Shown piece by piece: positions 1 through 64,000 of a stretch of DNA of 64,000 bases (positions are counted from its first letter, which is position 1; each line of letters begins with the position of its first letter). Position numbers and translations under genes: made by a program. Source of the DNA: Nocardia sp. NBC_01730 (GTDB lineage: Bacteria > Actinomycetota > Actinomycetes > Mycobacteriales > Mycobacteriaceae); NCBI RefSeq assembly GCF_035920445.1, contig NZ_CP109162.1:2728001-2792000 (forward strand), read 5' to 3'. Under the pieces are notes generated by a model, which did not search any database, was not told the origin of the DNA, and saw only the letters and a list, made by a program, of their open reading frames with translations.

Positions 1-1679
1 CCCGCACGGGCGAACAACCGCGCCGCGTCGCGCAGTTGCGCGCTGATCCGACCGACCAGGTCGGCGCCGCCGCTGTCGATCTCGGCCGCCGTGACGCCGA
101 GCAGCGACGTGCACGCGGCAAGTCGCACCCGGTCGCCGCGGTGCGGCTGTTCCAGCGCCCGCAGCAGCCACAGCCAGTCCGTCGCGCTGCTCGTCGCGAA
201 GACGCTGGTGCCGCCGGCGAGCACGGAGGCGACACCGACGCGGTCCAGCGCGGCGCGCACCACGTCGATCTGCGACCGGGTCCGCACCAGGACCGCGATA
301 TCGCCGGGCCCTACCGACGTGCGCACCGCACCGCCGGGCGTCGGGAGCCCGCCGACATCGGCGGCGACAACAGGTTCGACCTTCGCGTCGAGCAGGACGC
401 CGGATTCGAGCAGGCGGACGACATCGGCGGCCAGATCAGCGGCGACCTCGGCGCGCATCCGGCCGACTGTCGGGAAGCCGGACTTGTTCAGCGGACCCGC
501 GCCGGTCCGCGGCAGGCACCGCATCCGCATCGGGGTGGTCAGCTCACCGGGGCCGGACAGACGCGACCACGGCCTGGTCGCGGCGACCGGATGCACGCTG
601 ATCTCCGGGTGCCCCAACGCCGCACCGCCTTGCAGGTGGTCCAGCGCGGCGAGCAGCCCCGCGTCACTGCGCCAGTTGGTGGTGAGTTCCGTGCGCGTGT
701 CGGCGTGTGCGACCGCGTCCAGGTAGCTGAGCACCTCGGCGCCGCGGAAGGCGTAGATCGCCTGCTTCGGGTCGCCGACCAGCACCAAGGTGGCGTGCCC
801 GTGGAATGACCTGCGCAGGATGTCCCACTGCAGCGGGTCGGTGTCTTGGAACTCGTCGACGAGGGCGACGCGGTACCGCGCGCGAATGCGGCGGCAAGCG
901 CGCGGGCCGTGCTCGGGATCGGCGAGCACATCGTGCAACAAGACCAGCAGGTCGTCGAAGTCGCGCAGCCCGGCAAGCCGTTTGCGGCGCTCGGTCTCCG
1001 CGCGCGCCGCGCGCGCGAACGCCACCCGCTCACCTGCCGCGGACTCGTCGTCCGGAACGAGCACCGCGTGCCGGTCCCGCACCGCGGCCAGGGCCAGGGT
1101 GCGCGCCTCCTTCAGAGAGAACCGCGGTTCGGCGCGGGCGTAGCGGTCGAGGTACAAATCGTCGGCGACAGTGCCCACGAGATCGTCCACGGTCTCCACC
1201 AGCCGGGTGCCGGGATCGTGTTCTCCCGCGAGACCGAGTTCGTCGAGCATGCGCTGGCAGAAGCTGTGGGTGGTGGCGATGGTGCCCGCGTCGAAATCCG
1301 ACAGCGCTGTCAGCAATCGGCGCCGCCGCAGCCGCACCTCATCGTCGTCGGCCCGCGCCAGATATCGGACCAGGTCGTCGGCGTGCGCCCGCGCCGAGTC
1401 CGGATCCACCAGCCCCGCCGCGACGGCGACGAACCGGTCGCGCGTGCGTTCCCGCAGCTCCTGTGTCGCCGCCCGGCTGAACGTCACGAGCAGCAGCTGC
1501 GACACCTCGATGCCGGCTTCGGCGACGTACCGTACGGCGAGACCGACGATCGCGTGCGTCTTGCCGGTGCCGGCGCTGGCCTCCAGCACGGTCGTCCCCG
1601 TCGGCAGCGGACCATACAGCTGGAACGGGTCGGTGGCATCGAATCCGGGCGCGGCGAACGAGGTCTCCTGCACAGTCAC
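1..1679 (-). CDS. recB: RecB, exonuclease V beta subunit (partial, C-terminus outside window)
   Basis: Helicase/nuclease subunit of the RecBCD complex, which processes DNA double-strand ends for recombinational repair. Only the N-terminal 559 codons are inside the window; the gene runs off the left edge. The GTG start is chosen because a GGAGGGAGG ribosome site lies about 5 bases upstream and the translation begins directly with the family N-terminus. Superfamily 1 motifs are readable: Walker A EASAGTGKT (residues 33-41), LLLVTFSRAATQELR (about 65-80), VDEFQDTD (274-281, motif II), GDPKQAIYAFRG (about 305, motif III) and TNWRSD. recC lies 238 bases upstream on the same strand, so the usual recC-recB-(recD) transcription unit is likely. 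recD would be to the left and is not visible. Confidence 0.95.
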   Translation of the reverse strand, partial: MTVQETSFAAPGFDATDPFQLYGPLPTGTTVLEASAGTGKTHAIVGLAVRYVAEAGIEVSQLLLVTFSRAATQELRERTRDRFVAVAAGLVDPDSARAHADDLVRYLARADDDEVRLRRRRLLTALSDFDAGTIATTHSFCQRMLDELGLAGEHDPGTRLVETVDDLVGTVADDLYLDRYARAEPRFSLKEARTLALAAVRDRHAVLVPDDESAAGERVAFARAARAETERRKRLAGLRDFDDLLVLLHDVLADPEHGPRACRRIRARYRVALVDEFQDTDPLQWDILRRSFHGHATLVLVGDPKQAIYAFRGAEVLSYLDAVAHADTRTELTTNWRSDAGLLAALDHLQGGAALGHPEISVHPVAATRPWSRLSGPGELTTPMRMRCLPRTGAGPLNKSGFPTVGRMRAEVAADLAADVVRLLESGVLLDAKVEPVVAADVGGLPTPGGAVRTSVGPGDIAVLVRTRSQIDVVRAALDRVGVASVLAGGTSVFATSSATDWLWLLRALEQPHRGDRVRLAACTSLLGVTAAEIDSGGADLVGRISAQLRDAARLFARA

Positions 1680-1917
1680 GCGTGCCTCCCTCCTGCGCCC
1701 GATATCGCACGCTCCGCGGGCGCCACGAAGGTTTTCGGCCGGCCGGCGCCGCGGGCCGTGGGGACGATCCCCCGCGTTCGGGCCGGACGCGGACGCCCGA
1801 GCTGCCATTCTGCCGGGTGGGCGACGACGACCTGGCGACCGCCACGCGACGTGGGTGGGCCGGGCTCCGCGCGCCGGGCCGTGCCGAACGGATGGTCACG
1901 GACCGCGCCGTGGCCGC

Positions 1918-4900
1918 TCACGGCTGACCCTGGCTTTCCGCGCCGAGCAGCGGAGCCCACATCCGTCGCGCCAGCGCGCCGAATCGGGTGGCCTCGCCGC
2001 GCTCGCCCGCGGGAGCGGGCGCGGACATCAGGTCGTCGAGGCGCGGCGCCGGACCCCACACGTAGCGCAGGTGGCGGTCGGTGTGATCGCCGAACGGGCC
2101 GGGACCGTTGGGGCCGCCGTCGAATTCGCGTTCGGCCGCGGCGACGGCGTCGTCGATGCTCGCGCCGCGGAAACGGCGTTCCGCGTAGACCGCGGTCGCG
2201 GTCGGCGCGATGGGCAGCGGCTCGGTCAGTCCCAGATCGCGCACGGCGACGAGCTCCCGCAGGATCTCCCTGGCCACGGGCGCATCGGGTGCGGTGAGCT
2301 CGCAACGCCACGCGGGGCGGCCGAATCGGCCGCGGCCGGTGCTCACCGCACGCCACGACCGATCCTCGGTGACGGTGAGGGCGAGAAGCGAAACCCACGC
2401 ACCGATGCGATGTTTCGGGGCCAGCCGGGAGAAGGTGGTGCGAACCAGGGTGTCACCGCGAACCTCGGGCACAGTGCCGGTCAGCCTGCGGCCGTTGCCC
2501 AGATCCACCACCACGTCCACGGCCCGCGGAGTACCCGCGTAGTCGGCCTGCGAGGCGCGGACCAGCCGGTCCACGGTGTGCTCGACCTCGTCGAGCACGG
2601 CGGCGCCGAAACCGAAGGGCGGCAGCGTACCGCGCCGCCACTCGGCCGCGCGCAACCCCGCCGGGTCGGCGCCGGTCAGGCGGGCCGCCAGGAGACGCTC
2701 GCCGAGCTCCCACTTCGCCAAGCCGTCGAGTTCGATGGGCAGCCGGTCGGCGATGTCCTCCTCGTGCTCGGGGACCCGCAGGCCGAGCCGCTGCCAGAGG
2801 AACGCGCGCACCGGATGCTCGACGAACGAGATCAGATCGGCCAGTGCCACATCCGCGGCCTCCGGCGCGGGCAGCGGCGCCGCGAGGAACGGAGGGCGCG
2901 CTTGCGCGGGCCGGCCGGCCGCGTGCGCACCGGCCAACGCCACGGTGTCGAAGCTGAACGGCCGCTCGGCACGGAAATTGCGAAGGTCGAAGGGCTGCAA
3001 CGGATGCCGGGTGACCACCACGTCCATCGCGGCGGCGCCGACATGGGCCCGCAGCGCGTCCAGCAGCTCGGCGACCGGGATCGCGGGCGGGCGGTGCGCA
3101 CCGCTGACCGGGTCCGCGCCGGTGTGGAGCACCAGCAGCGTGTCACGCGCCGCGAGCACCGCGTCGAGCAGCAGTTGCCGGTCCTCGCTGCGCGGATCCC
3201 GTTCCCCGAGCAGCGGTTCCCTGGCGAGCACGTCGTCGCCGTCGACACCACCCGCGCGCGGGAACACGTCGTCGTCCAGTCCGAGCAGCACCACCACCCG
3301 GTGCGGCACCGACCGCATCGGCACCATCGTGCACACGGTCAGCTCGCCGGTGCGGAAGTTGGCCCGGGTCGGCCGCGCCGCCAGCCGCGAGCGCAGCAGC
3401 ACCGCGACATCGGCCAGCCGCAACGGCACCTCGCCCGCGTGGTCGGTGGCGGCGGCGATCTCCTGCCTGGCCTCGATACGCATCCATGCCTGGGCGTCCG
3501 CCACGTCCGTCAGCAGGTCGAGCGCGCGGCCGAGCACCGCGGCCCACTCGTGCGCCGGGCGGGGACCACGCAGGTCGCGCAGGCACACGGCGAGCCGATC
3601 GATGAACTCGGCGAAGCGTCCGGCCAGGTCGACGTCGTTGCTGTCCACGTCGTCCAGCGGGAGCGCGAGATCCAGCCAGTCGTCGGAGGTTTCGCCCGCT
3701 GTGACGCCGAGCAGGATCCGGTCCACCGCGCTGTTGAGCGTGTTCTGAGCGAAGTCGGCCAGACCGAACGCCTGCCGCTGGCGCTGCCCGATCCCCCACC
3801 GCGCGCCCGATTCGGCCGCCCACTCGCGCAGCCGCTCGATGTCCTCGTCATCGAATCCGCAACGGCGCCGGACCGTTTCGGCTGCGGCGAGGTCGAGCAC
3901 CTGGGTGACGGTCACCCGGCCGTCGGCCAGCTCGAGCAGGACGCCGATCACCGCGAGCAGCGGGTTGGTCACGCCGCGTCCCCGATCGGCGAGGCGCACC
4001 CGCAGGCGATGCGCCGGATGCTCCGAATCGCCCTGCGGCTCAGGCGATCCCGGCATGCGCTGACCGAACGCGGCCCGCACCAGTGGCGCGTACGCCTCCA
4101 CCTCGGGACACATGACGAGCACATCCCGCGCCTCCAGAGTCTCGTCGGCCGCGAACAGCCCGAGCAGGCAGTCCCGCAACACCTCGACCTGCCGCGCGGG
4201 ACCGTGACAAGCGTGCACCCGCACGGTGCCGTCGGCGCCGACCTCGCCGGTCCTCGGCGGCCAGCGATCGTTTCGGATCCCTGCCTGCAACGCGCGCAGC
4301 AGTGTCATGTTCTGCGAATCCCCTTCCAGCGCACCGACTTCCGCAGGGAAAAAAGTGGCTCCCTTCGAGGGATGGTAAGTGTCGCTGCCCGTTGCGGCGG
4401 GTTCGGCCAACCGCTGCTGGAGTTCCCGGACGTCGCGGGCCAGTCCTGCGAGCAGCGGATGCGCCACCGCTGTCGTGGTGCGATCGTCGGCGCGCCTCCG
4501 CACCGCGGGCGCCCGGTCCAGGAGCGACCACATGGCCGGGCTCGGATGGGACAGCCACAGGTGGATCTCGCGGCCAGCGGCCAGCGCCGACAGCACCGCG
4601 AGCTGGTCGCTGGGAAGCCGGGTCACGCCGAACAGCGACAGCCGTGGCGGCAGCGTCACCAGATCCGGTTCCGCGCGCAGCCGCGCGCAAGCGGCATCCA
4701 GCCGCTCGGCCGGACTAGGCGCCCCGACCTCGGCGCGCAGCCCGCGCCACAGCATCGGCTGCCAGCGCAGGTCATCGGGCACCTGACCGCCCGCACCATC
4801 GCCATCCAGGCCCGCCGCCCATGCGGTGAGCAGCTCTGGACGCTGCGACCCGTAGCTGTCGAACAGCGCGGCAAGGTGTGCCGCGGTGGCGTACCGCCTG

Positions 4901-5304
4901 CCGACGCGGTGCTCGCGAGCCGAGGCATCCTGCGCGCCGAGATGCCTGGCCAGCACCGCGCACCACGGTTCGGACAGCGAAGCATCGATCACCCGCAGCA
5001 GGCTCCACACCACCCGCTCCTGCACCCACGGATCATCCGCGGGGCGCACCCCGCTCGCAGCGGCAAGCACTTCCGCGACCAGCGCGGCCGGGGACGGGAA
5101 GGCGATATTCGCACAGATACCGTCCGCCGCGCGGCCCGCCCCGAGTACCGCCGACAGCGTCTGCGTCAGCCATCGCTCCACGCCTTTGGCGGGCACTGCC
5201 ACCACCTCGGCCGCGAACGGGTCCGCCTGCCGTGTCGCCAACGCACCGGCGAGCGCCTCGGCAAGAACGTCGGCGCGCTCGGCACGGTGGATGTGCAGCG
5301 GCAT
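1918..5304 (-). CDS. recC: RecC, exonuclease V gamma subunit
   Basis: Gamma subunit of RecBCD, the Chi-recognising inactive helicase/nuclease partner of RecB; predicted length 1128 aa, typical of actinobacterial RecC. The start is placed at an ATG giving the family N-terminus MPLHIHRAERADVLAEAL, with a GAGAGGG ribosome site just upstream. A longer in-frame start at 5397 would add 31 residues with no family resemblance. Readable landmarks include PAKGVERWLTQTLS near the N-terminus, RVHACHGPARQVEVLRDCLL in the middle (a helicase-like motif typical of RecC) and VVVLLGLDDDVFPR further on. No frame interruptions are seen. Recombination partners RecB (downstream) and RecD (outside the window) are expected in the same operon. 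Confidence 0.95.
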   Translation of the reverse strand: MPLHIHRAERADVLAEALAGALATRQADPFAAEVVAVPAKGVERWLTQTLSAVLGAGRAADGICANIAFPSPAALVAEVLAAASGVRPADDPWVQERVVWSLLRVIDASLSEPWCAVLARHLGAQDASAREHRVGRRYATAAHLAALFDSYGSQRPELLTAWAAGLDGDGAGGQVPDDLRWQPMLWRGLRAEVGAPSPAERLDAACARLRAEPDLVTLPPRLSLFGVTRLPSDQLAVLSALAAGREIHLWLSHPSPAMWSLLDRAPAVRRRADDRTTTAVAHPLLAGLARDVRELQQRLAEPAATGSDTYHPSKGATFFPAEVGALEGDSQNMTLLRALQAGIRNDRWPPRTGEVGADGTVRVHACHGPARQVEVLRDCLLGLFAADETLEARDVLVMCPEVEAYAPLVRAAFGQRMPGSPEPQGDSEHPAHRLRVRLADRGRGVTNPLLAVIGVLLELADGRVTVTQVLDLAAAETVRRRCGFDDEDIERLREWAAESGARWGIGQRQRQAFGLADFAQNTLNSAVDRILLGVTAGETSDDWLDLALPLDDVDSNDVDLAGRFAEFIDRLAVCLRDLRGPRPAHEWAAVLGRALDLLTDVADAQAWMRIEARQEIAAATDHAGEVPLRLADVAVLLRSRLAARPTRANFRTGELTVCTMVPMRSVPHRVVVLLGLDDDVFPRAGGVDGDDVLAREPLLGERDPRSEDRQLLLDAVLAARDTLLVLHTGADPVSGAHRPPAIPVAELLDALRAHVGAAAMDVVVTRHPLQPFDLRNFRAERPFSFDTVALAGAHAAGRPAQARPPFLAAPLPAPEAADVALADLISFVEHPVRAFLWQRLGLRVPEHEEDIADRLPIELDGLAKWELGERLLAARLTGADPAGLRAAEWRRGTLPPFGFGAAVLDEVEHTVDRLVRASQADYAGTPRAVDVVVDLGNGRRLTGTVPEVRGDTLVRTTFSRLAPKHRIGAWVSLLALTVTEDRSWRAVSTGRGRFGRPAWRCELTAPDAPVAREILRELVAVRDLGLTEPLPIAPTATAVYAERRFRGASIDDAVAAAEREFDGGPNGPGPFGDHTDRHLRYVWGPAPRLDDLMSAPAPAGERGEATRFGALARRMWAPLLGAESQGQP

Positions 5305-5573
5305 CTGCGCCCTCTCGGTCGATGTGTCGGACTGGGCTGGAAGTTCGCGGCTCCCTGGTTGCTCGGGGATGGGCACGGCGCCTCGGGCTTCGTGCACGTT
5401 TATACGCCCAGCGACCTATGCGCAACTGCACCGCCCCCGGCCGGACAGAAGTGAAATAAACCACACGAGAACGGATTCCTTCGCCGTGTCACGCAGGATC
5501 CGCGCGCCTGATGTGCGACAGTGCTGGACCGGGGAGGAACGAGAGAGCTGCACCGAAAGGCTGGTTCGCGTTC

Positions 5574-5780
5574 ATGGATGCGATGGTGATTCCCCTGGTT
5601 CCGAGAGGCGGGTTCACGGTCCGCCGGGTCGGTGACCGCTGGGAGCTCGTCAACTCGCGCCACTATGGTCGCACCGTCGTCCTACATTCCTGGCCCCGCG
5701 ACCGGCACACCGAGGCGTTCGAGCACTGCTACCGCCTCAACGGACGCACCGTCGAAGAGCTGCGCGCCGCTTTCCGCTGA
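5574..5780 (+). CDS. Small protein of unknown function (68 aa)
   Basis: Short reading frame of 68 codons with actinobacterial codon use. It is transcribed divergently from recC. The product is soluble and charged, with the stretch RRVGDRWELVNSRHYGR followed by a Trp- and His-containing segment; no signal peptide or membrane segment is seen. The ATG at 5574 has only a weak GAAAGG about 14 bases upstream; ATG 5583 is an alternative start three codons later. I do not recognise a family. The compact, stop-free frame with sensible amino-acid composition and its position between two clear genes argue that it is real. Confidence 0.55.
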   Translation: MDAMVIPLVPRGGFTVRRVGDRWELVNSRHYGRTVVLHSWPRDRHTEAFEHCYRLNGRTVEELRAAFR

Positions 5781-5875
5781 CCACGTCTATGGCCGAATCT
5801 CGCTGCGGCGCAACTATGCAACCAGCGCTAGCACAACCCGCGGCCGAGCTCAAGACGTGCGTCCAGGGCCGGGAT

Positions 5876-6778
5876 GTGCGATCGTGGTCCCTCGTGCGTT
5901 ACCCGTCGCCCGCCACCGGGGCCATTCCCCGCGTGGCCGCCTCAGCCTATGTCCTCGCCGCCGCCGCGATCCTTGTTCCGAGCGTGCCCGCCATGCTCCC
6001 GACCGCGGACGCGGCGCCGCTCGCGCATACGCAGGCGTGCCTGCCTGGTTTCGACTGCGATATGAGCAGCCGCATCGCCAGTGTCGACGCCTACCTGAAC
6101 AGCCGTCCCGGCATCACCGGCTACGTCGTGCGCGACCGGGTCTCCGGCGGGGTCTATGCCAACGGCAATGCGGAGAATGTGGTCTGGACCGCGTCCACGA
6201 TCAAACTCGCGATCGCCGCGGATCTGCTGAACCGCGCACGCGTCGGAGCGATCACCCTGTCGCCGGACGATCGCGGGCTGATGGAATCGATGCTGGCCAC
6301 CTCCAACGACGGCGCCGCGGACCGGCTGTGGGTCAAGTACGCGGGCATCGACCGTATGGCGTTCAACAACGCGTTCCGCGCCAACGGGATGTCCACACTG
6401 GAGCCGCAGCCGACCGACACCGCGCTGTTCCCGGACTGGTCGTTCCAGAAGTGCACCGCCGCCGACCTGGATCGGCTGATGGACCACATCCTCAACCAGA
6501 TGCACCCCGACGACCGGAACTACCTGGTCGACCGGATGCGTGCGGTGGACTCCAATCAGCACTGGGGCGTGTGGGGCGCCGGCGAGAAGATGCGTCCCGG
6601 CCTGAAGAACGGCTGGTCCGCCGAACAGGGTGGCTGGGTCGTGAACTCGGTCGGCTTCGCAGGGCCGGGCGAGCGCTATACCCTGGCCATCATGAGTTCG
6701 CTGGGTGACGGGGGCGGCTACGCAGAGGGTGCCGACACCGACACCAAGGTCGCCCAGCTGCTCTTCTCCGAACGCTGA
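5876..6778 (+). CDS. Secreted class A beta-lactamase-like serine hydrolase
   Basis: Predicted exported serine hydrolase of the beta-lactamase/penicillin-binding fold, 300 aa from the GTG at 5876 (AGGG 8 bases upstream); ATG 5789 is an alternative start without a ribosome site. Residues about 18-48 form a hydrophobic signal segment (SAYVLAAAAILVPSVPAM) ending in an Ala-rich cleavage region. The SxxK motif STIK is at 107-110 with the catalytic Ser107, and SND follows in ATSNDGAADRLW. Near the C-terminus the usual KTG box reads KNGW. The substitution at KTG and the lack of a clear Omega-loop ExxLN mean that true beta-lactam hydrolysis is not assured; a peptidoglycan-related or orphan esterase role is equally possible. 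Confidence 0.8.
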   Translation: MRSWSLVRYPSPATGAIPRVAASAYVLAAAAILVPSVPAMLPTADAAPLAHTQACLPGFDCDMSSRIASVDAYLNSRPGITGYVVRDRVSGGVYANGNAENVVWTASTIKLAIAADLLNRARVGAITLSPDDRGLMESMLATSNDGAADRLWVKYAGIDRMAFNNAFRANGMSTLEPQPTDTALFPDWSFQKCTAADLDRLMDHILNQMHPDDRNYLVDRMRAVDSNQHWGVWGAGEKMRPGLKNGWSAEQGGWVVNSVGFAGPGERYTLAIMSSLGDGGGYAEGADTDTKVAQLLFSER

Positions 6779-6792
6779 CGCGCGGTGCCCGG

Positions 6793-6810
6793 CGGGGGCG
6801 CGCTCCCCCG
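6793..6810. terminator. GC hairpin between convergent genes
   Basis: CGGGGG and CCCCCG arms separated by a 6-base loop sit in the 32-base gap between the serine hydrolase and the convergent P450 gene. This could terminate transcription from both sides. There is no T-run, so it is a candidate only. Confidence 0.4.
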
Positions 6811-8307
6811 TCAGGCGGCCGAGCACCTCCGCAGCGTCATCGGCGCACCGTCCCTCGGGAACGGGATCGTGGTGAATCCCCATGGCATTCGATATTTCTC
6901 CGGGATGTACCACTCATACTCTCGCACCAGTGCGGCGGTCACCGTCTTCACCTCGAATGTGCCGAAGTGCATGCCGATGCACTTGTGCGCGCCCGCGCCG
7001 AACGGTAGCCAGGCCAGACGGTGTGACGTGTCCTCACGCCGCTGCTCGCCGAACCGTTCTGGGTCGAACACCTCCGGCTGCGTCCACAGCTCAGGTAGCA
7101 GGTGATTGACCTGGTAGGCCACATCGACCGGGGCACCCGCCGGAATGTAGTGGCCCGCGATCTCGGTGTCGCGCACGGCGCGGCGCGAGAACCCGGGAAC
7201 CGGCGGCATCAGCCGCAGGCTCTCCTTGACCACCAGATCCAGATCGCGCAGCCCCTCCAGGTCCGCGATGGTAGGCGGCGCGTTGCCGACCCGGTCGTCC
7301 AGGGCGCGCACCTCGGCGCGCACCCGTTCCTGCCATTCCGGATGTTTGCCCAGGTAGTAGGCGACCGCGGTGGCAGTCGTCGTCGTGGTGTCATGCGCGG
7401 CCATGATCAGGAAGATCATGTGGTTCACCACGTCGGCGTCACCGAAGACACCGCCGTCCTCGCTACGCGCGTGACACAGCCCGGAGAAGAAGTCCGGCGA
7501 TACGGTGCGGCGCTTCTCCGGCAGCATCGCGGTGAAGTACTCCTCGAGTATCTTTCGACCGCGCAGCCCGGCCCGCCAGTTGCCGCCCGGCACCGAGTGC
7601 CGGATGATGGCAAGCCCGGCGTGGGTGCAGTCGACGAAAGCACCGATGAGCTGTTTACGCCGTGCACCGACGTCGACGCCCATGAAGCTCTCTCCCGCAA
7701 TATCGAGGGCCAGCTCCTTGATCATGGGATACAGACCCACGGTGCGTTCGGCGTTGCGCCCCGGTGGAACCCACTGTCCGATGCTCGCGCGCACCACCGG
7801 GGTCAGCGCCGCGAGATGCGCCTCCAGCCGATCTCTGGTGAAGGCCTGCTGCATGATCCTGCGGTGGAATTTGTGTTCGTCGAATTCCAGCAACAGCAAT
7901 CCGCGGCGGAAGAACGGGCCGATGAAGTAGTCCCAGCCCTGCCCGAAATCGCGGCGCCTGCGGCCGAGCACCTCGTCGATCGCGTCCGGACCGGCGACCA
8001 GCACCCGGTCGACACCGAGCGAGGTGTTCAACGAGACCGGACCGTATCGGCGATAGCGCTCCATCATCTCGGCCGGACCCCAGCGCATGTAGTGCAACGC
8101 CCGGCCGAGATACGGCAACCCGGCGTCGCCCTGCACCGGGGCGGTCGCGCTGCCCTGCGGCGGAGTGGCCAGCACCTGATGCCGCTCCGGGAGCAACCCT
8201 AGGGCGCGGTCGATCAGATGCCCATGCGGGACCTCGATCAGCGCTTGATTCTCGGATTCGGCCCGCACGCTGGGCTTTCGGCCGACCACACGGTCCCCGG
8301 CGACCAT
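6811..8307 (-). CDS. Cytochrome P450, CYP136-like
   Basis: Haem-thiolate monooxygenase of 498 aa. The ATG start has a strong AGGAGG site 7 bases upstream. Diagnostic elements are the I-helix AAHDTTTTT, the ESLR (ExxR) K-helix motif and the haem-binding FGAGAHKCIG with the Cys ligand. The segments IGPFFRRGLLLLEFDEH and VVNHMIFLIMAAHD closely recall mycobacterial CYP136 as I remember it, so I call it CYP136-like; the natural substrate of that family is not settled. The region upstream is shared with ndh and contains a 17-base palindrome that could bind a regulator. No ferredoxin or reductase gene is adjacent. Confidence 0.9.
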   Translation of the reverse strand: MVAGDRVVGRKPSVRAESENQALIEVPHGHLIDRALGLLPERHQVLATPPQGSATAPVQGDAGLPYLGRALHYMRWGPAEMMERYRRYGPVSLNTSLGVDRVLVAGPDAIDEVLGRRRRDFGQGWDYFIGPFFRRGLLLLEFDEHKFHRRIMQQAFTRDRLEAHLAALTPVVRASIGQWVPPGRNAERTVGLYPMIKELALDIAGESFMGVDVGARRKQLIGAFVDCTHAGLAIIRHSVPGGNWRAGLRGRKILEEYFTAMLPEKRRTVSPDFFSGLCHARSEDGGVFGDADVVNHMIFLIMAAHDTTTTTATAVAYYLGKHPEWQERVRAEVRALDDRVGNAPPTIADLEGLRDLDLVVKESLRLMPPVPGFSRRAVRDTEIAGHYIPAGAPVDVAYQVNHLLPELWTQPEVFDPERFGEQRREDTSHRLAWLPFGAGAHKCIGMHFGTFEVKTVTAALVREYEWYIPEKYRMPWGFTTIPFPRDGAPMTLRRCSAA

Positions 8308-8408
8308 GGCAAACCTCCTGAGCGACAGTTCCCATCGTATTCTTCTTCGCGCATTCGCTCGGTCGGTTCGCGCAACGAGCCTCCCCGCAATCGCCAGGCG
8401 GCGGTGAG

Positions 8409-8425
8409 ATGTCGCACTGCGACAT
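8409..8425. promoter_or_regulatory. Perfect 8+1+8 palindrome between P450 and ndh
   Basis: ATGTCGCACTGCGACAT is a perfect inverted repeat with a single central base in the 226-base divergent region, about 100 bases upstream of both starts. The form is typical of a dimeric (for example TetR-type) repressor site. No regulator gene is adjacent, so the binding protein is unknown. Confidence 0.5.
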
Positions 8426-8533
8426 GCCAGGACCGGGATCTCGTCGTGACGGTGGCGGGCGCGCCGACTACGGTTGGGCGTGTCAGGAACCGTCGCCGGG
8501 GACGAACCCCCCGGTCCATCGAGGAGCAGGACG

Positions 8534-9958
8534 ATGAGCACTCAGACTGTCGAGAACCGTCACCGGGTGGTGGTGATCGGTTCGGGCTTCGGCGGCCTGT
8601 TCGGCACCAAGCACCTCGAGCGCGCCGACGTCGATGTCACCCTGATCTCCAAGACCTCCACCCACCTGTTCCAGCCGCTGCTCTACCAGGTCGCCACCGG
8701 CATCCTTTCGACCGGCGAGATCGCGCCCGCCACCCGGCTCGTCCTGCGCAAGCAGAAGAACGCGCAGGTGCTGCTCGGCGAGGTCACCCGCCTCGATCTG
8801 CAGAACAAGACCGTTACCTCGCGCCTGCTGGACCAGGACACCGTCACCCCGTTCGACAGCCTGATCGTGGCGACCGGCGCGCAACAGTCCTACTTCGGCA
8901 ACGACCGGTTCGCCACCTACGCCCCCGGCATGAAGACCATCGACGACGCGCTCGAGCTACGCGGACGCATTCTCGGCGCGTTCGAACAGGCCGAGCTGGC
9001 CACCACCCAGGAGCAGCGCGACCGGCTGCTGACCTTCGTCATCGTCGGGGCCGGCCCCACGGGCGTCGAGCTGGCCGGGCAGATCGCCGAACTCGCCGAC
9101 CGCACGCTGGAGGGCACTTTCCACAATATCGATCCGCGCGATGCGCGCGTCGTGCTGCTCGAGGGCGCGGGCGCCGTACTCGGACCGATGGGGCCCAAGC
9201 TCGGCGGCAAGGCCGAACGGCGGCTGGCGAAGATGGGCGTCGAGATCCAGCTCAACGCCATGGTGATCGATGTCGACGCGTTCGGCGTCACGGTCAAGGA
9301 CTCCGACGGCACGGTGCGCCGCATCGAGTCGGCGTGCAAGGTGTGGTCGGCCGGCGTGCAGGCCAGCCCGCTGGGCAAGATGATCGCGGAACAGTCCAAT
9401 GGCACCGAGGTCGACCGGGCGGGCCGGGTCGTGGTCGAGCCGGATCTGACCGTCAAGGGCCACCCGAACGTCTTTGTGGTCGGCGACCTGATGTCGGTGC
9501 CGAACGTGCCGGGCCAGGCGCAGGGCGCCATTCAGGGCGCGACCTACGCCGCCAAGCAGATCAAAGCGGGGCTGAACGGCAAGGCGGAGCGTAAGCCGTT
9601 CAAGTACTTCAACAAGGGCAGCATGGCCACCGTCTCGCGGTTCAGCGCCGTGTGCCAGGTGGGCAAGCTGGAGTTCGGCGGGTTCCTCGCGTGGCTGGCC
9701 TGGCTGGGGCTGCACCTGTACTACCTGGTCGGCTACCGCAGCCGGATCATCACCGTCATCCAGTGGTTCGTCACCTTCCTCGGGCGCACTCGCGGGCAGA
9801 TGGCCTCCACCGAGCAGTGGGTATTCGCGCGGCTCGCCTTGGAAGCCATCAGCACCGGCGACGACGAGGATGCCGAAAAACTCGCCGCCACGCTCGGTGC
9901 CGCCAGCAACAGCCGGGTGGCGGTGGACAAAGCCATCAGGGATGCGAAGGCAGGCTGA
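8534..9958 (+). CDS. ndh: Type II NADH dehydrogenase (NDH-2)
   Basis: Single-subunit, non-proton-pumping NADH:menaquinone oxidoreductase of the respiratory chain, 474 aa, membrane-associated on the cytoplasmic side. The start ATG follows a GGAGCAGG ribosome site. The first dinucleotide fold is VVVIGSGFGGLFGTKHL near residue 11, and the second is FVIVGAGPTGVELAGQIAE near 175. VFVVGDLMSVPNVPGQAQGA is the typical FAD-contacting region, and a hydrophobic C-terminal segment (FLAWLAWLGLHLYYLVGY) resembles the membrane anchor of mycobacterial Ndh. It is transcribed away from the P450 gene. Confidence 0.95.
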   Translation: MSTQTVENRHRVVVIGSGFGGLFGTKHLERADVDVTLISKTSTHLFQPLLYQVATGILSTGEIAPATRLVLRKQKNAQVLLGEVTRLDLQNKTVTSRLLDQDTVTPFDSLIVATGAQQSYFGNDRFATYAPGMKTIDDALELRGRILGAFEQAELATTQEQRDRLLTFVIVGAGPTGVELAGQIAELADRTLEGTFHNIDPRDARVVLLEGAGAVLGPMGPKLGGKAERRLAKMGVEIQLNAMVIDVDAFGVTVKDSDGTVRRIESACKVWSAGVQASPLGKMIAEQSNGTEVDRAGRVVVEPDLTVKGHPNVFVVGDLMSVPNVPGQAQGAIQGATYAAKQIKAGLNGKAERKPFKYFNKGSMATVSRFSAVCQVGKLEFGGFLAWLAWLGLHLYYLVGYRSRIITVIQWFVTFLGRTRGQMASTEQWVFARLALEAISTGDDEDAEKLAATLGAASNSRVAVDKAIRDAKAG

Positions 9959-10358
9959 CGCCCGTTTGCACCAATTCGGCAGACCTTCATGGTCTGGTCG
10001 GCCCTAGGTCACGCGCAACTCTCACCGAGTGGGAGCATCGGCCGCCTTTTGGCGGCGGTCGGATCGTACCGGTCGACGCCGTTCTGCGACCGCCGATCCG
10101 GTGACACCGCCGCCCGGCGAGCAGCGCGCCGATGACACTCCCTTTCCGGCCTCCGCGCCACGGGTCGCATTCCGGCCCGTCGAGCGGGCCGATCCGGACG
10201 GCCAGCTCGCCGTCGACGCGGAGGCCTGCCCAAGCAGCCAACGATTAGCAACTCTTCAGCTATGCTCGCGCTGTATGTCACCGAGATGCAACCAATCCGT
10301 GTGGCCAGCAGATACGAATGTCGACGTCGAAAGTCTCTTTCCGTATGAAAGGTGATCG
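9959..10358. other. Intergenic region, 400 bases
   Basis: No convincing coding frame. Two small hairpins are present: CAGACC-TTCAT-GGTCTG at 9980-9996, just after ndh and possibly its terminator, and GCCGCC-TTTT-GGCGGC at 10041-10056. The right half becomes relatively AT-rich before the repeat-protein gene and presumably holds its promoter, with an AAAGG ribosome site about 10 bases before 10359. Confidence 0.5.
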
Positions 10359-11417
10359 ATGGGCACAGGCAAGCACAGAGCTCCCGAGCCGCAACGGCAG
10401 AAAATGGGCTTGATGGTCATGGCGGTAGCGGTTCCGCTGGCGCTGCTGGTGGGAACCGGCACCGCGATCGCCGAGCCCGCTCGGTCCACCCCGCCGGTGA
10501 CCCAGCCCGACCAGACCGACCCACAGACCGACCAGACCGACCCACAGACCGACCAGACCGACCCACAGACCGACCAGACCGACCCACAAACCAACCAGAC
10601 CGACCCACAAACCAACCAGACCGACCCACAAACCAACCAGACCGACCCACAAACCAACCAGACCGACCCACAAACCAACCAGACCGACCCACAAACCAAC
10701 CAGACCGACCCACAAACCAACCAGACCGACCCACAAACCAACCAGACCGACCCACAAACCAACCAGCAGCCGAACCAGACCGACCCGCAGACCGACGAGT
10801 CGGCGCGGTGGCCCGGGGCCGACGAGCCCAATGTGCATCCGTACAAGGGGCTGCGGATCCCGGACGGCACGCTGAGTTCACTGCAGTGGGCGCGGCCGTT
10901 GCCGGACAGAAAGTACCTGGCGCCGCTCGGCCCCCTGCACGGGCCCGTTCCGGTCGCCCCGGTTCCGCCGATCGCGCCGCCGCCCGGCAAGTTCCGCTTC
11001 GGTGATGTGGTGGTCGACGCGCCGGACTCGCAGCTCTACCGCGAGCAAGCCATCCAGATCAACGATGGCGCAGCGATGGCCGAGGCCAATATGGCGACAT
11101 TCCTGGACTCGATCGGAATGGAACGCAGCAGGTCTGACCGTATCGCAAGCGAGACCATCGGCGCTGCGGCGGTAGGTGCGGCGACGGGCGCGGCGATAGC
11201 GAGCCCCTTCGCGCTGACCTCGGCCACCGTCGGCGGCATCATCGGCACAGCCATCGGCCTGCCGTTCGCGCCGATCGGCCTCGCCGCAATTCCCCTGAGT
11301 ATCGCTTACGGCGCGGCCATCATCGCCGTCCCCATTGCGGCTATCGGCGCGGCCGTCGGCGCGGCCGTCGGCGCGGTGCACTCTCTCAGCGCGCCCCCGC
11401 GGGCCGTCAGCGAATAA
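10359..11417 (+). CDS. Secreted repeat protein with Gly/Ala-rich hydrophobic C-terminus
   Basis: 352-aa protein of unknown function with three parts. Residues 1-38 are a signal peptide (basic start, then MGLMVMAVAVPLALLVGTG, then AIAEP). Residues 51-145 are a low-complexity array of a seven-residue unit, first DQTDPQT (4 copies) then NQTDPQT (8 copies) plus a degenerate copy. Residues 145-230 are Pro-rich. The last ~80 residues are a Gly/Ala-rich segment (GAAAVGAATGAAIA and GAAVGAAVGAV) that could insert in or pack against membrane. Such architecture suggests a surface-exposed or wall-spanning spacer attached to a membrane-active domain; this is inference. A strong terminator follows. Confidence 0.75.
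   Translation: MGTGKHRAPEPQRQKMGLMVMAVAVPLALLVGTGTAIAEPARSTPPVTQPDQTDPQTDQTDPQTDQTDPQTDQTDPQTNQTDPQTNQTDPQTNQTDPQTNQTDPQTNQTDPQTNQTDPQTNQTDPQTNQTDPQTNQQPNQTDPQTDESARWPGADEPNVHPYKGLRIPDGTLSSLQWARPLPDRKYLAPLGPLHGPVPVAPVPPIAPPPGKFRFGDVVVDAPDSQLYREQAIQINDGAAMAEANMATFLDSIGMERSRSDRIASETIGAAAVGAATGAAIASPFALTSATVGGIIGTAIGLPFAPIGLAAIPLSIAYGAAIIAVPIAAIGAAVGAAVGAVHSLSAPPRAVSE
10509..10793 (+). repeat. 21-bp in-frame tandem repeat array
   Basis: Head-to-tail 21-base units in phase with the reading frame. Units start at 10509, 10530, 10551 and 10572 (GAC first codon), then eight AAC-first units from 10593, then a degenerate copy ending at 10793. Copies within each class are virtually identical at the nucleotide level, including synonymous positions, so the array is young and likely length-variable. 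Confidence 0.95.
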
Positions 11418-11445
11418 TCGGACGGTCCGTTCGAGGGACGAATGG

Positions 11446-11490
11446 GAAGGGTGGGAACCAGACGACGCTGTCGGGTTCCCACCCTTTCTT
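11446..11490 (+). terminator. Rho-independent terminator of the repeat-protein gene
   Basis: GAAGGGTGGGAACC (11446-11459) pairs with GGTTCCCACCCTTTC (11474-11488), a stem of 13 or more base pairs followed by a T-rich stretch (TCTTTC). The remaining ~230 bases up to ureD show no gene. Confidence 0.85.
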
Positions 11491-11722
11491 TCCCGTCCTC
11501 GGCCGGATTACACCTGAACTGGACGAATTCGGCACGAAGCACCCGGCCGCTGACGACGACTCCCGAGGCCGACTCCGGAATGTCGAAGAGGGGCGCGTGC
11601 GCAGACCGGCGATCGGGTGGTTCTGCTGCTGGGTGTTCCGCCGGAATTCAGTGCATCAGGCGTGCTCATCGCCACGCCGTCGGAACACGGCGCCAACGGC
11701 GGCTCCACGCCGACCCTCCCCA

Positions 11723-12379
11723 TCATCCGGAGGCGGTGAGCCGTGACCCGGTGCGAGTGAACAGGCTGCCACCGGCCGCGAGCGGCAGCCGAGTCTGCGC
11801 CAATCCTGTTGTCGCCACCGGACGCTCGTCGGGGTAGACGAGTTCGCTCTCCAGTGCGCGCGGCGCCGCCAGCGCATCGTCGGCCGGCGTACCAGCACCA
11901 AGTTCCAGACGATGGCGCAGCAGCGGCGTGGCGTCGACGTCGGCGATCAGCTCTCCCTGCCACCAACCATCGTCCTCACCAGTGCGGCCGATCTGGATTC
12001 GTTCGCGCATCCGCAACCGGGCATCGGAGGCCAGCCGGATCATGGTGATGATGTGGTGCCGCGCACCGCCCGCGACGATCATCGGCTCGGGATCGAAATC
12101 CAGCGTTCCCCCGCTGCCGATCTCGAGGTGCCAGCGACCGATCGACAGCGGAGTCGCCACGCCCGGCAGCGCGATGGTCGCCGCGACCGAACGCACCACC
12201 AGCTCGGCGCCCGGGCCGACCACAATGACGATATCGAGCTCGTCACCACCCAGCGGCGTGGCGGCGGTGCCGATCAGATGCACCGTGTGCGGGCCGGTAC
12301 GGCGAGCCGACAGTCCGCCGCTCGCATGGATCTCCGGGAGAGTCGCTGCGGCCGCGACTATCCGTAATTCAGTGCGCAA
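11723..12379 (-). CDS. ureD: Urease accessory protein UreD
   Basis: Scaffold protein of the urease nickel-insertion complex (UreD-UreF-UreG), 218 aa, at the short end for the family. Recognisable by [39 protein letters not shown] and [13 protein letters not shown]. The start codon read here is TTG at 12379, overlapping the ureG stop by 11 bases, which implies translational coupling. Last gene of ureF-ureG-ureD. No urease structural genes precede the set. Confidence 0.9.
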
Positions 12380-13088
12380 CTGAGGATTCGGCGCCTGCCG
12401 CGCGGTCCTGCTCGGCTGCCGTGCGCAACTGCTCGCGCACCCAGGAAAGCACCGGGGTGGCGGCCGGGTCTTCGGTGAGCGAGATCAGCTCGGTCGGGCG
12501 GCCATCGCGCACCCGCGCCGCGTCCCGCTCCATCACGTCGAGATCCGCGCCGACGAGCGGGGCCAGGTCGGTCTTGTTGACCACCAGCAGATCCGAGAAT
12601 GTCACGCCGGGACCGCCTTTGCGCGGGACCTTGTCACCGCCCGCCACGTCGACGACGAAGATCTGCACGTCGATCAGGCCGGAGGAGAAGGTCGCGGTGA
12701 GGTTGTCGCCGCCGGATTCGACCAGGATCAGATCCAACGGGGGGTTGGCCGCGACCAGGTCGTCGATGGCGTCCAGGTTCGCGGTGATGTCGTCGCGAAT
12801 GGCGGTGTGCGGGCAGCCGCCGGTCTGCACGGCGGTGATGCGTTCGTCCGGCAGCACCGCGTGGCGGCGAAGGAAGTCGGCGTCCTCGGTGGTGTAGATG
12901 TCATTGGTCAGCACCGCCAGCGACAGCTCGTCGCGCAGCTGCCTGCACAGCGCGGCCACCAGCGCGGTCTTGCCCGACCCGACCGGGCCACCGATGCCGA
13001 TGCGCAGCGCCTCGCCGGGTGTGCGTGCCCGCTTGGGCCGATCGTGGATGTGGTCGTGCGGCTCACCGTCGATCAGGTGCGGGGGCAT
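12369..13088 (-). CDS. ureG: Urease accessory GTPase UreG
   Basis: GTPase that drives nickel delivery to apo-urease, 239 aa. Features seen: a His-rich N-terminus ([18 protein letters not shown]) expected to hold metal, the P-loop [24 protein letters not shown], the metal-binding CPH in [14 protein letters not shown], the ESGGDNL motif and the NKTDL specificity motif. All catalytic motifs are intact. It starts 25 bases after ureF and overlaps ureD. Confidence 0.97.
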
Positions 13089-13113
13089 TGCGCGATCTCC
13101 TTCTCTCGGGGCT

Positions 13114-13764
13114 TCAGCTGGCGAACAACGGCATGCTGCGTTGCAGGTGGCGCTGGGCGAGCGCGTCCTGCAGCGGATCGGATACCGCGGCGAGACCGGT
13201 CACCGCCTCCGCGGCGGTGCGGTCGCACAGGTCGGCGAGACGAATCGTGCATGCGGCGACCGCGGCGGGATCCAAGGCAAGCAGTCGCTGAGCGGCGGTC
13301 GCCGCTCCGGTGAGCGTGGTGTAGACGACGACGCCCGCCGTTTCCCGCGGCGTCACCGCACAGGTCGCGCCGACCACGCCGAAGACGGTGGACAGGTGTG
13401 GTGTGGCGCCCAGCGCCGACCAATCCTGTCGGGACCACAGCTGTTTCGCGAGGCGCAGCAGGCCGCGGCCTTGCGCGCGGGACGCGGTCCGCGCGCCCGG
13501 CGCGGGTGTCCGCGCGTCGGCTTCGGTTTCGGCGCGCACCGGATCGAGTTCGCCCGCGCACACCGCCGCGGCCAGCGACGCGGCGACCAACCCGGAGGTC
13601 CGGATCCTGCGGCGCAGATACAGCTCGACCGACGCAACATCGCGGACCAGACCGGACGCTACGGCCTCCTCGACGCCGCCGGAGTGCACGTGCCCGCCGA
13701 TCGGCAGCCTCGAGTCGGCGAGCGCGAGCAATGTCGCCAGACTTGTCGCTCCGGATTCCCGCAC
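13114..13764 (-). CDS. ureF: Urease accessory protein UreF
   Basis: Adaptor that binds UreD-urease and regulates UreG, 216 aa. The N-terminal [26 protein letters not shown] is typical of actinobacterial UreF, as is a largely helical Ala/Leu-rich body. It heads the minus-strand ureF-ureG-ureD set. In most actinobacteria ureA-ureB-ureC precede ureF directly; here the upstream 680 bases contain no urease subunit, so the accessory genes appear detached from their enzyme. Confidence 0.9.
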
Positions 13765-14009
13765 TCGTCGATCCTATGTCCCGACGTGTCGTGCGGATGT
13801 CGCGGGAGTTTCGTGGACGTTCCAGCGGGTCAGCGGCGGAAGGTGGGTCCGATCACTGCGGGCGCGCGTGTCAGGCCGCTTCGCGCCTGCAGCCGCACCA
13901 AGGTGCAGACATGCTCACCGCATGCCCACGGTATCGCGCACGAGCTGCGACATGTGCAGCCGATCCGCGGGTAGTGGCGGTCGGCGAATGCCGTTGTCGG
14001 CCAAAGGGC

Positions 14010-14334
14010 TCACCTGTTGAGAGCGCGCACGACGACTATCTCACGTTCGCGTGGCGGCAGGGTATCGAGCGCCGCAATCAGTGTCTGCCGTAGGACAGCC
14101 AGGTCGCCGAAGAGCAGCCCCGCCTTCTCGGCGAGCAGCGAAACCCGTTCGCCGCCCCGACCACGACCGAACCCGACACCGCGAGCAAGCCGCGCCACCG
14201 GTTACGCAGTGCCAGCGTGCGTCTTCGTCGACAACCAGCCAAGGAACAGGTTCCTCGGCTTCCACGACGTGCCCCACTTCGGCAATCGGATCGCCCGGAT
14301 GTCCCGGTCCACCTCGTCGAACAACCTTGATCAT
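14010..14334 (-). pseudogene. Possible small gene or degraded gene upstream of ureF
   Basis: Within the 680-base stretch between ureF and the MFS gene, minus-strand fragments have coding character but no single frame covers them. One begins at ATG 14334 after a GGGAG site and gives an acidic segment (VVEAEEPVPWLVVDEDARWH). A second frame from GTG 14198 gives LLAEKAGLLFGDLAVL and ends LDTLPPREREIVVVRALNR, which recalls the start of a sigma-factor or LuxR helix-turn-helix but stops at once. I cannot decide between a frameshifted remnant and chance. The flanks (13765-14009 and 14335-14446) show nothing further. Confidence 0.3.
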
Positions 14335-14446
14335 TTCTCCCGATCGGACGAGAGAGGTGATCCGGTCAACCGCCGCACATCAGGCAGGCACCGACAGTGT
14401 TCGTGACCGCGGTGTTTTCGTGACCGCGGTGTTCCGGTGGGCCCGC

Positions 14447-15919
14447 TCACCGCTTCGCGGGCGAGGCGAACCATGCGATCAGCGCCATCGCCACGAGCAC
14501 CGTCGCGCCGACCGCCACCGCGATATGCATTCCGCTGACAAATGATTCGCGCGCCGACTCGATCAAAGCCGCATTGCCGTCGGCATTCTGGATGGTCTCG
14601 CCGAGTGTGGCCGCGTAGTCGCCCCCGGACCGGAAGATCAGCGCCGCAAGCGAACCGAGCAGCGCGAGCCCCAGCGCGTTGCCCAGCTCGAAGCTGGTCT
14701 CGGAAATACCGACGGCCGACCCGGCCCGTTCTGGCGGCACCGACGACACCGCGACGTCCGACACCAGCGTGAAGGCGAGGCCGTAACCGATTCCGGCCAC
14801 GGTGGACCCGGTCAGATACCACCAGAGACCGCCGTGCACGCCGACGCCGAGCAGCATCAGGTTGCCGACCGCCGAGGCGAGCAGCGCGAACACGAACGTG
14901 GTGCGCACGCCGAGCCGGTGGCCGACCCGCGCGCCGCTCATCGAACAGACGAACACCGCGATCGCCATCGGAATGCCGAGCAACGCCGCGGCCAGCGGCT
15001 CGCGTCCGGTCACCGATTGCAGGTAGATGCTGGTGAGGTAGCTCATGCCCGCCAGCGACATCATGCCGGCGAGGCTGGAACCGATGGCCACCGAGAACTG
15101 GGCCCTGCCGAACAGCCCCAGGTCCAGCAGCGGTTCGTCGAGATGGCGCTGCCTGCGGACGAACACGGCCAGGATCACCGCACCGATCAGCGCGATGACG
15201 GTCGCCTGCGCATCGATCCCCTCGGTCGCCGCGTGCTTGATGCCGTACACCATCGGCAGAATGCCGCCGATGGACAGCATGACGCTCGGCAGGTCCAGCG
15301 GACCGAGCACGCCTGCCCGATGTTCCGGCAACACGAACGGACCGAACGCGAGCAGGATCAGCAGCACCGGAATGTTGATGAGAAACACCGAACCCCACCA
15401 GAACTGGTGCAGCAGCACGCCACCGATGATCGGCCCGACGGCCGAGCCGCCCGCGAAGAACGCCGTCCAGACGCCGATCGCGGCGGCCCGCTCGCGGGCG
15501 TCGGAAAAAAGGCTGGAGATCAGCGCCAGGCTGGACGGCAGAAGGGTCGCGCCGCCGACGCCCATCAGTGCCCGCGCCGCGATGAGTACACCCGCGCTCG
15601 GCGCGAACGCCGCGATCACCGACGCTATCCCGAAGACGGTAGCGCCCGCCAGCAGGATGTTGCGCCGGCCGATTCGGTCACCGAGGTTGCCCATGGTGAT
15701 CAGCAGGCCCGCGATCAGGAACCCATAGATATCGAGAATCCACAGTTGCTGGTCCGCCGACGGGTCCAGGTCGACGGTGAGGGTCGGCAGCGCGAGGAAC
15801 AGCACCGAGATGTCCATCGACACCAGCAGCACCGGCAGCAGCAATACCGCAAGGCCCAGCCAGGCGCGCCGCGAGGCCACCGTGCCCGGTGCGGTCCGCA
15901 CCGCCTCGAGGTCCGTCAT
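14447..15919 (-). CDS. MFS drug exporter, DHA2 (14-TMS) family
   Basis: Proton-coupled multidrug efflux permease of the major facilitator superfamily, 490 aa with about 14 hydrophobic segments. The loop 2-3 motif GNLGDRIGRRN (MFS motif A) and the ALMGVGGATLLPSSLAL segment characteristic of DHA2 (EmrB/QacA-like) exporters are present. The start ATG is at 15919 with GAGAGGAAG upstream; an in-frame GTG 13 codons earlier lies in the operator region and is less likely. A TetR regulator is divergently transcribed 92 bases away with two palindromes between, the classic arrangement of a repressor controlling its own gene and an exporter. Confidence 0.93.
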   Translation of the reverse strand: MTDLEAVRTAPGTVASRRAWLGLAVLLLPVLLVSMDISVLFLALPTLTVDLDPSADQQLWILDIYGFLIAGLLITMGNLGDRIGRRNILLAGATVFGIASVIAAFAPSAGVLIAARALMGVGGATLLPSSLALISSLFSDARERAAAIGVWTAFFAGGSAVGPIIGGVLLHQFWWGSVFLINIPVLLILLAFGPFVLPEHRAGVLGPLDLPSVMLSIGGILPMVYGIKHAATEGIDAQATVIALIGAVILAVFVRRQRHLDEPLLDLGLFGRAQFSVAIGSSLAGMMSLAGMSYLTSIYLQSVTGREPLAAALLGIPMAIAVFVCSMSGARVGHRLGVRTTFVFALLASAVGNLMLLGVGVHGGLWWYLTGSTVAGIGYGLAFTLVSDVAVSSVPPERAGSAVGISETSFELGNALGLALLGSLAALIFRSGGDYAATLGETIQNADGNAALIESARESFVSGMHIAVAVGATVLVAMALIAWFASPAKR

Positions 15920-15941
15920 TCCGAACTTCCTCTCCCGTGCC

Positions 15942-15977
15942 GCGTACGCCGTACGCATGAGTCCGGGTACAGTGTAC
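15942..15977. promoter_or_regulatory. Two GTAC palindromes, probable TetR operators
   Basis: GCGTACGCCGTACGC (15942-15956) is a perfect 7+1+7 palindrome and GTACAGTGTAC (15967-15977) is a 4+3+4 palindrome. Both share the GTAC core and lie 25 bases apart centre to centre in the 92-base region between the exporter and the TetR gene, overlapping where both promoters must be. Confidence 0.7.
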
Positions 15978-16011
15978 GCAACCCGCCACGGAACCGAAAG
16001 CGAGTCGTGGG

Positions 16012-16698
16012 ATGACCGAACCCAAGCTGAATCGCGCCGCCATCGTCGACACCGCGATCGCGCTCGCCGACACCGAGGGCCTGGACGCGTTGTCCATGCG
16101 GCGCATAGCCGAGCGGATGGGCGTGGGCGCCATGTCGCTCTACCGCCACGTGGCCAACAAGGACGAGCTGCTGGCGTCGATGACCGACGAGGTAGCCCGG
16201 CGTAACCCGTACCCTTCGCCGGAGGGTCGGCAGTGGACCTGGCGTGACCGGGTACGTATCGCCGCCGAGATCGATTGGGCGCTCTATCGGCAACATCCGT
16301 GGGTGCTGCTCACCTTCGCCACCCCACGCTACAGCTTCGGGCCGCAGAGTCTGGCCTGCCTGGCCTGGCTGGTCGAAGGGTTTCTGGAACTCGATGTCTC
16401 CACCCGCGAGGCGACGACCATGGCCTTCACCGTGTGGAACTACATCTCCGGCGCCACCCTGCCGGAGATCAGCGCCGCGCTGATGGCGCGCAAGGGCATG
16501 AATCCCGAGGGCGACAACGGGCTGCGGACGCTGCTGAAAGGGGCAGCACAGATGCCGGTCCCGCCCGCGCTGGTAGATCTCGAGGGCAGCGGCGCCAGCG
16601 ATCTGACCCAGGAGGAACTGCTCTACGTCGGGCTCGACGCACTCTGCGACGGGTTCGCCGCACGAGCGGCGCGCCGAAAGCCCTTGACCCCAACCTGA
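16012..16698 (+). CDS. TetR-family transcriptional regulator of the adjacent exporter
   Basis: 228-aa repressor. The N-terminal helix-turn-helix reads ALSMRRIAERMGVGAMSLYRHV (residues ~25-46), followed by NKDELLASM, as in the TetR/TetR_C_1 group. The C-terminal ligand domain has Trp- and Tyr-rich helices and a TLPEISA segment. Divergent from the DHA2 exporter with two shared palindromes, so it most likely represses both genes until a drug or metabolite binds. The quinone-oxidoreductase-like gene 48 bases downstream could be cotranscribed. Confidence 0.9.
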   Translation: MTEPKLNRAAIVDTAIALADTEGLDALSMRRIAERMGVGAMSLYRHVANKDELLASMTDEVARRNPYPSPEGRQWTWRDRVRIAAEIDWALYRQHPWVLLTFATPRYSFGPQSLACLAWLVEGFLELDVSTREATTMAFTVWNYISGATLPEISAALMARKGMNPEGDNGLRTLLKGAAQMPVPPALVDLEGSGASDLTQEELLYVGLDALCDGFAARAARRKPLTPT

Positions 16699-16746
16699 CT
16701 TGATGTTGAAGGGTGGTCGGCAACTGCATCACGAACAGGAGCCACC

Positions 16747-17742
16747 GTGTACGCCATTCGCCTCCATACCTTCGGCCCAGCGGAGAACCTCCGGTACGAA
16801 ACCCTCCCTGACCCCGCGCCCGGCCCTGGGCAGGTACGCATCGCGGTGGCCGCCGCTGGAGTCCACCTGGTCGACACCACGCTGCGGAAGGGCCAGTCCG
16901 GACCGTTCCCCCTGCCGGAGCTGCCGACCATCCCCGGCCGCGAGGTCGCGGGCACCGTCGACCATGTCGGCGCCGATGTCGACCCGGGTTACCTCGGTGC
17001 ACAGGTAGTTGCTCATCTCGGCGCGGTGCCCGGTGGTTACGCGGAGCTCGCCGTGACAGAAGTCGCTCGGCTACACGAGATTCCGGGGAACCTCGATCCG
17101 GCCGAGGCGGTGGCGATGATCGGCACCGGCCGTACCACCGCGGGCATCCTCCAGTTCACCGAACTGGGCCCCGACAGCGTCGCGGTGGTGACCGCGGCCG
17201 CGGGCGGAATCGGCACGCTGCTGGTGCAGTACGGCAAGAATGCCGGTGCGACGGTGATCGGGCTCGCCGGTGGGCCAGCGAAAGTCGATCAGGTCCGGCG
17301 CAACGGCGCCGATCTCGCCGTGGACTACCTGCGACCGGACTGGCCGGAGCGGGTTCGGGAGCGCATCGGCGACCGCGGCGCGAGCGTGCTGTTCGACTCG
17401 GTGGGCGGCGAGATCGCCCGCGCCGCCGTCGATCTGCTCGGCAAGGGCGGGCAGCACCTGATCTACGGCTGGTCCGGCCGGACATCGAATGAACAAGTGC
17501 CGCAGTCGCTCTCGGCCGACGAACTGGCCGCGCGAGGCATCACCTCCGACGTGGTGATCGGCCCGCCGATGCTCGCGCGCGCCGGCGGGGATCTGCGCGT
17601 ACTGGAGGAGCGCGCGATGGCCGAGGCGGCTGCCGGTCGCCTGCGCCCAGCGGTGCACCGCTTTCCGCTCGACAAGGCCGCCGCCGCCCACCACGCGCTG
17701 GAGACGCGCGCGACAACCGGCAAGGTGGTCCTGATCCCATAG
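16747..17742 (+). CDS. Zinc-independent quinone oxidoreductase-like MDR dehydrogenase
   Basis: NADPH-dependent medium-chain reductase of the QOR subgroup, 331 aa. Seen: the N-terminal GroES-like fold (IPGREVAGTVDHVGADVD), then the nucleotide-binding AAAGGIGTLLVQYGKNAGA with the A-x-x-G-x-x-G pattern and the NGADLAVDY segment usual in quinone/enal reductases. The GHE zinc signature of alcohol dehydrogenases is absent, so no catalytic zinc. The GTG start follows AGGAGCCACC. Its closeness to the TetR gene suggests a role in detoxifying the same compounds the exporter removes; that link is inferred. Confidence 0.85.
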   Translation: MYAIRLHTFGPAENLRYETLPDPAPGPGQVRIAVAAAGVHLVDTTLRKGQSGPFPLPELPTIPGREVAGTVDHVGADVDPGYLGAQVVAHLGAVPGGYAELAVTEVARLHEIPGNLDPAEAVAMIGTGRTTAGILQFTELGPDSVAVVTAAAGGIGTLLVQYGKNAGATVIGLAGGPAKVDQVRRNGADLAVDYLRPDWPERVRERIGDRGASVLFDSVGGEIARAAVDLLGKGGQHLIYGWSGRTSNEQVPQSLSADELAARGITSDVVIGPPMLARAGGDLRVLEERAMAEAAAGRLRPAVHRFPLDKAAAAHHALETRATTGKVVLIP

Positions 17743-17849
17743 CCGAATCCGCCCGCGTCGACTTGTCGAGCCGGCCGACGACCTGCACGGCACCGGCAAC
17801 CGGCCCGACAGGGCCCGCGAAGTGGCCGGATCTCCGCCGCAGGTTCTGC

Positions 17850-18527
17850 TCAGTCGCCGATCTCGCCGTTCACGACGGCGTAGGCGAAACCATCCCAGCC
17901 CTTGCTGCCGACGGTCTGAACCACGGTCGCGTCCAGGCTCGGTTCGGCGGCGAGCAGGTCGAGCAGGTCACGGCCGGCCTGGGCGTTCGGGTCATCGGAC
18001 TGCTCCTCGGCGAGCGCGCCGCCGCGCACCACGTTGTCGACGACGATCACCGAACCGGGCCGGGTCAGGCGCAGCGCCCACAGCACATAGTTCGAGTTGT
18101 TCACCTTGTCCGCATCGATGAACACCAGGTCGAACGGCTCCGGGTCCTCCTCCGCGAGCACCGGCAGGTTGTCGAGCGCTGCGCCGACGCGAATCTCCAC
18201 CCGGTCGCCGACACCGGCCCGATCGAGGTTCGCGCGAGCGACCTCGGCGTGCTGGGCCGCGAACTCGAGGGTGACCACCCGCCCTTTCGGGCCGACCGCT
18301 CGGGCGAACCAGATCGTGCTGTATCCACCGAGCGTGCCGATTTCCAGCACCTGCCGCGCCCGGACCGTCCTGGCGAGCAGATGCAGGAACTTCCCCTGCG
18401 CCGGTGACACGTCGATCGGAGGCAGCCCCGCCGCCTTGTTCGCCCCCAACGCCGCTTCGGAGTCCTCATCCACCACCAGTGTGTCCACGATGTAGCGGTC
18501 CACGTCGGCCCATCCGGGTGTCGTCAT
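17850..18527 (-). CDS. Class I SAM-dependent O-methyltransferase (CCoAOMT-like)
   Basis: 225-aa methyltransferase of the small catechol/caffeoyl-CoA O-methyltransferase group. Readable SAM-binding region VLEIGTLGGYSTIWFARAV (motif I), then VVTLEFAAQHAEVARANL, and the metal-binding signature FDLVFIDADKVNN followed by VVDNVVRGGAL, as in Mg-dependent bacterial O-methyltransferases. The ATG start at 18527 is preceded by AGG. It is divergent from the SGNH hydrolase gene. The substrate cannot be read from sequence. Confidence 0.9.
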   Translation of the reverse strand: MTTPGWADVDRYIVDTLVVDEDSEAALGANKAAGLPPIDVSPAQGKFLHLLARTVRARQVLEIGTLGGYSTIWFARAVGPKGRVVTLEFAAQHAEVARANLDRAGVGDRVEIRVGAALDNLPVLAEEDPEPFDLVFIDADKVNNSNYVLWALRLTRPGSVIVVDNVVRGGALAEEQSDDPNAQAGRDLLDLLAAEPSLDATVVQTVGSKGWDGFAYAVVNGEIGD

Positions 18528-18641
18528 ACCTGGAAGTCTGCCACTCGATTCCGCCCGCCGGGGATCAGCTTCCCGGGTAACCTGCCGATCACAGGACGTA
18601 CGTGTCGCACCATCGAGCCGACGAACGGACAGGAACACGAG

Positions 18642-19490
18642 ATGGCGAATCTTCGGCGCGTCACAACCATCACCGCCAGCCTGCTCGCCTTGGTCGCCGT
18701 CGCCGTCGCCGCCCCGACCAGTGCGGTGCCCACCGAAGGGGCCGAGTACGTCGCGCTCGGCGATTCCGGCGCGGCCACCACCGGCGTACGCAATTTCGAC
18801 GCATCGGCCCCGCTGCGGTGCATCCGCTCGACTGCCGACACGCCGAAGCTGGTCGCCCAGGATCTGGGCCTGCGGCTGGACGACCGCACCTGTAGCTCTG
18901 CCCGCATCCCGGACCTCACCACCTCGCAGGGGCCGGGCATCGCGCCCCAGTTCGACGCCCTCGGCCCGAACACGCGACTGGTGACGGTGCACATCGGGGC
19001 GAACGACGCCCTGATGGCGGAGCACATCATCGCCTGCCACGCGACCGGAGTCCTCGGCCGTGCGTGTGCCGGTCCCAGCTGGGACGCCGACATCGACGGT
19101 ATCGCGGCGTCGTATTCGACTGCATTGCGGCAGATCTCGACCCTCGCCCCGAATGCGAAGGTCTTCGTCGACGGCTGGCCGCTCTACATCCGTGACGGCG
19201 GTTGCCCCGAGGTGGTCGGCTTGCGCCCGTCCGACGCCGTCCATGTGCAGGCCGCATTCGACCGCCTCAACACTGTGGTGGCCCGCGGCGCCGCCGCCAA
19301 CGGCGCCACCTACGTCGACACCCGCACCGCCTCGGAGGGCCACGACATGTGCGCCCCCGTCGGCGTCCGCTGGTTCGACCCCGTCCTCGCCACCGAAACC
19401 CTCCTTCCCTATCACCCCACCCCACAGGGCATGCGCGGCGTCGCCGACGTGATCGTTGCGGCGGTCCGCGCCTCCGGAAAACTCGGCTAG
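18642..19490 (+). CDS. Secreted SGNH/GDSL lipase-esterase
   Basis: 282-aa exported hydrolase. Signal peptide 1-30 (basic MANLRR, a hydrophobic ALVAVAVAA core, APTSAVP end). SGNH blocks: block I YVALGDSGA with nucleophile Ser42, block III VHIGANDAL, block V YHPTPQG with the catalytic His. Six Cys residues outside the signal peptide could make disulfides as in the Streptomyces/Nocardia lipase 2 type. Acts outside the cytoplasmic membrane on ester substrates. Convergent with the SPFH gene, with a shared hairpin between. Confidence 0.92.
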   Translation: MANLRRVTTITASLLALVAVAVAAPTSAVPTEGAEYVALGDSGAATTGVRNFDASAPLRCIRSTADTPKLVAQDLGLRLDDRTCSSARIPDLTTSQGPGIAPQFDALGPNTRLVTVHIGANDALMAEHIIACHATGVLGRACAGPSWDADIDGIAASYSTALRQISTLAPNAKVFVDGWPLYIRDGGCPEVVGLRPSDAVHVQAAFDRLNTVVARGAAANGATYVDTRTASEGHDMCAPVGVRWFDPVLATETLLPYHPTPQGMRGVADVIVAAVRASGKLG

Positions 19491-19511
19491 CGAATTTCGC
19501 GACAGCCGACG

Positions 19512-19548
19512 ACATCGCCCCGGACTCCAGCGGAATCCGGGGCGATGT
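19512..19548. terminator. Bidirectional hairpin terminator
   Basis: ACATCGCCCCGGA (19512-19524) pairs perfectly with TCCGGGGCGATGT (19536-19548), loop 11 bases, in the 65-base gap between convergent genes. The stem is symmetrical and could stop transcripts from both directions; there is no strong T-run. Confidence 0.7.
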
Positions 19549-19555
19549 GGGTGCA

Positions 19556-20821
19556 CTACTTCGACAAGTTCTCCGGGGGCTGCCAGGGGCGGCCGTGCGG
19601 ATCGTCGGGGCGATGAGCAGGAGGCTGCTGTTGCGACGGCTGTTGTGGCGGGAAGGCTTCCTGCGGGGGGATGACCGGCTGATGCGGGGAGGGCTGGTAA
19701 CCCGGCGTCGGTGGTGTCGGCGTCATGCCCTCGACCGGAGTACGTGCCGTGGCCTCGGCGGCACGGACGGCGCGCTCGATGGTCGGGTCGGGCGCGGTGT
19801 CGAACCAGTCCGCGACGTCGGAGTCGTCCTCGGGCTTGACTTCCGAGCCGTCGGTCGCGCGCGGTTCATAGCGGAAGACACCGTCCTCACCCTGGGTGCC
19901 GAAACTCTTGGCGAACCCTTCGAGCGCCTTACCGAAGTCGCTGGGCACCAGCCACACCTTGTTGGCGTCACCGCGGGCGACCATCGGCAGCGTCTGCATG
20001 TATTGGTAGGCAAGCAGTTCCGGCGTGGGCTTGCCGGATTTGATGGCGGCGAAGACCTTTTCGATGGCCTTGGCCTGGCCCTGCGCCTGCAGGTAGGAGG
20101 CGGCTCGCTCACCCTGCGCGCGCAGGATCCGGCTCTGCCGTTCACCTTCGGCGGCCAGGATCGCCGACTGCTTGGCGCCTTCCGCGGACAGGATCTGCGC
20201 TTGCTTGGAACCCTCCGCCGTCTTGATCTGCGATTCGCGCGTGCCCTCCGCGGTGAGGATCATGGCGCGCTTCTCGCGGTCGGCCTTCATCTGCTTCTCC
20301 ATCGACTCCTGGATCGACGGCGGCGGATCTATGCTCTTGAGCTCAACCCGCGCGACGCGCAGGCCCCAGCGGCCGGTCGCCTCGTCGAGCACGCCGCGCA
20401 GCTGGCCGTTGATCGAGTCGCGGGAGGTCAGCGTCTGCTCGAGCGTCATACCGCCGACCACGTTGCGCAGCGTGGTGACGGTCAGCTGCTCGACCGCGGC
20501 GATGTAGTTGCTGATCTCGTACACCGCCGCCTGGGGGCTGGTCACCTGGAAATAGACCACGGTGTCGATGTGCAGGGTCAGGTTGTCCTCGGTGATCACC
20601 GGCTGCGGCGGAAAGGACACCACCCGCTCGCGCAGGTCCACCTTGGCCCGGATCCGATCGGCGAACGGAACGAGGAACGTGAGCTGGCCGGATACGGTGC
20701 GCGAATAACGGCCGAGACGCTCGATGACCGCGGCTTCGGCCTGCGGCACCAGCGCGATCGACTTGAAGACCACCACCACGACCAAAAGGATGAGAACGGC
20801 GGCAACGATCAGTACAGCCAT
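19556..20821 (-). CDS. SPFH/stomatin-domain membrane protein (Rv1488-like)
   Basis: 421-aa flotillin/stomatin-like scaffold expected at the inner membrane. An N-terminal membrane helix (LIVAAVLILLVVVVVF) precedes the SPFH domain (LVPQAEAAVIERLGRYSRTVSGQ through DPPPSIQESMEKQMKADRE), a repetitive Ala/Glu/Gln coiled coil (AEGTRESQIKTAEGSKQAQI) and the stomatin-type LLAYQYMQTLPMVARGDANK. The last ~100 residues are a Pro/Gln/His-rich tail. The start ATG overlaps the nfeD-like stop by one base (TAATG), so the two are co-translated; SPFH and NfeD partners usually act as a pair in membrane organisation. Confidence 0.95.
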   Translation of the reverse strand: MAVLIVAAVLILLVVVVVFKSIALVPQAEAAVIERLGRYSRTVSGQLTFLVPFADRIRAKVDLRERVVSFPPQPVITEDNLTLHIDTVVYFQVTSPQAAVYEISNYIAAVEQLTVTTLRNVVGGMTLEQTLTSRDSINGQLRGVLDEATGRWGLRVARVELKSIDPPPSIQESMEKQMKADREKRAMILTAEGTRESQIKTAEGSKQAQILSAEGAKQSAILAAEGERQSRILRAQGERAASYLQAQGQAKAIEKVFAAIKSGKPTPELLAYQYMQTLPMVARGDANKVWLVPSDFGKALEGFAKSFGTQGEDGVFRYEPRATDGSEVKPEDDSDVADWFDTAPDPTIERAVRAAEATARTPVEGMTPTPPTPGYQPSPHQPVIPPQEAFPPQQPSQQQPPAHRPDDPHGRPWQPPENLSK

Positions 20822-21261
20822 TACGGCCCCTTCCAGACGACGGCGGTCGCGCCGTCGATCTTCATGACATACACGGTCGTACCCGGCTCGTAGACCTCGT
20901 TCGTGTCCATCGGCCGGGCGGTCCACACCTCGCCGCCCAGCTTCACCTGACCGGAATGCGCCGCGACCTGTTCGAGCACAAGCGCCGTCTTACCAGGCAA
21001 GGCGTCCACATTCGTCGGAATCGGCGGCGGAGTACCGAAGCGCCGACGGATGTACGGGCGGACACCGAGGAACAGCACCGCCGAGATCACGGCGAACACA
21101 ATGGCATCCACCACCAGCGAGGTGTCCGCCGCCGCGCTGACGCCCGCGGTGCCGAGCGCAGCGACGCCGAGCATCAGCAGCGTGAAGTCCCCGGTGAGCA
21201 TTTCCGCCGCCGCGAGCAGGATGCCCGCGACCAGCCAAAAGATTGCGGCCACACCACCCAC
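20821..21261 (-). CDS. NfeD-like membrane protein (Rv1487-like)
   Basis: 146-aa partner of the SPFH protein. Several hydrophobic helices (IFWLVAGILLAAAEML, LLMLGVAALGTAG, VDAIVFAVISAVLFLGV) are followed by a C-terminal OB-fold (GKTALVLEQVAAHSGQVKLGGEVWTARP) typical of NfeDC. GTG start at 21261. It overlaps the SPFH gene by one base. The usual role assigned to the pair is membrane microdomain or membrane protein quality control; no catalytic protease domain is present in this short form. Confidence 0.93.
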   Translation of the reverse strand: MGGVAAIFWLVAGILLAAAEMLTGDFTLLMLGVAALGTAGVSAAADTSLVVDAIVFAVISAVLFLGVRPYIRRRFGTPPPIPTNVDALPGKTALVLEQVAAHSGQVKLGGEVWTARPMDTNEVYEPGTTVYVMKIDGATAVVWKGP

Positions 21262-21380
21262 TGTAGTGCGCCGATCATGATCTCGGGTGAGGAAGGACCC
21301 GAGCGCGCGGCATCAATTCGCCGCGGGGACGCGCGGGCCGTGACACCGAAACTTACAGCGGCGGTGCTAGCTTGAGGCGG

Positions 21381-22205
21381 GTGAGCGCGCGCGACGGATA
21401 TGGCGACATCTTCTCCGGACATCCTCGATCGAAAAAGCGGGCGGTGCCGACGGTGACTGCGGAACGCGACTTGGTCGTCGAGGACGCCGCCACCGGATTC
21501 TGCGGCGCCGTGGTCGGTTTCGACCGCAGCTACGACGGCGAGTTCGTGAAGCTGGAGGACGCCCGCGGCGTGGTTCGCCTGTTCGCGCTGCGTACGGCCG
21601 CGTTCCTCATCGATGGCGAGCCCGTGACGCTGGTCCGGCCCTCCGCCGCGCCGTCGAGCAAGCCGACCCGATCCGCCTCCGGTTCGACCAGGGTGGACGG
21701 CCTGCGGGCCAGGGTGGCCCGCGGTAGCCGGATCTGGGTGGAGGGCGTGCACGACGCCGCGCTGGTGGAGCGGGTGTGGGGCCACGATCTGCGAGTCGAG
21801 GGTGTGGTGGTCGAGCATCTGGAGGGCTTGGACAACCTGGCCGAGCGGCTGACGGAGTTCGAACCAGGTCCGGGACGCCGGGTCGGTGTACTGGTCGACC
21901 ACCTGGTCACCGGGTCCAAGGAGACACAGCTGACCACCGGCCTCGGGCCGCACGTGCTGGTGACCGGACATCCGTTCATCGATGTGTGGCAGGCGGTGCT
22001 GCCCGCGGCCGTCGGAATCGCGCAATGGCCGCAGGTGCCCCGCGGCGAGGATTGGAAGACCGGCATCTGCACGCGCCTCGGCTGGGGCACCCCGCAGGAC
22101 GGCTGGCGGCGGGTGTACGACGCCGTAACGTCCTTCCGCGATCTGGAAGCGCCCTTGCTCGGCGCGGTGGAACGCCTGATCGACTTCGTCACCGCACCGG
22201 ATTAG
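21381..22205 (+). CDS. DUF3097 family protein
   Basis: 274-aa conserved actinobacterial protein. The start chosen is GTG 21381; a TTG three codons earlier (21372) is possible, and spacing from the GAGG is short. The segment VTAERDLVVEDAATGFCGAVVGFD is the family hallmark, followed by an OB-like region and a Toprim-like stretch (RIWVEGVHDAALVERVWGHDLR ... VGVLVDHLVTGSKE) with conserved acidic residues E and DxxxG. That Toprim resemblance hints at nucleic-acid or nucleotide chemistry but no function is established. Divergent from nfeD. Confidence 0.85.
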   Translation: MSARDGYGDIFSGHPRSKKRAVPTVTAERDLVVEDAATGFCGAVVGFDRSYDGEFVKLEDARGVVRLFALRTAAFLIDGEPVTLVRPSAAPSSKPTRSASGSTRVDGLRARVARGSRIWVEGVHDAALVERVWGHDLRVEGVVVEHLEGLDNLAERLTEFEPGPGRRVGVLVDHLVTGSKETQLTTGLGPHVLVTGHPFIDVWQAVLPAAVGIAQWPQVPRGEDWKTGICTRLGWGTPQDGWRRVYDAVTSFRDLEAPLLGAVERLIDFVTAPD

Positions 22206-22360
22206 GCCGAATCCCAGAAGGCAGGTGCGGCAGCCACGCCAGGAGATGCCGGTGCGGACGACGCGGCGGCCGCGGATGGTCCGCCCGTCACCGCGCGCAG
22301 CTCACGAATGCTCGCCGCACGGATGCCCGGGAGTAGCGCGAACCTTTATGCTCGATAATT

Positions 22361-23176
22361 ATGTGCTCTCCAAGTGCGACGCTGACGGTGTGGGCCGGCT
22401 CTTGGCTGGCCGGCTGCAGTGCGCCCGACGACGTCTTGGCTGCCCTGCATGCATGGGCGCCGAGGCACACCATCGCGGCGGGTGACCCGGTCACCGGCGG
22501 CCGCACCGACCTGCCTTGGTCTTCACACGGCAATCTGCCGGGGAGCGGGGTCATGGCGCTGCTCAAAGTGATTCGCGAGACCATGGCGCGGCCCGGCGCA
22601 CAGGTGCGGCTGGTGCTTCCGGTCCCCGGCGACGTACGCGGCCTGCCCGGGGGTACAGCGTTCGCCGCCGATGCGATCGACGCGGAGGAGGGCATGCTGA
22701 TCGGCGTCCCCGGCGCCGACGGCACCGGCCTCATCCCACAGTGGGCCGACGACGACACCCTGCAGTGGACCGTCTACAGCACGCCCATCCCCTCGACACC
22801 GGGCTCCGACATGTCGCTCGGCGAGGCCGAATACGCGATGCGCGAAGCGGTCCGCGACGCCGCCGACGCGCTGATGAAACTCCACACCACCTCCGTCGGC
22901 GCGGCCGACTCCGATCCGCGCGAGCTCATCGAGGCCGAACTCGCCGACTACTCCCGACACGACTACCCGGGCTCGATCCCCTTGCGCGCCAGGCGGATTC
23001 TGGATACCGCCGACCATGTCGCGGCCATCCTCACGGTGGCGCAGCGGGAGCCGGCCGCCTCACCCACCTCCGCCAGCGCGATCGGCGCGCAAGAATCGCT
23101 ACTGCGCCCGCTCTGGGACGCGATCCGCGCGGCGCGGCTGGTCGCGGTGCACGCGTCGGCACGCAGCAACCACTGA
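22361..23176 (+). CDS. Conserved hypothetical protein, positional counterpart of Rv1486c
   Basis: 271-aa soluble protein of unknown function, rich in Ala/Asp, with LTVWAGSWLAGCSAPDDVLAAL at the N-terminus, RLVLPVPGDVRGLPGGTAFAADAIDAEEG in the middle and ELADYSRHDYPGSIPLRARRILDTAD toward the end. It lies between hemH and the nfeD/SPFH pair in the opposite direction, exactly where Rv1486c lies in M. tuberculosis. The upstream region is locally AT-rich, with a TATGCT hexamer about 10 bases before ATG, so a leaderless transcript is possible. No catalytic motif recognised. Confidence 0.85.
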   Translation: MCSPSATLTVWAGSWLAGCSAPDDVLAALHAWAPRHTIAAGDPVTGGRTDLPWSSHGNLPGSGVMALLKVIRETMARPGAQVRLVLPVPGDVRGLPGGTAFAADAIDAEEGMLIGVPGADGTGLIPQWADDDTLQWTVYSTPIPSTPGSDMSLGEAEYAMREAVRDAADALMKLHTTSVGAADSDPRELIEAELADYSRHDYPGSIPLRARRILDTADHVAAILTVAQREPAASPTSASAIGAQESLLRPLWDAIRAARLVAVHASARSNH

Positions 23177-23234
23177 ACCCGCGCCGATCTGGTTGAACAG
23201 GCCGAACGGCGATCTTCCCAGCGGGCGGTGTGAC

Positions 23235-23549
23235 ATGCGCATTTCCCGTCGTGGCGCGCTGCGGCCCTCATCGCCGTACTGATCGGTCTCGGCCCGTTCG
23301 CCCCGGCCTCCGCGATCGTGGGCGGCACCGAGGCGGCGACGGTGGATTACCCGCGGCTTGCCGCCATCGGCCTTCGACCCACGGACGATGCTCTGCGCGG
23401 GCTCCCCCGACGCCGACACCGCTCGATACGACAGTGGTGGGCCTCTTCCCGTCGATGGCCGCCTCGCGGCCCTCACATCCTGAGGCAAGGGCACCGCCCG
23501 CCCCGACTTTCCCGGCGTCTACATCCGGCTACCTAGCGCGGGCTTCTGA
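23235..23549 (+). pseudogene. Remnant of a secreted trypsin-like serine protease (S1 family)
   Basis: No single frame survives, but two frames carry the two ends of one protease. The first part gives a hydrophobic signal segment (RAAALIAVLIGLGPFAPASA) running straight into IVGGTEAATVDYPRLAAIGL, the mature N-terminus of trypsin-like enzymes. After a frameshift near 23385, another frame reads LCAGSPDADTARYDSGGPL with the catalytic-Ser DSGGP box, then GRLAALTS, an in-frame TGA, and GKGTARPDFPGVYIRL, the usual last block. The middle of the gene, including the His and Asp catalytic regions, is deleted. Clearly dead, but well preserved at the ends, so decay looks recent. Confidence 0.85.
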
Positions 23550-23575
23550 CCGAGCGGCGCCGCACACAGGATGAG

Positions 23576-24019
23576 CTACTGCTGCGGCGGGTAGGGCGGT
23601 TGGTACTGCTGCTGCTGCTGGTGCTGGTACTGCTGCTGCTGCGGTTGGTACTGCTGCGGCTGCGGCGGGTAGGGCTGCTGATACTGCGGTGGCGCCCCGA
23701 AACCCTGCTGGGCCTGCTGATCCTGCTGAGGTGGATACGGCTGCTGATACTGCGGCGGCTGCGATTGCGGGTACTGCTGTGGCGCATATGGCTGCGGCCG
23801 ATTCGAGTTGTTCCTCTTGCTCAACCAGATCGCGAGCCCGATGCCGACGACCACGACTCCGATGCAGAGGACGCCGACCCAGATCGAACCGCCGCTGCCG
23901 CTGCTGCGACCGCGCCGCCTGGCCTCGGTCGAATCCAGTGCCACGGTCCACACACTCGTGTCGGACCAGGCATGTGGATCGAGCACCGCGGCATTGGTCA
24001 GCACGTCGGCATAGGTCAT
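23576..24019 (-). CDS. Single-pass membrane protein with Gln/Pro/Tyr-rich tail
   Basis: 147-aa protein. Residues 1-44 are a polar N-terminal region ending in basic RRRGRSS; a membrane helix follows at about 45-66 (SIWVGVLCIGVVVVGIGLAIW). Residues 70-147 consist almost entirely of Q, P and Y in repeats such as QYQQPYPPQ. The Tyr/Gln/Pro tail is low complexity and likely disordered, similar in style to the Gln/Pro tails of the nearby SPFH and MoxR proteins. Function unknown. Codon-level slippage of CAG/CAA runs would make length variation likely between strains. Confidence 0.75.
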   Translation of the reverse strand: MTYADVLTNAAVLDPHAWSDTSVWTVALDSTEARRRGRSSGSGGSIWVGVLCIGVVVVGIGLAIWLSKRNNSNRPQPYAPQQYPQSQPPQYQQPYPPQQDQQAQQGFGAPPQYQQPYPPQPQQYQPQQQQYQHQQQQQYQPPYPPQQ

Positions 24020-24093
24020 CGAGAGTTACCCCCTAGGAAGTGGATTCAGCGATCGGTCTCAGGCGCAGTCGATGCTATCTCGCCTGATTCACG

Positions 24094-25155
24094 TCACTTC
24101 CCAGTTGTGGGACGGCGCGGTGGGGTGCAGCAACCGATGGCGCACGGGGTGCCGTCGGAGGTGCAGCCGTAACCCGGGACCTCGCCTAGCCCTCGGGGTT
24201 CGGCCTCGCCCAGGTACTCGGAGATCAGTTCGACGACCAGCTTCGCGAAACGGCGATCGGTGCCCGGCGTGGCGGCGCGGGCGAACGCCATGCCGAGTTC
24301 GGCTGCCTTCTGCGCGGCCTCGTTGTCGAGATCCCAGATGACCTCGAGGTGGTCGGAGACGAAGCCGACCGGGCAGACGACGACCGCCTCGACATCCTTG
24401 GCCGCAAGGTCGTCGAGGTGGTCGACGATGTCAGGCTCCAGCCACGGCACCTGCGGTGGGCCGGACCTGGACTGCCACACTAGGTCGTAGTCGGTGAAAC
24501 CGGTTGCGGCGGCGCACAATCGCGCGGCGTCGGCGACCTGACGGCTGTACAGGCGGCCACCGTCGGCGGGCGGGCCCGCGGTGGCGTCGGCCGACACCGG
24601 AATGGAGTGCGCGGTGAACACCAGTCGCGCGCCCGCACGGCGCTCGACCGGAAGGCGATCGCACGCCGCGCGAATCGCGTCGGCGAATGCCTCGATCAGC
24701 AGTGGATGGTCGAAATACTGGCGCAGTTTCACCAGTTCCGGCGCGCCCGCGCCGAAAGCCGTACGTGCCCTTGCGATGTCCTCGTGGTACTGCAGGCAGC
24801 CGGAGTAACCGCCCCACGCCGAGGTCGGGAACACCAGCGCCGAGCCGACACCGTCGGCGGCCATCCGCGCGACGGTGTCCTCCACCATGGGATCCCAGTT
24901 CCGGTTACCGAAGTAGACCGGCAGATCGATACCCGCCGTGGATAATTCGGTCTCGACCGCAGCGATGATGTCGCGGTTGAGCGCGTTGATCGGCGAGACG
25001 CCGCCGAAATGCCGGTAGTGTTCGGCGACCTCTTCGAGGCGTTCGCGCGGCACTCCCCTACCCCGGGTGACGTTCTCCAGGAACGGCATCACGTCCTCGG
25101 GGCGCTCCGGGCCGCCGAAGGACAGCAGCAGCAGCGCGTCGGCAGCACGAACCAC
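24094..25155 (-). CDS. hemH: Coproporphyrin/protoporphyrin ferrochelatase
   Basis: Inserts Fe(II) into the porphyrin ring in haem synthesis; in actinobacteria the enzyme normally acts on coproporphyrin III (CpfC). 353 aa. Family segments: [39 protein letters not shown] with the catalytic His, and [18 protein letters not shown] with the conserved Glu. The C-terminal [16 protein letters not shown] carries the closely spaced Cys residues that, with another Cys, hold the [2Fe-2S] cluster found in mycobacterial ferrochelatase. It starts 22 bases after inhA and is the third gene of fabG-inhA-hemH, as in M. tuberculosis. Confidence 0.97.
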
Positions 25156-25177
25156 AGCGCCTCCTCCCGAATCCGGC

Positions 25178-26014
25178 TCAGTTGATCGACATGTTCTCCG
25201 GGAACCAGGTGTTGTGGCTGGCGCCGCCGTCGACGTAGATGATCGAGCCCGTGGTGCCGGGCAGCCAGTCCGACAGCAGCGCGACGATCGACTTCGCCAC
25301 CACCGTCGGGTCGTCGACGTCCCAGCCGATCGGCGACGCGCCGTCCCAGTAGGTGTTGAGCTGGTTCAGCTTGGCGGCGTCGTCGGTCGCGGTGCCCGCG
25401 ATCGCCTTGGCGGCCAGTGTCTTGATCGGGCCCGCGGCGATCAGGTTCGAGCGGATCTTCTTGGCCGTGCCCACTTCCCGTGCCACGTACCGGTTCACCG
25501 ACTCCAGCGCCGCCTTCGCCACGCCCATCCAGTTGTAGAACGGCATCGCGGTGCGCGGATCGAAGTCCATGCCGACGATCGAGCCGCCCTCGTTCATCAC
25601 CGGGAGCACCGCGCGCGACAGCGACGCGTAGCTCCATGCCGAGATCTCGAACGCCTTGGCGGCGTCCGGGCCGGGGCCATCGAGGAACGGACGCGCCTCC
25701 GGCCCCATCAGGGTTCGCGGCGCGAACGCGATCGAGTGCAGCAGCCCGTCGAGCCCTTCCGGCGCCAGCTCACGCACCTTGTCGGCGAGCGCGGCGAGGT
25801 CCTCCTCGCTGGTGACGTCGAGCCCGATCGCAGGCGGAACCTCCTGCGGCAGTCGCTTGGCAATCCGGTCGATCAGCCGCAGCCGCTCCGGGATACCGGT
25901 GATGATCACCTTCGCGCCCTGCTCCTGCGCCACCGCCGCCGCGTGGAACGCGATCGACGAATCGGTGATGATGCCGGTGACCAGAATGGTCTTGCCTTCG
26001 AGCAGTCCGCCCAT
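25178..26014 (-). CDS. inhA: Enoyl-ACP reductase InhA (FAS-II)
   Basis: NADH-dependent trans-2-enoyl-ACP reductase completing each FAS-II elongation round for mycolic acids; the isoniazid/ethionamide target in mycobacteria. 278 aa. Cofactor region [16 protein letters not shown] at the N-terminus, [10 protein letters not shown] with Ser94 in the position known for resistance changes, [21 protein letters not shown] with Tyr160, and [15 protein letters not shown] with Lys167 (the YxxxxxxK pair). The C-terminal [17 protein letters not shown] is typical. The region around residues 195-215 (substrate loop) differs from the M. tuberculosis form. Downstream of mabA by 80 bases. Confidence 0.97.
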
Positions 26015-26094
26015 GAGTTCTCGGTTCTCCTGAAGTCGAATGTCTGAGTTACTTGCGGCCCGAAGATGTCGGCACCGCGTGGCCTTCGGTCAGC

Positions 26095-27891
<1,797 letters not shown>

Positions 27892-27895
<4 letters not shown>

Positions 27896-28878
27896 TGGCG
27901 TGGCACCCGCCCGGTCGGGGCGCCGAAGCTGTGGCGCCGGGTGGACACGAACCGGACCACGTCGGCGATCCAGTCCCGATCGGTTTGCAGGGTGAGCACC
28001 GGGGCGCCACAGCCGCGCAGGGCCTGTTCGACCTGCTGGCGGTGGCGCTGGGCGGCAGCCGCGAAATCGGCGCGCAGCGTGGGGGTCACGCTGAACTCGC
28101 GGGTGCGCCCGGTCTCCGGATCGTGCAGCACGACATCGCCCATATCGGGCAGTGACAGGTCGCGCGGGTCGAGCACCTCGACCGCGAGCAGATCGTGCCT
28201 GGCGGAGATGGCGCGCAGCGAGCGCTGCCAGTCGATGTCACCGAGAAAGTCGCTGACGATCACCGCGAGCCCGCGTTTGCGCTGCGGGCGGCGCAGCGAC
28301 TCGATGCCGCCGCGCAGGTCACCGCGCACGCCGTCACGCGCGTGCCGCGTGGTCGCGATGCTGCGCAGCATCGACTGGGCATGGACCCGCCCGCTGCGCG
28401 CGGGAATGCGGACCAACTGCTCGCCCGTCGCGACGACCGCACCGATCCGGTTGCCGCCGCCGCTGGTCAGATAGGTGATGGCGGCCGCGGCGGCGATCGC
28501 GAGATCACGCTTCTGGCAGGCGGCGGTACCGAAGTCGAGGCTGGCCGACAGGTCGACCACCATCCAGGTTTCCAGCTCCCGGTCGGCGATCATCTGCCGC
28601 ACGTGCGGATGGGTGGTGCGGGCGGTGACCGACCAATCCATCTGGCGCACATCGTCACCCGGCTGGTAGGTACGCGCCTCTCCCGGCTCGGAGCCGGGCC
28701 CCGGGATGAGACCGAGGTGGTCGCCGTGCAGCACGCCGTCGAGTCTGCGGCGCACGGTGAGCTCAAGGGTCTTCAGCGCGACCGACAGCCGCGGATCGGT
28801 CAGCTCCCCCGATCGAAACGATGGCGGTGCGTGCGACGACATCGGCACTGGGGCAACCGGATCCGATGCCGACGTCAC
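27892..28878 (-). CDS. DUF58 family protein (Rv1480-like)
   Basis: 328-aa MoxR-linked protein. Core DUF58 signature RTYQPGDDVRQMDWSVTART is clear; the C-terminal half resembles a VWA fold (TWMVVDLSASLDFGT, with DLSAS as a MIDAS-like site, and GLAVIVSDFLGDI). It overlaps moxR by four bases and the downstream VWA gene by four bases. Presumed client or adaptor of the MoxR ATPase in cell-envelope assembly; molecular function unproved. Confidence 0.93.
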
Positions 28879-30080
28879 TTCGACGGGAAGTTGCCGGCGG
28901 GCTGGGACTGCTGCCCGTTCGGCGGGTGCGGCACGGCCTGCTGCTGCGGCGAGGGCGACGGTGGGATCTGCTGCTGCGGAGGCTGCTGCGACGGAGCGGC
29001 CGGAGCCAGCGGCGCGGCCGGCGCACCCGGAGCGACGGCCTGCGGCGCGACCTGCGGCAGGCCGACGGTCTGCAGCACACGCTTGATGACGTCCTCCGGG
29101 CTGATCTCGTCGGCGAGCGCGTCGTAGGACAGCACAAGCCGGTGGCGCAGCACGTCCGGGATCACTTCGACGACATCTTGCGGCACGACGTAATCGCGGC
29201 CGCGGATCAGCGCGACGGCGCGGGCCGCGGCGATGATGCCGAGGCTGGCGCGCGGTGAGGCGCCGTAGGAGATCCAGTTGGCCACGTCCTGCATGCCGAA
29301 GTCGGCGGGCTTGCGGGTCGCCGCGATCACCCGGACCACGTAGTCGACCAGCGCGTGGTGCACGAAGGTGTTGGCCGCGACCTTCTGCAGGCGGATCAGG
29401 TCCTCCGGCTGCAGGATCCGGCCTGCCTCCGGTGGGGTGACGCCCATCCGGTAGATGATCTCGCGCTCCTCCTCCACGGAGGGGTAGTCGACGACGACCT
29501 TGAACAGGAAGCGGTCGCGCTGCGCCTCCGGCAGCGGATACACGCCCTCGCTCTCGATCGGGTTCTGGGTCGCCATCACCAGGAACGGATCAGGCATCGG
29601 GTAGGTCTTGCCGCCGATCGACAAGTGCCGTTCTGCCATCACCTCGAGCAGCGCCGACTGCACCTTGGCGGGTGCGCGGTTGATCTCGTCGGCGAGTACG
29701 AAGTTCGCGACGACCGGGCCGAGCTCGGTATCGAATTCCTCGCGGCCCTGCCGGTAGATACGGGTACCGATGAGGTCGGTGGGCACCAGGTCGGGCGTGA
29801 ACTGCACGCGGGCGAACGAACCGCCGACCACCTTCGCGAACGTTTCCACCGCAAGCGTCTTCGCGATACCCGGCACGCCCTCGAGCAGGACGTGGCCACG
29901 CGCGAGCACGCCGACGAGCAACCGCTCGACCAGACGATCCTGGCCCACGATCACCCGCTTGACCTCGTAGATCGCCTTCTCCAGGGTCTGGACGTCACGC
30001 TCGAGGGTGCTGGGCGCGGAGGCAGGCGCGTCTTTCGCCAAATTCGCCCCACTCACACCGTCCGTCGAAGTCACCAACAT
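28875..30080 (-). CDS. moxR: MoxR-family AAA+ ATPase
   Basis: AAA+ ATPase of 401 aa. Walker A GVPGIAKT at 68-75, Walker B FVLADEINRAPAK, sensor-1 VMATQNPIESEG and an arginine-finger region YPLPEAQRDRF are intact. The C-terminal ~55 residues are an added Pro/Gln/Ala-rich tail absent from most MoxR proteins. The start is ATG 30080 (MLVTSTDG) with a purine-rich AAAGCGGGG just upstream; a longer frame reaching 30377 overlaps the endopeptidase gene and is rejected. First gene of moxR-DUF58-VWA, 136 bases downstream of the ripA-like gene, as Rv1477-Rv1481. Confidence 0.95.
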   Translation of the reverse strand: MLVTSTDGVSGANLAKDAPASAPSTLERDVQTLEKAIYEVKRVIVGQDRLVERLLVGVLARGHVLLEGVPGIAKTLAVETFAKVVGGSFARVQFTPDLVPTDLIGTRIYRQGREEFDTELGPVVANFVLADEINRAPAKVQSALLEVMAERHLSIGGKTYPMPDPFLVMATQNPIESEGVYPLPEAQRDRFLFKVVVDYPSVEEEREIIYRMGVTPPEAGRILQPEDLIRLQKVAANTFVHHALVDYVVRVIAATRKPADFGMQDVANWISYGASPRASLGIIAAARAVALIRGRDYVVPQDVVEVIPDVLRHRLVLSYDALADEISPEDVIKRVLQTVGLPQVAPQAVAPGAPAAPLAPAAPSQQPPQQQIPPSPSPQQQAVPHPPNGQQSQPAGNFPSK

Positions 30081-30216
30081 CCCCGCTTTCGCCTTGGTCC
30101 TGTGCGTGCTGCCACAACTATTCCAGGTAATGGCCGCCTGTGCCGCACCCGGACCCGACATGAACGGAATTCGACGATTTCCGCCAGCCCGCTCGACACC
30201 CGGAATGTCTGATATG

Positions 30217-31632
30217 TCAGGAGGCGACACGGACCGCGTACGGCATGATGCCGCCTTCGCGGACCGCGGACACCTTGACCACGTCGCCGGACTGCGGCGC
30301 CTCGACCATTTTCCCGTTACCGAGATATAGAGCCACGTGCTGGCTGCCGTTCGGCCCCCAGAACAGCATGTCCCCACGTTCGCGCTGCCCCACCGGCACC
30401 CGCGTGCCCGCGTTGTACTGATAGCCGCTGTAGTGCGGCAACGAGACCCCGATGCCCGCGAAGGCGTAGACCATCAGCCCCGAGCAGTCGAAGCCCACCT
30501 TGTTGTAGTCGCCGTGATTGTCGGCGACGCCGCCGTCGCGGATACCCAGTGTCGGTCCGTCCTCGTCGCCGCCGCCCCAGGCGTAGGTGACGCCCAGCTG
30601 CGACATGGCCCGATCGACCACGATCTCGATCGCCGCGGAACCGCCGACCGAGGGCATGGTCGCCCGCGGGGAACTCCGCCGCGGCGGCGTGTCCTCGATC
30701 TGGGTGTGCGGACGCTTGCCTGCACCGAGCTGGGCGGCGCGGTCGCGGGCGGCCTGGTCGGCAGCGGCGCGAGCGGCGGCAGCGGCGGCGGCCGCACGCA
30801 CCGCGGATTCCTCCGCCGTGCGCTGCGCGTCCCAGGCCAGGAACGCGTCGCGCTGGTCCCGCAGACCCGCCACGTTCTGCCGCGCCAGACCGAGCCGTCC
30901 CTGCGCGTCCTGGCGCCGGCGGAGCAGGTCGTCGCGCTGCGCGGCCTGTTGGTCGAGCTCCGCCTTGGCGGCGGCGACCGCGTTCTGCGCGTCGGTCTTC
31001 CTCGCCTCGGCGGTAGCCGCGGCCGCGTCGGCGGCGGACTTCGCCTGGCGCGCGCCGGAGTTCTTGTTGCCCTGATCGATCTGCGCGCGGCGCAGGCTGT
31101 CGAGCACCTGCCGCTGGTTCTTCGAGACCAAGTTCAGCAGCTCGGCTTGATCGAGCGCGCGTGCCGGGGTGGCGGCCGCGAGGTAGGTGACCATCGACTC
31201 GGAGGCCGGCCGGGTGTACGCCTGGGCGGCGAACTGGTCGAAGTTGCGCCGCGCCTGACCGACTCGCGTTCCTGCGGTAGCCAATTCGCGCTGGGTGTCG
31301 GCGACCACAACGGCGGCCGCGTCGGCCGCGGTGCGCGCGGTCTGCAAGTCGACCAGTGCCTTGTTGACATCTTCGCGCTTTCGCGCGACCGCGTCGTCGA
31401 GTTGCCGCAGCTCCTGGTCGACTGCGGCGACCTGGTTGATCAAAGTGCTCACCTCGGTGATCCCCGCGTCGACCCGCGCTCCGGCCTCGGCGATCTGGCT
31501 GTCGCTTGGATTCGGCGGCGGTGGCGGCACTGCGGCGGCCGGCCCTGTGGCGACCAGCACGGAAACCGCGGCCAGCAATCCAATGGCGACCCACAACGGG
31601 CGCCGTTGGGCGAACTCGCCGTTATTGTGCAT
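30217..31632 (-). CDS. ripA: RipA-like peptidoglycan D,L-endopeptidase (NlpC/P60)
   Basis: Secreted cell-wall hydrolase that cuts the peptide stem between D-Glu and mDAP and is needed for daughter-cell separation in mycobacteria. 471 aa. Signal peptide 1-35 (LWVAIGLLAAVSVLVATGPAAAV), then a long Ala/Arg/Gln coiled coil (about 45-300), a basic linker, and the NlpC/P60 domain. Catalytic residues fall at Cys383 (GFDCSGLM), His432 (QHVALYLG) and Glu444 (VEAPQSG), the same numbers as in M. tuberculosis RipA. The start ATG has GGGAGGTG upstream. Unlike M. tuberculosis there is no ripB between it and moxR. Confidence 0.95.
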   Translation of the reverse strand: MHNNGEFAQRRPLWVAIGLLAAVSVLVATGPAAAVPPPPPNPSDSQIAEAGARVDAGITEVSTLINQVAAVDQELRQLDDAVARKREDVNKALVDLQTARTAADAAAVVVADTQRELATAGTRVGQARRNFDQFAAQAYTRPASESMVTYLAAATPARALDQAELLNLVSKNQRQVLDSLRRAQIDQGNKNSGARQAKSAADAAAATAEARKTDAQNAVAAAKAELDQQAAQRDDLLRRRQDAQGRLGLARQNVAGLRDQRDAFLAWDAQRTAEESAVRAAAAAAAARAAADQAARDRAAQLGAGKRPHTQIEDTPPRRSSPRATMPSVGGSAAIEIVVDRAMSQLGVTYAWGGGDEDGPTLGIRDGGVADNHGDYNKVGFDCSGLMVYAFAGIGVSLPHYSGYQYNAGTRVPVGQRERGDMLFWGPNGSQHVALYLGNGKMVEAPQSGDVVKVSAVREGGIMPYAVRVAS

Positions 31633-32199
31633 CGCACCTCCCAAGGACCGGATTCCAGCAATGCCTCATGAGCATCAGCGGAACCATGACGCACGGTGGC
31701 CGACAGATGGCCTCTGGAAACACTTATTCCCCAGCAGTAACCATTCGAACCGTACGACACTCGAGTCACTGAGAAAACTCCCGCAACAGAACTACATACG
31801 CGTAATTTTATCTTTGCCAAGAATTTGCCACATGGCGCTTAGGCTTCTCGAGGTAGGACAAACCAGACGTTCAGAAAATTAACTGACAGGAAACCAGCGT
31901 CTGGGTAGGCGCCGAGTCGCACCGGCAGGATCGATAGGGGGCACCCGGCTGCCATCGCACGATCCGGCGCTGCCGGAGCCGGCCCGCCGAAGCGATCGGC
32001 GGTACCTGTGCGATTCCGGTGCAACCGATGAGGGCGGGCGCTCGCGGACGGCCATTCAGCCGGACGCGCAGGACCGCTACCGATCGGGGACATACCGCAC
32101 GACAAAGGTCGGATCGGCTACAGAACCGGACCCGTCGACGGTCGTCGTCCGGCGACGGTAATCAGTCGGCTGAACACCGACACACGAACGGCCTCCGCG
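31633..32199 (-). promoter_or_regulatory. Long leader/promoter region of the ripA-like gene
   Basis: 567 bases without a gene. On the minus strand TTGGCA (31815-31820) and TATGTA (31793-31798) are separated by 16 bases in the most AT-rich part of the region, a plausible promoter that would leave a 5' leader of about 155 bases. I looked for the c-di-AMP (ydaO-type) riboswitch known upstream of some actinobacterial wall hydrolases and could not recognise its conserved blocks. The half nearer 32200 shows nothing. Confidence 0.4.
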
Positions 32200-32796
32200 C
32201 TAGATCGCCTGAATGTCGGGCGCCGCGTCCTCCCGCAGCCGCAGGTCGCTGGAACTCCGCACGAGCGTGCCCTCGCTCCGCCGCGCCCGCCTGGCCTTGA
32301 TCCCGTACAGCGCGCCGATGGCGGCCAGTGTCCCGACCAGCAGCACGGAGGTGATGGCGGTCCACGACACGGATTCCGGGGCCTCCAGACGGCCGACGAA
32401 GATAGTGGCAGCCTCCGAACTCTTACCGTGCGTCTCCTTCGAGGCGTCCTCGGCCCATTCCAGCCGCACACGACTCACCGAGTCGCTGTACGTGCCGACC
32501 CAGTCGTCGCTCAAAACGACGACGGTGCCGTGCTGTGTCTTGCCCACCTCGGTGGCCAGGTCACGTAGGCTCGAGTCGTGGCCTGGATTGCCGGGAACTA
32601 CCACGATGCTCAGCGGGATTCCGTGAGATCGCGCATCCGCGGCGATGGCCGCCAACTCCGACTTGTCCTTGCCGGTGAGGGTCGCGACGTGGTCGTCAGC
32701 CAGATCGACGTTGAGCGAGCTCACGGTATCGGCGCTGATATTCGGCGGCAGTTCGGCGGCCACAGGGGTGAAAACCGAGGTGTGCGGGGCGGTCAT
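32200..32796 (-). CDS. Membrane-anchored protein, Rv1476-like
   Basis: 198-aa protein with an N-terminal extracytoplasmic-type domain rich in Asp/Ala (LNVDLADDHVATLTGKDKSELAAIAADAR; IPLSIVVVPGNPGHDSSLRDLATEVG), one membrane helix (WTAITSVLLVGTLAAIGALYGI) and a short basic C-terminal tail. Same place as Rv1476, between acn and ripA. The start is placed at ATG 32796 after GGATGGAAG; ATG 32844 is an alternative. The N-terminal part resembles the TPM-like/DUF6676 type of domain. Function unknown; the location suggests an envelope role with RipA. Confidence 0.85.
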   Translation of the reverse strand: MTAPHTSVFTPVAAELPPNISADTVSSLNVDLADDHVATLTGKDKSELAAIAADARSHGIPLSIVVVPGNPGHDSSLRDLATEVGKTQHGTVVVLSDDWVGTYSDSVSRVRLEWAEDASKETHGKSSEAATIFVGRLEAPESVSWTAITSVLLVGTLAAIGALYGIKARRARRSEGTLVRSSSDLRLREDAAPDIQAI

Positions 32797-32954
32797 CTTC
32801 CATCCGGTTTGTCGAGCCGCATCGGCATCCGAAGCGACGGGCATCCAACACTGCAGGGTCGAGCGAGGTCCCCCTTGCTGGCTCGAAAGCACAGTACGCG
32901 ACGGAGTGTCGCAGCACCCACGTGCGGCACGCCCAGCGGCCCCCAGGTGCTTCA

Positions 32955-32970
32955 CAGGACAAGCGTACTG
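32955..32970. promoter_or_regulatory. AcnR operator upstream of acn
   Basis: CAGGACAAGCGTACTG matches the CAGnACnnncGTACTG consensus reported for Corynebacterium glutamicum AcnR at every fixed position. It lies 112 bases before the acn start and the acnR gene itself is directly downstream of acn, so repression of aconitase by AcnR is strongly suggested. Confidence 0.85.
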
Positions 32971-32982
32971 TTAAGGTCGTAG

Positions 32983-35961
<2,979 letters not shown>

Positions 35962-35974
35962 GCTGTTTCGCTGA

Positions 35975-36057
35975 CCGTCCGCCGTCGGTTCGCGCCGAGG
36001 GCGGACGGCAGAAGCCGCCGTAGAGGGTCCGCGCACCGCTTCCGTGGTGCGCGGACC
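35975..36057 (+). terminator. Tandem hairpins after acn
   Basis: Two consecutive perfect hairpins: CCGTCCGCC (35975-35983) with GGCGGACGG (36000-36008), and GGTCCGCGCACC (36026-36037) with GGTGCGCGGACC (36046-36057). They fill the acn-acnR gap and probably terminate or attenuate read-through from acn; neither has a T-run. Confidence 0.6.
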
Positions 36058-36105
36058 TCTCCACATTCCGCTTCGCGCCGCCCCGCTTCGTTCGGAGGAG
36101 CCCTC

Positions 36106-36672
36106 ATGCCCAAGGTCAGTGACGATCACCTCGCCGCCCGGCGCAGCCAGATTCTGGACGGAGCACGCCGATGCTTCGCCGAATACGGCTACGAGGGCGC
36201 CACCGTGCGCCGTCTGGAGGAGGAGATCGGGCTATCGCGGGGCGCCATCTTCCACCATTTCCGCGACAAGGACGCGTTGTTCCTCGCCCTCGCCCAAGAG
36301 GACGCCGAACGCATGGCCGATGTCGCAGCCAACCAGGGCATCGTGCAGGTGATGCGCGATATGCTCGCCCATCCCGAGCAGTTCAACTGGCTCGGAACAC
36401 GTTTGGAGATCGCACGGCGGCTGCGCACCGATGCGGAGTTCCGCGCGGGCTGGACCCAGCGCTCCGCCGAACTCACCACCGCTACGCTGGCCCGTTTGGA
36501 GCGCCGCAAGGCCGCGGGGGCACTGCGCGACGACGTCCCCACCGACGTCCTGCTCGGCTACCTCGATCTCGTCCTGGACGGCCTGATCGCCCGGATTGCC
36601 TCCGGCCACACCAACGAGAACCTCACCGCCGTGCTGGATCTCGTCGAGGCCTCGGTCCGGCGCAAGCACTGA
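36106..36672 (+). CDS. acnR: TetR-family aconitase repressor AcnR
   Basis: 188-aa TetR regulator directly downstream of acn. HTH segment ATVRRLEEEIGLSRGAIFHHF followed by RDKDALFLALAQEDAERMADV, nearly the same as I recall for C. glutamicum AcnR, and the matching position Rv1474c-Rv1475c in M. tuberculosis. Represses acn by binding the palindrome at 32955-32970; in Corynebacterium, citrate-Mg acts as effector. Marks the left edge of the accessory region: the next conserved neighbour, the small HTH gene, is 19.6 kb away here. Confidence 0.93.
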   Translation: MPKVSDDHLAARRSQILDGARRCFAEYGYEGATVRRLEEEIGLSRGAIFHHFRDKDALFLALAQEDAERMADVAANQGIVQVMRDMLAHPEQFNWLGTRLEIARRLRTDAEFRAGWTQRSAELTTATLARLERRKAAGALRDDVPTDVLLGYLDLVLDGLIARIASGHTNENLTAVLDLVEASVRRKH

Positions 36673-37251
36673 ACTCCCCCGCCTCTCCGGATCTTCAGAC
36701 CGTACAAGTAGGAGCCGCCGGATTCGCGTTCAGGTCCTGCGTTGGGTGCCGCTCGGGTTTTGGGCGTTCCCGGTGAGTTACCAATGTGCCCCCTAAAAGC
36801 ATATCCGCCGGTCACGGGGCCGACAGTACCGTGTGTTCTGTGGCCAATTGTCATCTAGTCGTCAAGAATCCGGCCGACGTGTTTGTAGGGCAGTGCTGAT
36901 TGACGCGGTGTGTTGGTTTCGCCTGGTCGGGCCGGGCCCGCGAAAAGGGGCGGGTGTGGGGGTAAGACGGGACCATGGGTCCGGCCCGTGCGGGAGTGCC
37001 CGAACCCAAACCCCCGACATTGATGATGATCTTGCGTCCCGTCGCTGGTCGTGACTGTGCCCCTGACTGACGCCCTGCTGGGTTGTCTTCGACCTGCTCT
37101 GTCCGGCTGGTGGCGGGGCGCGCGTTTGCAGCATCGCCCTGGACAGGGCTGGCATGGCTTAATCAGGAGCCTGGCAGTTCCTCGTTAATGTCTTGTCTGC
37201 CTGCCCTGCCCGGGTGTCGCGATCCGTCGCAGCGGAAAGGGCACCATTATC
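36673..37251. other. Intergenic region at left edge of accessory block
   Basis: 579 bases with no supportable gene. Around 36925-37005 several GC-rich inverted repeats occur, for example CGGGCCGG with CCGGCCCG and GGACC with GGTCC. Short frames on both strands lack codon bias. The right part (37060-37250) reads like the non-coding edge of a mobile element but I could not identify terminal repeats. The junction with the IS3 remnant is at about 37275. Confidence 0.4.
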
Positions 37252-37796
37252 TTGACAGAATCAACTCCGGTCGTCGGGGTCCGAGATCTCAAGCAGACCA
37301 ACGAGATCCTGAAGCTGGCGTCGGCTTTTTTCGCGCGGGAGCTCGACCCGCGACACCGCTGATCGTCGGATTCATCGACGAATATCGCCAGGTCTACGGC
37401 GTCGAGTCGATCTGCCATGCACTGTCGGTGCACGGAGTTCAGATCGCGCCCAGGACCTACCGTAAGGCCCGCCGCCGACCCGCGTCGGCGCGTGACATCG
37501 CCGACGCCGCCGTCGAGAACACGTTACGTGGGCTCGACGGCGCACCCGAGCAGCTCTACGGACGCCGGAAGATGACGCGCTGGCTGCGTCGTCAGGGCCA
37601 TGACGTGGCGTTCTGCACCGTGGACCGAATCATGCGCGAACTGGGGCTCAACGGTGTTGTCAGAGGCCGGCGACATCGGACCACGATCCCCGCCAAAGAC
37701 GGGATACGCGCCCGTGACAGGCTCAACCGCGACTTCACCGCTACCGCGCCGAACCAGGTATGGGTGGCCGATTTCACCTACGTCTCGACCTGGACA

Positions 37797-39776
37797 CCCG
37801 CGTTCCGCGTAATTCGGGGGTTGTGGAGGTAGTGGCTTGGCGTATCAGCTGGTCGGCGGGTCGGAGTGGAGAGGATTCCCTGATTCTGCCTAGAGACGCG
37901 ATTCTTGTTGTTTCAGTGGATTGTTCTGCTGTTTTGTCGTAGCGTCTGGAGTCATGTACGTGAAGACGACCAAGCGGGACAACAAGTCCGGCACGGTCAG
38001 GTATCTGCATCTGGCCCACAACGTGTGGGATCCGGTGAAGGGGCGGGCGACTCCGAAGGTGCTGTTTACCTTCGGCCGTGAGGACGAACTTGACCGTGAC
38101 GCGGTGAAACGGCTGGTCGGGTCGTTGTCGCGGCTGCTCGAGCCGGGCGAGGGCCTGGCCGCCACAGCGGAGGGTGCGGGGTTGGAGTTCGTGTCCTCCA
38201 GGGCGTTCGGCGGGGCGTATGTGCTCGATCATCTATGGCGGCGGCTGGGCATAGATACCATCGTGTCCCGGCTCGGGCAGCCGCGCCGCGGCCGGCCCCG
38301 GGACGTGAGCGCGACCGAGAGGGTTTTGTTCGGGCTGGTCGCCAACCGGGCGCTGGCGCCGTCGTCGAAACTGGCTGCCGCGGACTGGATCAACCACGAC
38401 GTGCACATCGACAGACTGGCACAGACCAGCGACGATGCCTGTTATCGGGCGATGGACTGGCTGCACTCGGTGCGCGAGGAGTTGGAGAAGCAGGTGTTCG
38501 ACCGGGTCGCGACCCTGCTCAACCTGGAGGTAGACCTGCTGTTTTTCGATACCACCTCAACATATTTCGAGCTCGCCGACGCCGACGACCCGATCGCCCG
38601 TGATGAGCGCGGCACCCCGATCCCCGGCAGCGAGACCACCGATGCGGCCGAGGGCGGGTTCCGTACCTACGGCAAGAGCAAGGACTCCCGTGACGACCTG
38701 CCGCAGATCGTGATCGGCATGGCCGTGACCCGTGACGGGATCCCGGTGCGCGCCTGGTGCTGGCCGGGCAACGCGTCGGATCAGGCGCTGATCCGGCAGG
38801 TCAAAGACGACATGCGGGACTGGACACTGGCCAAGATCGTGTGGGTCACCGACCGCGGCTTCTCCTCCGCGGAAAACCGCCGCTACCTGCGCTCGGGCGA
38901 TCACCACTACATCATCGGCGAGAAGATGCGGTCGGGCTCCGAAGAAGTCAAGGCAGCGATGTCGCGCCAAGGCCGCTACCTCGAGATCGCCGAGAACATG
39001 CGCGTCAAGGAAGTCCGCATCAGCGAGTCGGAACGGTTCGTGATCTGCCACAACCCCGAGGCCGCCGACCGTGACAAGCACATGCGTGAACAGCTCGTCG
39101 CCCAGCTGGGCGAGCTGATCGACGGCTCGGACACCCTGTCGGACTTCAAACGCGGCGAGTTGCGCGGCAAGATCTCAGCCAAGCCCGGACTGACCCGCTT
39201 CCTGCGCGTCACCCCGAGCGGGAAGCTGCGCATCGACGCCGCGAAGGTCAAGGCCGAAGCCAACTTCGACGGCAAGTACCTGCTGCGCTGCAGCGACCCG
39301 AAACTGTCTGCCGAAGACATCGCCCTGGGATACAAGCAGCTCCTCGAAGTCGAACGCGGCTGGCGCGACATGAAACAGGTCCTCGACCTGCGACCGGTCT
39401 ACCACCGCCTCGAGGAACGCATCCGCGCCCACGTCATCCTCTGCTGGCTCGCGCTGCTGCTCATCCGCATCACCGAAACCACCACCGGCACAACCTGGTT
39501 CAATGCCCGCCGCGAACTCGACCGCCTCCACGTCGGCACCTTCACCGGCCCCACCGGCACCTTCCGCCGAACCACCGAACCCACCAAGCCCCAACGCGAC
39601 CTACTCGCCAAGCTCGACATCCCTGCACCCAAGCAGATCATCGAACTCACCCCAACCCCCTGACCAGCACCGACACCCACGCCTAGAGACACGGTCTCCC
39701 GGCGCACTCACCCATGTCCACGCAGTTCAGGACCCAAATCGCGGCTCCAGGCGACCAGAATTACGCGGAATGCGGG
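37797..39776 (+). mobile_element. IS1634-like insertion sequence, complete, 1980 bp
   Basis: Terminal inverted repeats CCCGCGTTCCGCGTAATTC (left, from 37797) and, reading inward from 39776, CCCGCATTCCGCGTAATTC differ at one position in 19. The flanks carry a 5-base target duplication GGACA at 37792-37796 and 39777-39781. One uninterrupted transposase gene fills the element. Its intact repeats, duplication and frame suggest a recent insertion that may still be mobile. Confidence 0.93.
37954..39663 (+). CDS. IS1634-family DDE transposase
   Basis: 569-aa transposase of the IS4 superfamily, IS1634/IS1549 group. Start ATG 37954 (MYVKTTKRDNKSGTVRYLHL) with TGGAG upstream. DDE landmarks: LLFFDTTSTYFE (first Asp), KIVWVTDRGFSSAENRR (second Asp) and YKQLLEVERGWRDMKQ with the Y-(2)-R-(3)-E-(6)-K-like signature of the IS4 class near residue 480. 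RPVYHRLEERIRAHVILCWLALLL is also typical. No stops or frameshifts. Confidence 0.95.
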   Translation: MYVKTTKRDNKSGTVRYLHLAHNVWDPVKGRATPKVLFTFGREDELDRDAVKRLVGSLSRLLEPGEGLAATAEGAGLEFVSSRAFGGAYVLDHLWRRLGIDTIVSRLGQPRRGRPRDVSATERVLFGLVANRALAPSSKLAAADWINHDVHIDRLAQTSDDACYRAMDWLHSVREELEKQVFDRVATLLNLEVDLLFFDTTSTYFELADADDPIARDERGTPIPGSETTDAAEGGFRTYGKSKDSRDDLPQIVIGMAVTRDGIPVRAWCWPGNASDQALIRQVKDDMRDWTLAKIVWVTDRGFSSAENRRYLRSGDHHYIIGEKMRSGSEEVKAAMSRQGRYLEIAENMRVKEVRISESERFVICHNPEAADRDKHMREQLVAQLGELIDGSDTLSDFKRGELRGKISAKPGLTRFLRVTPSGKLRIDAAKVKAEANFDGKYLLRCSDPKLSAEDIALGYKQLLEVERGWRDMKQVLDLRPVYHRLEERIRAHVILCWLALLLIRITETTTGTTWFNARRELDRLHVGTFTGPTGTFRRTTEPTKPQRDLLAKLDIPAPKQIIELTPTP

Positions 39777-39964
39777 GGACAGGGTGGGCGTATGTGGCGT
39801 TCGTTTTCGACGCCTACTCCCGTGCGATCGTCGGCTGGAACGTCTCGGCGTCGAAAACCACACCGCTGGTGTCCAAAGCAGTCAACATGGCCGTATGGCG
39901 GCGAGATTACTACGGGCATCCCGTCGAGCCCGGACTGATACATCATTCCGACGCGGGGTCTCAA

Positions 39965-41416
39965 GGCGAATTCAACTGGTCGACGCAACGTTTCGTTGTT
40001 GAAGCGATTGTAGATGCTGTTCCATCGCCTCGGCCGGAGTACGCCATCCAAGGACCTTCCGCGGTCGCGTGTTGAGTGCGTGAGCGACTGCAGCCAAGTC
40101 GCGCTTACTCCAACGCGACAGGTCAGTGCCTTTCGGAAAGTACTGGCGCAGAAGGCCATTCGTGTTCTCATTGGTCCCGCGCTGCCATGGGCTATGCGGA
40201 TCGGCGAAGAATACCGCGACACCGGTCTTGGTCGTCAACGCCGCGTGCGCGGACAGCTCCTTCCCCCGATCCCAGGTCAGCGACTTCACCATCTGCGCAG
40301 GCAGTTTCCCGATCGCTGCCGCGAGAGCCTTGTTCATCGAGGCCGCCCCGTAACCGCTGAGCGCGGGACCGTTCTTCACCGGCGCACTGGTGCCCCATCC
40401 TCGTTCGCGGGGCAAGTGAACCAGCATCGTGAATCGAGTGCTCCGATCGACGAGGGTGGCAATAGCCGACCGTTCGGTGCCGATGATGAGGTCACCTTCC
40501 CAGTGCCCGGCGACCGCGCGATCGTCGGCTTCGGCGGGACGTTCGCTGATCAACACATCTGGGGTGACGTGCGCCCAGGCCACACGTTTTGAGCGGGCCC
40601 GAGGCATCCGCAACGCGCGCCCGGTCCGCAAGTTCAAGATCAGTTCACGGCTGAGCCCACCACGACCTTCAATATATAGCGCCTGGTAGATGGCTTCGTG
40701 GCTGATCCGCATCGACTCATCATCAGGGAAGTCGATGCGCAGCCGCTTGGCGATCTGCTCAGGACTCCACGCCTGCACCCAGTGCCGGTCGGCGCGATGG
40801 GGCTTGTTGCGGCCGGTCCAGGCTCGCGTCATCGGGCCTTTGACGGTGTTGCCGCGCTCGTCGGTGATCGGTGCCGCCAGGCGCGCCTGGACGTAGTTGC
40901 GAAGTCGCGGGTTATCCACGAGTTTCGCGGTCTTGGGTCGGCGGGCGAACAGTTCGGTTTTCCACTGCGCCACCGACGCGCGGTAATGCAGTTTCCCGCC
41001 CCGAGTGGCGGCGTTGCGCCGCAACTCACGCGAAATCGTCGATGGACTGCGGCCGAGCACACGCGCGATCTGGCGTACGCCGTTGCCTTGGGCTTTGAGC
41101 AGCGCGATCTCCTCGCGTTCGGCGAAAGATAGGTAGCGGCCGCCAGGACGAGGCCACGAGTACGGTGACATCCCGCCAGCATCTCGGAACCATCGACTGC
41201 CCTTGACAGGCGATACCCCTACTGCGACACCAGCTTCCGCCGGAAGCAGGCCCTCGGCGACCTTGTCCCAGAACAGTCGCTCTACTGAACGCTGCATCCC
41301 GGGAGCGCCCGGCGACCGCATCAGCGCTCGCCCGGTGACCTCCCGCATCCAGTCCGATGGCCTTCCCATAACACCCTCCGTGACCTCGGGTGTTGCGTCC
41401 ACCGGTTGAGCCTGAG
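39965..41416 (-). mobile_element. IS30-family insertion sequence, complete, about 1452 bp
   Basis: Flanked by a 3-base direct repeat CAA (39962-39964 and 41417-41419), consistent with IS30-type target duplications. Inverted repeats lie just inside the ends: TCAACTGGTCGACGCAAC at the left pairs with TCAACCGGTGGACGCAAC read inward from the right (16 of 18 match). The outermost six bases do not match, so the exact tips are slightly uncertain. Removing the element and one CAA restores the IS3 reading frame. Confidence 0.88.
39972..41369 (-). CDS. IS30-family transposase
   Basis: 465-aa transposase. Start ATG 41369 (MGRPSDWMREVTGRALM) preceded by GGAGGG; a GTG at 41402 lies inside the terminal repeat. 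N-terminal HTH region (SFAEREEIALLKAQGNGVRQIARVLGRSPSTISRELRRN), then the IS30 DDE core: GHWEGDLIIG with the first Asp, LTWDRGKEL with the second, and DPHSPWQRGTNENTNGLLRQYFPKGTDL with the Glu. The stop codon lies within the left inverted repeat. Confidence 0.95.
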   Translation of the reverse strand: MGRPSDWMREVTGRALMRSPGAPGMQRSVERLFWDKVAEGLLPAEAGVAVGVSPVKGSRWFRDAGGMSPYSWPRPGGRYLSFAEREEIALLKAQGNGVRQIARVLGRSPSTISRELRRNAATRGGKLHYRASVAQWKTELFARRPKTAKLVDNPRLRNYVQARLAAPITDERGNTVKGPMTRAWTGRNKPHRADRHWVQAWSPEQIAKRLRIDFPDDESMRISHEAIYQALYIEGRGGLSRELILNLRTGRALRMPRARSKRVAWAHVTPDVLISERPAEADDRAVAGHWEGDLIIGTERSAIATLVDRSTRFTMLVHLPRERGWGTSAPVKNGPALSGYGAASMNKALAAAIGKLPAQMVKSLTWDRGKELSAHAALTTKTGVAVFFADPHSPWQRGTNENTNGLLRQYFPKGTDLSRWSKRDLAAVAHALNTRPRKVLGWRTPAEAMEQHLQSLQQRNVASTS

Positions 41417-41751
41417 CAATATGTATCGGTGAACTTCACTGAATCCCTTGCACTCCAAGGTATTTCACCATCGATCGGATCGGTCGGAGATGCCTACGAC
41501 AATGCACTCGCCGAAACGATCATCGGCCTGTTCAAGACCGAGGTCGTGCGCCGGCACGGCCCATTCAAGACAATATCCGATGTCGAGTACGCGCTGATGG
41601 AATGGTGCGACTGGTACAACAACGCCCGCCTGCATTCCCGGCTCGACTACCTCACCCCAGCCGAGTACGAGGCCGCCTACTACGCTCAACTATCGCCACG
41701 CCGACCGGCGCTGGTCTGAAACTGAAGCCGGTCCCTTACCCGTGACGGTTC

Positions 41752-42357
41752 AAACAAGCGCATCCCGGCAACGATGCCACTACACGGCTGCTCACCCACC
41801 CCCATCAGCTCGACGAGACCGAAGTACTCGCCCAGCTGATGAGTTTCTACGGCGCGGGCGGAGAAGCCCAGTTCAACCTGATCACCAACACCGTTCTGCT
41901 GATGCTGACCGATGAACGGTTCGGTGGGGGCCTGGTCAGCGGCAGCCTGTCGAGCAGAGACGCGCTCGACGAGGTGTTGTTCCACGACCCGCCGATGGCG
42001 AACTTCTGCACCACCTACCCCCGCACCCCCGTCCTCACCGGCATGACTTGGCTGCCGGCGCATCAGCCGGTGCTGATCAGCCTCGCCGCCGCCAACACCG
42101 ACCCCACCATCGTTTCCGGCGACCACACCGGCAACCGTTCCCACCTCGCCTGGAGCGTCGGCCGACACGCCTGCCCGGCCCGCACCATCGCCTACCTGAT
42201 CGTCCAAGACGCGATCGACCAGCTCCTGGACGCGCTCCCGGATATGGAACTCGCCGCCACGCGAGCGGACCTGGTGTGGCGTCCGGGACCGTTCCACCGG
42301 GCCCTGACCGCGCTACCGGTCACTTTCCGCCCGTCGCCGCCCGTGAACATCTCCTGA
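41752..42357 (+). pseudogene. 5'-truncated cytochrome P450, CYP157-like
   Basis: About 200 codons of the C-terminal half of a P450, entering in frame from the IS3 junction as HPGNDATTRLLTHPHQLDE. The I-helix LMSFYGAGGEAQFNLI and the haem loop HLAWSVGRHACPARTIA with the Cys ligand are present. The K-helix reads EVLFHDPPMANF, lacking the Arg of ExxR, a feature known from the CYP157 family that accompanies Streptomyces conservon operons. The first half is absent from the window, including the left side of the IS3 remnant, so the loss was by IS-associated deletion or rearrangement rather than simple insertion. Confidence 0.85.
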
Positions 42358-42364
42358 CACCCGG

Positions 42365-42577
42365 ATGATCGTGAGTTCGCTTGCCATGCACCAGTTCATC
42401 ACCCTCTATGCGGCACGCCCCCACCGGATCGGGTCGCCCTCCGACACCACCGTTGCCGGTCGGGGTATCGACGTGCCGCCCGGCCAGGCCGATGAGTGCG
42501 CCATCGATCCGGAATTCGGTTCCCTGGATGCAGCACTACGTGCCCCACAGCGGCAGTGTCCGGCGGCCGTCCAGTGA
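42365..42577 (+). CDS. Short ORF after the P450 fragment (70 aa), uncertain
   Basis: Starts 7 bases after the P450 stop and has fairly high GC at third positions (MIVSSLAMHQFITLYA ... ECAIDPEFGSLDAALR). No recognisable domain. It could be the start of a gene cut by the next transposase fragment or simply an open frame in GC-rich DNA. Confidence 0.3.
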   Translation: MIVSSLAMHQFITLYAARPHRIGSPSDTTVAGRGIDVPPGQADECAIDPEFGSLDAALRAPQRQCPAAVQ

Positions 42578-42699
42578 CGGCCAGCATCGGTGCCGCTCGG
42601 CTCCAGCACGAGTGAGCGGCCCGGCTGTGCCCAATGATCGCTCGCTGCGCTCACTCAAGACTCGACTCCTGTCGGCGTCACCGCATCGCCCGTGCTCGA

Positions 42700-43431
42700 A
42701 GGCAGGACCGTCTGTCGCTGAATGCTGACGGCTACGAGGTGTCGACTTCGACGGCGCAGCGGGCCCTGCGGCGGCGCGGGTTGCTGTTGCCGCGAGGCTA
42801 TCGCGCCGACCGGAAATCATGGGCGATGTTGCGGCGCAGGGTGTTCCGCGATCCACCAACGCAACGCAACCGAGTGTGGCAAACGGATTTCAGCGAATTC
42901 GAAACCACCGGCGGCGGCATCTGGCGGATCTGCGCGGTCATCGACTACGCCACAAAATACTGCCTGGCCATCACGGTTACTCCGACCGCTCGCGGCGCCG
43001 ACGCGCTGGCCTGCTTACAGCTTGCCGTCACCGAGGCCGAGCGGGTGCTCGGATTAGCCGATTTACGGACTGACCGTGGGCTGGCCGAGGTCATCGGTCC
43101 GGCCGGCGAGGTGCTCGGCATGGCACCGGCGCCGATCGCGGTGGTGTCGGACAACGGCCCCTGCTTCCGCGGCGAGGTATTCAAGACCGCGTTCGCAGGA
43201 GCGGATCCGCTCCTGCGGCACGTCCGCACCCGGGTCCGGGCGCCACAGACCAACGGTGTGATCGAGCGGTTCTTCGGCACCCTGAAATACGAGCACCTGT
43301 TCCGTGGTGTGATCGCCGACGGCGATGCCCTGGATATGGAGGTTCACCGCTTCCGGAGCATCTACGACACGATCAGGCCGCACCAGGCGATCGACGATCG
43401 AGTACCCAGCGCAGCCTTTAACCAACTGTGA
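42700..43431 (+). pseudogene. 5'-truncated rve-type (DDE) transposase fragment
   Basis: About 240 codons of an integrase-core transposase missing its N-terminus. Seen: AQRALRRRGLLLPRGYRADRK, RVWQTDFSEFETTGGGIWR (first Asp), IAVVSDNGPCFRGEVF (second Asp), RAPQTNGVIERFFGTLKYEHLFR (Glu) and IRPHQAIDDRVP at the end. Catalytic residues survive but the DNA-binding region does not; frames upstream of 42700 are not convincingly part of it. The right end of the element is probably near 43470, where a GCGGTTTTCCGC-type repeat occurs and a foreign coding frame begins. Confidence 0.8.
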
Positions 43432-43469
43432 CCAGCGGAAAACCGCTCGATAAGCGGCATAGGACATTC

Positions 43470-43845
43470 GCAGCGTTCGGGTATGACTACCCGCCTGCTG
43501 ACCGCCAGCGAACATCATCGGTGTCGTCCAGATCGGCGACACGGCCGGTTGGCCACAGTGCAGGATAAACACTCGAAGCTGCACCTTGTCCGCCGATGTG
43601 TCGGACTCACTGGCGGCGCGGTGCGGCTGGTACAGCAAGCGCAGGAGTCGGTTGCCTTGGAAGACGACGATCGAGGACAGCATGCCTGGCTTGATGTCGC
43701 GCACCCGCGGTGCTGCGGGGCCATCGCTGTTGAGCAGCCAGTCAGCGAGCAGTTCCGGCAGCGCGAAAACCAGGCGGAACTGCGGCGACTCACCGTGAAT
43801 TAGGTTGGCGTGGAATGCGGCACGCGAACAAGGCCATGCACCCAC
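43470..43845 (-). pseudogene. Truncated gene of unknown family, cut by the transposase fragment
   Basis: On the minus strand about 120 codons with strong actinobacterial codon bias and globular composition: LVFALPELLADWLLNSDG, RVRDIKPGMLSSIVVF, LLRLLYQPHRAASESD, VQLRVFILHCGQPAVS. The frame then runs into the antisense of the transposase fragment with no similarity, so the 3' end has been lost. The 5' start is unclear (GTG 43845 is possible). I do not recognise the family. 43846-43975 holds nothing further. Confidence 0.55.
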
Positions 43846-43975
43846 CGGAACCGGGAGGCAACAACCCTAACTATTCGGTCTGCAGAAGAGATGATGCCCC
43901 AATGAGGGCGCACCGTTGCTTGTGTGGCGAACATACTGGCCGGTTCGGCACCGATAACGATGACGTCCGCTACGC

Positions 43976-45061
43976 CTATCTCGTGTCTCCGGCCCGAGCG
44001 CCGTCAACTGCACGCGTGGCGCGAGCGAGGAGCTCATGGGCCCGTGGTGTCTGGCGGACCTCGAGGTTCCTCTTCGCGAGCCGTAGTGCCCGATGAGGGT
44101 TGGCACCTGCGTCGAGCCAGAACTCCGCCGCGTGGTCGGCGAAGGCCTCGGGATGTCGCGCGACCAGTTCGTTGTAGCGGGCTGCCGCCCGGGCACGCCA
44201 CTCATGAGCCTCTTCTACGCGGCCGACCTCGCTCAGTATGCGGGCGAGTTGTGCCGGGTAGTCGGGGTCGTCGGAGGAGATCGTCAGCGGGTGCAGCCGG
44301 GCGATCGCGGAGTCGGTCTCGCCGAGGGCCGCCTCGACTTCGGCCAGATGGCCTTGCGCGGGGGCGTAGGCCGGAAGGCGGCGATGCGCGGCGCTGAGCC
44401 AACTGTGCCCAAGTGGGAGATTCCCCTGCGCGAGCCACATTTTGGCGCGCCGAAAGTAGAGCTGCGCCAGCGGAATCGGCGAGACCCCCCGGTAGTGATC
44501 CCGACTCTCGTCGAATAGATGCTCGGCCGTGGCCACATCCCCGCTCTCAGCGCAGAGCGAAGCCAGCGCCGCGACAGAGGCGAAATCAGCTCGGCGTTTC
44601 ACAGCCTCCCGCATGAATGTGAGGGCTTCGTCGTAGCGTCCGACCGCCTGGAGGATCGCGGCGTGTTCGGCATCCACCACGGCGGGATCTGCTCCGAGCC
44701 GCCGGGCTTCATCGAGGTCACCCAGCGCATCGGTGAAGCGATGGAATGTCGCGCGCGCCCGGGCACGAGCAATAAGGGCTGCGCCGTCAGCCGGGCGATC
44801 GTGCGTGAGCTGTTCGGCCCGGGCTTGCGCCCATTCGTAGTCTGCGATGCAACCGAGGATGTGCCCCCGCAGCGCCACTAGTTCGAAGAGCTCGGCTCGA
44901 CCACCAACATCGAGCCCTCCCGCGAGGGCCATCCGCTGCTGGCCGTCGATCTGCGCTTGCAGATTCGCCAGCGCGAGAGCACCTGCCGTCGTTGGTAACT
45001 CGCCATCGATCACCCCGCCGGTTGTTGCCGGGTCGCTGCGTCTCGTCATCACCGTCCTCAC
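43976..45061 (-). CDS. Tetratricopeptide-repeat protein
   Basis: 361-aa soluble protein built of helical repeats from about residue 40 to the end (ALIARARARATFHRFTDALGDLDEARRLGADP; AAILQAVGRYDEALTFMREAVKR; ASLCAESGDVATAEHLFDE). GTG start overlapping the stop of the DUF4331 gene as GTGA, so it is translationally coupled to it; ATG 45049 with GAGG upstream is an alternative. No signal peptide. TPR proteins mediate protein contacts; here it is probably a partner or assembly factor for DUF4331 and/or the peroxidase. Last gene of a four-gene operon. Confidence 0.85.
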   Translation of the reverse strand: MRTVMTRRSDPATTGGVIDGELPTTAGALALANLQAQIDGQQRMALAGGLDVGGRAELFELVALRGHILGCIADYEWAQARAEQLTHDRPADGAALIARARARATFHRFTDALGDLDEARRLGADPAVVDAEHAAILQAVGRYDEALTFMREAVKRRADFASVAALASLCAESGDVATAEHLFDESRDHYRGVSPIPLAQLYFRRAKMWLAQGNLPLGHSWLSAAHRRLPAYAPAQGHLAEVEAALGETDSAIARLHPLTISSDDPDYPAQLARILSEVGRVEEAHEWRARAAARYNELVARHPEAFADHAAEFWLDAGANPHRALRLAKRNLEVRQTPRAHELLARATRAVDGARAGDTR

Positions 45062-46209
45062 CCGGACTTGTCAAGGGAAAGCTCGATCTTGGCCGGAGGG
45101 TTCAGTTCCGGGGGAACGAGATATGGGAAGGTGCGAGAGGCCCGAACTGCCTGTTGGTCGACACCGTCGCTGATCCGGGCGCCGTTGCCGGCATTGACCA
45201 GCGTCGTCACAATGGTGTCTGCGACATCGTCATTGAGGCTTCGGCCACCACAGCTCTGATGGCTGGCGCCCTTCAGCAACGCCCGCTCGATCTCGAAGTA
45301 GCTATCCTCGGCGTACGGCTTCGACACATCGATCACCATGAAATCGGCCAACAGCAGCTCGGTCAGGGGGTGGGTGCCGTGCGCGTCCGGCGGCCAGTCG
45401 GTCTTGTGGTCGAGGCCATCCCAGAAGCCGAGATTCGCGTTCATCCGCGCCCGGTACGCACCAAGGTATGTCGGCCCCAGGTTGTATGGGTCCTCCTGGT
45501 TATACAGATCGCGAATATCCAGATCCCGGTTGACGGTATCGAAGTCCTTTGCGCCAAGGACGACGCTCTTCATCAGGGGGCGGCCGAAGCGCTCGAGACG
45601 GACCGTGATCGGCCCAGGAATCATCGTTTCGCCGACGACGGCAAACAGCGGTCCGGCGTCCGCCCCGAAAGTCGTGGCGATGTCGAGTTCGACGACGATG
45701 CTGAGGACGTTTTGGCGGTACTGCCTGCTGTCGCCGGGGCTGACAAACGCCAGCTGTCGGGTCATTATCGTTTGCGCCGCCCTGACGCCGTCGAAGAAGA
45801 ATGGATCCATCCGCCGTCCGGCAAAGGCGCGCAGGCCGTGAGCCTTTCCACCCTGTTCGTCGTTCACCCGGAAGGACGCGGTCTGGCCGGTCGAGGCGGT
45901 GCAGGTGCCTTCCTGCGCGAGCGGCGAGCCGGCCTGGTGCTCGACCGGGCCTGCGAAACGGAAGCTGAAGGTGTACTCCTTCTCGCCGACGGCAAACGCG
46001 GCTGCCGTTCCGCGCGGGATCGTGACCGGCCGCAGCCGGAATCGGTAGTCGACCGCATCGGAGAACAGCGCGGCTGGTTCTGCGTTCGGAAACACGTTGA
46101 GCACCAGGACCAGAAGGCCGGGCTGTTCCGGACTGGGGAAAGCGTAGACGTCGGTGATGTCCACGACGGGATCTGCTAAGGCCCGAGGCCCGGAATTATG
46201 GTCAGACAT
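45058..46209 (-). CDS. DUF4331 family protein
   Basis: 383-aa protein. Family features: N-terminal MSDHNSGPRALADPVVDITDVYAFPSP, LLVLVLNVFPNAEP, VDYRFRLRPV, AFAGRRMDPFFFDGVR and HPLTELLLADFMVIDVSKPY. The function of the family is unknown; the D-x-x-D-x-Y-A-F start is a constant motif that could bind metal. No signal peptide, so cytoplasmic unless carried by a partner. The start is supported by AAGGAG. It lies between a DyP peroxidase (127 bases upstream) and a TPR gene it overlaps by 4 bases, which argues for joint function. Confidence 0.85.
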   Translation of the reverse strand: MSDHNSGPRALADPVVDITDVYAFPSPEQPGLLVLVLNVFPNAEPAALFSDAVDYRFRLRPVTIPRGTAAAFAVGEKEYTFSFRFAGPVEHQAGSPLAQEGTCTASTGQTASFRVNDEQGGKAHGLRAFAGRRMDPFFFDGVRAAQTIMTRQLAFVSPGDSRQYRQNVLSIVVELDIATTFGADAGPLFAVVGETMIPGPITVRLERFGRPLMKSVVLGAKDFDTVNRDLDIRDLYNQEDPYNLGPTYLGAYRARMNANLGFWDGLDHKTDWPPDAHGTHPLTELLLADFMVIDVSKPYAEDSYFEIERALLKGASHQSCGGRSLNDDVADTIVTTLVNAGNGARISDGVDQQAVRASRTFPYLVPPELNPPAKIELSLDKSG

Positions 46210-46336
46210 TTCTCACCAACTCCTTCAGACCATCGACAAGACTCTGGTGGAGCGCGATCTCACCCAGCGCAGGCACCGACCATCGTTCGGGAATTGCGGG
46301 CGGGCCAGGGAGCGTCAGATCGCTGCGTTCTCCTCG

Positions 46337-47695
46337 TCAGGTCTCGAGATCGGCCAACCAGTGCAGGGCGCGCAGGCCGGGCACGAAGAAATACTCACCT
46401 CCCCGTGTGACGACGAAAGCCGGCAAACCCTGTAGCCGCCGACGGATCGGCTGTTGAGGGATGGTGAAGTGATCGCTTCCGCTGTTCGCGCCCGCGATCG
46501 GGTCCTTATCGCCGGCAGGGCCATGAAAGAACTGCCCCTTGTTCATCCACTCCGACTGGACGAACTCGAATTGCCGCTCCAAGTTCGCGCCGACAAAGAC
46601 GAACGCCAACCCTCGTTCGGCGCCATCGTCCTCGATGACCCCGGGCGGAAGCATCGGGCCGTAGCTGGTGCCGCGCCGGATCATGCGATGAAAACGCGCG
46701 AAGCCGCTGATGTCCGAGTCGCGCGGATTCAGACGTCGAATGTGCGAGCCGGCGGGTGTTTTCAAGCCCTGCGGATCATTCTTGTAGAGGAAATCATTGT
46801 TGAGTTTCGGGTCGGCACCCAACTCGGGGTCATCGCGCATTGGACACAGCGCCAACGGCGCGCCGCTCTGCCAGCGCCCCATCATCTTTGCCGCCAGAAA
46901 GTCTTCCTCTTCCGGGCTCGAGGAGTTCGCTTTCAGATACTGGCGAAACGCCGCAACACGTTGGTGCAGCTTCCGAAAAGCGACGTAGGTGCCGTTCTTA
47001 CCCAGGACCTCGGGCCGCGGCATCGGAGACAGTTCATGCCGCTCATTCTCATAGCCCAGCAAAAACTCGCCCGCCTTAAGGGGCTTCTCTTGGGGGTTCG
47101 ATCCGGGAATGCCGCTGCCTTCAATTGCTGGATGGCTGATGCCGTCCCGGAACCCGAAAGCTTCTTTCTCCGTGGGCAGCACGTGACAATCCAGGTGCCA
47201 TATGGCGGTGACCCCGGAGAGTTCCTCAAACGCCGTCCGGGCGCGCGCGAGTACGGGCTCGAGCCGCGCCGTGTCGGGGGAGAGCGCGCTGAGCCCGACA
47301 TGGACATCCGGGGTCCCAAACGGCTTCTCCCAGTTTTCGGGGGCGCTGTCACCGACATCCCCCAGTTCTGCCGCACGCGCGGCCATGCCCTGCTGGAACG
47401 CCAGGGGGAAGCTGTCGAGCGAGTCCTGCGGAACACCCAGCGCCTCGAGGCCCTGGAAGCTGAGTCCGGCACTGACCCAAGCCTGGTGGCTTGGATCCAT
47501 CGGGCTCGTGGCGTCGGCGAGCGCGGGAATCAGCCTCCGTAACAGCTCGCGACCGGCGCGCCGGTCGTCGATGCGCAGCACAATATAGGCGCCGACGTAC
47601 GGCGAGGGCCGCGGATGTATGGCCCCGTTCTGGATATCATCCAGTTCGAGCACGACAGGCTCTTCTACTGTTGCCATGGATACGTTCGTCTCCAT
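46337..47695 (-). CDS. Dye-decolorising (DyP-type) haem peroxidase
   Basis: 452-aa DyP peroxidase: H2O2-dependent oxidation of bulky substrates. The GxxDG motif reads FGFRDGISHP, with the catalytic Asp; the proximal His is likely in GSHIRRLNPRD, and distal-side Arg and core elements follow in FHRMIRRGTSYGP and GLAFVFVGANLERQFEFVQ. No twin-arginine or other signal, so cytoplasmic. Length fits the large DyP classes rather than the ~350-aa encapsulin-cargo type, and no encapsulin gene or cargo tail is seen. GGAGG ribosome site. 37 bases after the 191-aa protein gene, same operon. Confidence 0.93.
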   Translation of the reverse strand: METNVSMATVEEPVVLELDDIQNGAIHPRPSPYVGAYIVLRIDDRRAGRELLRRLIPALADATSPMDPSHQAWVSAGLSFQGLEALGVPQDSLDSFPLAFQQGMAARAAELGDVGDSAPENWEKPFGTPDVHVGLSALSPDTARLEPVLARARTAFEELSGVTAIWHLDCHVLPTEKEAFGFRDGISHPAIEGSGIPGSNPQEKPLKAGEFLLGYENERHELSPMPRPEVLGKNGTYVAFRKLHQRVAAFRQYLKANSSSPEEEDFLAAKMMGRWQSGAPLALCPMRDDPELGADPKLNNDFLYKNDPQGLKTPAGSHIRRLNPRDSDISGFARFHRMIRRGTSYGPMLPPGVIEDDGAERGLAFVFVGANLERQFEFVQSEWMNKGQFFHGPAGDKDPIAGANSGSDHFTIPQQPIRRRLQGLPAFVVTRGGEYFFVPGLRALHWLADLET

Positions 47696-47732
47696 AACCG
47701 GTGGCCTCCGCCAACCGTTCCGCTGTGCGGGT

Positions 47733-48308
47733 TCAGCCCGCCGCTTCCTCCAGCAGCGGCTTCAACGCCGGGTGCTGGAGTGCCTGCGCGGCCTCGGGGT
47801 GGTCGAGCACCTGTTGGAACGCCTGCTGCACACGCAGCGCCTTGTCGATCTCTTGCACGGTCGCGTCGTTGGTATTGGCGAAGATGTCGGCTTCCGTCTG
47901 GGTCTCGACCAGCCAATTCTTGAACGCCTCCCACGACATGGAGTCGTAGCCGCCTTCGGGTGCTTCCACAAGATGATTCATCCAGTCAAACTTGATCTGG
48001 CTCTTGTCGCCGCCGACGAGGGATGCGATGGCGTCGTCGAAGTAGGGGTCGAAATCCAGGTCGAAGCTGATCGTGATGAGAAGCCGTGTACCGTTGTCGA
48101 GGACCACATACCTGGCGTCGTGAACGCCGATCTTCTTGTACATGTCCCGTACGTCCCCCCGGCTCGACAGGCCCGCCGCAATCTCATCGATCACCTGCTC
48201 GGCATGTCCGGGCTTTATATGCCACAAGGCGCAATACTCGGTCACCGGCCCGCTCTTCTTGCCCTTTCGTGGCCGTCTGGCCGGCATTGCCTGTTGCGTA
48301 CTCGCCAT
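47733..48308 (-). CDS. Unknown protein heading the DyP operon (191 aa)
   Basis: First gene of the four-gene unit; ATG with GGAGGAG upstream. After a basic N-terminus (MPARRPRKGKKSGP) there is a compact alpha/beta segment VTEYCALWHIKPGHAEQVIDEI, YVVLDNGTRLLITISFDLDFDPYFDDAI, resembling a ferredoxin-like dimeric alpha-beta-barrel fold as in EthD or antibiotic-biosynthesis monooxygenases and, distantly, DyP/chlorite dismutase relatives. The C-terminal part is helical. That fold suggestion is inference; no catalytic residue is assigned. It may bind the same substrate as the peroxidase. Confidence 0.75.
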   Translation of the reverse strand: MASTQQAMPARRPRKGKKSGPVTEYCALWHIKPGHAEQVIDEIAAGLSSRGDVRDMYKKIGVHDARYVVLDNGTRLLITISFDLDFDPYFDDAIASLVGGDKSQIKFDWMNHLVEAPEGGYDSMSWEAFKNWLVETQTEADIFANTNDATVQEIDKALRVQQAFQQVLDHPEAAQALQHPALKPLLEEAAG

Positions 48309-48328
48309 GGCTATCTCCTCCGTAGTCG

Positions 48329-48373
48329 GTCACTTGACGTGTGACTCACCCTCGCCCGTCCGGTTCATGAACC
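48329..48373 (-). promoter_or_regulatory. Palindromes upstream of the DyP operon
   Basis: GGTTCATGAACC (48362-48373) is a perfect 12-base palindrome and GTCACTTGACGTGTGAC (48329-48345) is a 5+7+5 inverted repeat, both within 65 bases of the first start codon. They are candidate operators. The rest of the 500-base gap to 48808 shows no gene. Confidence 0.45.
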
Positions 48374-48808
48374 AGACCAGCAAGGGGTTTCGAAGTACCA
48401 GATCCTGATAGCCGGCAACGAGAACAAGGCATCTCGTCACCTACGAGGGTCTCCGCCTGTCTGGAGCCGCCCGCCACGATCGAGTCTTCCACATCGATCC
48501 GTCGCCCACGACGTTTCCCCCGACGTGAAGACAAAAGTCGCAACTCTCACGGATTCCCGCCTCCTCACAACATTTCCGCGCAATAACGGGACGGACTCCA
48601 TGGTGCCCAACGAACGAGACGGAACATTGACGTATCTGCCCCCGATTGGCCGAAGTGTCCGGAAAGTAGACCCGGCCCGGTCGCCAGCCGTATTCGGCGT
48701 CGGCCTGCGTTGGTTCAACGCCATCAGCGGCAGGTGGGGACATGCGCGGATGCGTTCGGTCAGCACCGGATGATGACTGTTGTTGTGTGTCGGGGCGACA
48801 ATGGTCCT

Positions 48809-49111
48809 GTGACCGCAAGTGTCGAACCGCGGGTGTATGCCGAGCTGAACGACTTCGTGCCCTTCGCCGCGCGGTGCGCGGCACAGCTCCGGCCGATCCG
48901 TCCGCATCAGACCGTCAAAAACATCGTCGAGGCCGCAGGCATCCCGCACACCGAGGTCGACCGCATGCTGGTGAACGGTGAATCCGTCGTCTTCGGCCAC
49001 CACCCACGGCCGGGCGATCGGCTCGCCGCCTACCCAGTATTCGAGGCACTGGTGCTTGCCGCGATATTGCTGGGGTGGCTAGGGAGGGCGAAGCATGTCC
49101 GCGGTAGCTGA
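48809..49111 (+). CDS. Mut7-C ubiquitin-like domain protein, probably truncated
   Basis: 100-aa product from GTG 48809. VYAELNDFVPFAARCAAQL, TVKNIVEAAGIPHTEVDRMLVNGESVVFGHHPRPGDRLAAYPVFEAL is the N-terminal ubiquitin-like (Mut7-C_ub) domain that normally precedes a Mut7-C RNase (PIN-like) domain. Here the frame continues with a short hydrophobic LVLAAILLGWLGRA and stops, so the nuclease half is missing. It overlaps the next membrane-protein gene by 17 bases. It could be a remnant or a stand-alone ubiquitin-fold partner. ATG 48770 is an alternative start. Confidence 0.7.
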   Translation: MTASVEPRVYAELNDFVPFAARCAAQLRPIRPHQTVKNIVEAAGIPHTEVDRMLVNGESVVFGHHPRPGDRLAAYPVFEALVLAAILLGWLGRAKHVRGS

Positions 49112-49544
49112 CCTTGCTGTGGGGATCGCGCCCATCGCCGGTGGATTGGCTCTCGGTGCAGCGGTGGGATATCTGAGGGGCCCGGATGTCCGCAAGACGA
49201 TCAAGCAGGATATGGAACTGCTGGACCGCCTACCTCCAGAGGAGGTGGAGCGGCGAGCCGAACTCCAACGGAGCATCGATAGTCGCATCGACGACCTGGT
49301 CGCGACCGTTAACCGATACCGGCCGCTGCGCAGAGCGGCCGCCTCCTATAGCGGCGGCTTGCGCGACATCCTGCTGTTCATCTGCGCGATTCTGTTTACA
49401 GGGGTCTGGTGGAGCGTCGATCACCATAAGGACAGCTGGCTACCGATGTTCGTTGTTCTCATTTTGATTTCAGTGTGGGCGGCCGGCTATGCGTTCAGCG
49501 GTCTCCGCAGATCCCTACTCGGTTTCCGGCAAAGGAAGGACTGA
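49095..49544 (+). CDS. Two-pass membrane protein of unknown function
   Basis: 149 aa. A hydrophobic Gly/Ala-rich N-terminus (LAVGIAPIAGGLALGAAVGYL), a charged helical middle (DMELLDRLPPEEVERRAELQRSIDSRIDDL) and two membrane segments (ILLFICAILFTGVWWSV; MFVVLILISVWAAGYAF) with a basic tail. Overlaps the Mut7-C fragment. No known family recognised. The interval 49545-49713 up to the next IS has no gene. Confidence 0.6.
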   Translation: MSAVADLAVGIAPIAGGLALGAAVGYLRGPDVRKTIKQDMELLDRLPPEEVERRAELQRSIDSRIDDLVATVNRYRPLRRAAASYSGGLRDILLFICAILFTGVWWSVDHHKDSWLPMFVVLILISVWAAGYAFSGLRRSLLGFRQRKD

Positions 49545-49752
49545 TCTACAGCACCGTGCCAGCGGCACCACTGAGATCCCCGGTTCCTTCCGGACAGTGC
49601 TCCTCGCGCGCCCACGACTGCCACGGTAACCACACACCCATCGGCTATGAGCGCGCAGTCTGAAAGCGGTCTTGCGTCCCGGCACCAACCTTGTGACCAG
49701 TCCCCGATAAGGCGACCACCCGGCATTGGAGTCCGGGTTGTTTCGTCCGGAT

Positions 49753-50586
49753 TCAGTTGATGCTGCAGGCCACGGGGTGGTGGGTGTGGCTGCAGCGGGC
49801 AGCGTACTCGGCAGGGGTCAGATAGCCCAGCGCCGAATGCCGATGCCGTCGGTTGTGTTCGTCCTTGAAGTCGCCGATCACGACGCGGGCCTCGAGCAGG
49901 CTCGTCCAGTGGTTGCGGTTGAGGCACTCGCTGCGTAACCGCCGGTTGAACGATTCGATATGGCCGTTGTTCCACGGCGTGCCGGGCGGGATATAGACGA
50001 TCCCTACCCGGTCGGCGCAGAACTGTTGCAGCGCATGGGAAATCATTTCAGGACCGTTGTCCATACGCAGCACCTTCGGTGGCCCAGCGCGCGCGGTGAA
50101 CACCTCCTGCAACTCGGCCACCAGCCGCTCGGCGGTGATCGAGCGCTCCACCAGGTGAAGCAGCGATTCACGGGTGTGCTCGTCGATCATCGAAGCGATC
50201 TTCACCGCGCGCCCATCCGTGGTGGAGTCGAACTGAAAGTCCAACGCCCACACCACCTTCGGTGCATCCGCATCAACCAGCGGCGTAGTCGAGCACCCCG
50301 CCCGCTTGCGTGGCGAGTGCGCCCGCACCTGCAAGCCTTCCTCCCGCCAGAGCCGGTGCACCCTCTTCTTGTTCACCTGCGAGCCCTCATCGAACCGCAG
50401 CGCCGCCCACGCACGCCGGAACCCGTGCCCTTGATGTTTCGTGGCATAGGAACGCAGCCAGACCCGCAACCCGACATCCGGATCGGCGGGGGTCTGCGCA
50501 GCTGGCAGCTGCCGATACGTGGACCGATGCAGCCCAACCACCTTGCACGCGAACCGTTCCGACATGCCCATCACCTGTTTGAGCAT
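49753..50586 (-). CDS. IS3 transposase OrfB
   Basis: Integrase-core transposase of 277 codons from MLKQVMGMSERFACKVVGLHRSTY, with HQGHGFRRAWAALRF, VWALDFQFDSTTDGR (first Asp), RMDNGPEMISHALQQF (second Asp), TPWNNGHIESFNRRLRSECL (Glu) and a final HSALGYLTPAEYAARC. The functional product is probably the OrfAB fusion: the frame is open upstream to the A4T4 slippery region at about 50619-50626. Intact. Confidence 0.95.
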   Translation of the reverse strand: MLKQVMGMSERFACKVVGLHRSTYRQLPAAQTPADPDVGLRVWLRSYATKHQGHGFRRAWAALRFDEGSQVNKKRVHRLWREEGLQVRAHSPRKRAGCSTTPLVDADAPKVVWALDFQFDSTTDGRAVKIASMIDEHTRESLLHLVERSITAERLVAELQEVFTARAGPPKVLRMDNGPEMISHALQQFCADRVGIVYIPPGTPWNNGHIESFNRRLRSECLNRNHWTSLLEARVVIGDFKDEHNRRHRHSALGYLTPAEYAARCSHTHHPVACSIN

Positions 50587-50587
50587 G

Positions 50588-50896
50588 TCAACAGCCCGCC
50601 GCTTGCTGGCCGGGCCTAAAATTTTCCCTCGCGATCTCCCGCAGCGCGTCCTTCTCCAGCTCCGCGTCCGCCAGCAGCCGCTTCAACCTCGCGTTCTGCT
50701 CACGCAGTTCCTTGAGCTCCTTCGCGGCATCGGTGTCCACCCCGCCGTACTGGCGGCGCCAGTTATACAACGTCGCCGCCGACACTCCCAGATCAGCAGC
50801 GATCTGCTCACCCGTCTGCCCAGCGGCAGCGAGCTCGTCGGCACGGCGCAGCTTCCGCACGATGTCCTCCGCGGAATGCCGCTTACGTCCTGCCAT
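50588..50896 (-). CDS. IS3 transposase OrfA (HTH)
   Basis: 102-aa DNA-binding subunit: MAGRKRHSAEDIVRKLRRAD, then the HTH EQIAADLGVSAATLYNWRRQYGG and a leucine-zipper-like helix (KELRELREQNARLKRLLADAEL type). A slippery AAAATTTTA near its end (about 50619) allows -1 frameshifting to make OrfAB. Ribosome site not obvious, as usual for IS elements. Confidence 0.93.
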   Translation of the reverse strand: MAGRKRHSAEDIVRKLRRADELAAAGQTGEQIAADLGVSAATLYNWRRQYGGVDTDAAKELKELREQNARLKRLLADAELEKDALREIARENFRPGQQAAGC

Positions 50897-51011
50897 GTCC
50901 CTCAGTGTCCCTTCCAGCCCTCACCAGGGCCAACGGGACTCTAATACCGAGTGGTCTCATTCATTGGGAACGGGCCACTTGTGACCAGCCAGTTCCTGCC
51001 ATGATCTTGAC

Positions 51012-51131
51012 TCAAGACAGTCGGATCAACCGCTGGCCGTCGCGACGCTTGGCCAGGTCCAGCCAAGTCGACGTGTCGACAAAGAGATCCAGCACGCTCA
51101 CCACCAGGGCGTCCGAAGATTCGACTGCCAT
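51012..51131 (-). pseudogene. N-terminal remnant of a PIN-domain gene
   Basis: From ATG 51131 about 39 codons read into VSVLDLFVDTSTWLDLAKRR and then DGQRLIRLS and a stop. DTSTWLDLAK is the first acidic motif of PIN-domain ribonucleases (VapC-like or DUF4935). The rest of the domain is missing; the IS3 element starts about 55 bases further on, so the gene was cut on that side. Confidence 0.55.
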
Positions 51132-51252
51132 ACCCCTGATCGTAAGTGGCCCCAACGTGTACGGATTCGAGCGCACACAGCACGGGTCGCGGTCATACGG
51201 CCGCGTCAATCCCATGTTTCGACACAAGCAATCCCGCCGAGCCCGAGATCAT

Positions 51253-51680
51253 TCATTGCTCGGACGATCTCACTCGACAAGATACCGCGTTAGAACGGAG
51301 CCGCGCGGACAGGCTGGCGTCGAAGCCGAGGTCCACCATGAGCTTGCGGAACGAGTGCGCGGTGATCGAGTCGGGGATGCCGAGCGCGACCCTGACGCGC
51401 CGCCATTGGTCGTTGAAGTTGGTCGGGTCGCGCACGCGGCCCGTGCTGGACTGGAACAGCGGAGTGGTCCCGTCGGTCATCGGTTCGAGGGTCGGGATGC
51501 GCCGTTCGAGCATTACCCGCGAGAAATCGGGCAGTTGGATCTCATAGTACCGGTTCTTCGAGTTGTCGGGGGTCGCGTCGTAGGGTTCGCGGACCAAGCC
51601 CACACCGGGGAAGCGGATGACGTGAGCGCAGACCGGGATGATCCGGTCTGTTGGTCGTAGTCCTTGAGCAGGAAGGCCAG
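51253..51680 (-). pseudogene. Remnant of a tyrosine recombinase/integrase
   Basis: In one minus frame: RIIPVCAHVIRFPGVGLVREPYD, NRYYEIQLPDFSRVML, PLFQSSTGRVRDPTNFNDQWRRVRVALG, then AHSFRKLMVDLGFDASLSAR. HSFRK is the H-x-x-R box of tyrosine recombinases. Normally a further ~40 residues with the nucleophilic Tyr follow; here the frame ends in unrelated residues. The N-terminal half is not readable upstream of 51680. A dead integrase, the only sign in the window of an integrative element. Confidence 0.75.
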
Positions 51681-51789
51681 CAGTTGGGAAGATTCAGGCT
51701 TCGGTGGCCGAGAACATCGTGATCGGGTCGACGAGGTCCGCGCGGCCTGGGCGCGGGGCTGGGCAGTCTCAACGACGAACCGCCACATC

Positions 51790-52122
51790 TAGCTGATGAT
51801 CGCACGTGCCCGGCGTGGTTGCTAGCCAGCCGTCGCTACTTGTCATCAAACCCGCCATTTAATGGCTGACGTCAACCAACGACGCTCGCACACACCAACG
51901 CTAGCAGTCGGTATCACAGCCGGAATGGGGTGGGTCTTCAATGTATTCGCAGCTCAGCGGCCCAATGAAACCAACTACCTCCAACGCGGCTCTTGACAAC
52001 GATGCCAATCGCAAGCTACTTCCATGTGAGTACATGGAGTTACCCATGTGCATGCGAAATCAGTCGTCATGTTGCAGATCTGGGCGAGAAGCGGGGAGCG
52101 TCAGTGGTAGCGGAGGGAGTCT
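51790..52122. other. Intergenic region, 333 bases, lower GC
   Basis: No coding frame with codon bias. A CCATGTGAGTACATGG hairpin (6+4+6) lies near 52023-52038, followed by another CATGTGCATG motif. Base composition is distinctly less GC-rich than the surroundings, fitting the horizontally derived character of the region. Confidence 0.4.
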
Positions 52123-52917
52123 TCAGTACGTCGTGTTGATGTACTCCGCGGCGTGCGTGGTCCAGAGCGTACTCGTGCCTGGCATGGTGTGCGCCGCGTA
52201 GAGCACATGCTGTCCGTCGGGCGGCGGGGTCAGATAGCCGACGACGCCGCGGACCGCGGTGGCGTAGCGATCGAGGTTGGCGATCGGGTCCCGCATCAGC
52301 ACTTCGAGCAGTTCGGCGAAGATCAACGGCGCGACGTCACCGATGCGAGCACCCTCGACGAAGGAGAACGGCGAGACTCCGACGTCGATGATGCGCAGCG
52401 GCGAGTCCGCCGGGGAGGCGGTGATGATGTCGCCAGGGTTCGCGTACTCGCGGACAGCCACGGCGGCGGGCCAGGAGCCGCGCTGACCATGCAGGCCGAA
52501 AGTCGAGGGCGCGCAGAGGTTTCCGACCGACTCGCCCGCTCGGCGCAGCGGGTTGGCGATGTTCACCGCGAACGCGATTTCCAGCGGCGTGCCATCGGTG
52601 TTCTTGTACTTTCCCGATCGGACGCCCTCCAGGATCCGGCTCGCGCAGATCCCGCCGAGCGAATAGCTCAGCAGCCCACAGATATTCGGTGACTCCTGGA
52701 TCGCCCGCACCCCCGCGGCGACGCCAAGCCGCACCGAAGTGTCGAGCGAGGGACCCCCTACGTTCGGCGCAGGGCCTACCGAGGCGGGCCAGTCCGGCTC
52801 GAACGAGCTGAACCGGTCGGTGTCGAGCAATGTGGTGACGTAGTGCAACATGCCCGCAGGCGCGCCGTCATGGTTCCGCGGCTCACCGGTGCCACGGAAC
52901 GTGATGATGTCGATCAT
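52123..52917 (-). CDS. Lysin B/cutinase-like alpha/beta hydrolase
   Basis: 264-aa protein starting MIDIITFRGTGEPRNHDG with a strong GAGGAGG site. The beginning resembles mycobacteriophage lysin B and related mycolyl-ester hydrolases (FRGTGEP), and NICGLLSYSLGGICASRIL is the nucleophile elbow with Ser. NIANPLRRAGE follows and a His region lies near ANPGDIITASPADSPLR. No signal peptide. Either a domesticated phage lysin or a phage remnant, in line with the neighbouring dead integrase. Substrate inferred only. Confidence 0.75.
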   Translation of the reverse strand: MIDIITFRGTGEPRNHDGAPAGMLHYVTTLLDTDRFSSFEPDWPASVGPAPNVGGPSLDTSVRLGVAAGVRAIQESPNICGLLSYSLGGICASRILEGVRSGKYKNTDGTPLEIAFAVNIANPLRRAGESVGNLCAPSTFGLHGQRGSWPAAVAVREYANPGDIITASPADSPLRIIDVGVSPFSFVEGARIGDVAPLIFAELLEVLMRDPIANLDRYATAVRGVVGYLTPPPDGQHVLYAAHTMPGTSTLWTTHAAEYINTTY

Positions 52918-53066
52918 CGTGACCTCCTCGCGCACCGCACCGACCTTCGGTACGGAATCCCAAGGTAGATCCCTGCGGCACAGCGCGTCCCGAGTAACGG
53001 GTTACGTCATCGCGACACGCGTTTCGCCACGCGGAAGCGAGATCCGACGGCAGAACGCCCTGGTGG

Positions 53067-53573
53067 CTACTCGCCCGGCTCCATGCTGCCGAGCAGCACC
53101 CGCACAATCCGGTCCAGTTCGCGCCGGTCGCCCGGGGCAAGCACAGACAGCAACCTGGTTTCGTTCGCGGTGTGCTCGGCGACGACGATGTCGACCGATT
53201 CCCGCCCGGCATCGGTGAGGGCGACCCGGATCGCGCGGCGGTCTCCGGCGTCCGCGATGCGACGCACCAGCCCGGCCGCCTCCAGCCGGTCCAGCCGTCC
53301 GGTCATTCCCGCGCGCGAGAGCATGAGCGTGGCGGCGAGCACCGATGGGTTCAGCTCGAACGGCTCGCCCGAACGGCGCAGGGCCGCAAGCACATCGAAC
53401 TCGCCGCGCTGCAGGCCATGCTTGGCGAACACCGCCTCGATCTCGCGCCGCGCCACCACCATCAGCCGTCCGAGACGGCCGATCACGGCCATCGCCTCCA
53501 GGTCGAGATCCGGTCGTTCGCGTCGCCACTGCGCCACGATCGCGTCGATCGGATCCGGTATCCGCTCCGTCAT
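53067..53573 (-). CDS. MarR-family transcriptional regulator
   Basis: 168 aa from ATG 53573. Winged-helix region GEFDVLAALRRSGEPFELNPSVLAATLMLSRAGMTGRLDRLEAAGLVRR and wing ADAGDRRAIRVALTDAGRE are typical. Divergent from the cupin gene with a 71-base spacer, so it probably controls that gene and itself. Effector unknown. Confidence 0.92.
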   Translation of the reverse strand: MTERIPDPIDAIVAQWRRERPDLDLEAMAVIGRLGRLMVVARREIEAVFAKHGLQRGEFDVLAALRRSGEPFELNPSVLAATLMLSRAGMTGRLDRLEAAGLVRRIADAGDRRAIRVALTDAGRESVDIVVAEHTANETRLLSVLAPGDRRELDRIVRVLLGSMEPGE

Positions 53574-53644
53574 GGACAAGATTCTATTCGCCGGTATATA
53601 GTTTGATAGCGAATTATAAATCACCGAACTAGCTGGAGTCCGAG
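53574..53644. promoter_or_regulatory. Divergent promoter/operator of MarR and cupin genes
   Basis: AT-rich 71-base spacer. ATTCGC and GCGAAT arms flank a TATATAGTTTGATA core, and a further near-palindrome overlaps AGTTTGATAGCGAATT; both look like MarR sites covering promoter elements for both genes. Confidence 0.5.
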
Positions 53645-54145
53645 ATGATCACCACCCCTCGCAAGGGCGTCGCGATCCGCCAAGCACAGGACGCCGAGAC
53701 ACTGGGCGCCGAGTCGGTCACCATGCGCCTGCTGATCGACGCCGAGGAGGCAGGAGGCGCACTGAGCACCCTCGAGGTCACCATGGCCTGCGGCGCCGAC
53801 GGTGCGGCGCCGCACTACCACACTCAGTCCGACGAGCTGTTCTACATCGCGGAGGGGGAACTGCAGCTACTGGCGGGCGATCGGATCGTGACGGTCGGCG
53901 CCGGCGGCTCGATCGTCGTGCCGAAGCTCATGCCGCACGCTTTCGGCGCAACGCCGGACAGCGCGGCGCGGATCATGATCGCGCTCATGCCCGGCGTACA
54001 GCGCTTCGAGTACTTCCGGCTGCTGGACCGGATTGCCAAGGGCGAATCCACGCTCGCCGATCTCGCGGCATCCCAGGAAGAGTTCGACAACCACTTCGTC
54101 GACGCCCCAGCCTGGTGGGCCGAACGAAACACGAACCGACGCTGA
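53645..54145 (+). CDS. Cupin-domain protein
   Basis: 166-aa single-domain cupin. Motif 1 APHYHTQSDELFYIAEGELQLL provides the two His and the Glu metal ligands; motif 2 IVVPKLMPHAFGA provides the third His. A C-terminal helical part (FRLLDRIAKGESTLADLA) follows. Likely a small metal-dependent quercetinase/dioxygenase-like or binding protein; the substrate is not readable. Divergent MarR gene is the probable regulator. Confidence 0.88.
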   Translation: MITTPRKGVAIRQAQDAETLGAESVTMRLLIDAEEAGGALSTLEVTMACGADGAAPHYHTQSDELFYIAEGELQLLAGDRIVTVGAGGSIVVPKLMPHAFGATPDSAARIMIALMPGVQRFEYFRLLDRIAKGESTLADLAASQEEFDNHFVDAPAWWAERNTNRR

Positions 54146-54593
54146 GCGGCCGGCCACCGTAGCTGGGATATATCCGCCGGCGCCACTCGGAACAACGGCG
54201 CCGCAGGCGGATGTTCGCAGCGCGGATGCCGTGATCCTCGGACCGCCCTATCCGTCCGCCCGCAAACTTGTCGCGTCACCGGGCGAACACCGCACCGAAC
54301 TCGCCGATCGCCCCGGCCTACTCGGCATCCACCGACGGCACGCACGGCCACACGGCCGCCAATCCCGAGCTATGAGCACCGATCTCGCGCCGCGTTCAGA
54401 TAGCTAGAAGATTGCGCCGTAACAATTCCTGGCCTGCCGAAAAACTTTCGGCGCTAGCGCCTCTCACACCGGAATTAGGTTTGCCACCGGCCGTGAAATC
54501 TCTCGATCCGAGCCGATCGTCAGCCTTCCCGCGATATGATCGCTCACACGCCAGGGGGTCGTGGCAAATCGTGAGCAGATCGGAGAAACGGCT
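54146..54593 (+). other. Intergenic region before the RiPP-like unit, 448 bases
   Basis: No convincing gene on either strand. The last 180 bases are comparatively AT-rich and should contain the promoter of the precursor gene; a GGAG ribosome site lies 9 bases before its ATG. No palindrome stands out. Confidence 0.4.
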
Positions 54594-55049
54594 ATGACCG
54601 ACGGAATCCGCCTTCCCGGGACCGCGCCGAAGTATGATCGCGTTCCTCCGCTCCAGGGGCTGCTGGTGGCGGAATCGGAACGCGAGATCACCGTGCGCGT
54701 CGCCGAGGGAACATGGACGTTCTGTCGGTCCGACGTGCTGCGGGTGGTGGATTCCGTGGCGCCACACCCCGATCAAGACGGCCGTCCGGTGCTCGTGGAC
54801 ATCCGCGCGGGCGCCACCGCCGACTTCACCCGCCGACTGCGCATCGACCTGGTCGATCGGCCGATGACCATCCCGGAGTCGCCGTCCGAGGCGCTGGGCG
54901 ACGACCAACTCCGCCAGCTCACCGAAATCTGGGCGGACCGCATGCAACTCGTCGATTGCCCCGGGTCGAACGGCGCGACGTTCACCTACTGCCAGACCAA
55001 ATCGTCCGACGGCAGCGACGACGGCATCAACTGCGACAGTCTCGACTGA
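54594..55049 (+). CDS. Putative graspetide-type RiPP precursor (151 aa)
   Basis: Immediately upstream of an ATP-grasp ligase gene (11-base gap). Residues 1-~90 look like a folded beta-rich leader (REITVRVAEGTWTFCRSDVL; GRPVLVDIRAGATADF), ~95-120 is helical (SEALGDDQLRQLTEIWADRM), and the last 30 residues are quite different: DCPGSNGATFTYCQTKSSDG then SDDGINCDSLD. This tail has Thr129, 131, 135, Ser137, 138, 141, 149, Lys136 and Asp139, 142, 143, 148, 151, i.e. hydroxyl/amine donors near carboxylates as required for ester or amide rings, plus Cys122, 133 and 147. Start ATG 54594 with GGAG upstream. The RiPP assignment is inferred from pairing and tail composition; otherwise it is an unknown protein. 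Confidence 0.65.
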   Translation: MTDGIRLPGTAPKYDRVPPLQGLLVAESEREITVRVAEGTWTFCRSDVLRVVDSVAPHPDQDGRPVLVDIRAGATADFTRRLRIDLVDRPMTIPESPSEALGDDQLRQLTEIWADRMQLVDCPGSNGATFTYCQTKSSDGSDDGINCDSLD

Positions 55050-55060
55050 ACGGCCGGCAC

Positions 55061-56023
55061 ATGGCGGCGCGCCGGAAGGGTTCGGTCCTGATCGTGTCCG
55101 AATCCGATGATCTGCACGGCTCCGCGATGGCGGCGACGTTACGAGAACACCACGGGCTCAGCCCGATTCGACTCGACCTACGCGATTTTCCGCGCGAGGC
55201 CGGCAGTTTCCGGCTGGACCGGCTCGGTACCGCGCGCTCGCTCTCACACCTGATGGGACTCGACGATGTCCAATCGGTGTGGTGGCGGCGCCCGCATCCC
55301 GCCCAGGTGCCCGCGGGGGTACGCGCCTCGGACAACGATTTTCGCCAGTCCGAATGCGACGGGTTCATCCAGGGTCTGCTCTGGTCGATCCCGGCCTGCT
55401 GGGTCAACGATCCCGGCGCCGACCGTACCGCGGGCCGCAAGATCGTGCAGCTGGAGACGGCGCTGCGGGCCGGGTTCACCGTGCCGGAGACGCTGATCAC
55501 CAACGACCCGGAGGAGGCGCGTACCTTCGTCGAATCTCGGCCGGGCCCAGTGGTCTACAAGCGCACCGGCACCAGCCGGGCCGAGTTCGCCGAGACCAGG
55601 ATCATCACCAGAGACGATTTCGGCAGGCTCGCGGCGATCCGTTCGGCGCCGACCACCTTCCAGGACTACGTCGACGCCACCTGCGACCTGCGTGTGGTCT
55701 GGGTGGACGGCGTCGAATGGACTGTGCGCATCGACTCGCAAGCCGGGGTCGGCAAGGTCGACTCCCGCCTGGACACGTCGGTCGATTTCGTGCCCGACCA
55801 CCTGCCCGCCGCGGTGAGCAAGTCGCTCGCGACGCTGATGGGCGCACTCGGCCTTTCCTTCGGCGTCCTCGACATCCGGCTCGGCCGCGACGGCGAGTAC
55901 TACTTCCTCGAGGTCAACCCACAGGGCCAGTTCGCCTACCTGGAGATCAAGACCGGCCTGCCGATCTTCCGCAGCCTGGCCAACCTCCTGGTCGACGGCG
56001 ACGGCATGGTGGCGGGCTACTGA
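55061..56023 (+). CDS. ATP-grasp peptide ligase (graspetide maturase-like)
   Basis: 320-aa ATP-grasp enzyme of the MvdD/RimK-like peptide-maturase type. N-terminal domain KGSVLIVSESDDLHGSAMAA and the typical SVWWRRPHPAQVPAG; central ATP-binding segment GPVVYKRTGTSRAEFAETR; then FQDYVDATCDLRVVWVDGVEWTVRIDSQ (a D-x-R of the kind noted in graspetide ligases) and the Mg-binding VLDIRLGRDGEYYFLEVNPQGQF with D, E and N. Such enzymes phosphorylate Asp/Glu side chains of a precursor and link them to Ser/Thr/Lys. The gene just upstream is the obvious substrate. No dedicated protease, transporter or methyltransferase is beside it. Confidence 0.88.
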   Translation: MAARRKGSVLIVSESDDLHGSAMAATLREHHGLSPIRLDLRDFPREAGSFRLDRLGTARSLSHLMGLDDVQSVWWRRPHPAQVPAGVRASDNDFRQSECDGFIQGLLWSIPACWVNDPGADRTAGRKIVQLETALRAGFTVPETLITNDPEEARTFVESRPGPVVYKRTGTSRAEFAETRIITRDDFGRLAAIRSAPTTFQDYVDATCDLRVVWVDGVEWTVRIDSQAGVGKVDSRLDTSVDFVPDHLPAAVSKSLATLMGALGLSFGVLDIRLGRDGEYYFLEVNPQGQFAYLEIKTGLPIFRSLANLLVDGDGMVAGY

Positions 56024-56230
56024 TTTCGGCGATAGATCCGCAGCACCACACCCGACTTCCGGAATGGAACGGCATCCACCAGCCGCAGTTGCCGCAGCGC
56101 GACGTCATCGAACAGCCGACGGCCAGCACCGGAAAAGCAGCAGCCGAAGCTCGTCCACCGCGTCGAGGCGCAGAAACTCCCGCGCGGTGTGCACACCGGC
56201 AAAACACCACCACCGGCTTGCCTGGGCTGT
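56017..56230 (-). pseudogene. Remnant of a RibD/dihydrofolate-reductase-like gene
   Basis: Two minus-strand frames together give the C-terminal end of a DHFR-like oxidoreductase: VHTAREFLRLDAVDELRLLLF, then after a frameshift GRRLFDDVALRQLRLVDAVPFRKSGVVLRIYRR and the stop. Glycine-rich residues before GRRLFDD have been lost and nothing of the N-terminal half remains. Its end overlaps the ATP-grasp stop by 7 bases. Confidence 0.7.
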
Positions 56231-56280
56231 TCTCCGGCGAAAATCTCAGCACCGACGCCGGTTTGGCATCTCCCGGGACA

Positions 56281-56514
56281 CTACTGCCTCCTGCGGCGAT
56301 TGGCTCCGCCCCGACTGCGGAGCTGCACATGCGACTCCACCAGCACGTTATGGACGAAGCCATAGGAACGGCCGGTGGACCGCGCCAGTGACCGGATGCT
56401 CGCACCCGCCTCGTATTGCTTCTTCAGCTGGGTCTGTAGGCGGTCGCGTGACTTCCCGGTGACACGTGTGCCCTTACCCAATGTGGTCTTGCCTTGTGTG
56501 GGCCTGTCGCTCAT
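56281..56514 (-). CDS. Small helix-turn-helix DNA-binding protein (Rv1473A-like)
   Basis: 77-aa basic protein: DRLQTQLKKQYEAGASIRSLARSTGRSYGFVHNVLVESHVQLRSRGG. This HTH family is widespread in actinobacteria, and in M. tuberculosis its member Rv1473A lies between the ABC-F gene Rv1473 and acnR. Here the ABC-F side is kept (82 bases upstream of the HTH gene) but the acnR side has been displaced by the 19.6-kb accessory block, so this gene marks its right edge. Role unknown; probable regulator. Confidence 0.85.
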   Translation of the reverse strand: MSDRPTQGKTTLGKGTRVTGKSRDRLQTQLKKQYEAGASIRSLARSTGRSYGFVHNVLVESHVQLRSRGGANRRRRQ

Positions 56515-56595
56515 GGCTTCCTCCGAGTCGCCGAGCAGCGTCTTTCCAGGCTAAGCACTCAGCAGGCCATGATCAACAGGTTCATGTGATGAAAC

Positions 56596-58227
56596 TCACG
56601 CAAGCTGAATAAGTTCCAGGTACTCGGTCGACCAGTGGTCTTCCGTCCCGTCCGGAAGCAGAATCACCCGTTCCGGAGACAGCGCCTCCGCTGCGCCCGG
56701 GTCGTGCGTCACCAGCACGACCGCGCCCGCGTAGGTGCGCAGCGCGTCCAGCACCTGCTCCCGCGACACCGGATCGAGGTTGTTCGTCGGCTCGTCCAGC
56801 AACAGCACGTTCGCCGCCGAGGAGACCAGACCGGCCAGCGCAAGGCGGGTCTTCTCACCGCCGGACAAGGTGCCCGCAGGCTGCTCCAGCTGCGGACCGG
56901 AGAACATGAACGCACCGAGCAGGCCGCGCAGATCCTGTTCGCCGGCGTCCGGGGCGGCGTGGCGGATGTTCTCCCACACGGTGGCGTTGTCGTCCAGGGT
57001 GTCGTGCTCCTGGGCGAAGTACCCCACCTTCAGACCGTGCCCAGGCACCAATGCGCCCGCGGTCGGCTGCTCCGCCCCGGCCAGCAGGCGCAGCAGCGTG
57101 GTCTTGCCCGCGCCGTTGAGCCCAAGCACCACGACCCGGCTGCCCCGGTCGATCGCCAGGTCGACGCCGGTGAAGATCTCCAGCGAGCCGTAGACCTTGG
57201 TCAGGTTCTCGGCCATCAGTGGCGTCTTGCCGCAGGGCGCGGGCTCGGGGAACTTGATCCTGGCGACCTTGTCCGCGACGCGCACATCGTCGAGTTCCGC
57301 CATCAGGCGGTCGGCGCGCTTGGCCATGTTCTGCGCCGCAGTGGCTTTAGTGGCCTTCGCGCCGAGCTTGGCCGCCTGCGCGCGCAACGCGCTCGCCTTC
57401 TTCTCGGCGTTCGCGCGTTCGCGCCGACGGCGCTGTTCATCGGTGGCACGGGCGTCCAGGTACTTCTTCCAGCCCATGTTGTAGACATCGGCCTCGCCGC
57501 GCACCGCGTCCAAGAACCACACCTTGTTGACCACGTCAGCCAGCAGCTCGACGTCGTGGCTGATCACGATCAGCCCGCCGTCGTGGTTCTGCAGGAAGCC
57601 GCGCAGCCAGGTGATCGAGTCGGCGTCGAGATGGTTGGTCGGTTCGTCCAGCAGCAGGATGGTGTCCGAGCGACCGCCACTGCCGTCGGAGGCCGCGAAC
57701 AGGATGCGCGCCAATTCGATTCGGCGGCGCTGACCGCCGGACAGGGTGCGCAACGCCTGGCCGAGCACTCGGTCGGGTAGGCCCAGGCTGTGGCAGATGC
57801 GCGCCGCCTCGCTCTCGGCCACGTAGCCGCCGAGCGCGGAGAAGCGCTCCTCGAGCCTGCCGTACTTGCGGACCGCCTTCTCCCGCTCTTTCTCGTCGGC
57901 GACCTCCGCCATCAGCGCCTGCTGCTTCTCCATGTCGCGGATCAGCGTGTCCAGGCCGCGCGCGGACAGCACCCGGTCGCGGGCCAGCACGTCGAGGTTG
58001 CCCTCACGCGGATCCTGCGGCAGGTAACCGATATCGCTGGAACGCAGGATCTTTCCCGCGTACGGCTCGCCCTCGCCCGCCAAAATACGCAGCGTCGTGG
58101 TCTTGCCGGCACCGTTGCGCCCGACCAGCCCGATCCGGTCGCCTGCCTGCACCCGCAGCGCCGGTCCTTGGGCCGACAGCAGGGTGCGGACGCCGGCCCG
58201 GACCTCCAGGTCGGTCGCGGTGATCAC
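56596..58227 (-). CDS. ABC-F family ATPase (Rv1473-like)
   Basis: 543-aa protein with two ATP-binding cassettes and no membrane domain. NBD1: GLVGRNGAGKTTTLRIL, LSGGQRRRIELARIL, ILLLDEPTNHLD; NBD2: VLGLNGAGKTTLLRLL, LSGGEKTRLALAGLV, VLLLDEPTNNLD. The interdomain linker (about 245-330) is long, charged and Ala/Lys/Arg-rich as in ribosome-acting ABC-F proteins. GTG start 58227 with GAGGAGAAG just upstream. Probably a translation factor or ribosome-protection protein rather than a macrolide exporter, though it is often annotated as one. Confidence 0.94.
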   Translation of the reverse strand: MITATDLEVRAGVRTLLSAQGPALRVQAGDRIGLVGRNGAGKTTTLRILAGEGEPYAGKILRSSDIGYLPQDPREGNLDVLARDRVLSARGLDTLIRDMEKQQALMAEVADEKEREKAVRKYGRLEERFSALGGYVAESEAARICHSLGLPDRVLGQALRTLSGGQRRRIELARILFAASDGSGGRSDTILLLDEPTNHLDADSITWLRGFLQNHDGGLIVISHDVELLADVVNKVWFLDAVRGEADVYNMGWKKYLDARATDEQRRRRERANAEKKASALRAQAAKLGAKATKATAAQNMAKRADRLMAELDDVRVADKVARIKFPEPAPCGKTPLMAENLTKVYGSLEIFTGVDLAIDRGSRVVVLGLNGAGKTTLLRLLAGAEQPTAGALVPGHGLKVGYFAQEHDTLDDNATVWENIRHAAPDAGEQDLRGLLGAFMFSGPQLEQPAGTLSGGEKTRLALAGLVSSAANVLLLDEPTNNLDPVSREQVLDALRTYAGAVVLVTHDPGAAEALSPERVILLPDGTEDHWSTEYLELIQLA

Positions 58228-58398
58228 AAACTTCTCCTCGCGGATTGATGGTGCTGGACGGTTGCTGCTCGATTGTGCGACCCGACGCGCACAAGAACCA
58301 CCGATTTTACCCGGGACGAACGGCCGCCGCGCCACCCAGCCTCGCGCATGTGACGGCGGTAACGGAATGCGCCGACAGCTGCGCTAGCGTGCCATGGC

Positions 58399-59163
58399 AT
58401 GAGTACCGATCTATTTGGCAAGAGCGCTCTGGTCACGGGAGCCAGCCGGGGCATCGGCAAGGCGGTGGCGGCGGAGCTGCTCAACCGCGGCGCGAATGTG
58501 TTGATCACCGCACGCAAGAAGGAACCGCTGGAGGAGGCGGCCGGCGAGTTGCGCGGTTTGGGCCACCCGGGCCAGGTCATCGCGCTGGCAGGCAACTCCG
58601 GCGTCGCGGAGGATCGGGCGGCCGCGGTCGAGCGCGCGGTCGCGGAGTTCGGTTCGCTGGACGTCCTGATCAACAACACCGGCATCAACCCCGTGTTCGG
58701 CTCCCTGATGGAGGCCGACTTGGACGCGGTGCGCAAGATCTTCGACGTCAACGTGGTCGCGGCGCTCGGTTATGTCCAGGAGGCATTCAGGGAGTGGATG
58801 CGCGACCACGGCGGCGCCGTGGTCAACGTGGCCAGCGTGGCAGGTATCCGCTCCACCGGCGTGATCGCGGCCTACGGCGCGTCCAAGGCCGCACTGATCC
58901 GCCTTACCGAAGAACTCGCCTGGCAACTCGGGCCGAAGATCCGGGTGAACGCGGTCGCTCCCGGCGTGATCAAGACGAAGTTCGCCAACGCGCTGTACTC
59001 GGCCGACGAGGAGCAGGCCGCGAGCGTGTACCCGATGAAGCGGCTCGGATCTCCGGAGGACGTGGCGCGGCTGATCGGGTTCCTGGCTTCGGACGAGGCC
59101 GCGTGGATCACCGGCGAGACGGTGCGGGTGGACGGCGGGCTGCTGTCCACCGGCGGACTGTGA
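58399..59163 (+). CDS. Short-chain dehydrogenase/reductase (SDR)
   Basis: 254-aa classical SDR. LVTGASRGIGKAVAAEL cofactor site, DVLINNTGIN, VVNVASVAGIRSTGVIAAYGASK with the catalytic Ser and Tyr-x-x-x-Lys, and VAPGVIKTKFA. Resembles the FabG-like oxidoreductases of mycobacteria of undefined substrate. Divergent from the ABC-F gene; a hairpin separates it from the convergent MMPL gene. Confidence 0.9.
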   Translation: MSTDLFGKSALVTGASRGIGKAVAAELLNRGANVLITARKKEPLEEAAGELRGLGHPGQVIALAGNSGVAEDRAAAVERAVAEFGSLDVLINNTGINPVFGSLMEADLDAVRKIFDVNVVAALGYVQEAFREWMRDHGGAVVNVASVAGIRSTGVIAAYGASKAALIRLTEELAWQLGPKIRVNAVAPGVIKTKFANALYSADEEQAASVYPMKRLGSPEDVARLIGFLASDEAAWITGETVRVDGGLLSTGGL

Positions 59164-59193
59164 CGATCCGTCCACACGCAGGCAACCGCCCTA

Positions 59194-59230
59194 CCGGCAC
59201 GCCGGCGCGTCGAGCGCGTCGGCGTGCCGG
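59194..59230. terminator. Hairpin between convergent SDR and MMPL genes
   Basis: CCGGCACGCCG (59194-59204) pairs with CGGCGTGCCGG (59220-59230); the loop itself has GCGCGT/GCGCGT symmetry. Likely a bidirectional terminator without T-run. Confidence 0.6.
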
Positions 59231-59238
59231 ACCGCGGG

Positions 59239-61449
59239 TCAGAGCCGGACGGGCTGACGCCAATCCGCTCGATCGGGCGTCACGAGTGCGGACGGCCCCT
59301 CCTCGATGCCGAAGCGCCGGCGCAGCTTGCGCAACGGTTCCGGCGCGTACCAGTTCCAATCGCCCAGCAACTCCATGGCCGCGGGCAGCAGGAATCCGCG
59401 CACCAGGGTCGCGTCCACCAGCACCGCGAGCGGCAAGCCGATGCCTAACGCCTTCATGAAAGTGATGTCGGAGGCGAGGAAGCCGAGGAACACCACCGAA
59501 ATCAGCACCGCCGCCGCCGTGACGATCCGGCCGATCCGTTCCAGTCCCGAGGTGACGGCCAGCGCGTTGGATCTGGTGCGCCGATACTCCTCGCGGATGC
59601 GGGCCAGCAGGAACACCTGGTAGTCCATGGCGAGGCCGAACGCCACACCGAACAACAGGACCGGCACCGTCGGCGGCAGGTCACCGGTGACGGTGAAGCC
59701 AAGGAGCCCGGACAGGTGCCCGTCCTGGAAGATCCAGACCAGCGCGCCGAAGGTCGCGGTCAGGCTGAGCACGCTGAGCACTACCGCGAGCAGCGGCAGC
59801 ACCGCACTTCCGGTGAGCACGAACAGCACGATCAACAAGATCAGCACGACGAAGGCGAGCGCGTACGGCAGCGCCGATATCACCGAGTCGATCGCGTCCG
59901 CGTTCGCCGCCGCCACGCCGCCGACCAAGACCGGTGTGGCGGCGGGTACGGCACGAATGTCGCCCGCGATCCGGTCCAGCACAACGGGATCGGTGGTGTC
60001 CGGAACCACCGCGAGGTAGGCGGCGTTCACCGCGCGGAAGCGATCATCGGCCAGGGCGGGTGCGGCGAGCAGGCCGCCGTGACTGTAGCTGCCGGTGGCG
60101 GTATCGACCCGGTGGACGTTCTCGATATTCGACAGCTTCCTGGCGTATGCATCCAACCCCGCTGCGCTGTAAGCGCTCTCGGGCAGCACGGCGAACAGCC
60201 CGTTCTGCTCGGTGGCGGCGAAATCGCGCTGGATCGTCTCGGTGACCTGGCGGTTGTTCATCGACTCCGGTAGCGAACGTTCGTCGGGGAAGCCGAGATT
60301 CACGCCGAGGAACGGCGCGCCGAGCACGAGCAGCAGCCCGGTGATCGCGACGCCGATGGGCACCGGCCGCATCATCACGAACCGGGCGAGGCGATGCCAG
60401 GCACCCTCGCCAGGGGCGGGCCGCGCGGCGCGCAGGAACCACCACAACCGGCCGCTGTCGATTCTGGCGCCGAGCACGAACAGGATCGCGGGCAGCACGG
60501 TCAGCGCGACTGTCGCCGCGATCACCGCGACCGCGAGCCCCGCGTACCCCATGGAACGCACGGCCGGCATTGGGAAGAACAGCAGACCCGACAGCGCGAC
60601 CGCGACGGTGGCGGCCGAGAACACGACGGTGCGGCCCGCCGAGCGCATCGTCGCGACCACCGCGGCCGCGGGCTGCTGCCCGGCGACCAGTTCGTCGCGG
60701 TAGCGGCTGATGATCAGGAGGCTGTAGTCGATCGCGAGGCCGAGCCCGAGCAGGGCGGCGACGTCGGTCGCGGTCGCCGCGAGGTCGGTGACGCTCGCGA
60801 TCAGCCACAACGCGCCCATGGTGATCAGCACCGTGACCATGGCGACGACCAGAGGCAGGCCGGCCGCGACCAGACCGCCGAAGACAAGCAGCAACGCGAC
60901 CAGCGCGATCGGGAAGGCGATGGACTCGCCGAGGACGACATCCTTCTCGCTCTGTTGCACCGTCTCGTGCAGCAGCATCGCGTAGCCGCCGACCCGTACC
61001 TCGAGCGGGCCGTGCGTGCCGCCGAACCGGTCGGCGAGATCGCCGACACGCTTCTCGACTTCGGCTTCCTCGCCGAGGATGCCGGCCATGATCAGGCCCT
61101 TGGTACCGTCGGCGCTGCGCAGCCGGGGTGACCTGTCGGTCCAGTACGAGGTGACGCCTGCGACGCCTGCCACGGACGTCAGCTCGGTGACCAGCTTCGT
61201 CGCGGCGGTGGCCGAGGCGTCGTCGTCCACCGACTCGCGCGTCTGCACCAGCAGCACGAGGTTCGGCGTGGCCTGGCCGAAGGTGTCGCGGAGGACCGCT
61301 GCCGCCTGGCTGGATTCGCTGCCGGGGTCGATGTAGCCCCCGCCATGCACTCTGTCGAACAATGTCGCGCTGAGCGTGCCCATCACCAGTGCGAGCACCG
61401 CGAACGCGCCCAGGATCCACCGGCTGCGCCGTATGGTCAGCTCGAACAC
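59239..61449 (-). CDS. MMPL-family RND transporter
   Basis: 736-aa exporter of the mycobacterial-membrane-protein-large family, typical for lipid or small-molecule export in mycolate bacteria. GTG start at 61449 with AGGGGAAA upstream. Membrane helix ILGAFAVLALVMGTL at the N-terminus, an extracytoplasmic loop, then a bundle of helices including LLGLGLAIDYSLLIISRYRDEL (with the proton-relay Asp-Tyr), and the same pattern repeated in the second half (GVAFGLAMDYQVFLLARIREEY). Both halves are complete. No partner lipid-synthesis gene is adjacent. Confidence 0.93.
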   Translation of the reverse strand: MFELTIRRSRWILGAFAVLALVMGTLSATLFDRVHGGGYIDPGSESSQAAAVLRDTFGQATPNLVLLVQTRESVDDDASATAATKLVTELTSVAGVAGVTSYWTDRSPRLRSADGTKGLIMAGILGEEAEVEKRVGDLADRFGGTHGPLEVRVGGYAMLLHETVQQSEKDVVLGESIAFPIALVALLLVFGGLVAAGLPLVVAMVTVLITMGALWLIASVTDLAATATDVAALLGLGLAIDYSLLIISRYRDELVAGQQPAAAVVATMRSAGRTVVFSAATVAVALSGLLFFPMPAVRSMGYAGLAVAVIAATVALTVLPAILFVLGARIDSGRLWWFLRAARPAPGEGAWHRLARFVMMRPVPIGVAITGLLLVLGAPFLGVNLGFPDERSLPESMNNRQVTETIQRDFAATEQNGLFAVLPESAYSAAGLDAYARKLSNIENVHRVDTATGSYSHGGLLAAPALADDRFRAVNAAYLAVVPDTTDPVVLDRIAGDIRAVPAATPVLVGGVAAANADAIDSVISALPYALAFVVLILLIVLFVLTGSAVLPLLAVVLSVLSLTATFGALVWIFQDGHLSGLLGFTVTGDLPPTVPVLLFGVAFGLAMDYQVFLLARIREEYRRTRSNALAVTSGLERIGRIVTAAAVLISVVFLGFLASDITFMKALGIGLPLAVLVDATLVRGFLLPAAMELLGDWNWYAPEPLRKLRRRFGIEEGPSALVTPDRADWRQPVRL

Positions 61450-62056
61450 TGCGTTTCCCCTAACTCGTTCCGCCGCACCGTCCTCGGACTCCCGCGGTGT
61501 CGCCGGTTCGGCCAACCTGCCCGGCGCGCCACGACAGCACACCGGTACGCCGAACACATCCTGCCCTCGACACCGGGGCCGGGTGCGTGCGCCAGCGCCC
61601 AGGAATCCTAGCAACGCAGGGCGAAATCCCAGTGAGCGAGAACACATTCCGCACGATGCCGACGGGCGAACGATATTCCTTCGGGGAGCGCGATCCGTTG
61701 TCCACCGCTGGTGCACCGGAGGATGGAGGTTCGCCGAGTCATCACGGACGACAGCCGAACGGCGATTTCGAACACCAGACCCGCCGGGTCCGAAGGGTTC
61801 GCTCGTTCACCGTTTCCGACGACAGGCGGAGCCCGCGTCGGCTCAGCGGGAGAATCGGACCGACCTCGCTCGCAGTTGATTCCCGCGGCGGTAGCCGGTA
61901 TGAGCTCGCTCGCACAGCGCCGGTATCGAACGCCTACGGGAGCGCCCGTCGGAGCGAACGCGGCGGATAGGCTCCGACCACCGAGCGAGCGAAAGGGGCG
62001 GACCAGACGATGCACCGAGGCGCACCCCGCACGGCGCGACCGGGCCGGGGCACGGC
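61450..62056. other. Intergenic region, 607 bases
   Basis: Divergent promoter region between the MMPL and cyclase genes. Open frames exist on both strands but amino-acid composition is Arg/Ser/Pro-rich and no ribosome site fits, so I see no gene. A GGATAGGCT -10-like element about 80 bases upstream of the cyclase start is the only promoter candidate. Confidence 0.4.
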
Positions 62057-63145
62057 GTGACACCGGACCTCGTCGTCTGCGGGCTCGGCCCGGCCGGTCG
62101 TGCCCTCGCACACCGCGGCTTGGCGCGCGGACTCACGGTCACCGTCGTCGATCCCCTGCCGGACCGCCCGTGGGCGACCACCTACGCGGCGTGGGCCGAC
62201 GAGCTGCCGGACTGGCTCGCTCCGGAGGCCGTCGCCGCGACGGTGCGTCGGCCGATGGCTTGGGGAACTCACGCGCACCACGTAGACCGCGCATATGTCG
62301 TGCTGGACACCGCGCGGCTGCGCGACTCCCTGCGTCTGGCCGGTGCTCGGGTGATCGCGGACCGGGCGGTAGACATCGCACGCGACAGCGTGGCCCTCGC
62401 GTCGGGCCCGCCACTCACGGCCGGCCGGGTGATCGACGCGCGCGGCGTCGCCCGCTCACCCACCCGTGCCGAGCAGACCGCCTACGGACTGATCCTGGAC
62501 GCCGAGCACTGCGCGGGCCTCGAGACGCTGTTAATGGACTGGCGCGCCGACCATGGCGCCCCGCCCGACGCGCCGCGCTCGTTCCTCTACGCGGTCCCGC
62601 TGGGCGGCGGTCGGATGCTGCTGGAGGAGACCTGTCTGGCGGGGCGCCCGGCGCTGGCGAGCGCCGAGCTGCGTGAGCGCCTGCACCATCGACTGCGCTC
62701 CCGCGGCATCCGGCTCACCGGGACCGAGCCGGTCGAGCGGGTTCGGTTCCCGGTGCAGGGCGGACGACCCAGCCGCCACGCGTTCGGGGCGGCGGGCGGT
62801 TTCCTGCATCCGGCCACCGGGTACAGCGTCGCCGCCGCGCTGGCCGCGGCCGATATGGTGGCGGCGGGCCAGGACGTGTGGCCCACCTCCGCGCGAGCGG
62901 TCCACCATCTGCGCGCCGCCGGACTTCGGACGCTGCTGGCCCTGCCGCCCGCGGACATCCCGCTGTTCTTCGACACGTTCTTCATGCTGTCTCCGGCCGC
63001 GCAACGCGCGTATCTCTCAGGTCGCACCGACCTCAACGGCACCGTCGCGGCGATGCGCTCGCTGTTCACGGCCCTCCCCTGGCAGCTGCGACGGCGTGTC
63101 GCCGCCGCGACACTCGGGATTCCGGTTCACTCGCGCAGGTCGTAG
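62057..63145 (+). CDS. crtL: Lycopene beta-cyclase-like FAD enzyme
   Basis: 362-aa flavoprotein related to bacterial CrtY/CrtL cyclases that convert lycopene ends to beta-rings in carotenoid synthesis. N-terminal dinucleotide fold LVVCGLGPAGRALAHRG, then RVIDARG, FLYAVPLGGGRMLLEETCLA and FGAAGGFLHPATGYSVAAAL, all characteristic. GTG start at 62057. No other crt gene is beside it, so the rest of the pathway must be elsewhere. Ku follows after 22 bases. Confidence 0.88.
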   Translation: MTPDLVVCGLGPAGRALAHRGLARGLTVTVVDPLPDRPWATTYAAWADELPDWLAPEAVAATVRRPMAWGTHAHHVDRAYVVLDTARLRDSLRLAGARVIADRAVDIARDSVALASGPPLTAGRVIDARGVARSPTRAEQTAYGLILDAEHCAGLETLLMDWRADHGAPPDAPRSFLYAVPLGGGRMLLEETCLAGRPALASAELRERLHHRLRSRGIRLTGTEPVERVRFPVQGGRPSRHAFGAAGGFLHPATGYSVAAALAAADMVAAGQDVWPTSARAVHHLRAAGLRTLLALPPADIPLFFDTFFMLSPAAQRAYLSGRTDLNGTVAAMRSLFTALPWQLRRRVAAATLGIPVHSRRS

Positions 63146-63167
63146 TGGTTCGGCGATGATGGAGGGC

Positions 63168-64000
63168 ATGAGATCGATCTGGAAGGGCTCGATCGCATTC
63201 GGGCTGGTGAACGTCCCGGTGAAGGTGTATACGGCCACCGAGGACCACGACATCCGATTCCATCAGGTGCACGCCAAGGACGGCGGTCGGATCAAGTACG
63301 ACCGTGTCTGCACTGTGTGCGGTCAGTCCGTCCAGTACGCCGATATCGACAAGGCCTACGAGTCGCCCGACGGCGACAAGGTCATCCTGACCGACGAGGA
63401 CTTCGCGAAACTGCCGGCGGCGGAGAAGCACGAGGTCCCGGTGCTGCAGTTCGTGCCGTCCGAGCAGATCGACCCGATCCTCTTCGACAAGAGCTACTAC
63501 TTGGAACCGGATTCCAGCACGCCGAAGGCATACGTGCTGCTGGCCAGGACGCTGGAGCAGGTCGACCGCACGGCGCTGGTGCACTTCACGCTTCGCCAGA
63601 AGACCAGGCTTGGGGCATTACGTGTCCGCGACGGCATCCTGGTGCTGCAGACGCTGCTGTGGCCGGATGAGGTCCGCGCCGTCGACTTCGAATCCTTGGA
63701 CGGCGTCGCCGAACCGCGGTCGCAAGAGATCAAGATGGCCGAGACACTGGTCGAGACCATGTCCGACGACTTCGACCCGGACCAGTTCACCGACGAGTAC
63801 CAGATCGAGCTGAAGCGCCTGCTCGACGAGGCGATCGCCAGCGGCACCGGAAAGGTGCCCGAGCAGCCCGAGGCTGCGCCCAGCGCGATGGACGCCGAGG
63901 TGGTCGACCTCGTCGCCGCGTTGCAGCGCAGCCTGGAGGCGAGCGGACGCCGTTCGGCGACCGGCGAGAGCTCCGAGAAGGCCGAGCCGAAGAAGGCGGC
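63168..64000 (+). CDS. ku: Ku, non-homologous end-joining protein (partial)
   Basis: Prokaryotic Ku, which binds double-strand ends and recruits LigD. The first 277 codons are in the window; the C-terminus runs off the right edge. Start taken as ATG 63168 (MRSIWKGSIAFGLVNVPVKV), the family N-terminus; in-frame ATGs at 63156 and 63159 are possible. Core features: FHQVHAKDGGRIKYDRVCTVCG, LARTLEQVDRTALVHFTLRQK and DEYQIELKRLLDEAI. After about residue 230 the sequence turns Glu/Ala/Ser-rich, as in the variable Ku tail. Confidence 0.96.
   Translation, partial: MRSIWKGSIAFGLVNVPVKVYTATEDHDIRFHQVHAKDGGRIKYDRVCTVCGQSVQYADIDKAYESPDGDKVILTDEDFAKLPAAEKHEVPVLQFVPSEQIDPILFDKSYYLEPDSSTPKAYVLLARTLEQVDRTALVHFTLRQKTRLGALRVRDGILVLQTLLWPDEVRAVDFESLDGVAEPRSQEIKMAETLVETMSDDFDPDQFTDEYQIELKRLLDEAIASGTGKVPEQPEAAPSAMDAEVVDLVAALQRSLEASGRRSATGESSEKAEPKKA

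Follow-up and report, generated by a model that had tools for sequence, protein, structure and literature searches.

Does the gene pair at positions 54594 to 56023 of the 64,000-nt stretch of the Nocardia sp. NBC_01730 chromosome analysed here (the window) form a graspetide-type unit of precursor and synthetase, and what would such a unit do in this genus? We consider it probable that the pair is a minimal unit of this type. A 151-aa ORF with a Cys/Ser/Thr/Asp-rich tail is followed, after 11 bases and on the same (+) strand, by an ATP-grasp ligase ORF; the coordinates, lengths, gap and tail composition given in a first-pass annotation were all confirmed on the sequence. The features of the locus are as follows.

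54495..54515, +, GAAATCT / CGATCCG block, lying 5' of the -10-like box (conserved among the anchored sequences)
54535..54540, +, TATGAT, likely -10 box (conserved in the anchored set)
54562..54585, +, 5' element TGGCAAATCGTGAGCAGATCGGAG, conserved; precedes the start codon and contains the likely ribosome site
54594..55049, +, 151-aa protein resembling a precursor, made up of a barrel (residues 20-80), the RPMT motif, a helix and a Thr/Ser/Asp tail
54651..54833, +, barrel part, residues 20-80, six predicted strands (AlphaFold2)
54858..54872, +, R89-P90-M-T-I motif, possibly recognised by the ligase (from conservation)
54894..54941, +, predicted helix, residues 101-116 (AlphaFold2)
54975..55046, +, predicted core/tail, residues 128-151, ATFTYCQTKSSDGSDDGINCDSLD (from conservation; boundary set by G127)
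55061..56023, +, ATP-grasp ligase of graspetide-synthetase type, 320 aa

The ligase, its neighbours and the control region

The ligase is homologous to six PDB sequences (E from 1.7e-12 to 2.5e-29), named ATP grasp ligase, MvdD-like, AMdnB, CdnC and ATP-grasp domain-containing protein. Homology to 5ig8, 5ig9, 7m4s (AMdnB), 7mgv (CdnC) and 7drm extends across nearly the whole ligase; three of these entries presumably carry the names MdnC/MdnB and PsnB, and a further match, 9bou, we take to be an actinobacterial-looking relative, a point in common with fuscimiditide and other graspimiditides. The D-x-R and E-x-N motifs reported in the first-pass annotation are residues 271-273 and 284-286, and E284-N286 aligns with the E-x-N of the 5ig8 chain, from the microviridin-/plesiocin-type synthetases. 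Core and leader of the window pair differ from those types, and all curated family cut-offs lie above the scores of the ligase, which counts against a graspetide unit. The best NCBIfam match is TIGR04187, the SAV_5884-type actinobacterial ligases (E 2.3e-64, residues 9-310, 217.6 bits where 350 is required); TIGR04185 (MvdC) gives E 3.9e-49 and 167.5 bits against 425, TIGR04184 (MvdD) gives E 1e-39 and 136.6 bits against 475, and the Pfam MvdD pre-ATP-grasp family gives 26.5 bits against a threshold of 27. The 151-aa protein belongs to no family in these collections (best Pfam match E 0.32; no NCBIfam match). Ligases 59-66% identical are present in the protein database, one of them labelled Phytomonospora endophytica.

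No transporter, protease or methyltransferase had been noticed beside the pair, and we recognised none when the ORFs were read and five proteins were scanned against Pfam and NCBIfam; the lack of a recognised protease or transporter there is a second point against a graspetide unit. Genome-wide, no C39 peptidase was found, and the model of the isoaspartyl-type methyltransferase dedicated to graspimiditides (TIGR04188) gave five weak matches, none over its cut-off. Among 88 loci (some of partial length) the neighbours include a small HTH protein (87), an ABC-F protein (86), a cupin (68) and a MarR protein (68); these stable neighbours look separate from the precursor/ligase pair.

Upstream of the pair, the TATGAT box, the GAAATCT/CGATCCG block and the 5' element are all conserved across an alignment of 68 sequences anchored on that element; the TATGAT box is not among the matches of a sigma-70 consensus scan. 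The 5' element occurs as a single copy in the genome. Scanning of 94 loci found it with at most six mismatches of 25 in 83 and with insertions in L050 and L053; it is not recognisable in L051, L071, L074-L078, L097 and L103.

The precursor-like protein and its tail

The first-pass annotation took the N-terminal ~120 residues to be folded and the last 30 to be a tail, and the AlphaFold2 model (33-row input alignment; mean pLDDT 71.6, pTM 0.44) agrees, showing the tail as loose: six strands are predicted for residues 20-80 and a helix for 101-116, with ten-residue mean pLDDT of 78-96 over residues 21-80, 74-77 over the helix and 42-53 over the tail. Between barrel and helix, R89 and P90 are found in all 107 homologues and T92 in 106. 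This conserved RP(M/I/L)T(L/I) stretch bears only a loose resemblance to the leader motif Phhx(1,2)h that PMC8939145 reports for about half of graspetide precursors. The same paper describes a small-residue (GG-like) pair ahead of the core; the corresponding pair here is GG in 19 of 107 homologues by pattern, and we placed the core boundary before residue 128 because G127 is found in 82 of the 107.

Conservation of the tail was counted twice, in the 107 homologous proteins and, at the DNA level, in 78 loci (76 of the 77 loci with a tail-bearing upstream ORF, plus L053 and L111; L037 was left out by a script filter though its tail is present, and L072 and L073 have none). In the protein set T131, D148, S149 and the terminal D151 never vary (107/107 each), D143 is found in 105, position 129 is Thr in 101, Ser in three and Ala in three, and position 147 is Cys in 102 and Ser in five; T135 is kept in all 88 proteins having that column (residues 133-141 are absent in 19 of 107). 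In the DNA set position 131 is Thr in 69 loci and Ser in nine, D143 and D148 are found in 78/78 each, T129 in 77/78, T135 in 68/68, C147 in 71/78, S149 in 77/78 (Asn in L048) and D151 in 77/78 (Tyr in L053). Both counts thus indicate that the hydroxyls at 131 and 135, the acids at 143 and 148 and nearly always the acid at 151 are retained, and the short-core variant (ending ATFT-F-(R/H)-DGINCDSLD) keeps these hydroxyls and acids as well. All 107 homologues terminate exactly at D151, and an Asp-Gly within the predicted loop of the tail is conserved among them. The locus has two of the defining features of graspetides: a ligase homologous to characterised synthetases and an adjoining precursor with conserved C-terminal Thr/Ser and Asp/Glu. 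Ester or amide side-chain cross-links, each costing 18 Da, are a further such feature and are predicted here.

A non-conserved tail had been named beforehand as grounds for abandoning the graspetide reading; the tail is near-invariant in both sets. A picture of a constant leader and a variable core does not fit, since the mean majority share among the 107 homologues is higher at the tail end (0.93, residues 142-151) than in the barrel (0.77, residues 19-53), and the linker (residues 119-126) is loose at 0.47. A core so nearly invariant is unlike many natural-product cores and also counts against a graspetide unit. The three tail Cys residues singled out earlier fared unequally: C147 is kept (102/107), C133 less so (70/88), and C122 is unconserved (20/106); the protein has a fourth, C44.

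Linkage, distribution and loss of the precursor

A tail-bearing ORF lies directly upstream of the ligase in 77 of 80 named loci; the other three are L053, with a changed end (NRDSLY), and L072 and L073, which have no precursor. This linkage, together with the near-invariant tail, argues that the pairing is more than chance. In L053 NRDSLY stands in place of NCDSLD, and its ligase retains all 12 residues checked (see below). L031 and L111 each have one internal stop within the aligned ligase, with a tail-bearing precursor upstream in both.

Of 148 Nocardia genomes, 134 have a precursor match (E 0.001) and 144 a ligase match (E 1e-20). The four genomes lacking the ligase (G010, G055, G122 and G137) are all among the 14 lacking the precursor, and searching these 14 and G837 with the profile gave E 0.2 at best. 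The first-pass annotation had named partner proteins occurring without the ligase as evidence against its reading: none of the 134 precursor-bearing genomes is of this kind. Phylum-wide, the precursor profile matched in three of 396 sampled genomes (nine candidates scored per genome), all Nocardia. At E 1e-40 the ligase was found in eight of 394 genomes of the class, half of which belong to other genera (four genomes, 36-39% identity). Relatives in other genera, 35-39% identical, have different upstream genes, a further point against the graspetide unit.

One locus from another family of the order (L122, in G837, - strand, 1501-3241) carries a ligase 39% identical to P0212 and, directly before it, a tail-less 139-aa protein; 64 columns of its barrel region can be aligned to the Nocardia profile (hhalign E 1.7e-4, 20% identity, probability 49.5%). 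Ahead of this protein is a 134-aa ORF with a Cys/Thr/Asp tail, which does not align (E 0.5). The barrel protein possibly serves as an in-trans leader, as judged from a single locus and a middling hhalign probability.

A second, more distant ligase (28.7-29.2% identity by tblastn) is found in two of the 148 Nocardia genomes. At these loci (L106/L107, in G022 and G111) the adjoining ORF of 117-118 aa ends in TLDPWGADCD. At two other loci (L092/L093, in G438 and G362) a 406-421-aa ORF, in which an astacin-like HEIGHT motif can be seen by eye, abuts an ATP-grasp ligase; this ORF is a candidate large substrate or protease.

The ligase stands without a precursor in ten genomes (L072, L073, L096-L098, L100 and L102-L105; L099 and L101 are repeats of L072 and L073). 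We compared these orphans with a paired set of 80 ligases (78 named, L111 and the window). Out of 130 ligase columns invariant in the paired set, only N286, K297 and D238 are changed or gapped in all ten orphans and 72 are in none, with the changes clustering at 169-176, 224-243 and 286-297. N286, the Asn of E-x-N, is Asp in nine orphans and Glu in one; an Asp at this position might still bind metal. Twelve ligase residues chosen beforehand from family knowledge and then scored per locus gave the same division: all 12 are kept in 82/82 paired loci (79 distinct records), and the complete set in 0/12 unpaired loci (ten genomes). By parsimony the tree, built by a quick method with long orphan branches of unsure placement, needs three precursor losses, at least two by the starred branches, so the ten orphans stand for just two or three events of joint decay. 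These repeated losses show which parts of the ligase are tied to the tail: N286, K297 and D238, with the loops that hold them.

The orphans seem, from substitution rates, to be under purifying selection and still useful, which is another point against the graspetide unit. Four close orphan pairs (three with sequences in common) give dN/dS of 0.11-0.17 and two wider pairs give 0.26-0.30, with 0.04-0.18 for 13 pairs of paired ligases; the low values suggest that the ligase can be useful even where the precursor is missing. The orphan ligases remain open despite the changes at N286, K297 and D238, and possibly have a new role. The 5' element is recognisable in eight of the ten (not in L097 and L103), followed by a short ORF (17 to ~35 codons, by eye) and then the ligase. 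In L100 (G063) the ligase match falls in two pieces inside a single 497-aa open frame. In L101, from the L073 genome, a 33-codon ORF just upstream of the ligase has a precursor-like start (MTDAIRLPG) and no barrel, and its end is a Thr/Ser/Cys/Asp-rich stretch.

Readings of the pair

The graspetide reading of the first-pass annotation is supported in part: homology and linkage speak for it, as do the conserved tail and the repeated joint decay; cross-links, connectivity and function are predictions from sequence. The ligase would use ATP to activate the side chains of D148, D151 and perhaps D143, and the hydroxyls of T131, T135 and perhaps T129 would close nested omega-esters, two or three ester rungs giving a stem-loop like that of fuscimiditide. 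The barrel, the RPMT motif and the helix would recruit the ligase. Either a peptide of ~24 residues would be released or the whole protein would retain the cross-linked tail, and the product would have one constant role across the genus.

Fuscimiditide, as described in PMC12291112, has a stem-loop closed by an inner Thr7-Asp18 and an outer Thr3-Asp22 link. Its T-x3-T...D-x3-D is comparable with T131-x3-T135...D148-x2-D151: two Thr and two Asp are placed for a nested stem-loop, and the Asp-Gly in the loop is likewise a feature of graspimiditides. The window protein differs from fuscimiditide in its D-x2-D, its barrel leader and its nearly frozen core, and the pair, unlike graspimiditides, has no neighbouring graspetide methyltransferase, nor does any in the genome score over the cut-off. 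Rosaritide and corallotide need a partner protein (PMC13097080), so an extra protein beside the synthetase can be required, as the tail-less protein of L122 recalls; in the window the barrel is instead fused to the tail and a separate partner gene is absent.

Such partners lend something to the idea that the real substrate of the ligase lies elsewhere and that the 151-aa protein acts as its partner or regulator, as do L122 and the open, apparently selected ligases of the ten genomes without the protein. We regard it as improbable: the best conserved part of the protein is the tail, which has no predicted fold and has the donor/acceptor make-up of a core, and loss of the protein accompanies change of the metal-site Asn of the ligase. 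Equally hard to credit is RimK-like chemistry, in which an amino acid or other amine is added to the C-terminal Asp or to a tail Asp side chain. The uniform end at D151 looks as though the C-terminus were the substrate, but Thr/Ser at 131 and 135 are retained too and L053 ends in Tyr; a weak match to TIGR00768 (rimK_fam, 24.6 bits) is far below its cut-off of 143.4, against 136-218 bits for the graspetide-ligase models, and the PDB relatives found are of graspetide type.

Compatible with any of these readings, and standing at somewhat less than an even chance, is that the pair is an ordinary lineage-specific graspetide within an already published group, special only by its host. The 2026 survey in PMC13097080 lists 21,584 predicted graspetides, and its new groups 27, 28 and 35 hold only synthetase and precursor. 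With such groups in view, the statement of the first-pass annotation that it recognised no described graspetide group is provisional. On the other side, a word-start search of the main text of that paper (member tables lie outside it) found none of 'Nocardia', 'group 28' and 'group 35', and a text search of PMC8939145 did not find 'Nocardia'.

Within the graspetide reading, we describe the unit as graspetide-type with a folded barrel leader and a private control region that is conserved; no dedicated protease, transporter or methyltransferase was recognised for it. Most graspetides come to light as natural products that are patchy and changeable; a pair in 134 of the 148 genomes whose core is near-frozen suggests a constant role in physiology, a question that is open for graspetides and can be tested here. 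The folded leader, with its possible in-trans relative in L122, would widen views of how such ligases find their substrates. Rather unlikely, though worth stating, is the fullest version: housekeeping graspetide chemistry across most Nocardia, in which a folded protein under its private control region keeps its cross-linked tail instead of giving rise to a released peptide natural product and, after loss of that protein, the ligase with its altered active site takes up a new role.

Elsewhere in the window, a 452-aa ORF (46337-47695, - strand) has the look, by eye, of a Dyp-type peroxidase and is flanked by two ORFs on the same strand.
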